A DNA stretch of 55,342 bases from Gammaproteobacteria bacterium (GTDB lineage: Bacteria > Pseudomonadota > Gammaproteobacteria > QNFE01): NCBI GenBank assembly GCA_003645455.1, contig QNFE01000009.1, forward strand, positions 1-55,342, read 5' to 3'. A program made the translations under genes and the position numbers. Shown in pieces: positions 1 through 55,342 of the stretch. The notes under the pieces are model-generated. The model did no database searches. It was not told the origin of the DNA and was given only the letters and a program-made list of their open reading frames with translations. The number at the start of each line of letters is the position of its first letter. Within the stretch, counting starts at the first letter, position 1.

Positions 1-136
1 GTGCTGTTTAGAGAATGCAGAAAATAGTGCATTTTTATAGCAAAAATGAGGAAAATGGCAAGTCCTTTGACGAATTTTTGCTATGAAAAGGCGCATTTTG
101 TGTGTTTTATAAATTGTGCTTGATTTATGCAAAGGT
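1..136. repeat. Family C palindromic (MITE-like) element, cut by the window edge
   Basis: This segment matches, on the opposite strand, the palindrome at 47012-47113. Both share the ending GTGCTTG(A/T)TTTATGCAAAG and the internal AGAAAATAGTGCATTTTT. This copy lacks its outer left arm because the window starts inside it. It carries about 43 extra bases bounded by ATTTTT on both sides, and these form an 11-bp perfect stem (37-47 pairs with 74-84, ATAGCAAAAAT). It ends about 90 bases before hisC. No protein in it looks real. Confidence 0.7.
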
Positions 137-173
137 CTCTATTATAGAATCACCCCCCTTTTATTATTTTAAT

Positions 174-202
174 TTGCTTAAAATAGAATTTAATGATAAA
201 AT
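174..202 (+). promoter_or_regulatory. Candidate sigma70 promoter for hisC-tyrA-aroA
   Basis: TTGCTT at 174-179 and TAAAAT at 197-202 are separated by 17 bases, giving a plausible -35/-10 pair. The predicted transcript would start near 209, about 16 bases before the hisC ATG. In such AT-rich DNA chance matches are common, so this is only a candidate. Confidence 0.4.
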
Positions 203-224
203 ATTTTTTATTTTTTATAATTTT

Positions 225-1325
225 ATGATAGTTGCTAATTCTTATATTCAAAATCTTAACCCCTATATCCCTGGCAAACCTATTGTGGAGTTGCAGCGCG
301 AACTCGGTATACCGAATATTATCAAACTGGCATCCAATGAAAACCCACAGGGGACAAATCCAAAAGTGCAACAGGCTTTGCAAAAACAGATAGATAAGAT
401 AAATTTTTATCCAGAAGGATCTGGATATGATTTGGTGGTAAAATTATCTCAAAAATATCAAATTAAAAAAAAGATGATTACTCTTGGTAACGGCTCAAAT
501 GATGTTCTTGATATGATTGCTCGTATTTTTTTAAATCCTGATAAAAACTCCATCTTTTCTCAATATGCTTTTGCTGTCTACCCCATTGCCACTCAAAGTG
601 TTGGGGCAACTGCCAAGATTGCCAAAGCAAATAGTGAAAATCATAACCAACCATTAGGACATGATTTAGATAATTTTTTAAATTTGATTGATGATAAAAC
701 GACAGTTATTTTTATCGCTAATCCCAATAACCCTACCGGAGGTTATGTCGATAAAAAACAACTTACAAGTTTTTTATCCTGTCTGCCTTCTCATATTATA
801 GCTGTATTGGATGAGGCATATATTGAATATGTTGATGATAAAAATTATCCAGATGGCTTGGACTATATTAAGAAATATCCAAATTTAATCATCACTCGCA
901 CCTTTTCAAAAATCTATGGTTTAGCAGGTTTGCGTGTGGGTTATGCTATTTCATCAGAATATATTGCCGATTTACTAAATAGAGTTCGTCAACCGTTTAA
1001 TGTCAATTCAATGGCACAGGTTGCAGCAAGGGTGGCTATTGACGATGATGAGTTTGTCAAAAAATGTAAAATAAATAACAATCTCCAAAAGTCATATTTA
1101 GAGCAAGAATATAAAAAATTAAATTTAAAATTTATCCCTTCGGTTGCAAACTTCATCAGTGTTAAATTTGGCACAAAATCATCGGATATATATAGAAAAC
1201 TTTTAGAGCATGGAATCATAGTCCGCCCTATTGATAACTATAAAATGACGGATTATTTGCGAATTAGTATCGGCAATGAACCCCAAAACAAACAACTAAT
1301 CAAAGCTTTGCAAAAAATTCTATGA
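225..1325 (+). CDS. hisC: Histidinol-phosphate aminotransferase
   Basis: PLP-dependent class I/II aminotransferase of 366 residues that converts imidazole-acetol phosphate to histidinol phosphate; related enzymes also act on aromatic 2-oxo acids. Visible motifs are IKLASNENPQG near the N-terminus, the substrate loop IANPNNPTGG, LDEAYIEY, and the PLP-lysine segment TRTFSKIYGLAGLRVGY. The frame is open from 102, but the upstream part is AT-rich filler, and the conserved family start (ANSYIQNLNPYIPGKP) follows the ATG at 225. The stop overlaps the tyrA start (ATGA). The position directly before tyrA-aroA, as in pseudomonads, suggests it may also serve tyrosine and phenylalanine synthesis. Confidence 0.93.
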   Translation: MIVANSYIQNLNPYIPGKPIVELQRELGIPNIIKLASNENPQGTNPKVQQALQKQIDKINFYPEGSGYDLVVKLSQKYQIKKKMITLGNGSNDVLDMIARIFLNPDKNSIFSQYAFAVYPIATQSVGATAKIAKANSENHNQPLGHDLDNFLNLIDDKTTVIFIANPNNPTGGYVDKKQLTSFLSCLPSHIIAVLDEAYIEYVDDKNYPDGLDYIKKYPNLIITRTFSKIYGLAGLRVGYAISSEYIADLLNRVRQPFNVNSMAQVAARVAIDDDEFVKKCKINNNLQKSYLEQEYKKLNLKFIPSVANFISVKFGTKSSDIYRKLLEHGIIVRPIDNYKMTDYLRISIGNEPQNKQLIKALQKIL

Positions 1326-2170
1326 TAAATAAAATCTGTATTTGTGGAGTGGGGCTTATAGGTGGATCTTTTGCTTTGGCTTTAAAAAAAGCAGGTTTTG
1401 ATGGCGAGATCATAGGTTTTGGTAGAACCACTGAAAATTTGCAAAAAGCAGTTGATTTATCTGTTATCGATAGATTTAGTTGTGATATAAAAACTGCTGT
1501 GTCCGATGCTGATTTAATTATGTTGGCAACTCCTATGTTAATTATGCCAATAATCTTAAAACAGATAAAACCATTTTTGTCTCATAAACCTATTATTACC
1601 GATGTTGGTAGCGTCAAAGAATATTTAATCCAACAAGTAACTGATATCTTGGGAGATTATAATAATTTTGTAGGAGCACACCCAATTGCAGGTAAAGAAA
1701 AAAGTGGGGTAGAGGCTGTGAGTTGCGAGTTATTTATCGACAAAAAGTTAATCATTACTCCTTTGCCAAATACCAATCAAAATGCCATTGATGAGTTGAC
1801 AAAACTTTGGTTAAAAACAGGGGCAAAGTTGCAAACTCTAAGCCCCGCACAGCATGATAAAATTTTCTCCCATATATCTCATCTACCCCATATGTTAGCC
1901 TATTCTTTAATCAATACTCTGCACGATATTGAGCTTGATGATAATATTTTTGCCTATGCCGCAGGTGGCTTTTCAGATTTTTCTCGTATTGGTGCCTCTG
2001 ACCCTCAAATGTGGGCGGATATTTGCCTTACCAATAAAAATAACATCGCCGATAGTTTGCAAGAATATATTAGTCATTGTCAGCGATTAAAACAATTGAT
2101 TTTAACAGAAGATCATTATAAAATAATGGAGCTTTTTTCCCAAGCACAACAATTACGACAAAATCTATAA
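1322..2170 (+). CDS. tyrA: Prephenate/arogenate dehydrogenase
   Basis: NAD(P)-dependent oxidative decarboxylation in tyrosine synthesis. The 282-residue protein begins with a Rossmann motif (CGVGLIGGSFALAL). It also has TDVGSVKE and the family signature VGAHPIAGKEKSGVEA, followed by the helical C-terminal dimerisation domain (HMLAYSL, AAGGFSDFSRIGASDPQMWADI). It overlaps hisC by four bases and lies five bases before aroA. In Pseudomonas tyrA and aroA are fused; here they are separate. No ACT or chorismate mutase domain is present. Confidence 0.94.
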   Translation: MINKICICGVGLIGGSFALALKKAGFDGEIIGFGRTTENLQKAVDLSVIDRFSCDIKTAVSDADLIMLATPMLIMPIILKQIKPFLSHKPIITDVGSVKEYLIQQVTDILGDYNNFVGAHPIAGKEKSGVEAVSCELFIDKKLIITPLPNTNQNAIDELTKLWLKTGAKLQTLSPAQHDKIFSHISHLPHMLAYSLINTLHDIELDDNIFAYAAGGFSDFSRIGASDPQMWADICLTNKNNIADSLQEYISHCQRLKQLILTEDHYKIMELFSQAQQLRQNL

Positions 2171-2174
2171 ACCT

Positions 2175-3473
2175 ATGGAATTTTATATTAAAAATGGTGG
2201 TAACTTACAAGGTGAGATCACAGTCCCTGCGGATAAATCCATCTCTCACCGCTCTATTATTTTGAGTTCTTTGGCTCATGGAGTATCACAGATTACTAAT
2301 TTTCTTCAAGGTGAGGATAGTTTAAACACCCTTAAGGCTTTTGAGCAAATGGGAGTTAAAATTATTCGCCATCATAATGATTTAGAGGTTCATGGGGTAG
2401 GAATGCATGGGCTGAAAAAACCAGCTGGGGACTTATATATGGGTAACTCAGGCACTGCGATGCGAACTATGTGTGGAATTTTGATTGCTCAAAAATTTGA
2501 TAGCACTCTTGTAGGAGATAATTCGTTAAATCTGCGTCCGATGATGAGAATCATCAAACCATTAGAACTTATGGGTGGTAAAATAACAGCCTGCAAAGAT
2601 AGCACAGCTCCTTTAAAAATTACAGGATCACAAAATATAAGAGCAATAGACTATAAAATGCCAGTTGCCTCCGCCCAGGTAAAAACTGCCATAATGCTCG
2701 CAGGATTATATGCCACAGGCACAACAACAATCACGGAGTGCTCGGCAACACGTAACCATAGCGAACTTATGTTAAAATCTTTTGGTTATCAAATTGAAAC
2801 TGATAATAATAAAACAATACAGTTAAATGGTGGTGGCAAACTAACCTGTCAAAATATAACAATTCCATCTGATATATCATCGGCAGCTTTTTTTATAGTT
2901 GGTGCCACCATATCCCAAGGCTCTAATGTATTATTAAAAAATATCCTCATAAATCCAACCCGTGATGGAATAATAAAAATTTTAAAATTAATGGGTGCGA
3001 ATATAAAAATTAAAAATATAAAAAAAAATGGGGCTGAAAACATTGCTGATATCGCCGTTAAATATGCCCCTCTTAAAGGTATAAAAATCCCCCATCAACA
3101 TATAACCTCCGCCATTGATGAGTTTCCCATTATTTTTATCGCAGCCTCTGCTGCCACAGGCACAACAATACTCACCGAAGCACAAGAATTAAAAGTAAAA
3201 GAATCAGATAGGTTAGAGGCGATGGCAGAGGGTTTAAAAACTCTCGGCATAGAGGTCAAAACAACAGATGATGGCATCAAGATTAAAGGTGGCAAGATTA
3301 CAGGTGGCAAAGTTATGTCCTATGATGATCACAGAATAGCGATGGCATTTGCTATCGCAGGATTAGTCTCAAAAAAACCCATAGTAGTAAAAAATTGTCA
3401 AAATGTTGCCACTTCTTTTCCTGATTTTGTTCAAATATCTCAATCTGCGGGTTTGCAAATAAGAGAACAATAA
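2175..3473 (+). CDS. aroA: 3-phosphoshikimate 1-carboxyvinyltransferase (EPSP synthase)
   Basis: Sixth step of the shikimate pathway, making EPSP from shikimate-3-phosphate and PEP. The 432-residue protein has VPADKSISHRS at the N-terminus, GNSGTAMR, PVASAQVKTA and a C-terminal LKVKESDRLEAMAEGL plus DDHRIAMAFAIAG. GNSGT together with SAQVK resembles the AroA half of pseudomonad TyrA-AroA fusions and the class often called II rather than the E. coli type (inference from memory). It is the last gene of the hisC-tyrA-aroA run and converges on the dnrP-like gene 21 bases away. Confidence 0.95.
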   Translation: MEFYIKNGGNLQGEITVPADKSISHRSIILSSLAHGVSQITNFLQGEDSLNTLKAFEQMGVKIIRHHNDLEVHGVGMHGLKKPAGDLYMGNSGTAMRTMCGILIAQKFDSTLVGDNSLNLRPMMRIIKPLELMGGKITACKDSTAPLKITGSQNIRAIDYKMPVASAQVKTAIMLAGLYATGTTTITECSATRNHSELMLKSFGYQIETDNNKTIQLNGGGKLTCQNITIPSDISSAAFFIVGATISQGSNVLLKNILINPTRDGIIKILKLMGANIKIKNIKKNGAENIADIAVKYAPLKGIKIPHQHITSAIDEFPIIFIAASAATGTTILTEAQELKVKESDRLEAMAEGLKTLGIEVKTTDDGIKIKGGKITGGKVMSYDDHRIAMAFAIAGLVSKKPIVVKNCQNVATSFPDFVQISQSAGLQIREQ

Positions 3474-3494
3474 GAGGTTTCAGAAAATTTACCG

Positions 3495-3677
3495 TTATCG
3501 TGGCAGATAGAACATCATAAAAAAACTTATGATGGTGACTGCTATAACAAAATAAGTAAATTTTTTTTTGGCAGATACTGACCAACCATTTTTTTGATAA
3601 TGCAAAGGTGCCATACATTCAGAGCAAGTATCTATGTTATCTGAGTTGTTATGTCCACAATATAGGCATGTTGTCAT
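3495..3677 (-). CDS. Small zinc-ribbon membrane protein, DnrP-like
   Basis: A 60-residue protein with a four-cysteine zinc ribbon at its N-terminus (CLYCGHNNSDNIDTCSEC), a short basic linker, and one C-terminal membrane helix (FVIAVTIISFFMMFYL). It resembles the small DnrP-type proteins of gammaproteobacteria, whose role is not well defined. Its ATG overlaps the aroG stop (ATGA), so it is probably translated with aroG. The zinc ribbon would face the cytoplasm if the helix is a C-terminal anchor (inference). Confidence 0.7.
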   Translation of the reverse strand: MTTCLYCGHNNSDNIDTCSECMAPLHYQKNGWSVSAKKKFTYFVIAVTIISFFMMFYLPR

Positions 3678-4744
3678 TTTTGTCCGTTTAGATTTTTTTT
3701 ACGACGAGATTGCACTGCCTCTGATAGTTTTATTAGTATTTTTGTCGTATCTTCCCAACCTATACAGGCATCTGTGATGCTTATATCTGGGTCAGGTTTT
3801 TTATTAGGTTCTGTTTTTTGCTGACCTTCTTTGATGTGGCTCTCTAACATTATTCCTGTGATTCTATTGTCGCCTCGTGAGATTTGTTTTGCTAGGTCTG
3901 TTGCGACATCAATTTGTCTTTTGATGTTTTTGCGACTATTTGCATGTGAGCAGTCTACCATTATGGCAGATTCTAGATTTGTTTTGGATAAAATATGGGA
4001 GGCATCGTCGATACTTGCCGCATCATAATTTGGTTGTTTGCCTCCTCTTAGGATTATATGACAGTCTAAGTTTCCTGTGGTTGAGAACACCGCAGAGTAA
4101 CCATCTTTGGTAACTGACATAAAAAAATGAGGACGAGAGGCTGATATAATTGCATCTGTTGCTACCTGCACGTCTCCGTTGGTAGCATTCTTAAAACCTA
4201 CGGGGCAAGATAAACCAGAGGCTAGTTCGCGATGAGCTTGTGATTCTGTCGTGCGTGCTCCAATAGCTCCCCATGAAATTAAATCAGCAATATATTGTGG
4301 GCTTATAAGATCTAAGTATTCTGTGCCTGCCCCCACTCCCAGATTATTTATATCAAGTAATAATTTGTGTGCCATTTTAAGCCCAGTATTAACATGATAA
4401 CTGCCATTTAAAAAAGGATCATTGATAAGGCCTTTCCAGCCAACTGTTGTGCGTGGTTTTTCAAAATATACCCGCATAACTATGATTAAATCCTCTGATA
4501 ATTGTTCTTTATACACTTTTAATTTTTTAGCATATTCTAATGCTGACAGTGGGTTATGGATAGAGCAAGGACCCACTATGACAACCAATCTATCATCTTT
4601 TAAGTTTAAAACATGGCTTATGGCTTGGCGAGTATAATAAACTGTCTCCATAGCAGTTTTAGTGTGCGGAACATTTTTATGGAGCTGGTTTGGAGTTATC
4701 AATATCTCTTCGGTATTGATGCGGACATCATCTATTCTTTTCAT
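3674..4744 (-). CDS. aroG: 3-deoxy-7-phosphoheptulonate (DAHP) synthase, class I
   Basis: First step of the shikimate pathway (PEP + erythrose-4-phosphate). The 356 residues match the AroF/G/H family in length. Motifs include [58 protein letters not shown] and [11 protein letters not shown] cannot tell from sequence alone which amino acid inhibits it, so the symbol is a family choice. It lies between hisG and the dnrP-like gene with four-base overlaps on both sides. The pathway genes aroA and aroK are also in this window. Confidence 0.92.
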
Positions 4745-5361
4745 AGTAGAGCGCCGAATGTTTGTTTTATGATTTTATGTTTTAATTTTAATGAAGCACG
4801 ATTTACTATCAAAGAGGAGCTAATATCACAAATATGCTCTAAGGGTTTGAGTCCATTTGCTGATAGAGTTTTACCAGTATCAACCACATCAACAATTAAA
4901 TCAGCCAAACCAATTAATGGGGCTAATTCCATTGAGCCGTATAATTTGATAATTTCAACAAGTTGATTCTTGCTTTGAAAATATTCCAAAGTTTGGTTGA
5001 CATATTTGGTAGCAATTTTTAACTTATCTTTACTCTTTAAGATGCTTTTGTCAAAACCCGCTACCATCAGGCGACATTTCGCAATCTGTAAATCTGTTAG
5101 TTGATAAATTCCTAATCCACCATGTTCTTGCACAACATCGTAACCTGCAATACCTAAATCTGCTGCTCCATGTTGCACATAGGTTGGCACATCTGTGGCT
5201 CTGACTATTAAAAGTTTAATATTTTTTTGGTTGGTGGGTATAATCAATAGTCTTGATTTTTCAGGATCTTCGGTAGGCTGTATATTTGCCCGCTCTAAAA
5301 TTGGCAAGGTTTCTTGAAAAATTCTACCTTTTGAAATTGCTATTATTAATGAATGATCCAT
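4741..5361 (-). CDS. hisG: ATP phosphoribosyltransferase catalytic subunit, short form
   Basis: First and committed step of histidine synthesis (ATP + PRPP). About 206 residues with [16 protein letters not shown] at the N-terminus, [13 protein letters not shown], and the phosphate-binding segment [17 protein letters not shown]. The C-terminal regulatory domain of the long form is missing. Short-form HisG normally works with HisZ, which is not in this window. The frame is open from a TTG at 5367, but the ATG at 5361, two bases after the murA stop, is the better start. The murA-hisG order is common in gammaproteobacteria. Confidence 0.93.
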
Positions 5362-5363
5362 AA

Positions 5364-6617
<1,254 letters not shown>

Positions 6618-6765
6618 TTAATGATATTTTTTACGATACAAAAAAAGTATATTAACACAATAGTAATTATATTTTTTATTAAAATTAATAGTGCTGAAAA
6701 ATAAAGGCAGTTTTTTAATTAACTCAATATGTTATTATGTGCTCTTTATGAGTATTAAAAAATTG

Positions 6766-8115
6766 ATGGCAAAAAAATTATATTTCGGCACAGATGGCAT
6801 AAGAGCACAGGTAGGATCCCCTCCTATGAGTGCAGATTTTATCTTAAAGTTGGGCTGGGCGATTGGCAAGGTTTTATCAAAAAACGGCAAAAATAAAATT
6901 TTAATCGGCAAGGATACCAGGATCTCAGGTTATATGTTGGAATCCGCTTTGGAGGCAGGCCTATCCTCCGCAGGTGTTGATACCTATCTTGTAGGTCCTA
7001 TGCCAACCCCTGCTATTGCATATCTTACTCGCACATTTGCAGCGGATGCAGGGATTGTAATTAGCGCCTCGCACAATCCATTTTATGATAACGGTATAAA
7101 AATATTCTCAAAAACCGGCGACAAATTAACCGACAAACAAGAGATAGCAATTGAAAAGCAAATCGCTGATAAATTTATAAGTGTCTCATCTGATGAATTA
7201 GGGCGTGCATATAGAATTGACGATGCCGCAGGCAGATATATTGAATATTGTAAAAATACCAGTGGTCTTAAAACAGATTTAAAACAATACAAAATTGTTG
7301 TAGATTGTGCTAATGGTGCTACCTACCACATCGCCCCCAAAGTATTTGCCGAACTTGGTGCCGAAGTGATTGCAATTTGTGACCAACCCGATGGTTTTAA
7401 TATCAATAAAAACTGTGGTGCTACGAATACTAGTTTTTTAGCCCAACAGGTCTTAAAAAACAAAGCAGATTTTGGTATTGCTTTGGACGGTGACGGTGAT
7501 CGTTTGATGATGGTTGATGAGGCAGGCGAGCAGGTAGCAGGTGATGTTTTATTATATCTTATCACCAAATACCAGATGAGTAAATCAAAAATAACAGGCA
7601 TAGTCGGCACTTTAATGTCAAACTTATCATTTGAATTGGCCATTAAAAAACTTGGATTAAAATTTTTACGAGCAAATGTTGGTGACAGATATGTTTTGGA
7701 ATTATTGAAAAAAAATAATTGGTTTATCGGTGGTGAATCATCCGGACATTTAATAAATTTGCACCTAAACACAACAGGAGATGGCATAGTCGCCGCTTTG
7801 CAAGTTATCAAATATCTGCAAAAAAATAATCTTACTCTTAATCAAGCCAAACAGGAGATTACACTTTTCCCCCAGATAATGCAAAATATCAAAATAAATA
7901 ACAATAATGCTACCGAATTATTGCAAAATAAAAAAGTCCAAAAAATAATTCAAGAGCAACAAGATTTTTTAAAAAACGATGGTCGAGTTTTAATCCGCCC
8001 ATCTGGCACCGAACCCTTAATCCGCGTTATGGCGGAGGGCAAAAATATGGCGGATGTTAAAAATTCGGTGGATAAAATATGCAACACAATTCAACAAGAG
8101 ATGAAAGATACCTGA
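6766..8115 (+). CDS. glmM: Phosphoglucosamine mutase
   Basis: Interconverts glucosamine-6-phosphate and glucosamine-1-phosphate for UDP-GlcNAc. A 449-residue protein from the chosen ATG, which gives the canonical start AKKLYFGTDGIRAQVG. In-frame ATGs at 6691 and 6748 exist but add non-conserved residues. The active-site serine is S102 in GIVISASHNPFYDNGIK, the metal loop is ALDGDGDRLMMVD, and the sugar/phosphate motifs are GGESSGH and RPSGTEPLIRVM. The stop overlaps the start of the restriction gene (TGATG), which ties the defence island to an essential gene. Confidence 0.95.
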   Translation: MAKKLYFGTDGIRAQVGSPPMSADFILKLGWAIGKVLSKNGKNKILIGKDTRISGYMLESALEAGLSSAGVDTYLVGPMPTPAIAYLTRTFAADAGIVISASHNPFYDNGIKIFSKTGDKLTDKQEIAIEKQIADKFISVSSDELGRAYRIDDAAGRYIEYCKNTSGLKTDLKQYKIVVDCANGATYHIAPKVFAELGAEVIAICDQPDGFNINKNCGATNTSFLAQQVLKNKADFGIALDGDGDRLMMVDEAGEQVAGDVLLYLITKYQMSKSKITGIVGTLMSNLSFELAIKKLGLKFLRANVGDRYVLELLKKNNWFIGGESSGHLINLHLNTTGDGIVAALQVIKYLQKNNLTLNQAKQEITLFPQIMQNIKINNNNATELLQNKKVQKIIQEQQDFLKNDGRVLIRPSGTEPLIRVMAEGKNMADVKNSVDKICNTIQQEMKDT

Positions 8116-11018
8116 TGTTAAATAGTGTAATTGCCAACAAAACAAAAAAATGGTTATTATCTGATAACTGCCCCATTAAAAATATAATAACCTATATAAG
8201 AGATAACGGCAATCTAAGAGACACCCAAATACAAGCCATTGAGATATATTTATTTTTAAAAATTAAAGCAGATAACAAACCACTCTGGCAACTTTTTTCA
8301 GATGGTTTTTTTATTAAAGAGACAGATTTAAAAAAAATACCTATCCAGTATATGGAGGCGATGGACTATTTACACTATAATACCCCGGCACATGCCCTGT
8401 ATGACTTTGCATCCAAAAAATATAACGAACAACCATTTTTGCCAGAACTTGCCCGATTAATTTTAGAGCAACCTGAAAAGATTGAATATGAAAAAATCAT
8501 AAAAAGTATTTTTTATAATGTCAGTTATGCTGATTATTTGATGAGTCTGCCAATGGGAGCGGGTAAAACTTTTTTGATGGCAGCTTTTATTTATCTTGAT
8601 TTTTATTTTGCTGACAACGAACCTGAAAACAAAAATTTCGCTCATAATTTTTTGATACTAATTCCCTCTGGTTTAAAATCATCGATTGTGCCAAGTTTGA
8701 AAACAATTGAAAATTTTAATCCAAGTTGGGTTTTGCCAGAACCTGCGGCAAGCAAAATAAAAAAAATGCTTAAATTTGATATATTAGATCAAGCAAAAAC
8801 AGGTGGCAAAAGCAACAAAACAAAAAATCCCAACTCTCAAAAAGTAAATCAATGTTTGCCAGACCCATTCGGACAAATATTCGTAGTAAATGCTGAAAAG
8901 GTGATTTTAAATCGAACTTATCTCAATAATAGCCGGGAATTGTTTGAAAAAACAGCAGACGAGCAGGATAAATATGCAAATGAATTAAGAAACTTAATAG
9001 GCAAAATTCCAAACCTATCAATCTTGATTGACGAGGTGCATCATGCAACAGATGGCGATATAAAACTGCGCCAAGTTGTCAATAAATGGCATAAAATCGG
9101 CAACATAACAACAGTTTTAGGCTTCTCTGGCACTCCATACTTATCAAAAATCGATAAAATACAAATAACAGATACATCTTTTTTTAAATTTTCACAAATA
9201 ACCAATACAGTTTATTATTATCCTCTGACAACAGCTATCAATAGTTTTCTAAAAACCCCAAAAGTAAAAGTTGCAGAAAATCTTGATAAATTTCAAATAA
9301 TCAAAAAAGCCATTGCAGATTTTGATGACAAATATAAAAATAAAGTTTATCAAAATGGCAATATTGCCAAGCTTGCCATTTATTGTGGCAATATAAAAAA
9401 TTTGGAAGAGGAGATATATCCCTTTTTGATCGGAGATTTAAAAATAAACCCAGATGAGATATTAAAATTTCATCGTGGCAATAAAGAATTTGCGTATCTC
9501 GCAGAAAATCAACTGCTTTTTAATACACTTGATACTCCAAAAACATTATCAGCTACAAAAAAACGTTATATTTTGTTGGTGCAAATAGGCAAAGAGGGTT
9601 GGGATAGCCCAAGTTTAACAGGTGTAGTGTTGTCTCAAAAAGGCGATAGCCCGAGGAATATGGTGCTACAAACTTCATGTCGGTGTCTGCGACAGGTTGA
9701 TAAAAACAAACATGAAACCGCCCTTATATGGCTCAACGAGTTCAATGCAAAAATCCTAAACCAACAACTAAAAAAAGAACAACAAACCAGCATAGAAGAG
9801 TTAAACAAATTAAAACCACACATAGATACCAAAAAAATAGCACGATTTTCAAGGCTTGAATATCTGCATCTACCAAAAGTTGAATTTTATCAACTCAAAA
9901 TAACCTATAATTCAATTGATGAAGAAAAAAATGCCGATACAAAAACAAAACTTAAAAATTTAACCAAAACAATTAAAAACTATAAAACAGCAAGCTTAAT
10001 TAAAACAGGTGAATTAAATAATATTGACGATGCCGATTTAAAACTAATCCAACATGATGGAGCAAAATCTGCAAGTTTTAACCAATGGATTTTTAATATT
10101 TCAAAAGAGAGTTTTAATACAATCAATCCAGCAAAATTAAATAAATTCCAAACACAATTAAAACTAATATTTGATAAAATCACTTTCATAAAAAACGATA
10201 TAATAGTATTTAATGAGTTGTATGATTTACATCAGATTAACTCGCAGATAAGACTTGCATTTAATATCAAAAGAAATTTACAAACCATGACAGAAGTTGT
10301 CGATAAAAAAGCGAATTTATTGATTGTTGATAATTTAAAGGCTGTTGAAAAGAATGAAAAATTACATCCAAATCAAAGCGATACAGAAAAAATATTAGAG
10401 TTAGATAAATCAGGTGGGTCGCTTGATATTGATATGACAAAAGCAAAACAAGATTATGATGCAGCTATAAAAACCTTAAAAGAGCAAGGCTTGGAGCATA
10501 TGATGCAAAGTTTTGACACCTTTGCAACAAGCAAAACTTATTCATCAGCAGTAAAAAGCAAAAACAACACTTTTCATTATCTACCTTATGATTTCAAGCA
10601 AAGTAATTTTGAAAAAGAAATTTTACAAAAAACACTCAACCTCCAAGATTTTAAAAATAATGAGTTGGAAATATATTATAATGGTGAGCGTGGTTTAACC
10701 GAATTTGTCATAAATTGTTATGCTAAACAAAATAAATATTGGCAAAATATCGGCAAATATACGACAGATTTTTTAATAATAAAGCGTAAAAATAAAGAGA
10801 TTCATCAAGCCTTGATAGTTGAAACCAAAGGCAAAGGGTTTGAAAACGATCCTGTTTTTAAAGCTAAACGAAAATTTGTTGAAACCGAATTTTTAGAACA
10901 AAACAAAGAAAAATTCAAATACAACAAATTTGACTTTCTTTATCTGGTTGATAGCGATGATATGCCAACAAATTTAAATAAATTAAGCGGCAAAATAAAC
11001 GAGTTTTTTAAGCAATGA
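8115..11018 (+). CDS. res: Type III-like restriction enzyme Res subunit (helicase/nuclease)
   Basis: A 967-residue protein with a superfamily 2 helicase core and a C-terminal nuclease. Walker A reads LPMGAGKTFLM (residues 147-152 for MGAGKT). The DExH box is DEVHH at 306-310, motif III is GFSGTP, and the helicase end includes QIGKEGWDSPSL and a TSCRCLRQV segment. Near the C-terminus YTTDFLIIK and ALIVETKGKGF provide a PD-(D/E)XK triad at D885, E903 and K905. The frame opens at 8079 inside glmM, but the ATG at 8115 that overlaps the glmM stop is the natural start. Together with mod it should cleave unmethylated DNA. Unusually, res precedes mod and two genes lie between them. It overlaps the next gene by four bases. 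Confidence 0.85.
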   Translation: MLNSVIANKTKKWLLSDNCPIKNIITYIRDNGNLRDTQIQAIEIYLFLKIKADNKPLWQLFSDGFFIKETDLKKIPIQYMEAMDYLHYNTPAHALYDFASKKYNEQPFLPELARLILEQPEKIEYEKIIKSIFYNVSYADYLMSLPMGAGKTFLMAAFIYLDFYFADNEPENKNFAHNFLILIPSGLKSSIVPSLKTIENFNPSWVLPEPAASKIKKMLKFDILDQAKTGGKSNKTKNPNSQKVNQCLPDPFGQIFVVNAEKVILNRTYLNNSRELFEKTADEQDKYANELRNLIGKIPNLSILIDEVHHATDGDIKLRQVVNKWHKIGNITTVLGFSGTPYLSKIDKIQITDTSFFKFSQITNTVYYYPLTTAINSFLKTPKVKVAENLDKFQIIKKAIADFDDKYKNKVYQNGNIAKLAIYCGNIKNLEEEIYPFLIGDLKINPDEILKFHRGNKEFAYLAENQLLFNTLDTPKTLSATKKRYILLVQIGKEGWDSPSLTGVVLSQKGDSPRNMVLQTSCRCLRQVDKNKHETALIWLNEFNAKILNQQLKKEQQTSIEELNKLKPHIDTKKIARFSRLEYLHLPKVEFYQLKITYNSIDEEKNADTKTKLKNLTKTIKNYKTASLIKTGELNNIDDADLKLIQHDGAKSASFNQWIFNISKESFNTINPAKLNKFQTQLKLIFDKITFIKNDIIVFNELYDLHQINSQIRLAFNIKRNLQTMTEVVDKKANLLIVDNLKAVEKNEKLHPNQSDTEKILELDKSGGSLDIDMTKAKQDYDAAIKTLKEQGLEHMMQSFDTFATSKTYSSAVKSKNNTFHYLPYDFKQSNFEKEILQKTLNLQDFKNNELEIYYNGERGLTEFVINCYAKQNKYWQNIGKYTTDFLIIKRKNKEIHQALIVETKGKGFENDPVFKAKRKFVETEFLEQNKEKFKYNKFDFLYLVDSDDMPTNLNKLSGKINEFFKQ

Positions 11019-11893
11019 CAAAAATACTTACACATTCAAATTTAAATAAAATGCGGAGTTATTCCGCAGTTTTTTCAAGTACCTCTTTTTCAAGGCTGTT
11101 AAGGGAAGATGACTATTTTTTCATGGATAGCAGACTGATAGAATACGATAATTCTATTTTGAGTGACAAATTAACCACCTACTTAGATTATCTTAAATTT
11201 ATATACAAAGAGCTAATAAATAACTACCGTAACGAGTATATCTATAAAAACACTTTAATCAACGGGTTGCTTTTGAAAAAATATAGTGTAAAAGACACAA
11301 TTATTATCAACGAGTTCAGAGTAGGAAACTCAATTGCTGATACTGTTATGTTCAATGGCACAAGTAAAGCGTTTGAAATTAAAACAGAATTAGATTCAGG
11401 AAAAAGACTACCTAATCAGTTAGCAGATTATACTAAAATTTTTGAAAAATGTTATATTGTTACTCACAAAAAATTGATAGAAAAATACAAAAAAGTAGAT
11501 AAGAATATTGGCATTATTGTGATTAGCAATGACAAACAATCGCTAAATATTGAAGAAATAAGGTCAGCACAAATTAACGGTCAAATTGATGTAAATTTTT
11601 TAATGAAAACAATTAGAACAAGTGAATACAAATATATTGTTAAAAAACATTACGGCATATTACCAAAAATGAATGATTTCAATATGTTTAATGTTTGCAA
11701 AGAACTAATGATGGAGATTCCTTACAAAAAATTAAATAAATTGTTTTTAGAGGTGGTTCGTAAGAGAAAATCTAACACAGGAAAATTAAGAACATTTAGC
11801 AATGAATTGAGACAGCTTGCTCTTGCTATGAATTTTAACTCTAATACTTATAATTTATTATTAGAAAAATTAAATAAACCTATAACACTTTAA
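11015..11893 (+). CDS. sce7726-like protein, predicted PD-(D/E)XK nuclease fold
   Basis: A 292-residue protein that I recognise as similar to the sce7726 family, a group of unknown function often found beside sce7725-type genes. The segment IINEFRVGNSIADTVMF followed by KAFEIKTELDS gives E100, D109, E121 and K123, a good PD-(D/E)XK pattern (my reading). The C-terminal half is helical and basic. The start overlaps the res stop (ATGA), so the two are almost surely co-translated. It could be an extra nuclease of the restriction island or an independent defence module that inserted between res and mod. Confidence 0.65.
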   Translation: MTKILTHSNLNKMRSYSAVFSSTSFSRLLREDDYFFMDSRLIEYDNSILSDKLTTYLDYLKFIYKELINNYRNEYIYKNTLINGLLLKKYSVKDTIIINEFRVGNSIADTVMFNGTSKAFEIKTELDSGKRLPNQLADYTKIFEKCYIVTHKKLIEKYKKVDKNIGIIVISNDKQSLNIEEIRSAQINGQIDVNFLMKTIRTSEYKYIVKKHYGILPKMNDFNMFNVCKELMMEIPYKKLNKLFLEVVRKRKSNTGKLRTFSNELRQLALAMNFNSNTYNLLLEKLNKPITL

Positions 11894-11897
11894 ATCT

Positions 11898-12167
11898 ATG
11901 TACTATCCATATCTAAGAGCAAGACAATTTGAGTTAATAGCTTTACGCGAATATGCTCAGCAAAGAGGTAATAATAATTTTATTACTCCAATCATTGAAC
12001 CTGTTAAAAAAACATTCGCTAGTTTCAAATTGGCAATACCATTACTTTCTAAAAATGATGTAAAATTTGCTCTTATTTTGAATCCACAAGTAGGCGAGCT
12101 GAAAAACAACAAAGTAAGAGAAAATTTTGATTTAATAACATCAGAGCTTGAAACAGAGGACATGTAA
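11898..12167 (+). CDS. sce7725-like protein, N-terminal fragment only
   Basis: An 89-residue frame beginning YYPYLRARQFELIALREY and containing PIIEPVKK and LILNPQVGEL, which resemble the first part of sce7725 (Beta-protein-like) families. As I recall those proteins have around 300 residues. This one stops after residue 89, and the mod ATG follows three bases later, so nothing of the remainder is left. It may be a truncated relic, or a short functional partner of the sce7726-like gene four bases upstream. The clean reading frame means either the truncation is recent or the short form is used. Confidence 0.55.
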   Translation: MYYPYLRARQFELIALREYAQQRGNNNFITPIIEPVKKTFASFKLAIPLLSKNDVKFALILNPQVGELKNNKVRENFDLITSELETEDM

Positions 12168-12170
12168 ACT

Positions 12171-14096
12171 ATGCCAATAAAATACATACCATACAATCCA
12201 GATCCTGTTGAAGGGCAGGCTATTCTTGATAACTTTTCAAGGACTCGGAGGGTGTTGCGTTATCGTGATAATAATGAGGTTTATGATCGTATTTTGCGAG
12301 GTATGCCTTATTATGAAACCGAAGTTATCGAGCAGGTCGGAGATGATAATAAAAACCTTGTCATCCGTGGCGAGTGTATATCCGCTTGTGCTTATTTAAA
12401 AGAGCAAAGTATAAAAGTAGATTTGGTTTATATTGATCCACCTTTTGCAAGTGGTGCCGATTATGCAAAAAAAGTCTATATTCGCCGCAATCCATGCCTT
12501 GCTGAAAAAATAAAAATAGCAGAACAACAAATGGATGATAGCGAAATCCAAGCCTTTGAAGAAAAAATGTATGGCGACATTTGGCAAAAAGAAGATTATT
12601 TAAATTGGATGTTTGAAAATTTGCAAGCTATAAAATCAATAATGAGCGACACCGCCAGTATTTATGTGCACCTTGATTGGCATATCGGACATTATGTAAA
12701 AATTCTAATGGATGAAGTGTTTGGTGAGGATAGATTTAGAAATGAAATAATCTGGAAATATTTTGGTCCGACAAGCACAAAAGTAAATTACCCAAGAAAA
12801 CATGATAATATTTATTATTACACAAAAAATGAAGACAGAGTGTTTAATTATGATGCCTGTCTGGTTGATTATGATGAAAAGGCTATTAAAAGATACGACA
12901 AAATGGACGAAAGCGGAAAACGATACAAAGTCTATAACGAAAAAAATGGAGCAAAACGTAAAGCATATATGAATGGAGGCACCCCAACAGAAATATTTGA
13001 AATTCCAGGAGAGCAAAATCCATATTATGGCACTCAAAAACCAGAAGCATTATTAGATCGTATCATCAAAGCCTCATCAAATGAAAATATGGTGGTGGTA
13101 GATTTTTTTGGTGGTAGTGGAGTAGCCGCCAAAGTAGCCCATGACTTAGGCAGAAAATTTATCAATGTTGATATTGGTTTAAATAGCATTCAAACCACAA
13201 GAGATAGATTAAAAGAGGCAGGGGCGAGCTTTCAAATAATGGATATCAAAGATGGAGTGAGTCTGTTTCGTAATCCGGTGCAAACGATGGATAAACTTGC
13301 AAAACTTATCCCGGGTTTACAACAAAATATAACTGGCATCGGCAAATTTTGGTTTGGTGCAATCTCGGATAGCAAATTTGGCACGGTGCCTGTGTATGTG
13401 CCGAACTTAATCAATAGCAAAGAGAAAATTCTTGATATTCCTTTTGTCAACACAATCATAAATCAGGAATTACAAAATCTTGAAATTGATATAAAAAAAA
13501 TAATAGTTTATTATATTGATATAAGTGACGACAAAGAAATTAAACAATTTATAAAAGATAATAATGCGACATTGGTAAAAATAGAATTATTGGATCTTAA
13601 AAACTTTTTACATGATATAATTATTGAAGATATTGTAAATTACAAAATTGAAAAAATAGGAACACAGAAAAATACGGATTTAACGGATAGTCACGGATCA
13701 ATCAGTGATAATCTGTCAAATCAGTGTGATCCGTGTTCCTATCAAATAACAATTATAAATTTTACCAGCGACAGGTTGATACAAAAAATAAATGAATTTA
13801 ATCAAAAAGGTAATTTACAATCAATCAGTAGCGGACGAGAGTTCAATCCAATCAATATTAGCGATGAGGGATTAGAGTTAATTGAGATGATAAGTTTAGA
13901 CTGCAAAAATGATAACGGCATCTGGCAAAGTGATGTTGAGATAAAAATTGATAAATTAGGTTATATGACTTTAAACAACAAAAAAACAAAAAGTTTTTGG
14001 GACGGAAAAATAATGAGCCGCAATAAACCACTAAGGTTAAAAATAAGAAATATATCAGGCGATGAGGCAATATTGAATTTATTGGATCAAAAATAA
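12171..14096 (+). CDS. mod: Type III-like adenine-specific DNA methyltransferase Mod
   Basis: A 641-residue methyltransferase. The catalytic motif IDPPF lies at residues 88-92 and the SAM-binding motif [19 protein letters not shown] at about 310-328. This IV-before-I order is that of beta-class N6-adenine/N4-cytosine enzymes. [17 protein letters not shown] sits just before motif I, as in type III Mod proteins. The C-terminal third is poorly conserved and carries 27 residues encoded by an in-frame palindromic repeat (codons 497-523, bases 13659-13739). It starts three bases after the truncated sce7725-like frame and ends two bases before trpS. It should protect the sites cut by Res. Confidence 0.85.
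13659..13739. repeat. Palindromic repeat inserted in frame within mod
   Basis: An 81-bp imperfect palindrome runs from GGAACACAG to CCGTGTTCC. Its two arms pair along most of their length around a centre near GGATCAATCAGTG. It is built of CGGAT/ATCCG-type units, a style of repeat I know from intergenic DNA of many bacteria. The length is exactly 27 codons, it starts on a codon boundary, and it has no stop, so mod reads through it. The encoded segment is rich in D, S, N and T and contains two cysteines. Confidence 0.75.
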
Positions 14097-14098
14097 AA

Positions 14099-15307
14099 AT
14101 GACAAATAATCAAAACAATAGGATTTTATCAGGAATGCGTCCAACCGGTAAATTGCATCTGGGGCATTATCATGGAGTGTTAAAAAACTGGGTAAAATTG
14201 CAACATAATTATGAGTGTTTCTTTTTTGTTGCCGACTGGCATGCACTAACTACGGATTATGAAAATCCGTCTGCCATTAAACAAAATACTTTTGATATGG
14301 TGGTAGACTGGTTAGCCGTAGGAATTGAACCGGGATCTGCCAAAATATTCGTTCAATCCGCAGTGCCGGAGCATGCTGAATTGCATTTATTATTATCAAT
14401 GATGACACCGCTTGGCTGGTTAGAACGTGTGCCATCTTATAAAGATCAACAAGAAAAACTGCAACAAAAAGATTTATCCACCTATGGTTTTTTAGGGTAT
14501 CCTTTGTTACAAGCTGCTGATATTTTGTTATATAAAGCAGGTGGAGTGCCAGTAGGAGAAGATCAGGTCGCTCATATTGAGCTGACTCGTGAGGTGGCAA
14601 GAAGATTTAATTTTTTATATGGCAAAGAGCCGGAATTTATTAAAAAAGTCGAGATAGCGATTAAAAAAATGGGTAAAAAAAATGCTAAACTCTATAATGC
14701 ATCACGCAAAGATTACCAAGAAAAAGGCGACCAAAAAGCATTAGAGGTGGCACAAGCTTTATTAGATTCACAGCAAAATATATCAATTGGTGACAAAGAT
14801 CGGTTGTTTGGTTTTTTGGAAGGTGCGAATAAAATAATTTTACCAGAACCACAAGCCTTATTAACTCATGCTGCAAAAATGCCGGGGTTAGATGGGCAAA
14901 AAATGTCAAAATCTTATAATAATGCTATCTCTTTACGAGAGGATATTGATGTTATGGTTAAAAAGGTGCGAACTATGCCGACCGATACTGCTCGTGTTCG
15001 TAAAACTGATGTAGGTGACCCTGATAGATGTCCGGTGTGGCAATTTCATACCGTATACTCTGATGATGACACTAAAAACTGGGTGCAAGATGGGTGCAAA
15101 AATGCAAATATTGGTTGCCTGCAATGCAAAGAACCTATTATTGAGTCCATAACAGATGAGTTAAAAACAATTCAACAAAGGGCAGCGGAATATTCATCTG
15201 ATAAAACTTCCGTTTTAAATATTATCAAAGAGGGGGTTTTAGCCGCTCGTGATGTAGCCTCTGAGACTATGGAAGATGTCAGAGATTCAATGGGGCTTGG
15301 AGATTAA
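14099..15307 (+). CDS. trpS: Tryptophanyl-tRNA synthetase
   Basis: Class I aminoacyl-tRNA synthetase of 402 residues that charges tRNA-Trp. It has SGMRPTGKLHLGHYHGVL (the HIGH-type motif), GEDQVAHIELTREVARRFN, and the signature KMSKS in MPGLDGQKMSKSYNN. The protein is longer than the usual ~335 residues because of about 60 extra residues before ILPEPQALLTHAAKM. Long forms of this kind occur in some gammaproteobacteria. It begins two bases after the mod stop and is followed two bases later by scpA, so it is transcribed with its neighbours. Confidence 0.94.
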   Translation: MTNNQNNRILSGMRPTGKLHLGHYHGVLKNWVKLQHNYECFFFVADWHALTTDYENPSAIKQNTFDMVVDWLAVGIEPGSAKIFVQSAVPEHAELHLLLSMMTPLGWLERVPSYKDQQEKLQQKDLSTYGFLGYPLLQAADILLYKAGGVPVGEDQVAHIELTREVARRFNFLYGKEPEFIKKVEIAIKKMGKKNAKLYNASRKDYQEKGDQKALEVAQALLDSQQNISIGDKDRLFGFLEGANKIILPEPQALLTHAAKMPGLDGQKMSKSYNNAISLREDIDVMVKKVRTMPTDTARVRKTDVGDPDRCPVWQFHTVYSDDDTKNWVQDGCKNANIGCLQCKEPIIESITDELKTIQQRAAEYSSDKTSVLNIIKEGVLAARDVASETMEDVRDSMGLGD

Positions 15308-15309
15308 AT

Positions 15310-16089
15310 ATGAGTGAGATTGATAACAATATTTTAATTGAGGGCAAAAAACTTGAATCCTTACCTGAAAATCTATATATTCCACCAGATGCTTTAGAGG
15401 TTATTTTAAAATCTTTTAGTGGCCCGTTGGATTTATTATTATACTTAATCCGCAAACAAAATCTTGATATTTTAAACATTCCTATTGCCTCGATTACGCA
15501 GCAATATATTGAATATATAAGATTGATGAAAATAATTAAATTAGAACTCGTAGCAGAATATTTATTGATGGCAGCTTTGCTTGCTCATATTAAATCGCAG
15601 ATGTTGTTGCCTACAAAAAAAGATATTGTTGATGAGGATGAAGACCCCAGAGCTGAATTAGTGCGTCGCTTGCAAGAATATGAGATGATGAAAAAAGCTG
15701 CCACCCACATTGATAACTTACCAAGACAAGAGCGAGATTATCATCTTATCTGTTTGGATTTTGCTGATAAAAGTAAATATATCAAACCACCACAGATTAA
15801 ATTAGATGCAGTTTTTAAAGCTTTTGTTAATGTTTTACAGCAAGCTTCTTTAAACGAACAACATAAAATCGGCAAAGAACAATTATCACTGCGGGCGACA
15901 ATGAGCGAGGTTTTATCCAAATTAGACTCCGATAAATTTAAAGATTTTTATGATTTATTTAATATCAAACAAGGGGTGGCAGGCATAGTAATTACATTTC
16001 TCGCCATCTTAGAACTTGTCAAGGAATCTATAATTCACTTTCAACAATCATCACCACAAGAGCCTATATATGTTAGAACAACAGCTTAA
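15310..16089 (+). CDS. scpA: Segregation and condensation protein A
   Basis: Kleisin subunit of the SMC-ScpAB condensin that organises the chromosome. The 259 residues include the family signature FSGPLDLLLYLIRKQNLDILNIPIA-type segment near the N-terminus, LVAEYLLMAALLAHIKSQMLLP, and a winged-helix C-terminus (VAGIVITFLAILELVKESI). Translation runs 20 bases into scpB, which suggests coupling. The trpS-scpA-scpB order is frequent in gammaproteobacteria. Confidence 0.92.
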   Translation: MSEIDNNILIEGKKLESLPENLYIPPDALEVILKSFSGPLDLLLYLIRKQNLDILNIPIASITQQYIEYIRLMKIIKLELVAEYLLMAALLAHIKSQMLLPTKKDIVDEDEDPRAELVRRLQEYEMMKKAATHIDNLPRQERDYHLICLDFADKSKYIKPPQIKLDAVFKAFVNVLQQASLNEQHKIGKEQLSLRATMSEVLSKLDSDKFKDFYDLFNIKQGVAGIVITFLAILELVKESIIHFQQSSPQEPIYVRTTA

Positions 16090-16621
16090 AAATATTATTC
16101 TATCTTTGCTTTTGTCAAGCCCTGATGCTTTGTCTATCAACAGATTAAATAAAATAATCAATGATGATAACAGCGATAATAATAAAAAAAATAAAGAACA
16201 ACTTAAAAATGCTTTGGATAATTTATTAGATCAATCTCAAACCCAAATATGGGCTTTAAATGAGACTGCCACAGGTTATAAAATAATTATCAAACCTGAA
16301 TATAATAAATATATCGCAAAAATGTTAATTGAAAAACCGCCTACCTATTCGCCTGCTTTATTAGAAACTTTAAGTATAATAGCTTATAAACAACCTGCCA
16401 CTCGTGCTGATATTGAAAAAGTTCGGGGGGTTGCGACAAGCTCTAATATTATGAAAACCCTAAGAGAGCGAGGCTGGATAAAAATAAACGGTTACAAGGA
16501 CGTGCCTGGCAAGCCATCTTTATGGGGGACAACAGATGAATTTTTAAATTATTTTAACCTCAAATCATTATCACAATTACCAAAAATTGATAATGAAAAA
16601 ATAAAAGAGTTAGCCCTGTGA
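16070..16621 (+). CDS. scpB: Segregation and condensation protein B
   Basis: Winged-helix kleisin-interacting subunit of the SMC complex, 183 residues. The family motif is clear: [26 protein letters not shown], continuing with a [25 protein letters not shown] region. It overlaps scpA by 20 bases and ubiD by one (TGATG). The N-terminal linker is asparagine and lysine rich, as expected from the AT-rich genome. Confidence 0.92.
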
Positions 16622-18075
16622 TGAATAGCTTAGATGATTTTTTAACCCTATTAGAGCAAAAAAAGTTATTAAAAAAAATAACTCATCCGCTAAGCCCTAA
16701 ATTAGAAATTACCGAAGTATGTCATAGAGTTTTAAAACAACAAGGCGAAGCATTATTATTCACAAACCCTACAACAGGCAAATATCCGCTATTGGGAAAT
16801 TTATACGGCACAGTCGAGAGGGTAGCACTCGCAATGGGTGCAAACAATACCGCCGAGCTTAAAAAAATAGGACAACTCTTAGCATTTTTAAAAGAGCCAG
16901 AGCCGCCTACGGGCTTCAAACAAGCCTTATCAAATTTGCCAAAATTTAAAAAAGTGCTTAAAATGAGTCCGAAAATAATTAAAAACCCTGTCTGCCAACA
17001 GCAAATTTATGATGAAAAAGAAGTAGATCTTGCTAACTATCCGATCATGACCTGTTGGCCTGATGATGTTGCTCCTCTTTTAACCTGGGGGCTTACTATC
17101 ACCCAATCTCCTCTGCAAAAACGCACTAATTTAGGGATTTATAGGATGCAGGTTATTGATAAAAATAAACTAATTATGCGCTGGTTACCGTTTCGTGGCG
17201 GTGCTATGGATTATATGACATGGTGCAAAAAAAATCCTAAAAAACCATATCCTGTGGCAGTTGCTATAGGAGCCGATCCTGCGACAACTTTGGCGGCTGT
17301 CACCCCAATCCCTGATTCACTTGGCGAATATGCTTTTGCGGGTTTATTAAGAAACCAAAAAACTCAAATTTCAAAAGCTTTGTTGTCTGATTTATATGTG
17401 CCATCTACTGCCCAGATAATCTTGGAGGGTTTTATTTATCCAAATGAGGTAGCCTGTGAGGGTCCGTTTGGCGATCACACCGGATATTATAATGAGACTC
17501 AAAACTTCCCGGTTTTTACCGTCAAAAGCATAACTCAAAAAAATAATCCAATTTATCATTCAACCTATACCGGACGTCCACCTGATGAGCCTGCTATTTT
17601 GGGGGCGGCTTTGAATGAAGTATTTGTGCCGATTTTACAAAAACAATTCCCTGAAATTGTTGATTTTTATTTACCGCCTGAGGCTTGTTCTTATCGGATG
17701 GCAATTGTTAGTATCAAAAAAACCTATGGCGGTCACCCTAAAAGAATTGCCTTTGGAATTTGGTCATATTTGCGACAATTTATGTTTACCAAATTTATTA
17801 TAGTAGTAGATGATGATATAAATATTAGAGATTGGCAGGATGTTATCTGGGCGATTTCAACGAGGGTTGACCCTGCACGAGATAGTTTGATAGTGGATAA
17901 TACCCCAATTGATTATTTAGATTTTGCCTCGCCACAGACAGGTTTAGGTTCAAAAATGATGATAGATGCCACGAATAAACTCCCAAATGAAACCCTGCGA
18001 GAATGGGGCAAAAAAATCGTCCAAGACAAAAAAGTAGTAGATAAAATTGATAAATTATGGAGTGAGATATTTTAA
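16621..18075 (+). CDS. ubiD: 3-octaprenyl-4-hydroxybenzoate carboxy-lyase
   Basis: Prenylated-FMN-dependent decarboxylase of ubiquinone synthesis, 484 residues. Recognisable stretches are [48 protein letters not shown]-type sequence, [28 protein letters not shown] and [22 protein letters not shown]. The frame also has a GTG codon three bases earlier, but the ATG overlapping the scpB stop is preferred. The cofactor-making partner UbiX is not in the window. lysA follows two bases later. Confidence 0.94.
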
Positions 18076-18077
18076 AA

Positions 18078-19319
18078 ATGGATTATTTTAATTATAAAAA
18101 CGATGAATACTATGCCGAAGATGTGGCAGTTAAAAAAATGGCTGCAACCTATGGCACGCCTTTGTTTGTATATTCGCAACAGACAATAAAGCATCATCTT
18201 AATACCTATATCAAAGCCTTTGGCAATAGCGGACATAAGTTGTGTTATTCGGTAAAAGTAAATTCAAATTTAAGTATTTTAAAAATGATGGTTAAGATGG
18301 GAACCGGGTTTGACATAGTCTCAAAAGGCGAGTTACAAAAAGTTATCATGGCAGGGGCAAAAGGCTCTGATATTGTTTTTTCAGGGGTAGGCAAAACTAC
18401 CGATGAGTTAGAATTTGCCTTAGAGAACAATATTTACTGTTTTAATGTGGAATCATATCCAGAATTATTAAACCTTCAAAAAATTGCCGCCAAACAAAAT
18501 AAACAAGCACCTGTCGCCATTCGGGTAAATCCTGATATTGATGCCAAAACTCACCCCTATATTTCAACTGGCATGAGCGAGAATAAATTCGGCCTTAATA
18601 TTGATGAGGCGATTGAGGCTTATAAATTTGCCAAAAATTCAAAAAACTTAAAAATAATCGGCATAGATTGTCATATAGGGTCACAGATTACCACCATAAA
18701 ACCCTATGAAGATGCTACCGATAAATTATTAAATTTAGTTCAAAAATTAAAGGATGATCTGGATATAGATATAGAACATATTGATCTAGGTGGCGGTTTG
18801 GGTGTTTGTTATGATGATGAAAATCCACCATCGGTTGATATTTGGATAAATAGTATCCTCACCAAAATCCCAAAAAATATGAAACTAATTTTAGAGCCGG
18901 GCAGATCAATTATGGCGAATGCCGGAATATTGTTAAGTCAGATAATTTATATCAAAAAAAATAAAAATAAAAATTTTATTATCACCGATTCTGGCATGAA
19001 TGATCTTATTCGCCCATCATTATACCAAGCCTATCATAAAATAATCCCTGCCATAAAAAACTCCGGTGAAAAAATAACAGCGGATATAGTGGGACCCATT
19101 TGCGAGTCCACCGATTTCAGTGGCAAAAATCGCAACATTCAATGCCAGCCAAACGATATATTAGTCACAAGAACCGTAGGTGCTTATGGTTTTTGTATGG
19201 CATCTAATTATAATATCCGCCCTCGATCAGCGGAGGTTATGGTTGATAAAAATTCACATAAAATAATCCGCCACCGTGAAAGCATTGATGATCTTATAAA
19301 AAATGAAATTATCGAATGA
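18078..19319 (+). CDS. lysA: Diaminopimelate decarboxylase
   Basis: PLP enzyme for the last step of lysine synthesis, 413 residues, alanine racemase-like TIM barrel plus beta-barrel. The PLP-lysine is in LCYSVKVNSN, the glycine loop in IDLGGGLGV, and C-terminal substrate residues are in GPICESTDF and GAYGFCMASNYN. It is the last gene of a + strand run that starts at glmM. In many gammaproteobacteria lysA is followed by dapF; here the next stretch is non-coding. Confidence 0.94.
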   Translation: MDYFNYKNDEYYAEDVAVKKMAATYGTPLFVYSQQTIKHHLNTYIKAFGNSGHKLCYSVKVNSNLSILKMMVKMGTGFDIVSKGELQKVIMAGAKGSDIVFSGVGKTTDELEFALENNIYCFNVESYPELLNLQKIAAKQNKQAPVAIRVNPDIDAKTHPYISTGMSENKFGLNIDEAIEAYKFAKNSKNLKIIGIDCHIGSQITTIKPYEDATDKLLNLVQKLKDDLDIDIEHIDLGGGLGVCYDDENPPSVDIWINSILTKIPKNMKLILEPGRSIMANAGILLSQIIYIKKNKNKNFIITDSGMNDLIRPSLYQAYHKIIPAIKNSGEKITADIVGPICESTDFSGKNRNIQCQPNDILVTRTVGAYGFCMASNYNIRPRSAEVMVDKNSHKIIRHRESIDDLIKNEIIE

Positions 19320-19469
19320 TTTTCAAAAGATGAGCTTCAATCTTATCTTGTAACTTATTGTTTTTTAGATGAATTATGGGCGGTAGCTTATGCACCACTG
19401 CCGACTTTAGAAAGTTATTTAAGGCTCTTCATAGGCAGTGCTTGATATACACAAATATTCCATATAAAA
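19320..19469. other. Convergent intergenic gap with a weak hairpin
   Basis: 150 bases between the converging lysA and queC genes. I see no gene. The perfect 7-bp inverted repeat CACTGCC (19396-19402) / GGCAGTG (19434-19440) is separated by 31 bases and has no T tract, so it is only a weak candidate for a bidirectional stop signal or a decayed repeat. Confidence 0.3.
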
Positions 19470-20159
19470 TTATTGGTTGTGGTGGTATAATGTAGGATCT
19501 TTTATTTCCGCTGATAAAAAACCTTGGGTTCGGTAATGACAAGAATCACAAACTCCGCAAGCCTTGCCATTTTTATCGGCGGCATAACAGGATACGGTAA
19601 GTGAGTAGTCAACTTTTAAGCCTAGGCCTTTTTGGATTATTTGTTTTTTATTCAAATGCAATAATGGACTGTGAATTTTAATTTTTTTGCCTTCGATGCT
19701 TTGCTTGGTTGCAAGGTTTGCCATCTTCGTAAATTGCTGGATATATTCTTCTCTACAATCAGGATAACCTGAATAATCGACAGAATTTATTCCTATAAAA
19801 ATATCCTGCACATCGCAAACCTCTGCATAAGCCAAAGCGAATGATAAAAAAATTGTATTCCGAGCCGGCACATATGTAGATGGAATAAATCCGTTATCTT
19901 GGTTGTAATTTTCAATTTTAATTTTGTCATCTGTTAATGCACTGTTGCCTAACTTACCTAGATCAATATTTAAAATTACAGGCTTATCAATTTTCATATT
20001 TTTACATATTTTTTTTGATGCTGATATCTCGCTTATATTTTTTTGTCCGTAATTAAAAGATAAAGCCAGACAAGAAAAATCCATATTTTTTGCTATGGCA
20101 AGAGTCGTAGTAGAATCTAATCCACCTGATAATAATATTATCGCTTTTTTATTATTCAT
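19470..20159 (-). CDS. queC: 7-cyano-7-deazaguanine synthase
   Basis: ATP-dependent conversion of 7-carboxy-7-deazaguanine to preQ0 in queuosine synthesis. The 229-residue protein has the PP-loop LLSGGLDSTTTLAIA at the N-terminus, NYGQK, YVPARNTIFLS, and a C-terminal zinc site CGVCDSCHYR. It lies five bases after queE, and the pair is the tail of a pal-cpoB-queE-queC run. Confidence 0.95.
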   Translation of the reverse strand: MNNKKAIILLSGGLDSTTTLAIAKNMDFSCLALSFNYGQKNISEISASKKICKNMKIDKPVILNIDLGKLGNSALTDDKIKIENYNQDNGFIPSTYVPARNTIFLSFALAYAEVCDVQDIFIGINSVDYSGYPDCREEYIQQFTKMANLATKQSIEGKKIKIHSPLLHLNKKQIIQKGLGLKVDYSLTVSCYAADKNGKACGVCDSCHYRTQGFLSAEIKDPTLYHHNQ

Positions 20160-20164
20160 GTTTT

Positions 20165-20794
20165 TTATCTCATATTTATTATTTTGTGAAGTTGTAGTTG
20201 CAATTTAACATCTAACTTATCAGTTATTAACCATTGTGCCATTGTAGCAGGCTGTAAGTTATTATAAACAGGACTAAATAAAGTTGTGATATTTTTTTTA
20301 ATAATTTGATGGGTAGTGATAAAATTTTTTGCCCATTGGTAGTCTTTTTTGTCATTTATTACAAATTTTATCTGATCTCCACTTTTTAAGTATTGCAAAT
20401 TTTCTATTTTATTGTCGCAACAGTGATTTGAGCCTGGAGTTTTAATGTCCATCACTATAACAGCTCTATTATCTATATTTTTAATATTCACACTGCCTGA
20501 GGTTTCTATCGATACTTTATAATTCAAATCTGCCAGAGTTTTTATAAGCTCTGGACAGTTTTTTTGTGATAGTGGTTCGCCACCTGTGATACATATTCTC
20601 TGCAATGATAATTCTGCAAGTTTGTGGCAAATCATAGCTATGCTATATTTTTCTCCCACAGCAAAAGCATATTTTGTGTCACACCATGGGCATCGCAGCG
20701 GACATCCTGATAGACGAACAAAAGAGGTGGGATAACCTGCATCATTTGATTCCCCTTGAATGCTTGGAAATATTTCATTGATAAGGATGCTCAT
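20165..20794 (-). CDS. queE: 7-carboxy-7-deazaguanine synthase (radical SAM)
   Basis: Radical SAM ring contraction of CPH4 to CDG in queuosine synthesis, 209 residues. The iron-sulfur motif is CPLRCPWC (C31, C35, C38), preceded by EIFPSIQGES, a typical QueE start. ITGGEPLSQ is the SAM-binding GGE motif. Partners queD and folE are not in the window. The 53-base gap to cpoB has no clear terminator. Confidence 0.94.
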   Translation of the reverse strand: MSILINEIFPSIQGESNDAGYPTSFVRLSGCPLRCPWCDTKYAFAVGEKYSIAMICHKLAELSLQRICITGGEPLSQKNCPELIKTLADLNYKVSIETSGSVNIKNIDNRAVIVMDIKTPGSNHCCDNKIENLQYLKSGDQIKFVINDKKDYQWAKNFITTHQIIKKNITTLFSPVYNNLQPATMAQWLITDKLDVKLQLQLHKIINMR

Positions 20795-20847
20795 ATATGA
20801 AAAACTAAGAGCAAAAGTAGTTTTTTAAGAATTTTAACATAATTTCC

Positions 20848-21621
20848 TTAAAAATTCTTTAATTTTTTTTGTGAAAGTTTAGCATTTTCTGTATTGGGGT
20901 AGGTATCTATTATATATTTGAAGATGGTTCTGGCTTCTTTTTTGTAACCTAATTCATAATAACAATAGGCAATTTTAATTTGGGCATCTGGATTTTTGTC
21001 ACTGTTGGGATAACCCTCAACAAGATTTAAAAACTCATTCAAAGCAATATCGTATTTTTTTAAAGCATAGTAAGATTCCGCTAACCAGTATTGGGCGTTA
21101 TCAGAGTATTCGTTGTTGGTTTTGTGTTTTTTTAAAAAAGAATTAAAGGATTTGATGGCTTTGTTATATTTTCCTTGTTTTAAAAAAGATAATGATTTTT
21201 GGTAATCTTTTTTACCAACATCAGTTGTTGTTGAGTAATTAGTGTTGGAGTTATTGATGGAGTTATTGTTGGATGAAAATGATTTGTTGCTCTCTAATTT
21301 TTTGATTCTAATATTTAAATCATTATAAAGGTTTTTTTGGCGATCTTCATTTTTTTTGAGTTTATATTGCAAGGTTTCAATAGTGCCTCTCAATTCTTGG
21401 CTGTCAATTCGCAACTGTTCGTTTTGTTGCAACAGAGCCCCCATTTGATTGTTGCCAGATTTATTTTTTAATATTCTGACATCCTTTTTTAACTTAATGA
21501 TGGCAGCATCTTGCCTTTTATTTTGGGAAGATGCTGCTAAACCTACACTTACAGAAAATATATTACATACAAAAACTACAATAACATATCTATGTAGGAT
21601 TTTATTTATAGACAAATTCAA
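20848..21621 (-). CDS. cpoB: Cell division coordinator CpoB (YbgF)
   Basis: Periplasmic protein linked to Tol-Pal and PBP1B that coordinates outer-membrane constriction with septal peptidoglycan synthesis. The 257 residues comprise a hydrophobic signal sequence (HRYVIVVFVCNIFSVSVGLAA), a coiled-coil segment (about 35-105), a serine/asparagine linker, and a TPR domain (YQKSLSFLKQGKYNKAIKSF and later repeats). No ATG is available near the start. A TTG at 21621, 20 bases inside pal, is the likeliest initiation codon and would couple it to pal. Confidence 0.88.
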   Translation of the reverse strand: MNLSINKILHRYVIVVFVCNIFSVSVGLAASSQNKRQDAAIIKLKKDVRILKNKSGNNQMGALLQQNEQLRIDSQELRGTIETLQYKLKKNEDRQKNLYNDLNIRIKKLESNKSFSSNNNSINNSNTNYSTTTDVGKKDYQKSLSFLKQGKYNKAIKSFNSFLKKHKTNNEYSDNAQYWLAESYYALKKYDIALNEFLNLVEGYPNSDKNPDAQIKIAYCYYELGYKKEARTIFKYIIDTYPNTENAKLSQKKLKNF

Positions 21622-22156
21622 CTCGTCTGTTCTGCGACCATGAGGACTCGTTGTGTCCTAATGAAATTGGTAACTCCTCACCAAACGAGACAACTCTAAT
21701 TTGGTTTTGGTTAGCACCATTGAACATAAGTTGGTTACGAACGGCATTAGCACGTCTTTCACCTAATGCGATGTTATATTCACGCGAACCTCTCTCATCT
21801 GCATGACCTTCTAACTTAATAGCAATAGATGGATTAGATGCAAGATACTGAGCATGAGCTGAAACAATACTTGTATATTGACCGTCGATATCTGCTCTAT
21901 CATAGCTAAAGTAGATTGTCATCTGTTGCGGTAGACCGCCAGATGGTTGAGCTACGAGCTCTGGATCTTCGGCAAACTCATCATCTTCTATCGGATTGCC
22001 ATCTTCATCCAATTCTTCTTCTGTTACCTCTTCATCCACCAATTCTGGATCTTCGCCATCAAATTCTTCTTCGTCTTCTTCTTCATCTGATCCACCACAG
22101 GCAAACAAGCCAATTGATAAAAATAAAACCATTAAAAGTTTCAAAAATTCTTTCAT
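21602..22156 (-). CDS. pal: Peptidoglycan-associated lipoprotein Pal with a very acidic linker
   Basis: Outer-membrane lipoprotein that binds peptidoglycan as part of the Tol-Pal system, 184 residues from the ATG at 22156. The signal peptide ends in the lipobox LFAC (C20). The OmpA-like domain shows IYFSYDRADID, LEGHADERGSREYNIALGERRA and a C-terminal QNRRVEFVY. Between them, residues 23-70 hold about 28 Asp/Glu residues, far more acidic than the usual Pal linker. The open frame continues 57 bases upstream, but the ATG with a normal signal peptide is the better start. Confidence 0.93.
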   Translation of the reverse strand: MKEFLKLLMVLFLSIGLFACGGSDEEEDEEEFDGEDPELVDEEVTEEELDEDGNPIEDDEFAEDPELVAQPSGGLPQQMTIYFSYDRADIDGQYTSIVSAHAQYLASNPSIAIKLEGHADERGSREYNIALGERRANAVRNQLMFNGANQNQIRVVSFGEELPISLGHNESSWSQNRRVEFVYK

Positions 22157-22315
22157 AATTACAGCCCTATAAAGTAAAAAAATAAATAGTTTTAAAACCC
22201 TTGCATAAAACACGCATACAATAAAAATAAAAATCTCTTTAATTACAGTGTTTTATAAAAAAGTCTTAATGATTTTATGTTTCCAAAACAAAAAAACATC
22301 AATAAATCAAGACAA

Positions 22316-22344
22316 ACTATACAAAATTTAACCCAAGATTGCAA
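22316..22344 (-). promoter_or_regulatory. Candidate sigma70 promoter for pal-cpoB-queE-queC
   Basis: On the minus strand TTGCAA (22344-22339) and TATAGT (22321-22316) are 17 bases apart. A transcript would begin near 22309 and leave a leader of about 150 bases before pal. The leader includes CTTGCATAAAACACGCA-like sequence resembling the end of a family C repeat. The rest of the 22157-22424 gap is AT-rich, with no gene that I can see. Confidence 0.42.
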
Positions 22345-22424
22345 GTTTTTTATAAAATTTTTTAAAAATATAAGATATATTTAATTTTTTATTGTAATAT
22401 AGTTATTTTTTTGAGATTATTAAT

Positions 22425-23078
22425 GTGAAAATGAAAACACTTGCGATAATAGCAACAACGGTTTTTATGATTATTGCTATTGTATTGTTTTGGTATTTTA
22501 ACAACCAAACTTTACAAAAAACACAACTTAACAATGAGCAGTTAGGTTATGCTCTTATTTCTAACACAGATGAGACAAAAAAATATACAAAACCACAGAT
22601 TACCGAATATTTTTGGTATGGATGTGAGCATTGTTATAATTTTTTGCCAAAAATTAACCAATGGAAAAAAACAAACCATACAAAAGTTGATATAGAGTTG
22701 TTGCCTGCTGCCATAAATCCCGATATGATAGATCATGCTCGTGCATATTTTGCTGCGGTTGATCTAGGTGTTTTAGACAAGTTCCACGATGCTATGTTTG
22801 ATGCCATCCATAAAAAAAAGCAAAAATTATATAACATGCAAGACATAGCCAATTTTGCTGCAACATTAGGTATTGATAAACAAAAATTTATAGCTGCAAT
22901 GCAAAGCCCTGCAACAGAAAAACGTATTTTAAGGGTAAATGACATGATTGTGACACAGGATATAACCCAAACTCCTGCTCTGGTATTAAATAATTCTTAT
23001 CGTATTAACTCTAATCTTGCAGGCGGTCATAATAATATGATAAGAGTTTTAAATAATCTCATTAAAGAAGAAAACTGA
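22425..23078 (+). CDS. Membrane-anchored DsbA-like thiol:disulfide oxidoreductase
   Basis: A 217-residue thioredoxin-fold protein with an N-terminal hydrophobic anchor (residues 5-24) and no obvious cleavage site. The active site is FWYGCEHCYNF with C67 and C70, so CEHC replaces the CPHC of classic DsbA. The cis-proline loop is TQTPALVLNN, and the helical insert (DHARAYFAAVDLGVLDKFHDAMF) is typical of DsbA. Probably a periplasmic thiol oxidase that could serve the Ccm proteins encoded elsewhere here. Start: GTG at 22425, or ATG two codons later. It is divergent from pal and converges on rluD. Confidence 0.85.
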   Translation: MKMKTLAIIATTVFMIIAIVLFWYFNNQTLQKTQLNNEQLGYALISNTDETKKYTKPQITEYFWYGCEHCYNFLPKINQWKKTNHTKVDIELLPAAINPDMIDHARAYFAAVDLGVLDKFHDAMFDAIHKKKQKLYNMQDIANFAATLGIDKQKFIAAMQSPATEKRILRVNDMIVTQDITQTPALVLNNSYRINSNLAGGHNNMIRVLNNLIKEEN

Positions 23079-23083
23079 TTAGT

Positions 23084-24034
23084 TTAAATCTGAGTCTTTT
23101 CCAGCTCGTTTATAAGCTGTTGCATGTTGTCAGGTAGTGGAATATTTAATGATATGATATTGCCATCTGTGGGATTTTTTAAAGTCAAAGAATAGGCATG
23201 CAAGGCTTGATTTTGAACAGAACGTAATAATGTTGCTAATTCAGTGGGGCAATTTTTTGGTAATTTTAATCTAGCACCATATGTCTTATCCCCTAAAATT
23301 GGTAATTTTATATGGGACATATGGACTCTTATTTGGTGGGTTCTACCTGTTTCTAATCTTATATCTAAAAGCGTAAAACCAGAATATTTTTGTTTAACAC
23401 TAAAATGAGTTATAGCAAACTTACCGCCATTTCTGATGGTAAATTTTTGGCGATCTATATGGTGGCGTCCTATGGGCAAATCAACAGTATCACCACAAAT
23501 CGGCTCACCTTGAACTATCGCTTGGTATTTTCTGCTTATCTCTCTGTTGGTTAATTGTTCGATTAAATTATCATATGCCATCTGGGTGCGAGCTATCATC
23601 ATAAGTCCGGTGGTATCCTTATCCAAACGATGCACTATTCCACATCTTGGCACATTTTTTTGTTGGGAATAGTGGTAAAGCAAGCCATTTAAGATTGTGC
23701 CGTGATAATTTCCTACTCCTGGATGAACTACCATATTGACAGGTTTATTTATTATTAGAATATTCTCATCTTCAAATACGATGTTAAGCTGGATATCTTC
23801 GGCATCATATTGTGAGTTAGGATTATTTTTATAATTTTGTTCAATTGTTATTGTGTCATTTATTTGAGTGATATACTTAGCTTTTTTTTGTCCGTTGTTG
23901 CATGCAATATAACCTGTTTTAATAAGGCTTTGAATTTTTGAGCGAGTCATAGCAGGCCTTGCTTTTAGGATAGATAAATCTAACCTCATCCCTTGCAAAC
24001 TCTCGTCAATTGTAAGAATATCTATTTTATCCAT
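23084..24034 (-). CDS. rluD: Ribosomal large subunit pseudouridine synthase D
   Basis: Pseudouridylates helix 69 of 23S rRNA. The 316 residues comprise an N-terminal S4 domain (MRLDLSILKARPAMTRSKIQSLIK) and a catalytic RluA-type domain with INKPVNMVVHPG, IVHRLDKDTTGLMMIARTQ (catalytic Asp) and LETGRTHQIRVHM. The length fits RluD. Its start overlaps the end of the EnvC-like gene by 13 bases, so the two are co-transcribed. Confidence 0.93.
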   Translation of the reverse strand: MDKIDILTIDESLQGMRLDLSILKARPAMTRSKIQSLIKTGYIACNNGQKKAKYITQINDTITIEQNYKNNPNSQYDAEDIQLNIVFEDENILIINKPVNMVVHPGVGNYHGTILNGLLYHYSQQKNVPRCGIVHRLDKDTTGLMMIARTQMAYDNLIEQLTNREISRKYQAIVQGEPICGDTVDLPIGRHHIDRQKFTIRNGGKFAITHFSVKQKYSGFTLLDIRLETGRTHQIRVHMSHIKLPILGDKTYGARLKLPKNCPTELATLLRSVQNQALHAYSLTLKNPTDGNIISLNIPLPDNMQQLINELEKTQI

Positions 24035-25158
24035 TTTATAGGGTTTAGTGTTTTGGTTTTTTTACGAATTTCAAAATAAAGAGAAGTTTTTTTTTGCCCT
24101 CCTGATTTGCCTACCTTAGCGATTTTATCTCCGGTTTTTACCCAATCTCCGATATTTTTTAAAATAGTTTGGTTATAACCGTATAAAGAAATATAAGATC
24201 TTTGATGGCTGATTATTATTATATTGCCATAACCGCTTAACCAACCGGTATAAACTACTTCGCCGTCATAGATTGCTTTGACATTATTGCCATCTTTTGC
24301 ATTGATAACAATTCCTTGGTAACGCAGATCGCCGATTCCTTTTTTGCTGTTATATTTGTGGGCAACATAACCTTTGGTCGGCCACATCAGCTTGCCTTTA
24401 TATTTTGTTATAGGAGCATTATTGTTATTTTTTGTTTTGTGATTAGTGTTGTTATTTGTCTGTTCATTTTTTTGAGTGTTGTTTATCACGTTACCAAGTT
24501 GTATTTTTTGGTGTTTAAATCTTTGCAGTCTGTTATTTTTGTATTGAATGTCTTGATCTAATGTGGTTAGTAAATTTTGCCGATATTTTTTTGCTTTATC
24601 TAATTTATTTTGTTGTTTTTGTAAGCGGTGTTGTTTTGTTTTTAATTGGTCTTGTGCTTTTTTCATAAGAGATAAATTTTGCAAAACCTCCTTATACAAG
24701 TTGCGGCTTTTATTTATTTGTTGTTTGCGGTAGTTATTAAAAATTTTTGCATAGTTTAGAGCACGAGCAAGAGTTTGTGGAGATTTTTGGTTTAGAATGA
24801 GACTTATGGTTTGAATGCTACCAATTTTATATTCAGCCTGAATTTGCTTGATTAGTTTTTTGCGGTAATTGTTAAGTGTTATTTTATTTTTTTGGTTTTG
24901 CCTTTGTTTGGCTTTGATTTGCACTGTTAAATCAAAATATTCTTGTTGTAATTTTGCAAGTTTTGCTCCGATGGAGGAGATCTCAGTTTCAATTTTTTTA
25001 AGTTTGTGGGCATGGTTGTCTTTGCTAATTTCGTATTCAATAATTTGGGCACTAATATTGTCAATTTTTTTATCTAACCTCTGAATTTTGCCAGATTTAT
25101 TGTCTGCTATGGCAATATTTATAAAAAAAATAACAATTGTTAGTAAAATAATTTTCAT
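24022..25158 (-). CDS. EnvC-like murein hydrolase activator (degenerate LytM/M23)
   Basis: A 378-residue exported protein: signal peptide (KIILLTIVIFFINIAIA), two long coiled-coil stretches (about 25-90 and 150-215), an asparagine-rich linker, and a C-terminal LytM domain (about 265-378). The zinc ligands of active M23 peptidases are not visible: the usual HxH position reads YFEIRKK and the usual tvYaHl position reads SLYGYN. This is as in EnvC, which activates amidases at the septum rather than cutting murein itself. The assignment to EnvC rather than another LytM factor is inference. Confidence 0.82.
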   Translation of the reverse strand: MKIILLTIVIFFINIAIADNKSGKIQRLDKKIDNISAQIIEYEISKDNHAHKLKKIETEISSIGAKLAKLQQEYFDLTVQIKAKQRQNQKNKITLNNYRKKLIKQIQAEYKIGSIQTISLILNQKSPQTLARALNYAKIFNNYRKQQINKSRNLYKEVLQNLSLMKKAQDQLKTKQHRLQKQQNKLDKAKKYRQNLLTTLDQDIQYKNNRLQRFKHQKIQLGNVINNTQKNEQTNNNTNHKTKNNNNAPITKYKGKLMWPTKGYVAHKYNSKKGIGDLRYQGIVINAKDGNNVKAIYDGEVVYTGWLSGYGNIIIISHQRSYISLYGYNQTILKNIGDWVKTGDKIAKVGKSGGQKKTSLYFEIRKKTKTLNPIKWIK

Positions 25159-25194
25159 ATTGTTGTATTATAACATTTTTTATTTTAAAATATT

Positions 25195-25503
25195 ATGTAT
25201 ATGTTTGATTCGCATATTATAACACATGATGAAGATATTGAAAGAGCTTCTCGCTCATTAAAGGCCATGTCTCATCCTCTTAGGTTAAAAATTTTATGCT
25301 CGTTGGGTAATAATAAAAACTCAGTGCAAGAAATTGTCAAATTTGTTGGCACAAGCCAGAGCAACATCTCACAACATCTTTGCATCTTAAAAGATAAAGG
25401 AATCCTGTCTTCGCAAAAAGATGCCAATAGAGTATATTATAAAATCTCTGATGTCCGCACTTTAAAGCTGATAGAGATGATGCAAGATGTTTTTTGTGGG
25501 TAG
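25195..25503 (+). CDS. ArsR/SmtB family repressor, possible persulfide sensor
   Basis: A 102-residue winged-helix regulator with the ArsR signature LKAMSHPLRLKILCSLG, the recognition helix SQSNISQHLCILKDKGIL and the wing QKDANRVYYKI. Cysteines are at 35, 63 and 101. The 66-residue spacing between C35 and C101 equals the spacing I recall for the redox-active pair of SqrR/BigR-type persulfide sensors. The next genes encode a rhodanese, a glutaredoxin and a ThiF-like enzyme, which fits control by reactive sulfur. The 36-base gap to the divergent EnvC-like gene must hold its promoter. Confidence 0.85.
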   Translation: MYMFDSHIITHDEDIERASRSLKAMSHPLRLKILCSLGNNKNSVQEIVKFVGTSQSNISQHLCILKDKGILSSQKDANRVYYKISDVRTLKLIEMMQDVFCG

Positions 25504-25509
25504 ATTATA

Positions 25510-25932
25510 ATGGATCAATATATACAATTTATTACAAATCATTACTGGTTATCACTATCTTTTGTTATGACAGTAGGTTTTGTCGTTTATATGGAATATA
25601 ATATTCGTTTTGCTCCATATGAATCTCTTACCCCTACCCAGGCTGTTATTCTACAAAACCATGAAGATGCAATTTTTATTGATATTCGTGAAAGCAAAGA
25701 GTTATCTCGTGGCAAGTTAATTGATTCTGTGCATATTCCTTTGACAAAATTTGCCACAGCGGGCAACCAGCTCAATAAACATCGTAATAAAAACCTAATA
25801 ATATACTGTGCTAATGGTAATCGCTCGCGTTCTGTTTGTAAAAAGTTAATCAAGCAAGATTATAAACAAGTCTTTAATTTAACAGGCGGAATCAATGCTT
25901 GGCAAAAAGAAAATTTTCCTACCACAACTTAG
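25510..25932 (+). CDS. Membrane-anchored rhodanese domain protein (YibN-like)
   Basis: A 140-residue protein with one N-terminal membrane helix (residues 12-28) and a single rhodanese domain. The active loop is IYCANGNRSRSV with the persulfide cysteine at C100. IDIRESKELSRGKLIDSVHIP and GGINAWQKENFP are typical rhodanese segments. The likely role is sulfur transfer or sulfide detoxification at the membrane. Rhodanese followed by grxC (and often secB) is a familiar gammaproteobacterial order. It begins six bases after the ArsR gene. Confidence 0.88.
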   Translation: MDQYIQFITNHYWLSLSFVMTVGFVVYMEYNIRFAPYESLTPTQAVILQNHEDAIFIDIRESKELSRGKLIDSVHIPLTKFATAGNQLNKHRNKNLIIYCANGNRSRSVCKKLIKQDYKQVFNLTGGINAWQKENFPTTT

Positions 25933-25946
25933 AGATTTAATGAATT

Positions 25947-26216
25947 ATGCAAAAACAACAAAAAAAAATTATAATCTATAGTTCTACATTTTGTCCATAC
26001 TGCACTATGGCGTTTAATCTTTTAAAATCAAAAAACCTAAATTTTGAAAAAATAAATATCTCAACTGACAGTAAGCAATTAGAAATTATGTTACAAAAAT
26101 CAAATGGTGCCAGAAGTGTGCCACAAATTTTTATAGGAAATACCCATGTTGGTGGCTATGATGATATGCAAGCCTTAGAGCAAGCCGATAAATTAGACAA
26201 AATAATCTATGGATGA
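25947..26216 (+). CDS. grxC: Glutaredoxin 3
   Basis: An 89-residue dithiol glutaredoxin. The CPYC active site is at C16-C19, and the glutathione-binding elements are ARSVPQIFIGNTHVGGYDDM. It reduces disulfides or removes persulfides with glutathione. The end overlaps the ThiF-like gene by eight bases, and the start lies 14 bases after the rhodanese gene, so a single operon is likely. Confidence 0.93.
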   Translation: MQKQQKKIIIYSSTFCPYCTMAFNLLKSKNLNFEKINISTDSKQLEIMLQKSNGARSVPQIFIGNTHVGGYDDMQALEQADKLDKIIYG

Positions 26217-26955
26217 TGATCTGTTATTAAGATATAATAGTTCCATAATGCTGCCAGAGATTGATATAAAAGGGCAACAAAAACTCACCCAAAGTAAAGT
26301 TGTTATTATGGGGCTTGGCGGTTTGGGTTCTCCTGTGGCTTTATATCTATCCTCAACTGGGATAGGGAATTTGACTTTTGTAGATTTTGATAAGGTAGAC
26401 ATTACGAACTTACAAAGACAAATAATCCATTCAACTGATGATATAAAAAAAAATAAAACCATCTCTGCGCGCGAACAAGCCTTAAAAATAAACCCAGATA
26501 TTAAGATAAATTGCATTGATAAAAAATTAAACCCCCAAGAATTAAATAATTTATTCAAAACAGCAGATATTGTCGTAGACTGCACTGATAATTTTGCCAG
26601 CAGGTTTGCTATCAATGCGGCCTGTGTGCAGAGCAAAACACCGCTTGTAAGTGCCGCTGCTATAAGATTTGAGGCACAAATAAGTGTGTATCGTGCGGAC
26701 TTGCCAAATAGTGCTTGTTATAACTGCTTATATGCCATCAGCAAAGATGAGAGAGAAAACTGTGCAGAACAGGGCATTATACCGCCTTTGGTTGGCATAA
26801 TGGGCTCGATGCAAGCTTTGGAGGTTATTAAAGTTTTATTAAATATCGGCAAGTCTTTGCAAAATAAACTATTAATTTTTGATGCCAAAAATACTAATTT
26901 TAGAGTTATGAATCTTAAAAAAGATGAAAATTGTCCCACTTGTGGCAACAATTGA
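26209..26955 (+). CDS. moeB: ThiF/MoeB/HesA family adenylyltransferase
   Basis: E1-like enzyme of 248 residues that would adenylate the C-terminal glycine of a small sulfur carrier such as MoaD or ThiS. The nucleotide loop is MGLGGLGSPVALYLSSTGIG, followed by VDFDKVDITNLQRQIIH. Catalytic Asp is in DIVVDCTDNFASRF. A structural zinc site is formed by CYNCL (about 170) and CPTC (C-terminus). The protein ends there and lacks a rhodanese domain, which may be why a separate rhodanese gene is in the operon. Whether it serves MoaD or ThiS is open. Confidence 0.85.
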   Translation: MDDDLLLRYNSSIMLPEIDIKGQQKLTQSKVVIMGLGGLGSPVALYLSSTGIGNLTFVDFDKVDITNLQRQIIHSTDDIKKNKTISAREQALKINPDIKINCIDKKLNPQELNNLFKTADIVVDCTDNFASRFAINAACVQSKTPLVSAAAIRFEAQISVYRADLPNSACYNCLYAISKDERENCAEQGIIPPLVGIMGSMQALEVIKVLLNIGKSLQNKLLIFDAKNTNFRVMNLKKDENCPTCGNN

Positions 26956-26973
26956 GAATGGATAATTAAAAAA

Positions 26974-27086
26974 ATCCGTTATAACGAGGCAAACGGATAA
27001 AACTTTTAAGCACGGAAAATTCCCCTCCTATGGAGGGGTGGCACGAAGTGGCGGGGTGGTCTATGGCAAAACGGATAAAACTTTTA
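26974..27086. repeat. Mixed repeat gap after moeB
   Basis: Between moeB and the next gene an 18-bp direct repeat (AAACGGATAAAACTTTTA at 26991-27008 and 27069-27086) brackets a GC-rich insert. The insert carries the palindrome CCCCTCC-TAT-GGAGGGG (27022-27038) followed by TGGCACGAAGTGGCGGGGTGG, a repeat style I know from intergenic DNA of many bacteria. The first part (ATCCGTT 26974-26980 with AACGGAT 26992-26998) could also fold as a weak terminator for the sulfur operon. Confidence 0.6.
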
Positions 27087-27127
27087 TCCCCACAAATCAA
27101 GTTTTCATTTTTGTTTTATGGTAAAAT

Positions 27128-27364
27128 ATGCAGATGGCACAAATTGATTTAGTTAAATATGATTTATCTTTTGCTACCAGATTTTTATTTATATTTCTGG
27201 GAATAATAATACTGATATCAGGCGGTTTGATTTCTATGTATGTCAAATCAATTTTTAACGGATTATTTGTAGTTGGAATTATTATGGTATTTGGATTGCT
27301 TATTAGTATGATTTTTATTGCTAAACATATCCAAAAAAAGAGAAAAATACTCGGGAGTTTATAA
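27128..27364 (+). CDS. Small two-helix membrane protein, unknown function
   Basis: A 78-residue frame with two hydrophobic helices (about 18-38 and 44-66) and a basic tail (HIQKKRKILGSL). I do not recognise a family. A second ATG lies two codons in. Its stop overlaps the ATG of the next tiny frame (TAATG). The whole cassette up to 28071 is bracketed by repeats, which hints that it arrived or moved as a block. Confidence 0.6.
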   Translation: MQMAQIDLVKYDLSFATRFLFIFLGIIILISGGLISMYVKSIFNGLFVVGIIMVFGLLISMIFIAKHIQKKRKILGSL

Positions 27365-27453
27365 TGGAAACACTTGCAACAATTGTTATTTATTTAATGG
27401 CATTTTCTATAATGGCAACTATGTTTTATAGTTTCTACACGGCAACAAAATAA
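27364..27453 (+). CDS. 29-residue single-helix membrane microprotein
   Basis: ATG to TAA frame of 29 residues (METLATIVIYLMAFS and on), essentially one membrane helix with a short polar tail FYTATK. It is below the size that automatic callers keep. The start overlaps the stop of the two-helix protein by one base (TAATG), a layout typical of coupled translation. It recalls tiny accessory subunits of membrane complexes, but I see no sequence link to any known one. Confidence 0.45.
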   Translation: METLATIVIYLMAFSIMATMFYSFYTATK

Positions 27454-27486
27454 TACCCAAAAAATTTTATTTTTATAGAAATTATT

Positions 27487-28071
27487 GTGAAGCACGATTT
27501 TTTAAAAGCAGTTACTGTTGTAGTTATTGGCATTATTTTATCATCTTGTGGGTGGTTTGATAATAAAAATACAACAGAACTTCAGCTCCAAGGCACAACA
27601 TTAGATGCTAAAACTAATTTAATCTGGAAGCGGTGTAGCGCGGGGCAAAAGTGGAATGGTAAAACTTGCACTGGCAAAGCAAAAAAAATGAAATGGCAAG
27701 AGGCACAAGATTATGCTAAATCTCATAAATTCGCAAGTAAATCAAACTGGCGAGTTCCCACAATAAAAGAGTTAAATACTTTAATTTATTGCTCTAATGG
27801 CAAAAAATTAAAATATGAAAAAGATGGTTTTTATCTCATAAAATCCGAAGGTAGTTACGGATGCAAAAGCGACACTCGTGGTAATTATCAACAACCTACT
27901 ATAAATACAACAATATTTCCTAACACACCTGCCTACACTTACAGTTTCTGGTCGTCCTCGCCGCATTCCCCAGGGTATGCATGGAGGCTGCACTTCAGCA
28001 ACGGCTTTGATTTTTACAGTTACCGTACCTCTGCTCTCTATGTTCGTTTGGTTCGTGATTCTGCTAATTGA
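27487..28071 (+). CDS. DUF1566 (Lcl C-terminal-like) lipoprotein, possible DGR target
   Basis: A 194-residue protein starting at GTG. It has a lipoprotein signal with lipobox LSSC, then a DUF1566-type C-type-lectin-like fold: LDAKTNLIWKRCSAG, KMKWQEAQDYAKSH, NWRVPTIKELNTLI and the end FWSSSPHSPGYAWRLHFSNG...LYVRLVRDSAN. The conserved WSSS...AW...NG...VRLVR frame is where retroelement-diversified proteins vary. Codons 174-185 all end in T or C, and the last 111 bases are about 51% G+C by my count, unlike the AT-rich first half. The lipid anchor would display the domain on the cell surface. No reverse transcriptase lies in the window. Confidence 0.8.
   Translation: MKHDFLKAVTVVVIGIILSSCGWFDNKNTTELQLQGTTLDAKTNLIWKRCSAGQKWNGKTCTGKAKKMKWQEAQDYAKSHKFASKSNWRVPTIKELNTLIYCSNGKKLKYEKDGFYLIKSEGSYGCKSDTRGNYQQPTINTTIFPNTPAYTYSFWSSSPHSPGYAWRLHFSNGFDFYSYRTSALYVRLVRDSAN
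27946..28056 (+). other. Putative variable region (VR) of a diversity-generating retroelement target
   Basis: This is the 3' end of the DUF1566 gene, codons 154-190. It stands out by base composition: 57 of 111 bases are G or C, and the last 63 bases contain only nine A. Twelve consecutive codons (174-185) end in T or C, the pattern left when AAY codons of a template repeat are randomised at A positions. The invariant-looking edges are FWSSS and YVRLVR. No template repeat or reverse transcriptase is visible nearby, so it would have to be served from elsewhere, or the resemblance is accidental. Confidence 0.45.
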
Positions 28072-28092
28072 GAATTAAAAATTAAAAAAACC

Positions 28093-28290
28093 CGTCATGG
28101 CACAGGCGGACGGCAAAAAAAGAATCCCGTCATTGCGAGTGAGCCTGCGAACGAAGCAATCTCGTCGTGGTATACGGACACCATAAGAGATCACTTCGCT
28201 ATGCTCGTGATGACGACATTAAAAAGAGATAGTCACGGCAGTATAGTTGCTTTGTGTTCTTATTTTTCTCCGTCCGCCTGTGCCATGACG
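28093..28290. repeat. Nested palindromic element with 21-bp perfect inverted ends
   Basis: The outer arms are perfect 21-bp inverted repeats: 28093-28113 (CGTCATGGCACAGGCGG...) and 28270-28290 (...CCGCCTGTGCCATGACG). Inside sits a family A element, 28128-28215, with ends CGTCATTGCGAG and CTCGTGATGACG. One palindromic repeat thus appears to sit within another. The element fills the gap between the DUF1566 gene and mnmA. mnmA starts 28 bases after it, so its promoter may lie within the element. Confidence 0.75.
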
Positions 28291-28318
28291 AGATTCTTTT
28301 TTCTAATAAAACAATAAA

Positions 28319-29389
28319 ATGAATATCGTAGTAGGTTTATCAGGTGGAGTGGATTCGGCAGTTGCGGCTTTGTTGTTGAAACAGGCAGGGCATGAGGTGA
28401 CGGCTGTGTTTATGAAAAATTGGGAAGAAGACGATAGTTCTGAATATTGTTCTGCCAAAGAGGATTTAGAAGATGCTTGCAAAATTGCCGACAAAATTGG
28501 CATAGAGTTAAAAACTATCAATTTTGCCACTGAATATTGGGACAAAGTTTTTGAAATATTTTTAGATGAATACAAAAAAGGACGCACCCCCAACCCAGAT
28601 GTTTTATGCAATAGCGAGATAAAATTTAAAGCTTTTTTGGAATATGCTAATGATCTTGGTGCGACAAAAATTGCTACCGGACACTATGCAACAATCCACG
28701 AGAATAATAATATTTTTTACCTAAAAGAGGCGAATGATAAACACAAAGATCAGACTTATTTTTTACATCGTTTGAATCAATATCAACTGTCCCATACAAT
28801 GTGTCCGTTATCTGATATTGACAAAAACCAAGTGCGACAAATAGCAAAACAAAACTCTTTTGAGGTATATAATAAAAAAGATAGCACTGGAATTTGTTTT
28901 ATCGGGCAGAGGCGATTTAAAGAGTTTTTAAATCAATATATTCCGGCAAATCCGGGTTTTATAGTTGATGAAAAAGAGCAAATTCTGGGCGAGCATGACG
29001 GCATTTATTTTTATACCATCGGACAAAGACAGGGTTTGAAAATCGGCGGCAAAAAAGATTATCAAAATATCCCATGGTTTGTCTTAGAAAAAGATATAAA
29101 AAACAATAAGTTAATAGTGGGGCAGAATAATAATAATCCTCGTTTGTTGAAAAATAATCTTATCGCTTATAATTGTAGTTGGATTAACGATGACATTCAA
29201 AAATATTATAAAAAACCATTATTAGCCCGCATACGACACGGACAACAAAAACAAAAATGCAAGTTTTATCCAATTGATGATGAAACAATTGCGGTGGATT
29301 TTACAGACAAACAACGCGCCATAGCCGCAGGGCAAGCTGTCGTTTTGTATGATAATGAAATTTGCCTCGGTGGCGCCATTATAAAATGA
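28319..29389 (+). CDS. mnmA: tRNA-specific 2-thiouridylase
   Basis: Thiolates U34 in tRNAs for Glu, Gln and Lys using sulfur passed through the Tus relay. The 356 residues include the PP-loop VVGLSGGVDSAVAALLL, the first catalytic cysteine C97 in NPDVLCNSEIKF, GHYA, DQTYFLHRLNQ, and the second cysteine in DSTGICFIGQRRF. The C-terminal beta-barrel contains YTIGQRQGLKIGG. It stands alone between a nested repeat and the ccm promoter. Confidence 0.95.
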   Translation: MNIVVGLSGGVDSAVAALLLKQAGHEVTAVFMKNWEEDDSSEYCSAKEDLEDACKIADKIGIELKTINFATEYWDKVFEIFLDEYKKGRTPNPDVLCNSEIKFKAFLEYANDLGATKIATGHYATIHENNNIFYLKEANDKHKDQTYFLHRLNQYQLSHTMCPLSDIDKNQVRQIAKQNSFEVYNKKDSTGICFIGQRRFKEFLNQYIPANPGFIVDEKEQILGEHDGIYFYTIGQRQGLKIGGKKDYQNIPWFVLEKDIKNNKLIVGQNNNNPRLLKNNLIAYNCSWINDDIQKYYKKPLLARIRHGQQKQKCKFYPIDDETIAVDFTDKQRAIAAGQAVVLYDNEICLGGAIIK

Positions 29390-29480
29390 ACTAAATCTAA
29401 AAATCAAGGTCAATACCTATGTTGGAAGTAGCAACATAAAAGGCTTTAAAAATAAAAAATAGATTTTATAACCCTAACAC

Positions 29481-29509
29481 TTGAATTATATAAAGCTCTC
29501 ATATATAAT
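29481..29509 (+). promoter_or_regulatory. Strong sigma70-type promoter for the ccmF operon
   Basis: TTGAAT (29481-29486) and a perfect TATAAT (29504-29509) are separated by exactly 17 bases. The predicted start near 29516 gives a leader of about 24 bases before the ccmF ATG. The preceding 29390-29480 is AT-rich and I see nothing else in it. Confidence 0.6.
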
Positions 29510-29539
29510 GAACGATTTTATTTTAATAAAAACTATCCT

Positions 29540-32394
<2,855 letters not shown>

Positions 32395-32398
<4 letters not shown>

Positions 32399-32838
32399 AA
32401 CGAATTATTTTATTCTTGATGGTATTATTATTTTCAAGCACAGCAAGTAGTGTCACAGTTGAGGTATATGAATTTACCGACAAACAACACGAATCTTTAT
32501 ATAAAAAAATGATTACAGAGTTGCGATGTTTGGTGTGTCAAAACCAAAATTTGGCAGATTCAAATGCCGAATTAGCCGTTGATTTACGAGCAAAAACCTA
32601 TAAACTTGTCACAGAAGATAAAACAGAGCAAGAAATTATAAACTGGATGACAGAAAAATATGGCGATTTTGTGTTATATAAACCACAACTAAACAGTAAA
32701 ACTTATCTGTTATGGGGCGGGCCTTTTTTGTTAGGATTTTTGTCAATAATTGGTTTGATAATTTTTGTCAAAAAACAAAAAACCACAGTTGAAATTGAAC
32801 CAGAAGATCTTAAAAAAGCTCAGGAGTTATTAAAATGA
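32395..32838 (+). CDS. ccmH: Cytochrome c maturation protein CcmH
   Basis: A 147-residue membrane protein with a signal sequence, the redox motif LRCLVCQNQNLADSNA (C45, C48) and one C-terminal membrane helix (GGPFLLGFLSIIGLIIFV). It helps present reduced apocytochrome c to CcmF. It corresponds to the short CcmH of organisms in which the TPR part is a separate CcmI, which follows with a four-base overlap. Confidence 0.94.
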
Positions 32839-33665
32839 TTTTATTATTTATTATTTTCACTTCAATGTTATTATTATTTATTGCAACCCTAACCTATGTT
32901 ATCTTAAAACCCAAGCCATTTAGAACTATTGATCCTAATATTCTCAACAGCAAAATAGCCCAAGATAAATTAAAAGAAATAAGTCAAAAACTAAAAGAGG
33001 ATGAGATAACAACAAGTGAATATGAAAATTTAAAACAAGAGATTCAAAATAGCCTTGCTACCGAACTTAAAAACAAGAAAAATCACAAAGTGCAACAGAC
33101 AAACCCCTTTTTGGTCATAACTATATTATCAATTTTTGTAATGTTATCTGTTTTTATAACCTATTTTTATATCGGAGACCCACAACAGGCAGACGAACAA
33201 CAAGCAAATAACTCAACCCAGATGCCAGATATTGATAAAGTTTTGCCCCAACTTATTGAAAAATTAAAGAAAAACCCTGAAAATATTGAAGGCTGGATGA
33301 TGTTATCTCGCACTTTTATGCAATTAGGTAAATACGAAGAGGCTTATAAATCCTATGATAAGGTTCATGCACTGATAGGAGATCGTGCCGATATTTTAAT
33401 CGCCAAAGCAGATGCCGCTGCGATGGCAAGAGGTGGCGATATGTCAGGTGAGGTTTTTGAGTTGTTAAAAAAAGCGATTAAACTTGAGCCTAACAACCAA
33501 ACTGCCCTTTATCTCATTGCTCTTTCATATTATGATAATAAAAACTACGAGCAAGCCATAATTTCATGGCAAAAACTAATACCATTGATAGAGAACGACA
33601 AAGAAACCATCTCTCAAATACGGACTCTAATAAAACAAGCTTTGGAAGAGAAAAACAAAAAATAA
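32835..33665 (+). CDS. ccmI: Cytochrome c maturation chaperone CcmI (TPR)
   Basis: A 276-residue protein with two membrane helices (about 3-22 and 93-113) flanking a cytoplasmic leucine-zipper-like segment, followed by a periplasmic TPR domain (NPENIEGWMMLSRTFMQLGKYEEAYKSYDKV and three further repeats) that binds apocytochrome C-termini. It ends the ccm operon and converges on ribD 30 bases away, where I see no strong terminator. Confidence 0.88.
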   Translation: MILLFIIFTSMLLLFIATLTYVILKPKPFRTIDPNILNSKIAQDKLKEISQKLKEDEITTSEYENLKQEIQNSLATELKNKKNHKVQQTNPFLVITILSIFVMLSVFITYFYIGDPQQADEQQANNSTQMPDIDKVLPQLIEKLKKNPENIEGWMMLSRTFMQLGKYEEAYKSYDKVHALIGDRADILIAKADAAAMARGGDMSGEVFELLKKAIKLEPNNQTALYLIALSYYDNKNYEQAIISWQKLIPLIENDKETISQIRTLIKQALEEKNKK

Positions 33666-33694
33666 CTAACTCATGAATTATTGAATAACAAGAG

Positions 33695-34762
33695 TTATAA
33701 TTCTAATGTTAGTTTTATGTCTTGCCCTATTCGTTTTATTTTTTTTATTGTAAGTTTTGGAGCATCACTTATTTTTGTTATTTTGTTTTTAAAAATTGAC
33801 ATCGAGTCCTCTCCTAAAATTTTGGGAGATAAGTATAAAACTAACTGATCGCATATTTTCTCTTTGATAAGGGCGGTAGCAAACCTAGGACCACATTCAA
33901 TAAAAATACTATTGTATTCAAAACATTCAAGACTCTTGAATATATTTTTTAATGAAAAATCTGCGACAATTAAAATATGTATATTATCTGTCGGAGGATT
34001 GAGGTAGTTTTTATTCTGAGTTATTATTATTATTTTAGTATCTGTATTAAAAAATTGATAAGTGTAGTTTAACCTGCCTGTTTTATCTATTACTATTTTT
34101 GTAGGCTGGGTTATTTTTTTTTTGGTTTTTACTCTGGCGTTCATTCGTGGGTTGTCGGCTATTATTGTGTTGGAAGTGGTAAGAATTGTATCTGATAACG
34201 CTCTCATTTTATGGCTGTCATCTCGTGATTTTTTAGAGCTTATCCATTGACTATCTCCATTATTCAAAGCAATTTTACCATCAAGGCTCATGGCTATTTT
34301 TAAGGTTATTATGGGGGTTCCTGTTTTCATGCGGTGGCTAAAATTTGGATTCAATCTTAGGGCTTTATTTTTTAAAATCCCTACCTTGGTTTCTATGCCA
34401 GCTTGGTTTAATGCTCTCATCCCCCCTCCTGCTACAAGAGAGTTAGGATCTTTTGTAGCAAAAAAAACTCTCTTAATTTTTGCTCTGATAAGAGAATCTG
34501 TGCAAGCAGGAGTTTTGCCTAAGTGGCAACAAGGCTCTAAACTTATATATACATCCGCTCCCTCTGTTTTTGCGCTTGCTTGATTTAAAGCGTTTATCTC
34601 GGCATGAGCTGTGCCTGCTTTTTGGTGGTAACCTCGCCCTATTATCTGGTTATTTTTGACAATGATACAACCTACTATGGGGTTTGATTTGACACTATAT
34701 TTGCCATTTTTTGCTAATTTTATGGCTTGTAACATATAGAATTTTTGCAGTTTTGTTGACAC
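33695..34762 (-). CDS. ribD: Riboflavin biosynthesis deaminase/reductase RibD
   Basis: Bifunctional pyrimidine deaminase and reductase for the second and third steps of riboflavin synthesis, 355 residues. The deaminase zinc site is HAEINAL plus PCCHLGKTPACTDSLI. The reductase half begins ITLKIAMSLDGKIAL and includes ECGPRFATALI. It is the last gene of the long bamD-to-ribD run, 13 bases after argH, and is separated by more than 11 kb from the other rib genes. Confidence 0.93.
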   Translation of the reverse strand: MSTKLQKFYMLQAIKLAKNGKYSVKSNPIVGCIIVKNNQIIGRGYHQKAGTAHAEINALNQASAKTEGADVYISLEPCCHLGKTPACTDSLIRAKIKRVFFATKDPNSLVAGGGMRALNQAGIETKVGILKNKALRLNPNFSHRMKTGTPIITLKIAMSLDGKIALNNGDSQWISSKKSRDDSHKMRALSDTILTTSNTIIADNPRMNARVKTKKKITQPTKIVIDKTGRLNYTYQFFNTDTKIIIITQNKNYLNPPTDNIHILIVADFSLKNIFKSLECFEYNSIFIECGPRFATALIKEKICDQLVLYLSPKILGEDSMSIFKNKITKISDAPKLTIKKIKRIGQDIKLTLEL

Positions 34763-34775
34763 AGTATAACTTTTA

Positions 34776-36179
34776 TTAGTTTTTTAAATTTTCAAGATTT
34801 TTATAGGCTTGTTTGATTGATTTTTTTGTTTGATGAGGCGCACTACCACCTGTGCTATTTTTTAAATTTAATGACATCTCTGGATTTAAAACATCAAACA
34901 CATCCTGTTCTATTTGGGGGTGAAAATTTTGTAATTGCCCTAGGGTTAATTGTTCTAAGTTTATATTTTGTTTCATTGCATAGGCGACCACAGCTCCTAC
35001 TATATGGTGAGCATCTCTGAATGCAATGTCTTTTTTAGTGAGATAATCTGCCAGATCTGTGGCAGTTGTGTAGCCTTTTTTTGTTTGTCTTAACAAAATA
35101 TCCTTATTAAATCTAATTTTTGTTATCATACCTGTGAATACTTTTGTCGAGTTTAAAATTGTATCAACGGTATCAAATAACGGCTCTTTATCTTCTTGAA
35201 TATCCTTATTATACGCCAAAGGTTGAGATTTCATAAGAGACAATAAACTCATAAGATGCCCATAGATACGAGATGTTTTACCACGGACTAATTCCGGCAC
35301 ATCTGGATTTTTTTTCTGAGGCATTATTGAGGATCCAGTGCTGTATTCATCTGGCATGGTGATAAAATTAAATTGAGCTGACGACCAAAGAATTATCTCC
35401 TCTGACATTCTTGATAGGTGCATCATCAAAATACTAGCAAATGAGGTAAATTCAATCGCAAAATCACGATCTGAGACGGCATCCAAAGCATTTTCACTGA
35501 TGGAATCAAATTTTAATAATTTCTGGGTTATGTTTCTATCAATCGGATATGAAGTGCCTGCCAGAGCAGCAGATCCTAAGGGCATTATATTGATTCTTTG
35601 ATGACAATCTTGTAATCTTTGCAAATCTCGATATATCATCTGGTGCCATGCCATTAAATGAAAACCGACGGTGATAGGTTGGGCAGCTTGCAGATGAGTA
35701 AAGCCTGGCATAATTGTATCGGTATGGACTGTAGCCTGATCAAGTATGGCAGTAGATAACAATATTAAATGATGTTTTATCTGCTCTGTGGCTTCTCTTA
35801 AATAAAGACGAATATCTGTGGCAATCTGATCATTGCGTGAACGTGCGGTATGAAGTTTTTTGCCAGCCTCACCAATCTCATCAATCAAGGCTTTTTCAAT
35901 ATTCATATGCACATCTTCGGCATCAATGCTCCATTGAAATTGACCCTTTTGGATTTGGTGGTGGATTTGCTCCAAGCCGTTTTTAATTAACTTAAGTTCT
36001 TTGTTGTTTATAATCTTACACTTACAAAGCATAGTAGCGTGAGCTATGGAACCTTGAATGTCATATGAATAAAGTTTTTTGTCAAAAGTTACAGAGGCAC
36101 CAAATGTTTTTACAAAATCATCGGTATCAGAGCTCATCACCGCACCCCATGATTTATTTTTTTTGCTAACATTCTGCAT
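34776..36179 (-). CDS. argH: Argininosuccinate lyase
   Basis: Last step of arginine synthesis, 467 residues of the fumarase/aspartase superfamily. Signatures: DDFVKTFGASVTFDKKLYSYDIQGSIAH-type start, AGKKLHTARSRNDQIATDIRL, GFTHLQAAQPITVG, and the catalytic loop GSSIMPQKKNPDVPELVRGK. It immediately follows rlpA. An amino-acid gene between wall genes and ribD is unusual. Confidence 0.95.
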   Translation of the reverse strand: MQNVSKKNKSWGAVMSSDTDDFVKTFGASVTFDKKLYSYDIQGSIAHATMLCKCKIINNKELKLIKNGLEQIHHQIQKGQFQWSIDAEDVHMNIEKALIDEIGEAGKKLHTARSRNDQIATDIRLYLREATEQIKHHLILLSTAILDQATVHTDTIMPGFTHLQAAQPITVGFHLMAWHQMIYRDLQRLQDCHQRINIMPLGSAALAGTSYPIDRNITQKLLKFDSISENALDAVSDRDFAIEFTSFASILMMHLSRMSEEIILWSSAQFNFITMPDEYSTGSSIMPQKKNPDVPELVRGKTSRIYGHLMSLLSLMKSQPLAYNKDIQEDKEPLFDTVDTILNSTKVFTGMITKIRFNKDILLRQTKKGYTTATDLADYLTKKDIAFRDAHHIVGAVVAYAMKQNINLEQLTLGQLQNFHPQIEQDVFDVLNPEMSLNLKNSTGGSAPHQTKKSIKQAYKNLENLKN

Positions 36180-37103
36180 CTAATTATTTTTCTCTTTTAC
36201 TAATTGATAATCAAAGAAACCTGCATTATCCAATTTGTTTGCCAAAGAATTTACTTGATGTTGCTCGTGTAGCGGTCCTATTCGCAGGCGATAAATTATT
36301 TTGCCATATTTTCTAAACTTATGGACAACCACAGCAGATATATTGCTTGCTGTTAACTTAGCTTTCATTTTGTTTAAATTAACATCGGATGAAAAAGCAC
36401 CAACTTGAATAAAATAATCATTAGCATAAACTATATTTTGTTGTTGATTATTGCCGTAGTTAGGTTGTGGTGTTGCAGATGATCCCTCTGCGTTATGGCA
36501 GGCAGATGCCCCCTTAAAATCCAATGATCGCACCTCAACATTACCCAATCCTTTACCTATAATTCCAAGTTTGGTAGCGGCGGCATATGAGAGATCTATT
36601 ATTCTGTCGGCATGAAATGGACCTCTATCATTTACTCTCACCACAACTGATTTTCCGTTGGATAGATTAGTAACTTTCATAAAAGCAGGAATTGGTAGAG
36701 CTGTATGGGCGGCACTCATTTTATACATATCATATTTTTCACCGGATGATGTGTGGCGTCCGTGAAATTTTTTACCATACCATGAAGCCCTACCACATTG
36801 AGAAAAATTCTTGTTTGATGGCAGGACATAATAGGTTTTGCCCAACACTTTATACGATGGACTATTACCACTTTTGCTTTTTGGTAAATCAGGATAAGTT
36901 TGATTAGGGTTATCATTGTTATTTTTATCTGGATAATACACAGGGGTAGTAGGTGGACCATCTTTTTGGTCACGATAATTGGGTTCTTGCGATGATGATT
37001 GTTGTTGTTGTTGATATGGGCTAGGCGCCCTATTGTTGTTGTTGCATGCAGACAAAAAGATGCTTATCGTTAAAAACACAGATATAAAAATATGTTTTTT
37101 CAT
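36180..37103 (-). CDS. rlpA: Rare lipoprotein A, septal lytic transglycosylase-like with SPOR domain
   Basis: Outer-membrane lipoprotein (307 residues) that cuts denuded glycan strands in some species. Lipobox LSAC, then a low-complexity Q/S/P/N-rich linker, the double-psi beta-barrel (CGRASWYGKKFHGRHTSSGEKYDM, RVNDRGPFHADRIIDLSYAAA), a Q/N-rich linker, and a C-terminal SPOR domain (YFIQVGAFSSDVNLNKMKAKL to the end) that binds denuded murein. Its order after mrdA-rodA-mltB is conserved. One base separates it from mltB. Confidence 0.93.
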   Translation of the reverse strand: MKKHIFISVFLTISIFLSACNNNNRAPSPYQQQQQSSSQEPNYRDQKDGPPTTPVYYPDKNNNDNPNQTYPDLPKSKSGNSPSYKVLGKTYYVLPSNKNFSQCGRASWYGKKFHGRHTSSGEKYDMYKMSAAHTALPIPAFMKVTNLSNGKSVVVRVNDRGPFHADRIIDLSYAAATKLGIIGKGLGNVEVRSLDFKGASACHNAEGSSATPQPNYGNNQQQNIVYANDYFIQVGAFSSDVNLNKMKAKLTASNISAVVVHKFRKYGKIIYRLRIGPLHEQHQVNSLANKLDNAGFFDYQLVKEKNN

Positions 37104-37104
37104 G

Positions 37105-38166
37105 TTAATGTTGTTTATTTATTTTCATTTGTGTCCATTTTGTTAAAATTTCTTCGCTTAGCTGAAAAACCGCCATAGCATAACGGATTGAATGGTTGTA
37201 GCGAGTTATAACATAAAAATTAGGAAAGCTTAGCCAATATTCATCTTTTTTGGGGGTAATGTCATAGGAATGAATGGCATATTTACCATCTTTTAGGTTT
37301 AATTTCTGCACATCTATCCCAGCCTCGATTAGTTTTTTTAAGTCTAATTTTGGTCGGCGTGCACGATTGACAATATATTTTTTATCAATTTTTTTGTCTA
37401 ATTTTATAGCGATCTTTTTGCCAGTTGTCCACTTATGTCTTTTAAAATAATTAGCAATAGATCCTATGGAATCTTTTTTGTTGCTTATTATGTTTGATAT
37501 TCCATCATTATCAAAATCTACGGCATACATTGCATAACTGCTGGGCATAAATTGTCCGAGTCCCATAGCTCCTGCATAGGATCCATAAGTATCAAACAGT
37601 GGCAATTTTTGTTTTTTAACTAATTTAAAATATGATATTAGTTCTTTTTTAAAAAATACAGTTCGCCTTGGATGATAAAGCGCTAAGGTTGTAAGGGCAT
37701 CAATTACTCGATAACTTCCCATATTTTCACCATATCTGGTTTCAACCCCTAAAATTGCAGTTATTATGTGGGCTGGAACACCATATTTTTTCTCGGCTTT
37801 TTTTAGAGTTTTGTAGTTTTTTTGATAAAAAATTGCTCCTTTTTCAATTTTATCGTTGGTAATAAAAATTTTACGATATTTCTCCCAAGTCATGTGTCCC
37901 TCAGGAGTTCTTTGGAATATTTTTAATATTCGTGTTTTAATTTCTACCTTGCTAAAAATTTGATTCAATTCTTTTGTGCTCCAAACTGATTCTTTTGCTA
38001 TTGTCGTTATAATAGCTTGTAAATCTTTGTTTAGAGATAAGGGAGCAGAATAATCAACTTTAACTTCTTTTGTTGTGGCAGTGGCAACATCTTTCGCCTG
38101 CAAATTTGCACCGCATAACAACAACGATAAAGAGATTCCTGATATTTTTAATAGTTTAAATTTCAT
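37105..38166 (-). CDS. mltB: Membrane-bound lytic murein transglycosylase B
   Basis: Cleaves peptidoglycan glycan chains to 1,6-anhydro products. The 353-residue protein has an N-terminal signal (LLKISGISLSLLLCGANLQA, with a cysteine suitable for lipidation at LLLC). The catalytic segment AILGVETRYGENMGSYRVIDAL contains the family glutamate. GSYAGAMGLGQFMPSSY and VDFDNDG follow. Three bases separate it from rodA. Confidence 0.92.
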   Translation of the reverse strand: MKFKLLKISGISLSLLLCGANLQAKDVATATTKEVKVDYSAPLSLNKDLQAIITTIAKESVWSTKELNQIFSKVEIKTRILKIFQRTPEGHMTWEKYRKIFITNDKIEKGAIFYQKNYKTLKKAEKKYGVPAHIITAILGVETRYGENMGSYRVIDALTTLALYHPRRTVFFKKELISYFKLVKKQKLPLFDTYGSYAGAMGLGQFMPSSYAMYAVDFDNDGISNIISNKKDSIGSIANYFKRHKWTTGKKIAIKLDKKIDKKYIVNRARRPKLDLKKLIEAGIDVQKLNLKDGKYAIHSYDITPKKDEYWLSFPNFYVITRYNHSIRYAMAVFQLSEEILTKWTQMKINKQH

Positions 38167-38169
38167 ATT

Positions 38170-39276
38170 TTATAATAACCTTTTAAATGAATGAATTGAC
38201 ATTATCATGCCAAAACTAATACACAAAGTGACCATTGATGTGCCACCATAACTTACTAATGGCAAAGGAATACCTACCACTGGTAATATACCTATAACCA
38301 TCCCAATATTTACAAAAAAATAGATAAAGAAGGTAAGGCTCAGGCTTCCTGCTAAAAACTTATCATATAGATTTCGTGATTTTATAGCTATGTATAAACC
38401 ACGATATACTATAATTAAATACAAGCATAATAACAAAATTGCTCCTAAAAATCCAAATTCTTCACCAAAAACTGCAAAAATAAAATCCGTTGTTCTCTCT
38501 GGTAGAAAATCTAAACCAGATTGAGTGCTATTTAACCAGCCATGACCAAAGTTGCCACCACTACCTATGGCTATCTTTGACTGGGTGATATGGTATCCTG
38601 CTCCTAACATGTCTGTTTCAGGATTGATGAAAGTTAAAACCCGAGTTTTTTGGTATGCATGCATCACAAAATTCCACATAATATACGGCATCACAACGAT
38701 AAATAATAACACAAAAATACCTATGAACCACCAAGATAATCCTGCCAGAAATATAACAAATAAACCAGAGATACCTACTAATATTGCTGTTCCCAGATCT
38801 GGTTGATAAAAGATCAAAATAACAGGCAATAATATTATCAACATTGCCACCAAAAAATGACTTAGCTTTAAGGGGTGCGGTTTGTCGTGTAAATACCAAG
38901 ATATTGCCATAGGTAAAGCAATTTTCATCCACTCCGATGGCTGTAGTCTAAAAAAATATATATTCAACCATCTCTGGGCTCCTTTGCTGATATCACCCAC
39001 CAACAGGACTAAAATTAACATAATAATGCCTATTATAAAAACCCACGGTGATATGAGTTTTAAGTATTGAGGGCTTATTTGGGCAACAACCAGTAAAATA
39101 GTAAATGAAAAAAGCAATCTTGTGGTTTGTCTGATCATTGTGTCGCTTGATTGTCCGCTGGCACTATATAGAACCATGAGCCCTACTGCCGATAATATCA
39201 ATAAAAACAACATCAAGGTTGGATCTATTTTTATAATATCAAAAAATGTTCTCTTATATAGCCTATCTTTTAACAT
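38170..39276 (-). CDS. rodA: Rod shape-determining SEDS glycosyltransferase RodA
   Basis: Peptidoglycan polymerase of the elongasome, 368 residues with about ten membrane helices. SEDS motifs: ISKGAQRWLNIYFFRLQPSEWMKIAL, FYQPDLGTAIL, SKIAIGSGGNFGHGWLNSTQSGLDFLPERTTDFIFAVFGEEFGF-type loop, and GIPLPLVSYGGTSMV. Works with the PBP2 encoded just upstream (four-base gap). Its presence implies rod-shaped cells. Confidence 0.95.
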   Translation of the reverse strand: MLKDRLYKRTFFDIIKIDPTLMLFLLILSAVGLMVLYSASGQSSDTMIRQTTRLLFSFTILLVVAQISPQYLKLISPWVFIIGIIMLILVLLVGDISKGAQRWLNIYFFRLQPSEWMKIALPMAISWYLHDKPHPLKLSHFLVAMLIILLPVILIFYQPDLGTAILVGISGLFVIFLAGLSWWFIGIFVLLFIVVMPYIMWNFVMHAYQKTRVLTFINPETDMLGAGYHITQSKIAIGSGGNFGHGWLNSTQSGLDFLPERTTDFIFAVFGEEFGFLGAILLLCLYLIIVYRGLYIAIKSRNLYDKFLAGSLSLTFFIYFFVNIGMVIGILPVVGIPLPLVSYGGTSMVTLCISFGMIMSIHSFKRLL

Positions 39277-39280
39277 TTTA

Positions 39281-41134
39281 TCAATACCTCAACTCAAAAT
39301 ATTTTTCGATAATTTTTTTGGCAATTGGGGCTGCTGTCGACGACCCTGATCCACCGTGTTCGATAATCACAGTAACTGCAATTTTTGGGTTATCTGCTGG
39401 CACAAAAGCTATAAAAAGAGCATGGTCTCTTAATTCATAGGCAACTTTTTTTGCATCATATTTGCCATCCTGGGCAATTGAATATACCTGGGATGTTCCT
39501 GTTTTTCCTGCAATAAGATAACTTGTGTTGTATCCTATTCGACGAGCCGTGCCAGTAGGACTATGCACAACATTTTTCATTGATTTGTGGATAAGTTTCC
39601 AGTTATCAATATTATTAATTGGCAAGCTTGTATTTTTATTGGGGTCTTGGTATTTATGCCGAATTCCTTTGTGATCTGTATAATATTTTAATAAATGAGG
39701 AGTGACAACCTTACCAAAAGATGCTAATGTTGCTACGGCTTTGGTTATTTGCATTGATGTAGCTGACATATAACCTTGTCCTATTCCCATAATTAAAGTT
39801 TCTCCGAGATACCATTTTTTATTCCTATTTTTTCTTTTCCATGCTCTCGTAGGTAAGATCCCAGATAATTCGTATTTGTTGTCAAATCCTGTTTTTTTAC
39901 CAAAACCAAAAAGAGATAAATAATCTGACATCCTATTTACTCCCATATGAAAACCTAAATCATAATAAAAAACATCGCAGGATTCAACTATTGATTTTTC
40001 AACATTAGTCCACCCATGTCCTGATTTTTTCCAGTCTCTATACCTGTGTTTGTCATTCTGCAATTGGTAGGCACCGTGACAATTTATTTTCTTTTCTTTG
40101 TTAATGATTCCTAATTCAAGACCTGCTAAGGAGACAAAAGGTTTTATCGTGGATCCAGGTGGATACTTACCTAAGATGCTACGATTGTATAATGGTCTTT
40201 TTGAATCCTTGTTTATCTTATCAAAGTCATCGGAGCTTATACCGTTGACAAATAAATTAGGATTAAAATCAGGAGCGCTTACAATTGTTAAAATCTCTCC
40301 ATTTGTAATATCCATAACTATTGCAGATCCTGCATGTTCGTGTTCTAAAAATGCTTGTTCCGCTACTTGTTGTAGTCTGGTATCGATTGTCAAGGTCATA
40401 GCAAAACCAGGAGTGGGACGCACCTCTTTTAAGGTTCGTAATTCTTTACCGTCAACATTCACCTCAACTTGTTTGGATCCAGGATAACCACGTAATATTT
40501 TTTCATATTCTTTTTCAACTCCAATTTTGCCTATGTGAGTGGAGCCTTTATAAATTTTATTATCAATTTTTTTTGCCTCTTGTTTGTTTATTCTGCCGAT
40601 GTATCCTAATGCATGGACTGCAATTTTTTGCAACGGATAATAACGATTCAATTTAGCTTTAATCTCAATAGCAGGTAAGAAAATTTTATTTGCCAAAATT
40701 ATAGCTATGTCTTTATCTGTTAATTTATCTTTCAAAACAACTTTTTCAAATGGTTTTTTTTTGGTCATTTTTTTTTTAAAGTTTTTAATCTCGCTATTAT
40801 TAATACTGATAATTTTCTTTATTCTTTGTAGCAAAAAAGACATATTTTTAACTTTATTTGGGGTAATCAATAATTCAAAAGTTGGAATATTTTGTGCTAA
40901 AGGTATATGATTTCTGTCAAAAATTAAACCTCTGATTGGAGCTGTGGGGACAGTTTTTATTCTATTATTTTCTGATAATTTATGGTAATGGTTGAAGTTA
41001 ATATTTTGTAAAAAAAACAAACGAACAATTAGAGCCAAAAATAACAACAAAAAGATCAGTCCTATGGTAAAAATACGGTTAGCGAATTGTTCGTATCTTT
41101 TGGTTCTATTTGTAATGTATTCTTTGTTGGGCAT
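39281..41134 (-). CDS. mrdA: Penicillin-binding protein 2
   Basis: Class B transpeptidase of the elongasome, 617 residues. One N-terminal membrane helix (about 21-40), a dimerisation/pedestal domain (IRGLIFDRNHIPLAQNIP), and a transpeptidase domain with PPGSTIKPF (catalytic Ser), the SxN-position motif SCD in VESCDVFYYDLG, and KTGTSQ. The residues expected for beta-lactam binding are intact. It follows the znuB-like gene by nine bases. Confidence 0.95.
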   Translation of the reverse strand: MPNKEYITNRTKRYEQFANRIFTIGLIFLLLFLALIVRLFFLQNINFNHYHKLSENNRIKTVPTAPIRGLIFDRNHIPLAQNIPTFELLITPNKVKNMSFLLQRIKKIISINNSEIKNFKKKMTKKKPFEKVVLKDKLTDKDIAIILANKIFLPAIEIKAKLNRYYPLQKIAVHALGYIGRINKQEAKKIDNKIYKGSTHIGKIGVEKEYEKILRGYPGSKQVEVNVDGKELRTLKEVRPTPGFAMTLTIDTRLQQVAEQAFLEHEHAGSAIVMDITNGEILTIVSAPDFNPNLFVNGISSDDFDKINKDSKRPLYNRSILGKYPPGSTIKPFVSLAGLELGIINKEKKINCHGAYQLQNDKHRYRDWKKSGHGWTNVEKSIVESCDVFYYDLGFHMGVNRMSDYLSLFGFGKKTGFDNKYELSGILPTRAWKRKNRNKKWYLGETLIMGIGQGYMSATSMQITKAVATLASFGKVVTPHLLKYYTDHKGIRHKYQDPNKNTSLPINNIDNWKLIHKSMKNVVHSPTGTARRIGYNTSYLIAGKTGTSQVYSIAQDGKYDAKKVAYELRDHALFIAFVPADNPKIAVTVIIEHGGSGSSTAAPIAKKIIEKYFELRY

Positions 41135-41143
41135 AATGATGTT

Positions 41144-41941
41144 TTAAGAGCGGATAAAAATATACTTTATATGGAGCACAATAAAGATCAAAAAACTACA
41201 CACCACAATGGCAACAGATGATGGCACATTATATATGATAGACAGCACAAGTCCTGAAAAAGTGCCGATAATTGAAAAAATCATTGCATATAATAACATA
41301 ATTCCAGGAGAGGAACTTACTATACGAGATGAGGCAGCCGGCAATAATAACATTGATGTAATAAGTAATAGTCCTAAAATATTAATCATAACAGCTATAC
41401 ACAAAGCCAACAAAATTATAAAAATAAACTGGGCAGAATCTGTTGGAACATTAAAACTGGTGGCAAGATCCTTATCAATAGTTCTTAAAATTAATTTTTT
41501 CCAGATAAAGATATAAGACACCATAATTATCACCATAACCAAAGATACTGTGATGGTGCTTTTAAAGTCAGATAGTAGTATATCACCGAATAAATAATTA
41601 TTAAGATTGATGTATGACACATCTGCGATGCTCAAAAGCAACAATCCGATCGCTAATGCCCCATGAGAGATTATGCCTAAAATTGTATCATAAGAGATAT
41701 TTGGGATTCTTTGGGTAAAGAATAAAAGAATGCTTACAAGCACTGTTGCTGTAATTACCATCAAAACCATATCATAAGAAAACAATAAAGCCCAGGCGAT
41801 GCCAAGAATTGTGGTATGTGCCAAAGCACTACCAAAAAAAGCCATTTTTTGCCACACTACAACACAACCTAATGAAGATAGGCTTATTGCCATAACAAAT
41901 GCACTTATGATAACAAAAATTGATAGGTATTCTGCTATCAT
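41144..41941 (-). CDS. znuB: Zinc/manganese ABC transporter permease, ZnuB-like
   Basis: Integral membrane permease (265 residues, about eight helices) of the ABC-3 family. Recognisable parts are the CVVVWQKMAFFGSALAHTTILG segment, GIISHGALAIGLLLLS, and LGLLLITSMLLLPAASSR. The ATG at 41941 overlaps the lapB stop (ATGA); an upstream frame extension to 42031 lies inside lapB and is unlikely. Neither the ATPase nor the binding protein is in the window, so the metal (zinc or manganese) is not proven. Confidence 0.8.
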   Translation of the reverse strand: MIAEYLSIFVIISAFVMAISLSSLGCVVVWQKMAFFGSALAHTTILGIAWALLFSYDMVLMVITATVLVSILLFFTQRIPNISYDTILGIISHGALAIGLLLLSIADVSYINLNNYLFGDILLSDFKSTITVSLVMVIIMVSYIFIWKKLILRTIDKDLATSFNVPTDSAQFIFIILLALCIAVMINILGLLLITSMLLLPAASSRIVSSSPGIMLLYAMIFSIIGTFSGLVLSIIYNVPSSVAIVVCSFLIFIVLHIKYIFIRS

Positions 41942-43122
41942 ATGGTGTCTATTCCGATTACTGGTCTCGTTGTTTGCCATTGTTTGCAGGCAGGACAATA
42001 CCAATTCATCTGTTGTGCTTTGTAACCACAACTAGAACAATAGTATTTTGCACTATTTTTTAAAAAAGTTTTCAGTGATTTATTAAAAACATTGATCCAC
42101 TGCTCGTTGGCTTGGGTTTTTTTTAAACGAGCCTGTAATAATTCCAATAATCCTTGTAAACTCGGATTATTCAACACTTGTTTCTGGAGAAAATTAATTG
42201 CGGTTTCTGTATCTGCTGTTTTGTATAGATGTTTATACATTTTTAAAACTATGCCGATATTATCTTTGTATTTTTTAGAGATTATATTCAATAATTTCTT
42301 TTTTTCACTCTGGCTTATAAAAGATTGGACTTGTAATAAAGAATCTATCGCTAAGATAAAATATTCTGCTGCATATTTATTAATTGATAAAAAAGACGCA
42401 TAGGCCTTGGTGTAATTATTTTGCATTATATAAAGAGATCCTTCTAACAAAAAAGCTCGAGGGTTTGATTTGTTATATTTAAATGCTGATTTTAAATATC
42501 CGCTCAATTGCTTGTCGCTTTTATCTGTTTTGTGTCTTTCAAACATCTGACAATAATAGTGTGAAATTCTAATGTTCAAATCTGGTGCTTTTTTTATTTT
42601 TATCAATTTTTTAATGTTAGCAATAGCATCGTTCCATTCTGATTCTGATTCATATATTGCGATTAAATTAGTTCGTGCTTTGGTGGCAAGTTTTGAGCTT
42701 TGTTTTAACTCTAATAATATATTTTCAGCACGATCTAAAAGCCCCGCTTTGGTGTAATCATTTGATAACTCCAATAGTATTTCATCCCGAATGTCAGATT
42801 GCAACTCCGGTCTTGCCAAAATATTTTGATGTAATTTTATAGCTTTTTCTAACTCTCCTTGGCGACGGAATATATTTCCCAAAATAAGATGAGTCTCAAT
42901 AGTTTTATCATCAACTTCTACCATTTTAATAAAAATATCTATGGCCTCATTTTCTTGATTGTTTAATAAGTAGTTTATACCCTCTAAATAGTTGCGGTTA
43001 AAATTACTTGTCTGAATCACGGATGATTCATTTTTTTTTGATAAGAATTTATTGACGAGCAAAACAATCAAGGCTGCCACTAAGGATATTGTTAAAACTA
43101 AATCAAGATAGGATATATTCAT
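41938..43122 (-). CDS. lapB: Lipopolysaccharide assembly protein B (YciM)
   Basis: TPR protein of 394 residues that adjusts LPS synthesis by steering LpxC to FtsH. An N-terminal membrane helix (about 7-25) is followed by many TPR repeats (NYLEGINYLLNNQENEAIDIFIKM and on). It ends in a rubredoxin-like zinc module, YCSSCGYKAQQMNWYCPACKQW, as in E. coli LapB. lapA is seven bases upstream, the usual partner order. A znuB-like gene follows instead of the usual pyrF. Confidence 0.92.
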   Translation of the reverse strand: MNISYLDLVLTISLVAALIVLLVNKFLSKKNESSVIQTSNFNRNYLEGINYLLNNQENEAIDIFIKMVEVDDKTIETHLILGNIFRRQGELEKAIKLHQNILARPELQSDIRDEILLELSNDYTKAGLLDRAENILLELKQSSKLATKARTNLIAIYESESEWNDAIANIKKLIKIKKAPDLNIRISHYYCQMFERHKTDKSDKQLSGYLKSAFKYNKSNPRAFLLEGSLYIMQNNYTKAYASFLSINKYAAEYFILAIDSLLQVQSFISQSEKKKLLNIISKKYKDNIGIVLKMYKHLYKTADTETAINFLQKQVLNNPSLQGLLELLQARLKKTQANEQWINVFNKSLKTFLKNSAKYYCSSCGYKAQQMNWYCPACKQWQTTRPVIGIDTI

Positions 43123-43129
43123 ATTTTTC

Positions 43130-43411
43130 TTAATTTACCAAGCTATCAATGGTATCGATATTTACAGATTGTTGTTTTAATTTTTTCTGCAAAGATTTTT
43201 TTTTATGCTGGATGAATAATATCTTTGGCAACAGAATAATCAATGTTAAGATGACTCCCAATAAAAAACTCAAAACAATCAATAGAGCTACTGATGCTTG
43301 TATTTTGGTGCTTATGATATCAACCACAATAAAGTCAGAGTTAAGATAGCCAAACCATAAAACAAAACCTATGATTAAAAAACCCACAATAATTTTTATC
43401 CATTTTATCAT
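43130..43411 (-). CDS. lapA: Lipopolysaccharide assembly protein A (DUF1049)
   Basis: A 93-residue inner-membrane protein with two helices (about 6-23 and 40-63) and a basic coiled tail (HKKKSLQKKLKQQSV). The first part fits DUF1049/LapA (KIIVGFLIIGFVLWFGYLNSDFIVVDI). It acts with LapB in LPS regulation. Its ATG overlaps the aroK stop by one base (TAATG). Confidence 0.86.
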   Translation of the reverse strand: MIKWIKIIVGFLIIGFVLWFGYLNSDFIVVDIISTKIQASVALLIVLSFLLGVILTLIILLPKILFIQHKKKSLQKKLKQQSVNIDTIDSLVN

Positions 43412-43926
43412 TATATTTTTTGTAAAATCATCCCAACTGTGTCCTTGATGGCAAAATCATCCACCATAAATTCATAATCTGCTATTTCTTTATAAAGTGG
43501 CAGACGATTTATATACATTTCATCTAAGGCTTTTTGTGGATTATCATTTTTTAACAATGGTCTTTTTTTATCATATTTTAGCCGATTATACTGATTTTTA
43601 CTGCTTAGATTTAAAAAAATTACCTTACCATTTTTACTCAAAAGATCGCGATTGTGTTTTGATAATACTGCACCGCCACCAGTTGATATTATACAATGGT
43701 TTTTTTTTACAGCTAACAATAATTCATCCGTCTCTCTTTTGCGAAAACCTGCCTCACCCTCAATGGCAAAAATAGTCGCTATATCTACTTTTAATTTTTT
43801 TTCAATACTATTGTCGATATCAATAAAATTCATTCCCATTTTTTCGGCGAGTTGTTTGCCAACAGTTGTTTTGCCACAACCCATCGGCCCTATCATAAAC
43901 AACCTATTATTATTATTGTGTTTCAC
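43411..43926 (-). CDS. aroK: Shikimate kinase
   Basis: Phosphorylates shikimate with ATP, 171 residues. P-loop MIGPMGCGKTTVGKQLAEKM, the shikimate-binding FIDIDNSIEKK (DxD) and GFRKRETDELLLAV, the Walker-B-like STGGGAVLS, and the lid DKKRPLLKN. It usually pairs with aroB; here it lies between bamD (14-base overlap) and lapA. Together with aroG and aroA it covers steps 1, 5 and 6 of the shikimate pathway in this window. Confidence 0.94.
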   Translation of the reverse strand: MKHNNNNRLFMIGPMGCGKTTVGKQLAEKMGMNFIDIDNSIEKKLKVDIATIFAIEGEAGFRKRETDELLLAVKKNHCIISTGGGAVLSKHNRDLLSKNGKVIFLNLSSKNQYNRLKYDKKRPLLKNDNPQKALDEMYINRLPLYKEIADYEFMVDDFAIKDTVGMILQKI

Positions 43927-44641
43927 TTGATAAGTTTCGGGAAATTTTGTTCATTTTTTGCATTTTTAAAGCCTGATAGTTTATCGCCAACATATTTAAA
44001 GCCAGGTTGCTCCAAGTACTTTTAGGGTAAATATTTAACAAGTATTTTAAGCGATTGATTGATGCTACAATTGCTCCTCGTCTTTGATAGTATTCTGCTG
44101 TTTTGTATTCCAATTGTGCTAATTTGTTGCGTAAAAAAATCATTCTTTGTAAGCTGTCTTTGGCATAGATGCTAAATTTATGTTCTGTATGGACAAGTTC
44201 AAATACACGGTAGGTTCGCAAAAGATATGCGCTGTCTATGTTGCTAAAATCTCGGGGAAAAACAGACTCCATTATTCCTCTGCCTTCTCTGAATAATATC
44301 AGTCCTTTGAGATATAAGGCATAAGAAATATTTTTATGACGAGGGTGCAATTTAATAAAATAATCAATGGCATCGTAGGCCTCCTCATATTCTTCGTGTT
44401 TGTAGTGCGCATAGGATATCTCTAAACGGGCTTGTTGAGTATATAAACCAAATGGATATTTTGCCTCTAAGTTTTCAAAATATTCAATTGCCTGAATAAA
44501 ATCATCCTTATCTAAGGATTTTTTAGCCTCAACATATAATTTTTTAGCGCTCCACTTTGTCGAATCATGGTCGGTTGTTGCACAGGACAACACGAAAGAA
44601 AAAACAACTAAAAATAAAAATATTTTTAAAAAATGAGACAT
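43913..44641 (-). CDS. bamD: Outer membrane assembly lipoprotein BamD
   Basis: Essential lipoprotein of the beta-barrel assembly machine, 242 residues. Signal peptide with lipobox VLSC, then five TPR-like repeats (KKLYVEAKKSLDKDDFIQAIEYFENLEAKYPFG, YEEAYDAIDYFIKLHPRH and on). GIMESVFPRDFSNIDSAYLLRTYRVFELV corresponds to the conserved inter-repeat segment. It opens the long eleven-gene - strand run, behind a candidate promoter at 44696-44725. Confidence 0.92.
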   Translation of the reverse strand: MSHFLKIFLFLVVFSFVLSCATTDHDSTKWSAKKLYVEAKKSLDKDDFIQAIEYFENLEAKYPFGLYTQQARLEISYAHYKHEEYEEAYDAIDYFIKLHPRHKNISYALYLKGLILFREGRGIMESVFPRDFSNIDSAYLLRTYRVFELVHTEHKFSIYAKDSLQRMIFLRNKLAQLEYKTAEYYQRRGAIVASINRLKYLLNIYPKSTWSNLALNMLAINYQALKMQKMNKISRNLSSETQ

Positions 44642-44695
44642 AATACAATTTTGTTTAATGAATAAACTGCCAATTTTAACACAAAATAAAATAAA

Positions 44696-44725
44696 ATTAT
44701 AAAAAAATCATCTAATTCTTGACAA
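44696..44725 (-). promoter_or_regulatory. Candidate sigma70 promoter for the bamD-ribD run
   Basis: On the minus strand TTGTCA (44725-44720) and TATAAT (44701-44696) are separated by 18 bases. The predicted transcript starts near 44689, about 48 bases before bamD. Since the following eleven genes overlap or nearly touch, this single promoter may drive a large share of them. Confidence 0.5.
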
Positions 44726-44760
44726 GGGAAATTTTAAATGACCTTCTCAACCGCTCCATG

Positions 44761-44890
44761 CCGTGCTACGACACGGAATCCATCCCACCACATGCACAAG
44801 AACCACGACAATCCGTAATTCCTCAGTTGTTAACCGAATCAATCCATACAACAGACAGTGTCTTGCTACATAAATGGATACTGAATCAAG
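44761..44890. repeat. Family B dispersed repeat, copy 1 (diverged)
   Basis: The order of landmarks CACGGAATCCATCC, CACATGCACA, AACCGAATCA, GTGTCTTGCT and ATGGATACTGAATCAAG matches the two copies at 50.0 and 50.4 kb, with many base changes in between. It ends directly in the 23-bp tandem array. The AT-rich stretch from here back to bamD holds only the promoter noted at 44696-44725. I see no gene in 44642-45129. Confidence 0.7.
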
Positions 44891-45121
44891 TTCAGCATGA
44901 CGGGTTTTTGAGGTTCAGCATGACGGGTTTTTGAGGTTCAGCATGACGGGTTTTTGAGGTGCAGTATGACGGGTTTTTGAGGTGCAGCATGACGGGTTTT
45001 TGAGGTGCAGTATGACGGGTTTTTGAGGTGCAGCATGACGGGTTTTTGAGGTGCAGTATGACGGGTTTTTGAGGTGCAGCATGACGGGTTTTTGAGGTTC
45101 AGTATGCCGTTTGTTTGCAGG
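44891..45121. repeat. 23-bp tandem array, nine full copies plus a degenerate tenth
   Basis: Each unit contains CAG(C/T)ATGACGGGTTTTTGAGG. Copies start at 44891, 44914, 44937, 44960, 44983, 45006, 45029, 45052 and 45075, with a decayed copy at 45098. Units 1-3 begin TTCAG; units 4-9 begin TGCAG and alternate T, C, T, C, T, C at the sixth base, so the array grew as 46-bp dimers. The head unit is the end of the family B repeat. Frames crossing it are repetitive and not genes. Confidence 0.9.
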
Positions 45122-45129
45122 CTCCATCA

Positions 45130-46080
45130 TCAATTAGAAAAATGTTGATAACCTTTTATTTTTAAAATTTTCCCATCGATAAAAACACCTTTTTTGTTAA
45201 CAATTGTCCCTATTTTTTGGATTTTTTTTGTTATTTCTGGGTGTTTTTCTCGGACAGTGTTTATTTTATTTTTAGGTAAAGTAAATAACAATTCATAATC
45301 ATCGCCACCATATAAAATTAAGTTTTTTGTTTTGGTTTTGCTGCATATATTTTTTATCTTTGAGTTTTGAATTAGGTTTTTTATGTCGATAGTCGCACCG
45401 AGATGTGATGCTTGTAAAATATGGGATAAATCTTGTAATAGGCCATCTGATATATCAATACAACTACTGGCATATTCGGTTAAAATTTGTCCTAATTCAA
45501 CTCTTGCTATGGGACGATTAAGTCGCTTGATAAAAAAATCATCTTGGGGGAATTTATTCTGTATCATCTGTAATCCTAAGGCTGCCTCGCCGATCGGACC
45601 TGAAACATAAATTTCATCTTGGTTTTTTGCTCCATCTCGCTTTAAAAATTTATGGGAATCTACCAAGCCATAGATCGTGATTGTGATGCTTAACTTACCA
45701 CAGGTTGTGTCACCTCCGATTAAAGCCATATCATAAAGATTTAAATTTTTTTTTAATTCTGTTGAAAACCTTGATAACCATGGGTGGCTATATTTTGGCA
45801 TCGTAAGATTAAGGCTTATCCATCTGGGAGCCGCCCCCATGGCTGCCATATCTGATAAGTTTACCTGGAATGCTTTATAGGCTATGTCAGCGGGTGATGT
45901 CGCTTTGGGGAAGTGTTGGTTTGGTATAAGGGTATCGGTGCTAATACATAATTGTTTGCCAGCAGGTATCTGCACCACAGCGGCATCATCTCCTATTCCT
46001 GTAATTATGCTGTTATTGTTATTATTATATTCTGTTTTAAAGTAGGTATCAATTATAACAAATTCATTTTGTTTTTTCAT
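45130..46080 (-). CDS. thiL: Thiamine-monophosphate kinase
   Basis: Phosphorylates thiamine monophosphate to the active diphosphate, 316 residues. The N-terminal ATP site reads TGIGDDAAVV, then CISTDTLIPNQHFP, the glycine-rich DMAAMGAAPRW, and ALIGGDTTCGKLSITITIYG. CIDISDGLLQDL and YGGDDYELLFTLP are further family motifs. The ATG at 46080, 17 bases inside nusB, gives the usual family start; the open frame upstream is the nusB shadow. Confidence 0.93.
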   Translation of the reverse strand: MKKQNEFVIIDTYFKTEYNNNNNSIITGIGDDAAVVQIPAGKQLCISTDTLIPNQHFPKATSPADIAYKAFQVNLSDMAAMGAAPRWISLNLTMPKYSHPWLSRFSTELKKNLNLYDMALIGGDTTCGKLSITITIYGLVDSHKFLKRDGAKNQDEIYVSGPIGEAALGLQMIQNKFPQDDFFIKRLNRPIARVELGQILTEYASSCIDISDGLLQDLSHILQASHLGATIDIKNLIQNSKIKNICSKTKTKNLILYGGDDYELLFTLPKNKINTVREKHPEITKKIQKIGTIVNKKGVFIDGKILKIKGYQHFSN

Positions 46081-46516
46081 TTTTGCGGATAATTTTTGCG
46101 GCTTTGTCGAGGGTTGCATTGATAAATTTATGGCTTTGTTCGGCGCCGTATAATTTTGCCAAATCAATCGCTTCGTTTGTTATGACAGCAGAGGGGGTAT
46201 TTTTTTCATATTCTAATTCATAACTTGCCAACAGCAAGATTGCTTTTTCAACTGGGTCCAAGTGTTTGAATGGAATATCAACAATATCTACAAAGTTGTC
46301 CGTTATAGTTTTAGTGTCATTAAGAATCGTGTCCAAAACTTTTTGAAAAAATTCTTTATCTGTATTTTTTAGGCTACCGTGTTGTGACCAAAATTGCCGG
46401 ATCAGAGATTCTGTAGTGCTATCTTGGTTCATAAGCCATTGATAAATCGCCTGGATTAGTTTTCTTCTTGTTTTTTGGCGCCGATGAATTAGAACAATGG
46501 CGAGTTTGGTTGCCAT
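46064..46516 (-). CDS. nusB: Transcription antitermination factor NusB
   Basis: RNA-binding all-helical protein (150 residues) that acts with NusE in rRNA antitermination. Motifs include RRKLIQAIYQWLMNQ, HLDPVEKAILLLASYELEY, AVITNEAIDLAKLYGAEQSHKFINATLDKAAK. It lies six bases after ribH, the conserved gammaproteobacterial order. Confidence 0.93.
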   Translation of the reverse strand: MATKLAIVLIHRRQKTRRKLIQAIYQWLMNQDSTTESLIRQFWSQHGSLKNTDKEFFQKVLDTILNDTKTITDNFVDIVDIPFKHLDPVEKAILLLASYELEYEKNTPSAVITNEAIDLAKLYGAEQSHKFINATLDKAAKIIRKNEKTK

Positions 46517-46522
46517 CTGGGG

Positions 46523-46993
46523 TTAAATCTGCTGCAATATACTTATCATCTCAATGACAGTCTGGGCAGATTCTGCACCCTTGTTGCCGGCTTTTGTGCC
46601 AGAACGTTCTATCGCCTGCTCAATCGTATCACAGGTTAAAACTCCCATTGCTATGGCGATGTTATTTTGTAATGATACCTGGGCTAAACCCTTGGTGCAT
46701 TCGTTGGTTACCACATCAAAGTGAGGTGTTGCTCCACGAATTATAGCACCTAAGGCTATAATTGCCTGATATTTTCCACTTTGGGCAATTTTTTGAGCAC
46801 TAAGTGGCAATTCAAAGGCTCCTGGCACATTAAAAACAGTAATATTTTGTGCTGATATTCCACATTTTTGTAACATATCAGTTGCTCCTGTGACCAATCC
46901 CTTAACAATGTATTCATTAAAGCGAGTGCTAATAATTGCAATTTTTTGATCTTTTATAATCAAATTGCCAGTAATTGTGTTGATATTTTTCAT
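46523..46993 (-). CDS. ribH: 6,7-dimethyl-8-ribityllumazine synthase
   Basis: Penultimate step of riboflavin synthesis, 156 residues. IAIISTRFNEYIVKGLVTGA, NVPGAFELPLSAQKIA, ALGAIIRGATPHFD and the catalytic GVLTCDTIEQAIERSG region are clear. It has a good ribosome site (AAGGA, eight bases before the ATG). A family C palindrome fills most of the 124-base gap to ribBA. Confidence 0.95.
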   Translation of the reverse strand: MKNINTITGNLIIKDQKIAIISTRFNEYIVKGLVTGATDMLQKCGISAQNITVFNVPGAFELPLSAQKIAQSGKYQAIIALGAIIRGATPHFDVVTNECTKGLAQVSLQNNIAIAMGVLTCDTIEQAIERSGTKAGNKGAESAQTVIEMISILQQI

Positions 46994-47011
46994 AATAATT
47001 CCTTAATTTAT

Positions 47012-47113
47012 ATCTTTGCATAAAACAAGCACAATTTATAAAATACACCTTTGTTATAGCAAAAATGCACTATTTTCTATGTTTTATAAACAGCACTTGT
47101 TTTATGCAAAGAT
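47012..47113. repeat. Family C palindrome between ribBA and ribH
   Basis: The ends are perfect 18-bp inverted repeats, ATCTTTGCATAAAACAAG at 47012-47029 and its complement at 47096-47113. Inner TTTATAAAA/TTTTATAAA elements also face each other. The 102-bp element fits the gap with only a few bases to spare on the ribBA side. In RNA it would form one long hairpin within the rib transcript. Confidence 0.8.
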
Positions 47114-47117
47114 CTCG

Positions 47118-48227
47118 TTAATTTTCAATAAAATCTACTACCTCTAAACCGAAACCTGCCAAAGCATGGAATGTTTTAGGGGCACTTAATAGTTGCATTT
47201 TTTTAACACCGAGTGATGTTAGAATTTGAGCACCTATACCAATAGTTCTAATGTCTTGTTTGTGGTTAGTGTGCGATTTTACCTCCTCCTTGTCAATTTT
47301 TTCCTGATAATTTTCAATTAAATTTATTATGTGTTGATCGTCTTCTTTTTTACGCAATATAACTATTACTGCACTTTGGTAATTTTGCATTTTTTGCATA
47401 ACATCAGTGAGCGGCCAACTACAATTTTGCACAGGATGAAATAAATCACACAAAATATTCTCCATATGAACACGAACCGCCGTAGGTTTGTCGGCAGAAA
47501 TATCTCCTTTGACTAATGCCAGATGCACTCCATCTTCAATAGTGTCATTGAAAGCAAACAATCTATATTTGCCGTATTTGGTCAGAAATTCAGTATCAGC
47601 GACCCGATTGATTGTTTTTTCATGAGAGATTTTATATTTTATTAAATCTTCAATTGTGCCAATTTTTAAGTTATGCTTGTGGGCGAATTTAATAAGATCA
47701 GGTGCTCGTGCCATTGAGCCATCTTGGTTTAGTATCTCAACTATTACAGCTGCAGGCTCAAGCCCTGCCAGTTTTGCCAAATCACATCCTGCCTCTGTGT
47801 GTCCTGCGCGATTCAAAACCCCACCCTTTTTTGCCATTAGTGGAAAAATATGCCCTGGTTGCACGATATCGGCAGCAGCAGCATCTGTTTTTACTGCTGA
47901 TAAAATTGTAGTCGCACGATCGGCGGCACTTATGCCAGTTGTAACTCCCGTGGCAGCTTCAATTGAGACCGTAAAATTAGTGCCGTTGCTGTCTCGATTA
48001 TTATCCACCATCAGAGGTAGGGATAGTTGTTTACATCTTTGTTCGGTAAGGGTCAAACAAATTAAACCTCGTCCTTCGGTTGCCATAAAATTTATACACT
48101 CTGTATTAGTCAAGCTTGCCGCCATAATTAAATCGCCTTCATTTTCACGATTCTTATCGTCCATAATAATGACTAATTTACCATTTTTTATGTCTTTGAT
48201 GATCTCTGTGGTGGTGTTTAACTTCAT
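47118..48227 (-). CDS. ribBA: 3,4-dihydroxy-2-butanone-4-phosphate synthase with inactive RibA-like domain
   Basis: The 369-residue protein has an active-looking DHBP synthase domain (residues 1-200: IIMDDKNRENEGDLIMAAS, FMATEGRGLICL, HTEAGCDLAKLAGL). The C-terminal half is built like GTP cyclohydrolase II, but I do not see the zinc-binding C...CxC cluster; the region reads VHMENILCDLFHPVQNCSWPL. It is therefore of the RibB-X type common in gammaproteobacteria, and a separate ribA is expected elsewhere. It sits one base after ribE. Confidence 0.9.
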   Translation of the reverse strand: MKLNTTTEIIKDIKNGKLVIIMDDKNRENEGDLIMAASLTNTECINFMATEGRGLICLTLTEQRCKQLSLPLMVDNNRDSNGTNFTVSIEAATGVTTGISAADRATTILSAVKTDAAAADIVQPGHIFPLMAKKGGVLNRAGHTEAGCDLAKLAGLEPAAVIVEILNQDGSMARAPDLIKFAHKHNLKIGTIEDLIKYKISHEKTINRVADTEFLTKYGKYRLFAFNDTIEDGVHLALVKGDISADKPTAVRVHMENILCDLFHPVQNCSWPLTDVMQKMQNYQSAVIVILRKKEDDQHIINLIENYQEKIDKEEVKSHTNHKQDIRTIGIGAQILTSLGVKKMQLLSAPKTFHALAGFGLEVVDFIEN

Positions 48228-48228
48228 A

Positions 48229-48816
48229 TTATTTAATTAACCTCTCTAAATAACGAGCTATTATATCAATTTCTAAGTTTACAATTTGCCCTATTTGATA
48301 ATTTTTTATAATAGTATTGCCAATTGTATGGGGAACTATATTAACTTTAAAACTATTATGAGAGACACTATTAACCGTTAAACTTGTGCCATCAATGCAA
48401 ATAGAGCCTCTTGAGCTTATGTATTTTGCCAAATCAGTAGGCATTGAAAATTCGAATCGGAATGACTGTCCATCTAAGTATTTTTTGATTATTTTGCCTG
48501 TGCCATCAACATGACCTAATACCATATGTCCGCCCAAATGAGATTCCAAAGTCAATGCTCGCTCCAAATTTACCTCGGAATTTACTTTTAAATTTTTAAG
48601 AGAGGTAAGATTCAGGCTCTCTTTTGAAATATCGGCACTAAACAAATTATTATCAAAACTAATAACAGTCAAGCATACCCCATTTACGGCAATACTCTCA
48701 CCTAATTGAAGATTCTTACTCACTAAATCAGGTGCCATTATTGTCAATTGTTTATCGTAGTTTTTTTGGGTTATTTGTTTTATTTTGCCAATTGTTTGAA
48801 TTATACCTGTGAACAT
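48229..48816 (-). CDS. ribE: Riboflavin synthase alpha subunit
   Basis: Dismutates two lumazines to riboflavin, 195 residues. Two homologous barrels are visible, each with a family signature: MFTGIIQTIGKI, GESIAVNGVCLTV and VNLERALTLESHLGGHMVLGHVDG in the first, ICIDGTSLTVNSV and FKVNIVPHTIGNTI in the second. It heads ribE-ribBA-ribH-nusB-thiL, 15 bases behind the hemolysin III-like gene. I see no FMN riboswitch upstream. Confidence 0.94.
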   Translation of the reverse strand: MFTGIIQTIGKIKQITQKNYDKQLTIMAPDLVSKNLQLGESIAVNGVCLTVISFDNNLFSADISKESLNLTSLKNLKVNSEVNLERALTLESHLGGHMVLGHVDGTGKIIKKYLDGQSFRFEFSMPTDLAKYISSRGSICIDGTSLTVNSVSHNSFKVNIVPHTIGNTIIKNYQIGQIVNLEIDIIARYLERLIK

Positions 48817-48831
48817 TATTAAAAGACCTTT

Positions 48832-49470
48832 TTATAAAATAACATAGTTATAAATACAGAAAAAATGACAAAACGAGCCTAATAAAACAAAAATGTGGAA
48901 TGTGGCATGAGTATATTTTATGGTTTTAAAAAGATAGTTGGCAGCTCCGATTGTATAAAAAAGACCACCTATTGATAACCATATCAATCCTGCTGTCGGT
49001 AAATTATCAATAATAGGTAAAATAAAAAAAATAACCATCCAACCCATAATGACATAGATAATAGTTGATAGTAAATTATATTGACCTGTAAAAAATAATT
49101 TCAAGATGATGCCAGTTATTGCCATACTCCATATAATACCAAATAACACCCAGCTTACAGTTCCTTCTAAAACAAGCAGAGTAAAAGGAGTATATGAGCC
49201 TGCAATCAACAAAAAAATAGCACAGTGATCAAAAACTTTTAAGCGAAATCTTATTTTATCATTTTTAGAGTTGTGATATAAAGTTGATGCAAGATATAAC
49301 AAAATCATTGAACTGCTAAAAATAAAAGCTGATAAAATTGACCATATATCGCCGCTGTTAAAGGCTTTATGTAATAACAAAAAAAAACCTACAATGCTTA
49401 GTATAATTCCGACAAAATGGGATCGGACATTGATTTTTTCTTCTATTGCTGAATAATGTTTTATAATCAT
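48832..49470 (-). CDS. Hemolysin III family (PAQR) membrane protein
   Basis: A seven-helix membrane protein of about 212 residues. Family marks are YSAIEEKINVRSHFVGIILS, STLYHNS (conserved His) and DHCAIFLLIAGSYTPFTLLV, plus a late histidine pair (YTHATFHIFVLLGSFCHFF). The PAQR fold may act as a metal-dependent hydrolase; the name hemolysin is historical. The frame is open from 49533, but the ATG at 49470 gives the normal family start. It is divergent from ccmE. Confidence 0.85.
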   Translation of the reverse strand: MIIKHYSAIEEKINVRSHFVGIILSIVGFFLLLHKAFNSGDIWSILSAFIFSSSMILLYLASTLYHNSKNDKIRFRLKVFDHCAIFLLIAGSYTPFTLLVLEGTVSWVLFGIIWSMAITGIILKLFFTGQYNLLSTIIYVIMGWMVIFFILPIIDNLPTAGLIWLSIGGLFYTIGAANYLFKTIKYTHATFHIFVLLGSFCHFFCIYNYVIL

Positions 49471-49536
49471 CCTGCATATAATAACATTATTTCTATTATT
49501 GTTGTATAGTATATCTTTTTTTATTGATTTCAAACT

Positions 49537-49950
49537 ATGACAAAAAAACGCAAGAGTAGGTTATATCTAATCATTTTATTGATTATAGGGGTGTCAGTTT
49601 CAGCAGGTTTGGCTTTAAAAGCATTTAATGAAAATGTCATGTTTTATTTTTCTCCCACGGATATAAAAGATGGCAAGGCTCCGATAGGACACAAGTTCCG
49701 TGCAGGGGGTTTAGTTGTGGCAGGATCAGTGAAGCGAGATGGCACCAAAGTGCAATTTGTAGTTACCGACAACAAAGAAAATTTTACGATTGAATTTGAT
49801 GGAATATTGCCCGATTTATTTCGCGAAGGCCAAGGCATCATCGCTTTGGGAAAATTAGATTCCAATGGTATGATGATAGCCGATCAGGTTCTCGCCAAAC
49901 ATGATGAAAACTATATGCCTCCTGAAGTGCAAGATAGTTTGCACAAATAG
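49537..49950 (+). CDS. ccmE: Cytochrome c-type biogenesis heme chaperone CcmE
   Basis: Periplasmic heme chaperone (137 residues) that carries heme covalently on a histidine and passes it to CcmF. N-terminal anchor at residues 9-28, then FYFSPTDIKDGKAPIGHKFRAGGLV and the OB-fold VVTDNKENFTIEFDGILPDLFREGQG. The heme-binding motif HDENY has H122 and Y126. It is unlinked to ccmFGHI and is followed only by repeats. Confidence 0.95.
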   Translation: MTKKRKSRLYLIILLIIGVSVSAGLALKAFNENVMFYFSPTDIKDGKAPIGHKFRAGGLVVAGSVKRDGTKVQFVVTDNKENFTIEFDGILPDLFREGQGIIALGKLDSNGMMIADQVLAKHDENYMPPEVQDSLHK

Positions 49951-50020
49951 ATGCCACTATAATGAATGCTGGGGAAACCGTCATTGTCGTGCCACCCCAA
50001 CCGTCATTGTCGTGCTATTT

Positions 50021-50260
50021 TCGTCATTCCGTGCTTGACACGGAATCCATCCAACTACATGCACAGAACCGCTTTTGTTCGTAGTTTCTTAAAGTTTCTA
50101 ACGGAATCAGTCAGAATAAAGAGAGTATCTTGCTGGATGAATGGATACTGAATCAAGTTCAGCATGACGAGGTTTGGGGTTCAGCATGACGGAGTTGGGG
50201 GGTTCCACATGACGAGGTTTGGTGGGGTTCAGCATGACGGAGTTGGGGTTCCACATGACG
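50021..50260. repeat. Family B dispersed repeat, copy 2, with tail units
   Basis: The core 50031-50169 is the same as 50422-50560 except for two bases (139 bp). The core starts GTGCTTGACACGGAATCC and ends CAAGTTCAGCATGACG. After it come four or five degenerate tail units of TTC(A/C)(G/C)CATGACG(A/G)(G/A)G plus a short G/T spacer, the same design that became the 23-bp array at 44.9 kb. The preceding 49951-50020 contains CGTCATTGTCGTGC fragments. No gene is visible. Confidence 0.85.
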
Positions 50261-50267
50261 ACACTTG

Positions 50268-50380
50268 CGTCATTGCGAGGCCCTACATCACCCGTCATTG
50301 CGAGGCACGAAGCAATCTCATCGGGTGTCCGTTATCCCTTAGGAGACTGCCACGTTTCGCCAAACTCCCTCGCAGTGACG
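50268..50380. repeat. Family A palindromic repeat, copy with inverted core
   Basis: Two CGTCATTGCGAGG heads are followed by CGAAGCAATCTCATC, a core, GAGACTGCCACG and CTCCCTCGCAGTGACG. The ends are inverted repeats of one another. The 16-bp core at 50324-50339 is the reverse complement of the core in the 54.6 and 55.2 kb copies. The element lies between the two family B copies. Confidence 0.85.
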
Positions 50381-50410
50381 GATTCTTTTAAAGAGACTGC
50401 CAGCGAATTA

Positions 50411-50646
50411 CCGTCATTGAAGTGCTTGACACGGAATCCATCCAACTACATGCACAGAATCACTTTTGTTCGTAGTTTCTTAAAGTTTCTAACGGAATCA
50501 GTCAGAATAAAGAGAGTATCTTGCTGGATGAATGGATACTGAATCAAGTTCAGCATGACGGAGTTGGGGGGTTCAGCATGACGAGGTTTGGGGTTCAGCA
50601 TGACGAGGTTTGTTCTGTCATGATCAGTTTTGTTTAGCATGATTGG
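50411..50646. repeat. Family B dispersed repeat, copy 3, with tail units
   Basis: The core 50422-50560 matches copy 2 at 137 of 139 positions. The tail contains three clear CAGCATGACG(G/A) units and then decays into CATGATCAG and TAGCATGATTGGG. It ends about 16 bases beyond the rdgB stop. Apart from repeats I see nothing in 49951-50662. Confidence 0.85.
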
Positions 50647-50662
50647 GATTATTCAGATTTTC

Positions 50663-51259
50663 TCATAGCTCTGCAAATTTTTGCATCAGTTTTTTTAATG
50701 CCTTGCCACGATGGCTAATTTTATTTTTTTCGGTAGGTGATATCTCGGCGGCTGTTTTTTTATATGTTGGTAAATAAAAATAAGGATCATAACCAAAACC
50801 ATTTGTCCCTCTGGGGGTGAGATTGATTATTCCTTCCCAACTTTCTTGGATTATAATAGGAGATGGATCTTTATCATGTTTCATAAAAACCAGGGCACAT
50901 TGATATCTTGCTGTTCGTCCATCAGAGGGAATATTTTTTAGATTTTCAATTAGTTTTTGGTTGTTTTTATCATCCGTGGTGTTTGTGCCACCATATCTTG
51001 CCGAATAAATTCCAGGATCGCCGTTTAAGGCATCTACCTCAATGCCAGAGTCATCAGCGATAGCACTCATTCCCCCCACCTTACAAGCATTGCGTGCTTT
51101 GATAAGAGCGTTTTCAATAAAGGTTAATCCGGTCTCTGGGACATCTTTGATATTCATTTGTGATTGTGGAATAATATCAATATTGATGGTTTTAAATAGC
51201 TGCTTAAACTCTTTTAATTTGCCGGGGTTAGAGCTTGATAGTATTATTTTTTTTATCAT
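50663..51259 (-). CDS. rdgB: dITP/XTP pyrophosphatase (Ham1 family)
   Basis: House-cleaning nucleotide hydrolase of 198 residues that removes inosine and xanthosine triphosphates. SSSNPGKLKEFKQLF, ETGLTFIENALIKA, ADDSGIEVDALNGDPGIYSARYGG, GTNGFGYDPYFYLP and EKNKISHRGKALKKL are family hallmarks. Its start overlaps the recJ stop by four bases. Confidence 0.95.
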   Translation of the reverse strand: MIKKIILSSSNPGKLKEFKQLFKTINIDIIPQSQMNIKDVPETGLTFIENALIKARNACKVGGMSAIADDSGIEVDALNGDPGIYSARYGGTNTTDDKNNQKLIENLKNIPSDGRTARYQCALVFMKHDKDPSPIIIQESWEGIINLTPRGTNGFGYDPYFYLPTYKKTAAEISPTEKNKISHRGKALKKLMQKFAEL

Positions 51260-52983
51260 TTTAGGGTATAGTTTTGGACAATTAATTGCACATCAGGTTT
51301 GTTATAAAAATTATTTATACTAAGTTTATAAACTATTGTAATCTCATCTCCTTTTTTAGTATCAATTACCCCACCAAAATAAATAACATTCCAAGTGCTG
51401 GACCCATTTTTGTCTTTTATAAACATTTTGGTAAATTTATTTTGCAGGATTTTATAACTCAAAACTATAAAATCATCATAAAAAACAGGCTCGGCCAAGC
51501 CCATTCCCCATGGCATAACCTCCTGTAAGTTTCTGACAAAAATAGGGTTGCGATTAACTGGATTTAATTGCCCATCTGTTAATATCTCTTTTTTAAGAGA
51601 TTTATTTTTTAATAATTTACCGCATTCTTGGTTAAATAACAGACTAAATTCAGTTAAAAAATCTTTTTTGATGCTAAGTCCTGCTGCCATCGCATGGCCG
51701 CCGTATTTTAAAATTTTATCCTTATGTATTTGATAAAAATTATCAAGCATATTTTTGAGGTTAATTTTGTGAGTAGAGCGTGCGGAACCCCTTAGGATAT
51801 TATCATCATAAGAATTAGTAAAAATGATAACAGGTAGATTCATCTGCTCACAAATTTTGCCGGCAATAATCCCTATAATGCCCTCATGCCAACTCTCATC
51901 ATAGAGACAAATACCAAATAAATCATGGTGAGAGTTAAGAATTTTTTTAATGCCGATAAGTTGTGATTCTGCCTCATCTTTCATCTTAGACGATGTTATT
52001 TTTCTTTGATTGTTTAACTTTTTTAACTCGTGGGCTTTCTTGTTGCAGGTTTCATAATTTGATGATATAAGGCATTCAACAGCGACATCCATTTGATGAA
52101 TTCTGCCTGCTGCATTTATATTAGGAGCGATTTTAAAACCAATATCAACGGAATTAATATCAGCAGGGTTGATGTTTGCTATCTGGCAAATTTGTAAGAC
52201 ACCCATCGGACATTGTTGATTTTTGATTTTTAATAAACCGTTGTGCACCAAAATCCGATTATTTTTATCCATTGGCACGAGATCTGCCAAAGTCCCTATC
52301 GCAACTAAGGATAACAAGTCTGCGAGATTTATTTTTTGGGTTAATATTTTTTGTTCTGATAAATATGCTCGCAAAGCAATCAGGACATAAAACATCACTC
52401 CTACTCCGGATAAATTACTAAGTGCAAACTCATTTTCGGCAAGTTTAGGGTTCACAATAGCTGTAGCATTTGGTAGTGTTTCAGGTGGTAGATGATGATC
52501 GGTAATAATAACTTCAATCCCCTCTTCACTTAGGGTTTGACAAGTCTCTGTGGCACTTATACCGTTATCAACTGTAATAATTAAATTAGGTTTTTTTTGA
52601 TATATCTGCTCCAATAAGTTATTATTCAAACCATAACCCATAGTTAATCTAGCCGGGATCAACCAACGGACATTTTTTGCTCCTAATCTTTGTAATCCCA
52701 TCACAGCCACAGATGTAGATGTTGCACCGTCCGCATCATAATCACCTATGATTAAAATATTTTTATTATGCTCGATGGCTAGGCTTATAATTTTAACCGC
52801 TTTTTTTATATCGGGGAGTGTGTCATAATGACTCAGTGAAGCAAGACCCAAATCTGCCTGTTTACGATCAACTATTCCTCTTGATAAAAGTATGTTGGAT
52901 ATTATGGGATTATCGTGCACAGGATCAGAGTCTGTAGGGATATCATAGGTTTTGATATCTAAATTGTTTTCTACCCCATTCAT
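51256..52983 (-). CDS. recJ: Single-stranded-DNA-specific exonuclease RecJ
   Basis: 5'-3' ssDNA exonuclease of 575 residues used in recombination and mismatch repair. The DHH phosphoesterase motifs are GDYDADGATSTS, TVDNGISA, TDHHLP and VGTLADLVPM-like IGTLADLVPMD. The DHHA1 part contains ESWHEGIIGIIAGKI and YGGHAMAAGLSI, followed by the OB-like C-terminus. It overlaps the CBS gene upstream by four bases. Confidence 0.95.
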   Translation of the reverse strand: MNGVENNLDIKTYDIPTDSDPVHDNPIISNILLSRGIVDRKQADLGLASLSHYDTLPDIKKAVKIISLAIEHNKNILIIGDYDADGATSTSVAVMGLQRLGAKNVRWLIPARLTMGYGLNNNLLEQIYQKKPNLIITVDNGISATETCQTLSEEGIEVIITDHHLPPETLPNATAIVNPKLAENEFALSNLSGVGVMFYVLIALRAYLSEQKILTQKINLADLLSLVAIGTLADLVPMDKNNRILVHNGLLKIKNQQCPMGVLQICQIANINPADINSVDIGFKIAPNINAAGRIHQMDVAVECLISSNYETCNKKAHELKKLNNQRKITSSKMKDEAESQLIGIKKILNSHHDLFGICLYDESWHEGIIGIIAGKICEQMNLPVIIFTNSYDDNILRGSARSTHKINLKNMLDNFYQIHKDKILKYGGHAMAAGLSIKKDFLTEFSLLFNQECGKLLKNKSLKKEILTDGQLNPVNRNPIFVRNLQEVMPWGMGLAEPVFYDDFIVLSYKILQNKFTKMFIKDKNGSSTWNVIYFGGVIDTKKGDEITIVYKLSINNFYNKPDVQLIVQNYTLK

Positions 52984-53396
52984 AAATTGTTTTTTGTCAA
53001 GCCCTTTAACACCATATCAGTTATGCTTACCATACCAACAATGCATCCTGCTTCCATCACAGGGGCACGCGAGATATTAAATTGTTCAAACATTCTGGCA
53101 GCATAACGGATATCCATCGTAGATTTAATACAAAAAGCAGGTTTAGTCATTATCTCATAAACCTGTGTTCTATCAACAGATTTATCAGAGGCTAATACTT
53201 TATGAGATATATCAGATAAAGAAATAATACCAAATTCATCATTTTCATCTTTTTTATTAACTACCAAAGCTTTGGCTGCAATATTTTGTAAAATAGCAAT
53301 GGCATCTGATACACTCATCATGCCATCAACCAACTCATACTTATCTTTCATTATATCAGCAACTGTAATTTTGCGACGTTCGTTATTGTGGCTCAT
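52980..53396 (-). CDS. CBS-pair domain protein
   Basis: A 138-residue protein composed almost entirely of two CBS motifs (TVADIMKDKYELVDGMMSVSDAIAIL and YEIMTKPAFCIKSTMDIRYAARMFEQFNISRAPV). These probably bind an adenine nucleotide and signal energy state. It overlaps recJ and the PII-like gene by four bases on each side. Such CBS and PII-like genes accompany DUF1538 transporters, so it is likely a regulator of the membrane protein (inference). Confidence 0.85.
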   Translation of the reverse strand: MSHNNERRKITVADIMKDKYELVDGMMSVSDAIAILQNIAAKALVVNKKDENDEFGIISLSDISHKVLASDKSVDRTQVYEIMTKPAFCIKSTMDIRYAARMFEQFNISRAPVMEAGCIVGMVSITDMVLKGLTKNNL

Positions 53397-53743
53397 ACTG
53401 TTTTTTCAACCTCTTTTTTTAATGATTCAATTTGATGGGTGATGCCCACAGCATCTTCAACATCAATTTGAATAGCGATACCAGAACCAGGGGATTCTTC
53501 AAACTGACAAACTTTTGCCATATTTTCTAAAATTGAACGAGACAAATGTTCTTCAACCAAAAACAACAAAACATCCCGATGAGTTTCAAGTGATAAACCC
53601 AAAAAAGTGCTAGTTTTTTTGATGCCCTCACCACGAGCAGAAGATATAACAGTCGCCCCGGTGGCACCACATTTGCGAGCGGTCTCCATCGCAATCTCTG
53701 TTTTATCATCTTCAATAAAAGCGATAATCAATTTAAAGTGCAT
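53393..53743 (-). CDS. PII-like signalling protein
   Basis: A 116-residue alpha/beta protein with PII-fold features: FKLIIAFIEDDKTEIAMETARKCGATGATVISSARG at the start and a central VLLFLVEEHLSRSILENMAKVC. The T-loop tyrosine motif of true GlnB/GlnK is absent. It probably binds a small ligand and controls the DUF1538 protein encoded immediately upstream (TAATG overlap). The ligand cannot be told from sequence. Confidence 0.8.
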   Translation of the reverse strand: MHFKLIIAFIEDDKTEIAMETARKCGATGATVISSARGEGIKKTSTFLGLSLETHRDVLLFLVEEHLSRSILENMAKVCQFEESPGSGIAIQIDVEDAVGITHQIESLKKEVEKTV

Positions 53744-54483
53744 TATTTTTTATACCTCTTAATTAAAATACTAATTTTTGCATAACATAGAACACTAATA
53801 ATCGGCCCCAAACATGCAAAAGCTATCAAACCAAATCCATCAATCAGCACACTTCTCCCCGGCACAGATTGTGCTAATCCCAACCCCAAAGCTGCCACCA
53901 ATGGCACAGTTACAGTCGAGGTAGTAACTCCTCCCAGATCATATGCCAGTGGAATAATGTTTTTATCAGAATAATAGGTCAAAATTATAACAATAAAATA
54001 AGCTATAATAATATAATAATGAATCTGGGTGCCAGTTATTATTCGCAAAGAACCCAAAACAACTCCAAATGCCATCCCAGTTGCCACCGCAATTCGCAAA
54101 GATAGCGGTTTTATTGTGCCACCTGAAACCTCAGCGGCTTTAATCGCCACCGCAATTAAAGACGGCTCTGCCATAGTTGTGGCAAACCCGATTGAAAAAC
54201 TAAATAAATATACCCAATAATAAGATCGCCAATTACCGCTATCACCCTTAATAAAATTTGTATCGGTAAGTTGCAAAGCCATTGATTTGCCCAGTGGAAA
54301 CAAAGCCTGCTCCAAACCAATTAAAAATAAACTCAAACCCACCACAACAAAAACAATACCAGTTAAAACCTGCCTTAAATGGGGGATTTTTTGTTTTAAA
54401 ATCAACAACTGAAAAACAAAAATAACCGATAAAATTGGCAAGACATCAAAAACTGTCCCATACAAAAGTTGCAAAAATTCCAT
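53743..54483 (-). CDS. DUF1538 multi-pass membrane protein, putative transporter
   Basis: A 246-residue protein with about seven membrane helices. DUF1538-type motifs are FSIGFATTMAEPSLIAVAIKAAEVSGG and AYDLGGVTTSTVTVPLVAALGLGLA. DUF1538 proteins often come as two genes or as one double-length protein; here only one unit is present and the upstream region is repeats. The ATG at 54483 is preferred to a longer frame from 54504. Transport substrate unknown. Confidence 0.8.
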   Translation of the reverse strand: MEFLQLLYGTVFDVLPILSVIFVFQLLILKQKIPHLRQVLTGIVFVVVGLSLFLIGLEQALFPLGKSMALQLTDTNFIKGDSGNWRSYYWVYLFSFSIGFATTMAEPSLIAVAIKAAEVSGGTIKPLSLRIAVATGMAFGVVLGSLRIITGTQIHYYIIIAYFIVIILTYYSDKNIIPLAYDLGGVTTSTVTVPLVAALGLGLAQSVPGRSVLIDGFGLIAFACLGPIISVLCYAKISILIKRYKK

Positions 54484-54547
54484 GAACATATTATAACACA
54501 TCAAATAACGAAGTGGGTATATAGATATTAAACTGGCAACGAATTAC

Positions 54548-54802
54548 CGTCATTGCGAGACCCTACACCACCCGTCATTGCGAACGAAAACCCCCGTCAT
54601 TGCGAGGCCCTACACCACCCGTCATTGCGAGGGAGCGTGCGACCGCGGCAATCTCATCAGGGATAACGGACACCCTGGGAGACTGCCACGTTTCGCCACG
54701 CTCCCTCGCAGTGACGAAAAGGCATAGAGACTGCCACGTTTCGCCACGCTCCCTCGCAGTGACGAAAACCCCCGTCATTGCGAGGAACGAAGCAATCTCT
54801 TG
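54548..54802. repeat. Family A repeat cluster, left of the GIY-YIG gene
   Basis: Several CGTCATTGCGAG heads and GCAGTGACG tails are packed here, including two copies of GAGACTGCCACG-TTTCGCCACGCTCCCTCGCAGTGACG (the second is partly duplicated). Bases 54608-54689 are identical over 82 bp to 55144-55225 on the other side of the GIY-YIG gene. The ends pair as inverted repeats (TGCGAGGGAGCGTG with CACGCTCCCTCGCA). Frames crossing it are not genes. Between the DUF1538 gene and this cluster I see only AT-rich spacer. Confidence 0.88.
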
Positions 54803-54836
54803 GAGTTTCCAAAAAAAATAAAGTAAAATACCCAGC

Positions 54837-55127
54837 ATGACAAAACTACCAACAGTATATATAATAACAAACAAACCACAAGGAACATTATACATAGGTG
54901 TAACAAGCAACCTAACCCAAAGAATATATCAACACAAAAACAAAACAATGAAAAGTTTTTCTGCAAAATACAACCTTGATAAATTAGTTTGGTATGAGCA
55001 GCATAGCACAATGGAATATGCGATTAACAGAGAAAAACAATTAAAATCAGGCTCAAGAGAGAAAAAAATACTTCTTATTGAAAAATTAAACCCAGATTGG
55101 TTTGATTTATATGACACCATTCTTTAG
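54837..55127 (+). CDS. GIY-YIG family nuclease, small (UPF0213-like)
   Basis: A 96-residue single-domain GIY-YIG protein. TVYIITN and TLYIGVTSN form the GIY and YIG strands (Y8, Y19), R29 is the catalytic arginine in LTQRIYQHKN, and E66 in AINREKQLKS is the metal-binding glutamate. Basic residues fit DNA binding. It is bracketed by identical 82-bp family A repeats, so it may be carried by, or act on, these repeats; it could also be a stand-alone repair or housekeeping nuclease. There is no obvious ribosome site before the ATG. Confidence 0.85.
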   Translation: MTKLPTVYIITNKPQGTLYIGVTSNLTQRIYQHKNKTMKSFSAKYNLDKLVWYEQHSTMEYAINREKQLKSGSREKKILLIEKLNPDWFDLYDTIL

Positions 55128-55132
55128 TTATT

Positions 55133-55342
55133 GTCATTGCGGACCCTACACCACCCGTCATTGCGAGGGAGCGTGCGACCGCGGCAATCTCATCAGGGAT
55201 AACGGACACCCTGGGAGACTGCCACACTCGCACGCTCGTTCGCAGTGACGAAAACCCCCGTCATTGCGAGGCCCTACACCACCCGTCATTGCGAGGCACG
55301 AAGCAATCTCTTGGGGTAAAAAGAGAGACTGCCACACTCGCA
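55133..55342. repeat. Family A repeat cluster, right of the GIY-YIG gene, cut by the window edge
   Basis: It begins six bases after the nuclease stop with GTCATTGCGGACCC and carries the 82-bp block 55144-55225 shared with the left cluster. It then adds GCACGCTCGTTCGCAGTGACG and further CGTCATTGCGAG heads up to the window end. The element continues beyond the window. Confidence 0.85.

What the first reader, a model, noticed from the sequence alone, without database searches (positions are those of the whole stretch)
27946..28056. DUF1566 lipoprotein ends in a DGR-like variable region with no reverse transcriptase nearby
Seen: the last 111 coding bases are about 51% G+C in an AT-rich gene, the final 63 bases hold only nine A, and codons 174-185 all end in T or C. 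Known: diversity-generating retroelements rewrite A positions of AAY codons in C-type-lectin-like targets, many of them surface lipoproteins. Inference: this is a target diversified in trans from a distant reverse transcriptase and template repeat, or a frozen former target.
Basis: partly seen in the sequence, partly recalled or inferred. Interest (0 to 1): 0.75.

Follow-up and report, generated by a model that had tools for sequence, protein, structure and literature searches.

The report
Surface lipoprotein with frozen-looking variable region
A common kind of bacterial surface protein ends in a stretch that looks as if it was once rewritten by a known mutation-making element (a DGR), but no working element was found in this genome, so it is most likely a leftover or an ordinary family member and not an active diversity generator.

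Summary
27946-28056 is 51.4% G+C in a 37.6% gene. Third-codon-position G+C is 21/37; the maximum in 5,372 windows of the same length from the same genome is 20. The protein is a Lcl_C/DUF1566 lipoprotein, best fold match the Legionella Lcl C-type-lectin-like domain.

The 'target in trans' reading is not supported. The 98.4%-complete draft has one reverse transcriptase, retron-type. A-tolerant template searches of two of the four tails found only the genes themselves. An Avd search was empty, but its control was silent too. Paralogue tails differ most at third codon positions, opposite to shared-template DGR targets. The same methods recovered a true DGR in a class relative.

Best reading: one of four DGR-shaped but machinery-less C-type-lectin-like proteins, probably a frozen former target (precedent: Treponema denticola). 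An ordinary Lcl_C gene that never had a DGR remains a serious rival.

The parts
27487..28071 (+). DUF1566/Lcl_C lipoprotein gene, 194 codons, GTG start
   Evidence: ORF; PF07603 residues 36-190, E=4.4e-31
27538..27549 (+). lipobox LSSC (residues 18-21), predicted lipidated Cys21
   Evidence: read from the translation; no lipoprotein predictor was run
27592..28056 (+). Lcl_C domain; predicted C-type-lectin-like fold
   Evidence: PF07603 match; AlphaFold2 mean pLDDT 77, best PDB match Lcl C-terminal domain 8q4e, E=5.4e-4
27946..28056 (+). variable-region-like segment FWSSSP...YVRLVR, high G+C, A-poor
   Evidence: composition against codon-usage simulation; hypervariable between the genome's four paralogues
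27991..28047 (+). run of 19 consecutive NNY codons (169-187), DGR-like codon signature; no K, Q, E, M or W in it
   Evidence: codons listed; statistics

Best explanation
An outer-membrane lipoprotein presenting a C-type-lectin-like Lcl_C (DUF1566) domain whose last ~20 residues form the ligand-binding variable face. This genome has four such proteins (C9 = this one, C14, C20, C21). Their tails carry the codon signature left when adenine-rich AAY template codons are rewritten (nearly all NNY; no Lys, Gln, Glu, Met or Trp), but the assembled genome has no recognisable DGR machinery and the tails have drifted apart at third positions. Most likely they are frozen former DGR targets, or genes acquired already diversified, now fixed binding proteins. 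Shown: domain, paralogues, codon signature, absence of a DGR-type RT in the assembly, absence of a template for two tails. Inferred: surface location, ligand binding, DGR history.
For: Four paralogues with conserved frame FWSS-P...YVRLVR and hypervariable positions between. 23 of 25 free codons in the four 16-codon tails end in T/C against 13.7 expected, P=3.6e-5; three paralogues alone 15/17 against 9.6, P=0.005; zero K/Q/E/M/W in 64 residues against 21.6% genome-wide. Upstream codons and C-termini of other genes show no such bias. C9 and C14 keep the strongest signature and highest GC3 while C21 and C20 are nearer genome-typical GC3, as expected of tails decaying to different degrees. Sole RT is retron-type with LPQGG and YADD motifs. 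No template for C9 or C14 tails. Positive control in class relative G032: DGR-type RT (VGNLTSQ) plus template/variable pair with 7 adenine mismatches and 0 others. Precedent: target genes in T. denticola isolates lacking RT and TR (PMC4891356); DUF1566 is a leading DGR target domain (PMC4159848, PMC6642488).
Against: Pairs of tails differ most at third positions in five of six comparisons (C9-C21 11/8/15, C9-C20 13/15/21), so they are not recent products of one template. A milder T/C-ending excess also occurs in 23 Lcl_C tails from other genomes (169 observed, 146.7 expected), so part of the signature may be general to the family. No template remnant exists to prove DGR history. C9's high GC3 in its framework codons (154-168) is not predicted by adenine rewriting itself.
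Confidence: 0.5

Rival explanations
1. Ordinary Lcl_C adhesin with no DGR history: the exposed tail evolves by duplication and positive selection for aromatic, Ser, Asn, Asp and His contact residues, whose codons happen to end in T/C and be A-poor.
For: The domain is common: 71 of 369 class genomes match by protein search. Of 56 genomes searched, 15 have it, while among the RTs inspected in that set only one showed a DGR-type motif. Lower A and slightly higher G+C in the tail is family-wide: A lower in 39 of 42 tails. Third-position differences dominate between own paralogues.
Against: Residue choice does not explain the synonymous T/C preference at free codons (30/33 against 17.4 in 19-codon tails; 23/25 against 13.7 in the strictly variable part). 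Tails from other genomes average 2.0 K/Q/E/M/W per 16 residues; these four have none. C9 lies outside the range of all 42 other tails in G+C and GC3 shift.
Confidence: 0.36
2. Active DGR target in trans: RT and template lie on a missing or unbinned piece of the genome, or on a plasmid or prophage.
For: The genome is a draft of 83 contigs, 98.4% complete; remote targets are documented (PMC7517822). C9's tail is compositionally the freshest looking.
Against: No DGR-type RT in the assembly; no template within 3 mismatches for C9 or C14; one shared template would leave third positions nearly identical, which is not seen. Plasmid, phage and viral-contig searches with the segment, the gene or its 3' end were empty.
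Confidence: 0.08
3. The tail was brought in by recombination with a higher-G+C Lcl_C gene, from another species or another paralogue (cassette exchange), explaining the sharp G+C rise.
For: GC3 in the segment exceeds every other window examined. C9's tail is closer in DNA to C21's (34 of 111 differences) than to C20's (49 of 111), although C20 is its nearest full-length paralogue.
Against: No donor found in the relatives held, plasmids or phages; the C9-C21 likeness is modest, and C20 has merely lost the usual YAW motif.
Confidence: 0.06

Closest known systems
Lcl C-terminal domain of Legionella pneumophila (PF07603, PDB 8q4e)
   Same: Same Pfam family; best structural match of the predicted model; C-type-lectin-like, binds sulphated glycosaminoglycans as a trimer (PMC11162425).
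   Different: No collagen-like repeats here; short lipoprotein leader; ligand unknown; only 19% identity over the aligned fold.
DGR variable proteins with DUF1566 domains (PMC4159848, PMC6642488)
   Same: C-terminal hypervariable NNY-coded tail between conserved frame residues; some are lipoproteins.
   Different: No DGR RT or template found in the assembled genome; paralogue tails not related by adenine-only changes.
Target genes of Treponema denticola isolates lacking core DGR (PMC4891356)
   Same: Variable-region lipoprotein genes kept in genomes without RT and TR, read there as remnants.
   Different: There the history is supported by related isolates that still have the DGR; here no close relative was available.

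Membership tests
Lcl_C / DUF1566 (PF07603) | Profile match above gathering score | tested here: met
   108 bits against cut-off 34.9
Lcl_C / DUF1566 (PF07603) | C-type-lectin-like fold | tested here: met
   Predicted model's best PDB match is Lcl-CTD 8q4e, E=5.4e-4, TM 0.57 by target; model confidence moderate
Active DGR target | DGR-type reverse transcriptase in the genome | tested here: not met
   Single RVT_1 match, retron-type; draft 98.4% complete
Active DGR target | Template repeat identical except at adenines | tested here: not met
   A-tolerant 60-base patterns of the C9 and C14 tails with up to 3 mismatches hit only themselves; C20 and C21 patterns not run genome-wide
Active DGR target | Avd accessory protein | tested here: inconclusive
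   PF22296 gave no hit, but the control genomes were silent too
Active DGR target | Variation confined to first and second positions of NNY codons | tested here: not met
   Among own paralogues the third position varies most (31 of 39 columns against 20 and 20); strain-level test not possible
Former (frozen) DGR target | NNY codon signature beyond amino acid content | tested here: met
   23/25 against 13.7 expected, P=3.6e-5
Former (frozen) DGR target | Related strain or species in which the same gene is a DGR target | not testable with these tools
   No other held genome in its genus or family

The most novel reading that the evidence does not exclude
A dispersed set of four DUF1566 proteins (one lipoprotein, one apparently secreted, two without an evident signal peptide) is still diversified in trans by an unassembled or unrecognised element. 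G047, a class relative with 25 DUF1566 matches, has tails that in several pairs differ mostly at first and second codon positions although neither a DGR RT nor a template was found there, which could hint at an unrecognised enzyme or donor.
Probability: 0.05. Interest if true: 0.75.

Novelty: new member of a known kind. Interest (0 to 1): 0.3.

Why it matters
If frozen, it shows that DGR-made binding faces can be kept as fixed genes after the machinery is gone, and that a simple codon test (pyrimidine-ending excess at free codons) can flag such relics without a template. If ordinary, it warns that G+C rise, A-poverty and T/C-ending codons in DUF1566 tails are not enough to call a DGR.

Tried and rejected
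Template search by plain BLAST and by A-tolerant pattern: only the genes themselves and paralogues. Local template scan over held own contigs: only A-rich low-complexity matches with 24-27 adenine mismatches and a paralogue framework match. Phage, plasmid and viral-contig searches with the segment, the gene or its 3' end: nothing. PDB sequence search: nothing. Genome-contig relatives: distant, many of them matched only in the N-terminal half of the domain. Considered and rejected: general C-terminal codon bias (575 against 577 expected); pure amino acid composition; the retron RT as a DGR RT (motifs and families).

Full report
What is there. The gene at 27487-28071 (GTG start, 194 codons) encodes a protein with a lipobox (LSSC, residues 18-21) and a PF07603 Lcl_C/DUF1566 domain over residues 36-190. 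It lies between a small membrane-protein ORF and a gene that by its sequence (my reading of the translation) is mnmA, a tRNA thiouridylase. An AlphaFold2 model (mean pLDDT 77, pTM 0.73) has as its best solved match the C-terminal domain of Legionella Lcl (8q4e, E=5.4e-4), a C-type-lectin-like glycosaminoglycan binder (PMC11162425). The genome has three more copies: C20 (57% identical over nearly the whole length), C21 and C14 (a different N-terminal half).

Observation. The segment is unusual even after amino acid content is allowed for: G+C 51.4% against 40.8 +/- 2.6%, A 15 against 22.9 +/- 2.7, GC3 21/37 against 11.3 +/- 2.6, and no other 37-codon window of 82 ORFs reaches 21. High GC3 is concentrated in codons 154-173; the NNY run is codons 169-187. 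The homologous tail of C14 also has 19 NNY codons in a row, the longest run in a scan of 33,045 codons; C20 has 14 and C21 12 (the GTG-started C9 gene was not in that scan and its run is read).

Is it a DGR signature? The tail boundaries were chosen after looking at the sequences, so these P values are somewhat optimistic. The bias is absent just upstream (88 observed, 81.9 expected) and at C-termini in general (575 against 577). It is what rewriting of AAY template codons leaves behind. A milder form exists in the family at large: in 23 tails from other genomes 169 against 146.7, in the 18 tails of G047 158 against 118.6, and A is lower in 39 of 42 tails.

Is there a DGR? The only reverse transcriptase in the assembly (G000:C8:12721-13320 within a 935-residue frame) has LPQGG and YADD motifs, and its best-matching families are retrons. 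The bAvd model gave nothing, but no control genome rang, so that says little. The approach does find real DGRs: in class relative G032 the same RT family search led to a VGNLTSQ-type RT with a template/variable pair differing at 7 adenines and nowhere else over 60 bases.

Are the paralogues products of one template? Not recently. C9 against C21 differs at 11, 8 and 15 first, second and third positions, C9 against C20 at 13, 15 and 21; third positions vary in 31 of 39 columns. The exception is C14 against C21 (17/8/14).

Conclusion. What remains is a four-member set of DGR-shaped Lcl_C proteins without machinery. Target genes without RT and TR are known in Treponema denticola isolates (PMC4891356), and DUF1566 is among the commonest DGR target domains (PMC4159848, PMC6642488), so the preferred reading is a frozen target (0.5). 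An ordinary Lcl_C gene with no DGR history is close behind (0.36), because part of the signature is family-wide and third-position differences are large. No strain comparison was possible: the genome is the only one held for its genus and family.

Noticed in passing
G000:C8:12568 onward (locus L123; RT part at C8:12721-13320, L005): Retron-type reverse transcriptase in a 935-residue open frame: about 280 residues of RT followed by some 600 residues or more with no Pfam match in the part scanned; possibly an unusual retron or RT-fusion defence protein.
   Followed up: partly
G047 (loci L088-L099, same class): 2.0-Mb genome with 25 DUF1566 matches, many near contig ends; several tails differ mainly at first and second codon positions, as in DGR targets, but no DGR RT or template was found.
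   Followed up: partly
window 28084-28299: Imperfect 37-nt inverted repeat enclosing a GTCATTGCGAG-type repetitive element directly downstream of the gene; 12 GTCATTGCGAG-like sites in the window against 0.3 expected.
   Followed up: no
window 26950-26982 and 28066-28098: 33-nt direct repeat, 85% identical, flanking the small membrane-protein ORF and the DUF1566 gene; could mark a mobile or duplicated block.
   Followed up: no
L106 (G032:C203): DGR with RT (VGNLTSQ motif), template near 2538 and variable region near 155, used here as positive control.
   Followed up: yes
L001 and L002 (G000:C14 and G000:C21): Two DUF1566 paralogues share a ~110-residue N-terminal half with no evident signal peptide and no Pfam match, so they may act inside the cell.
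   Followed up: no
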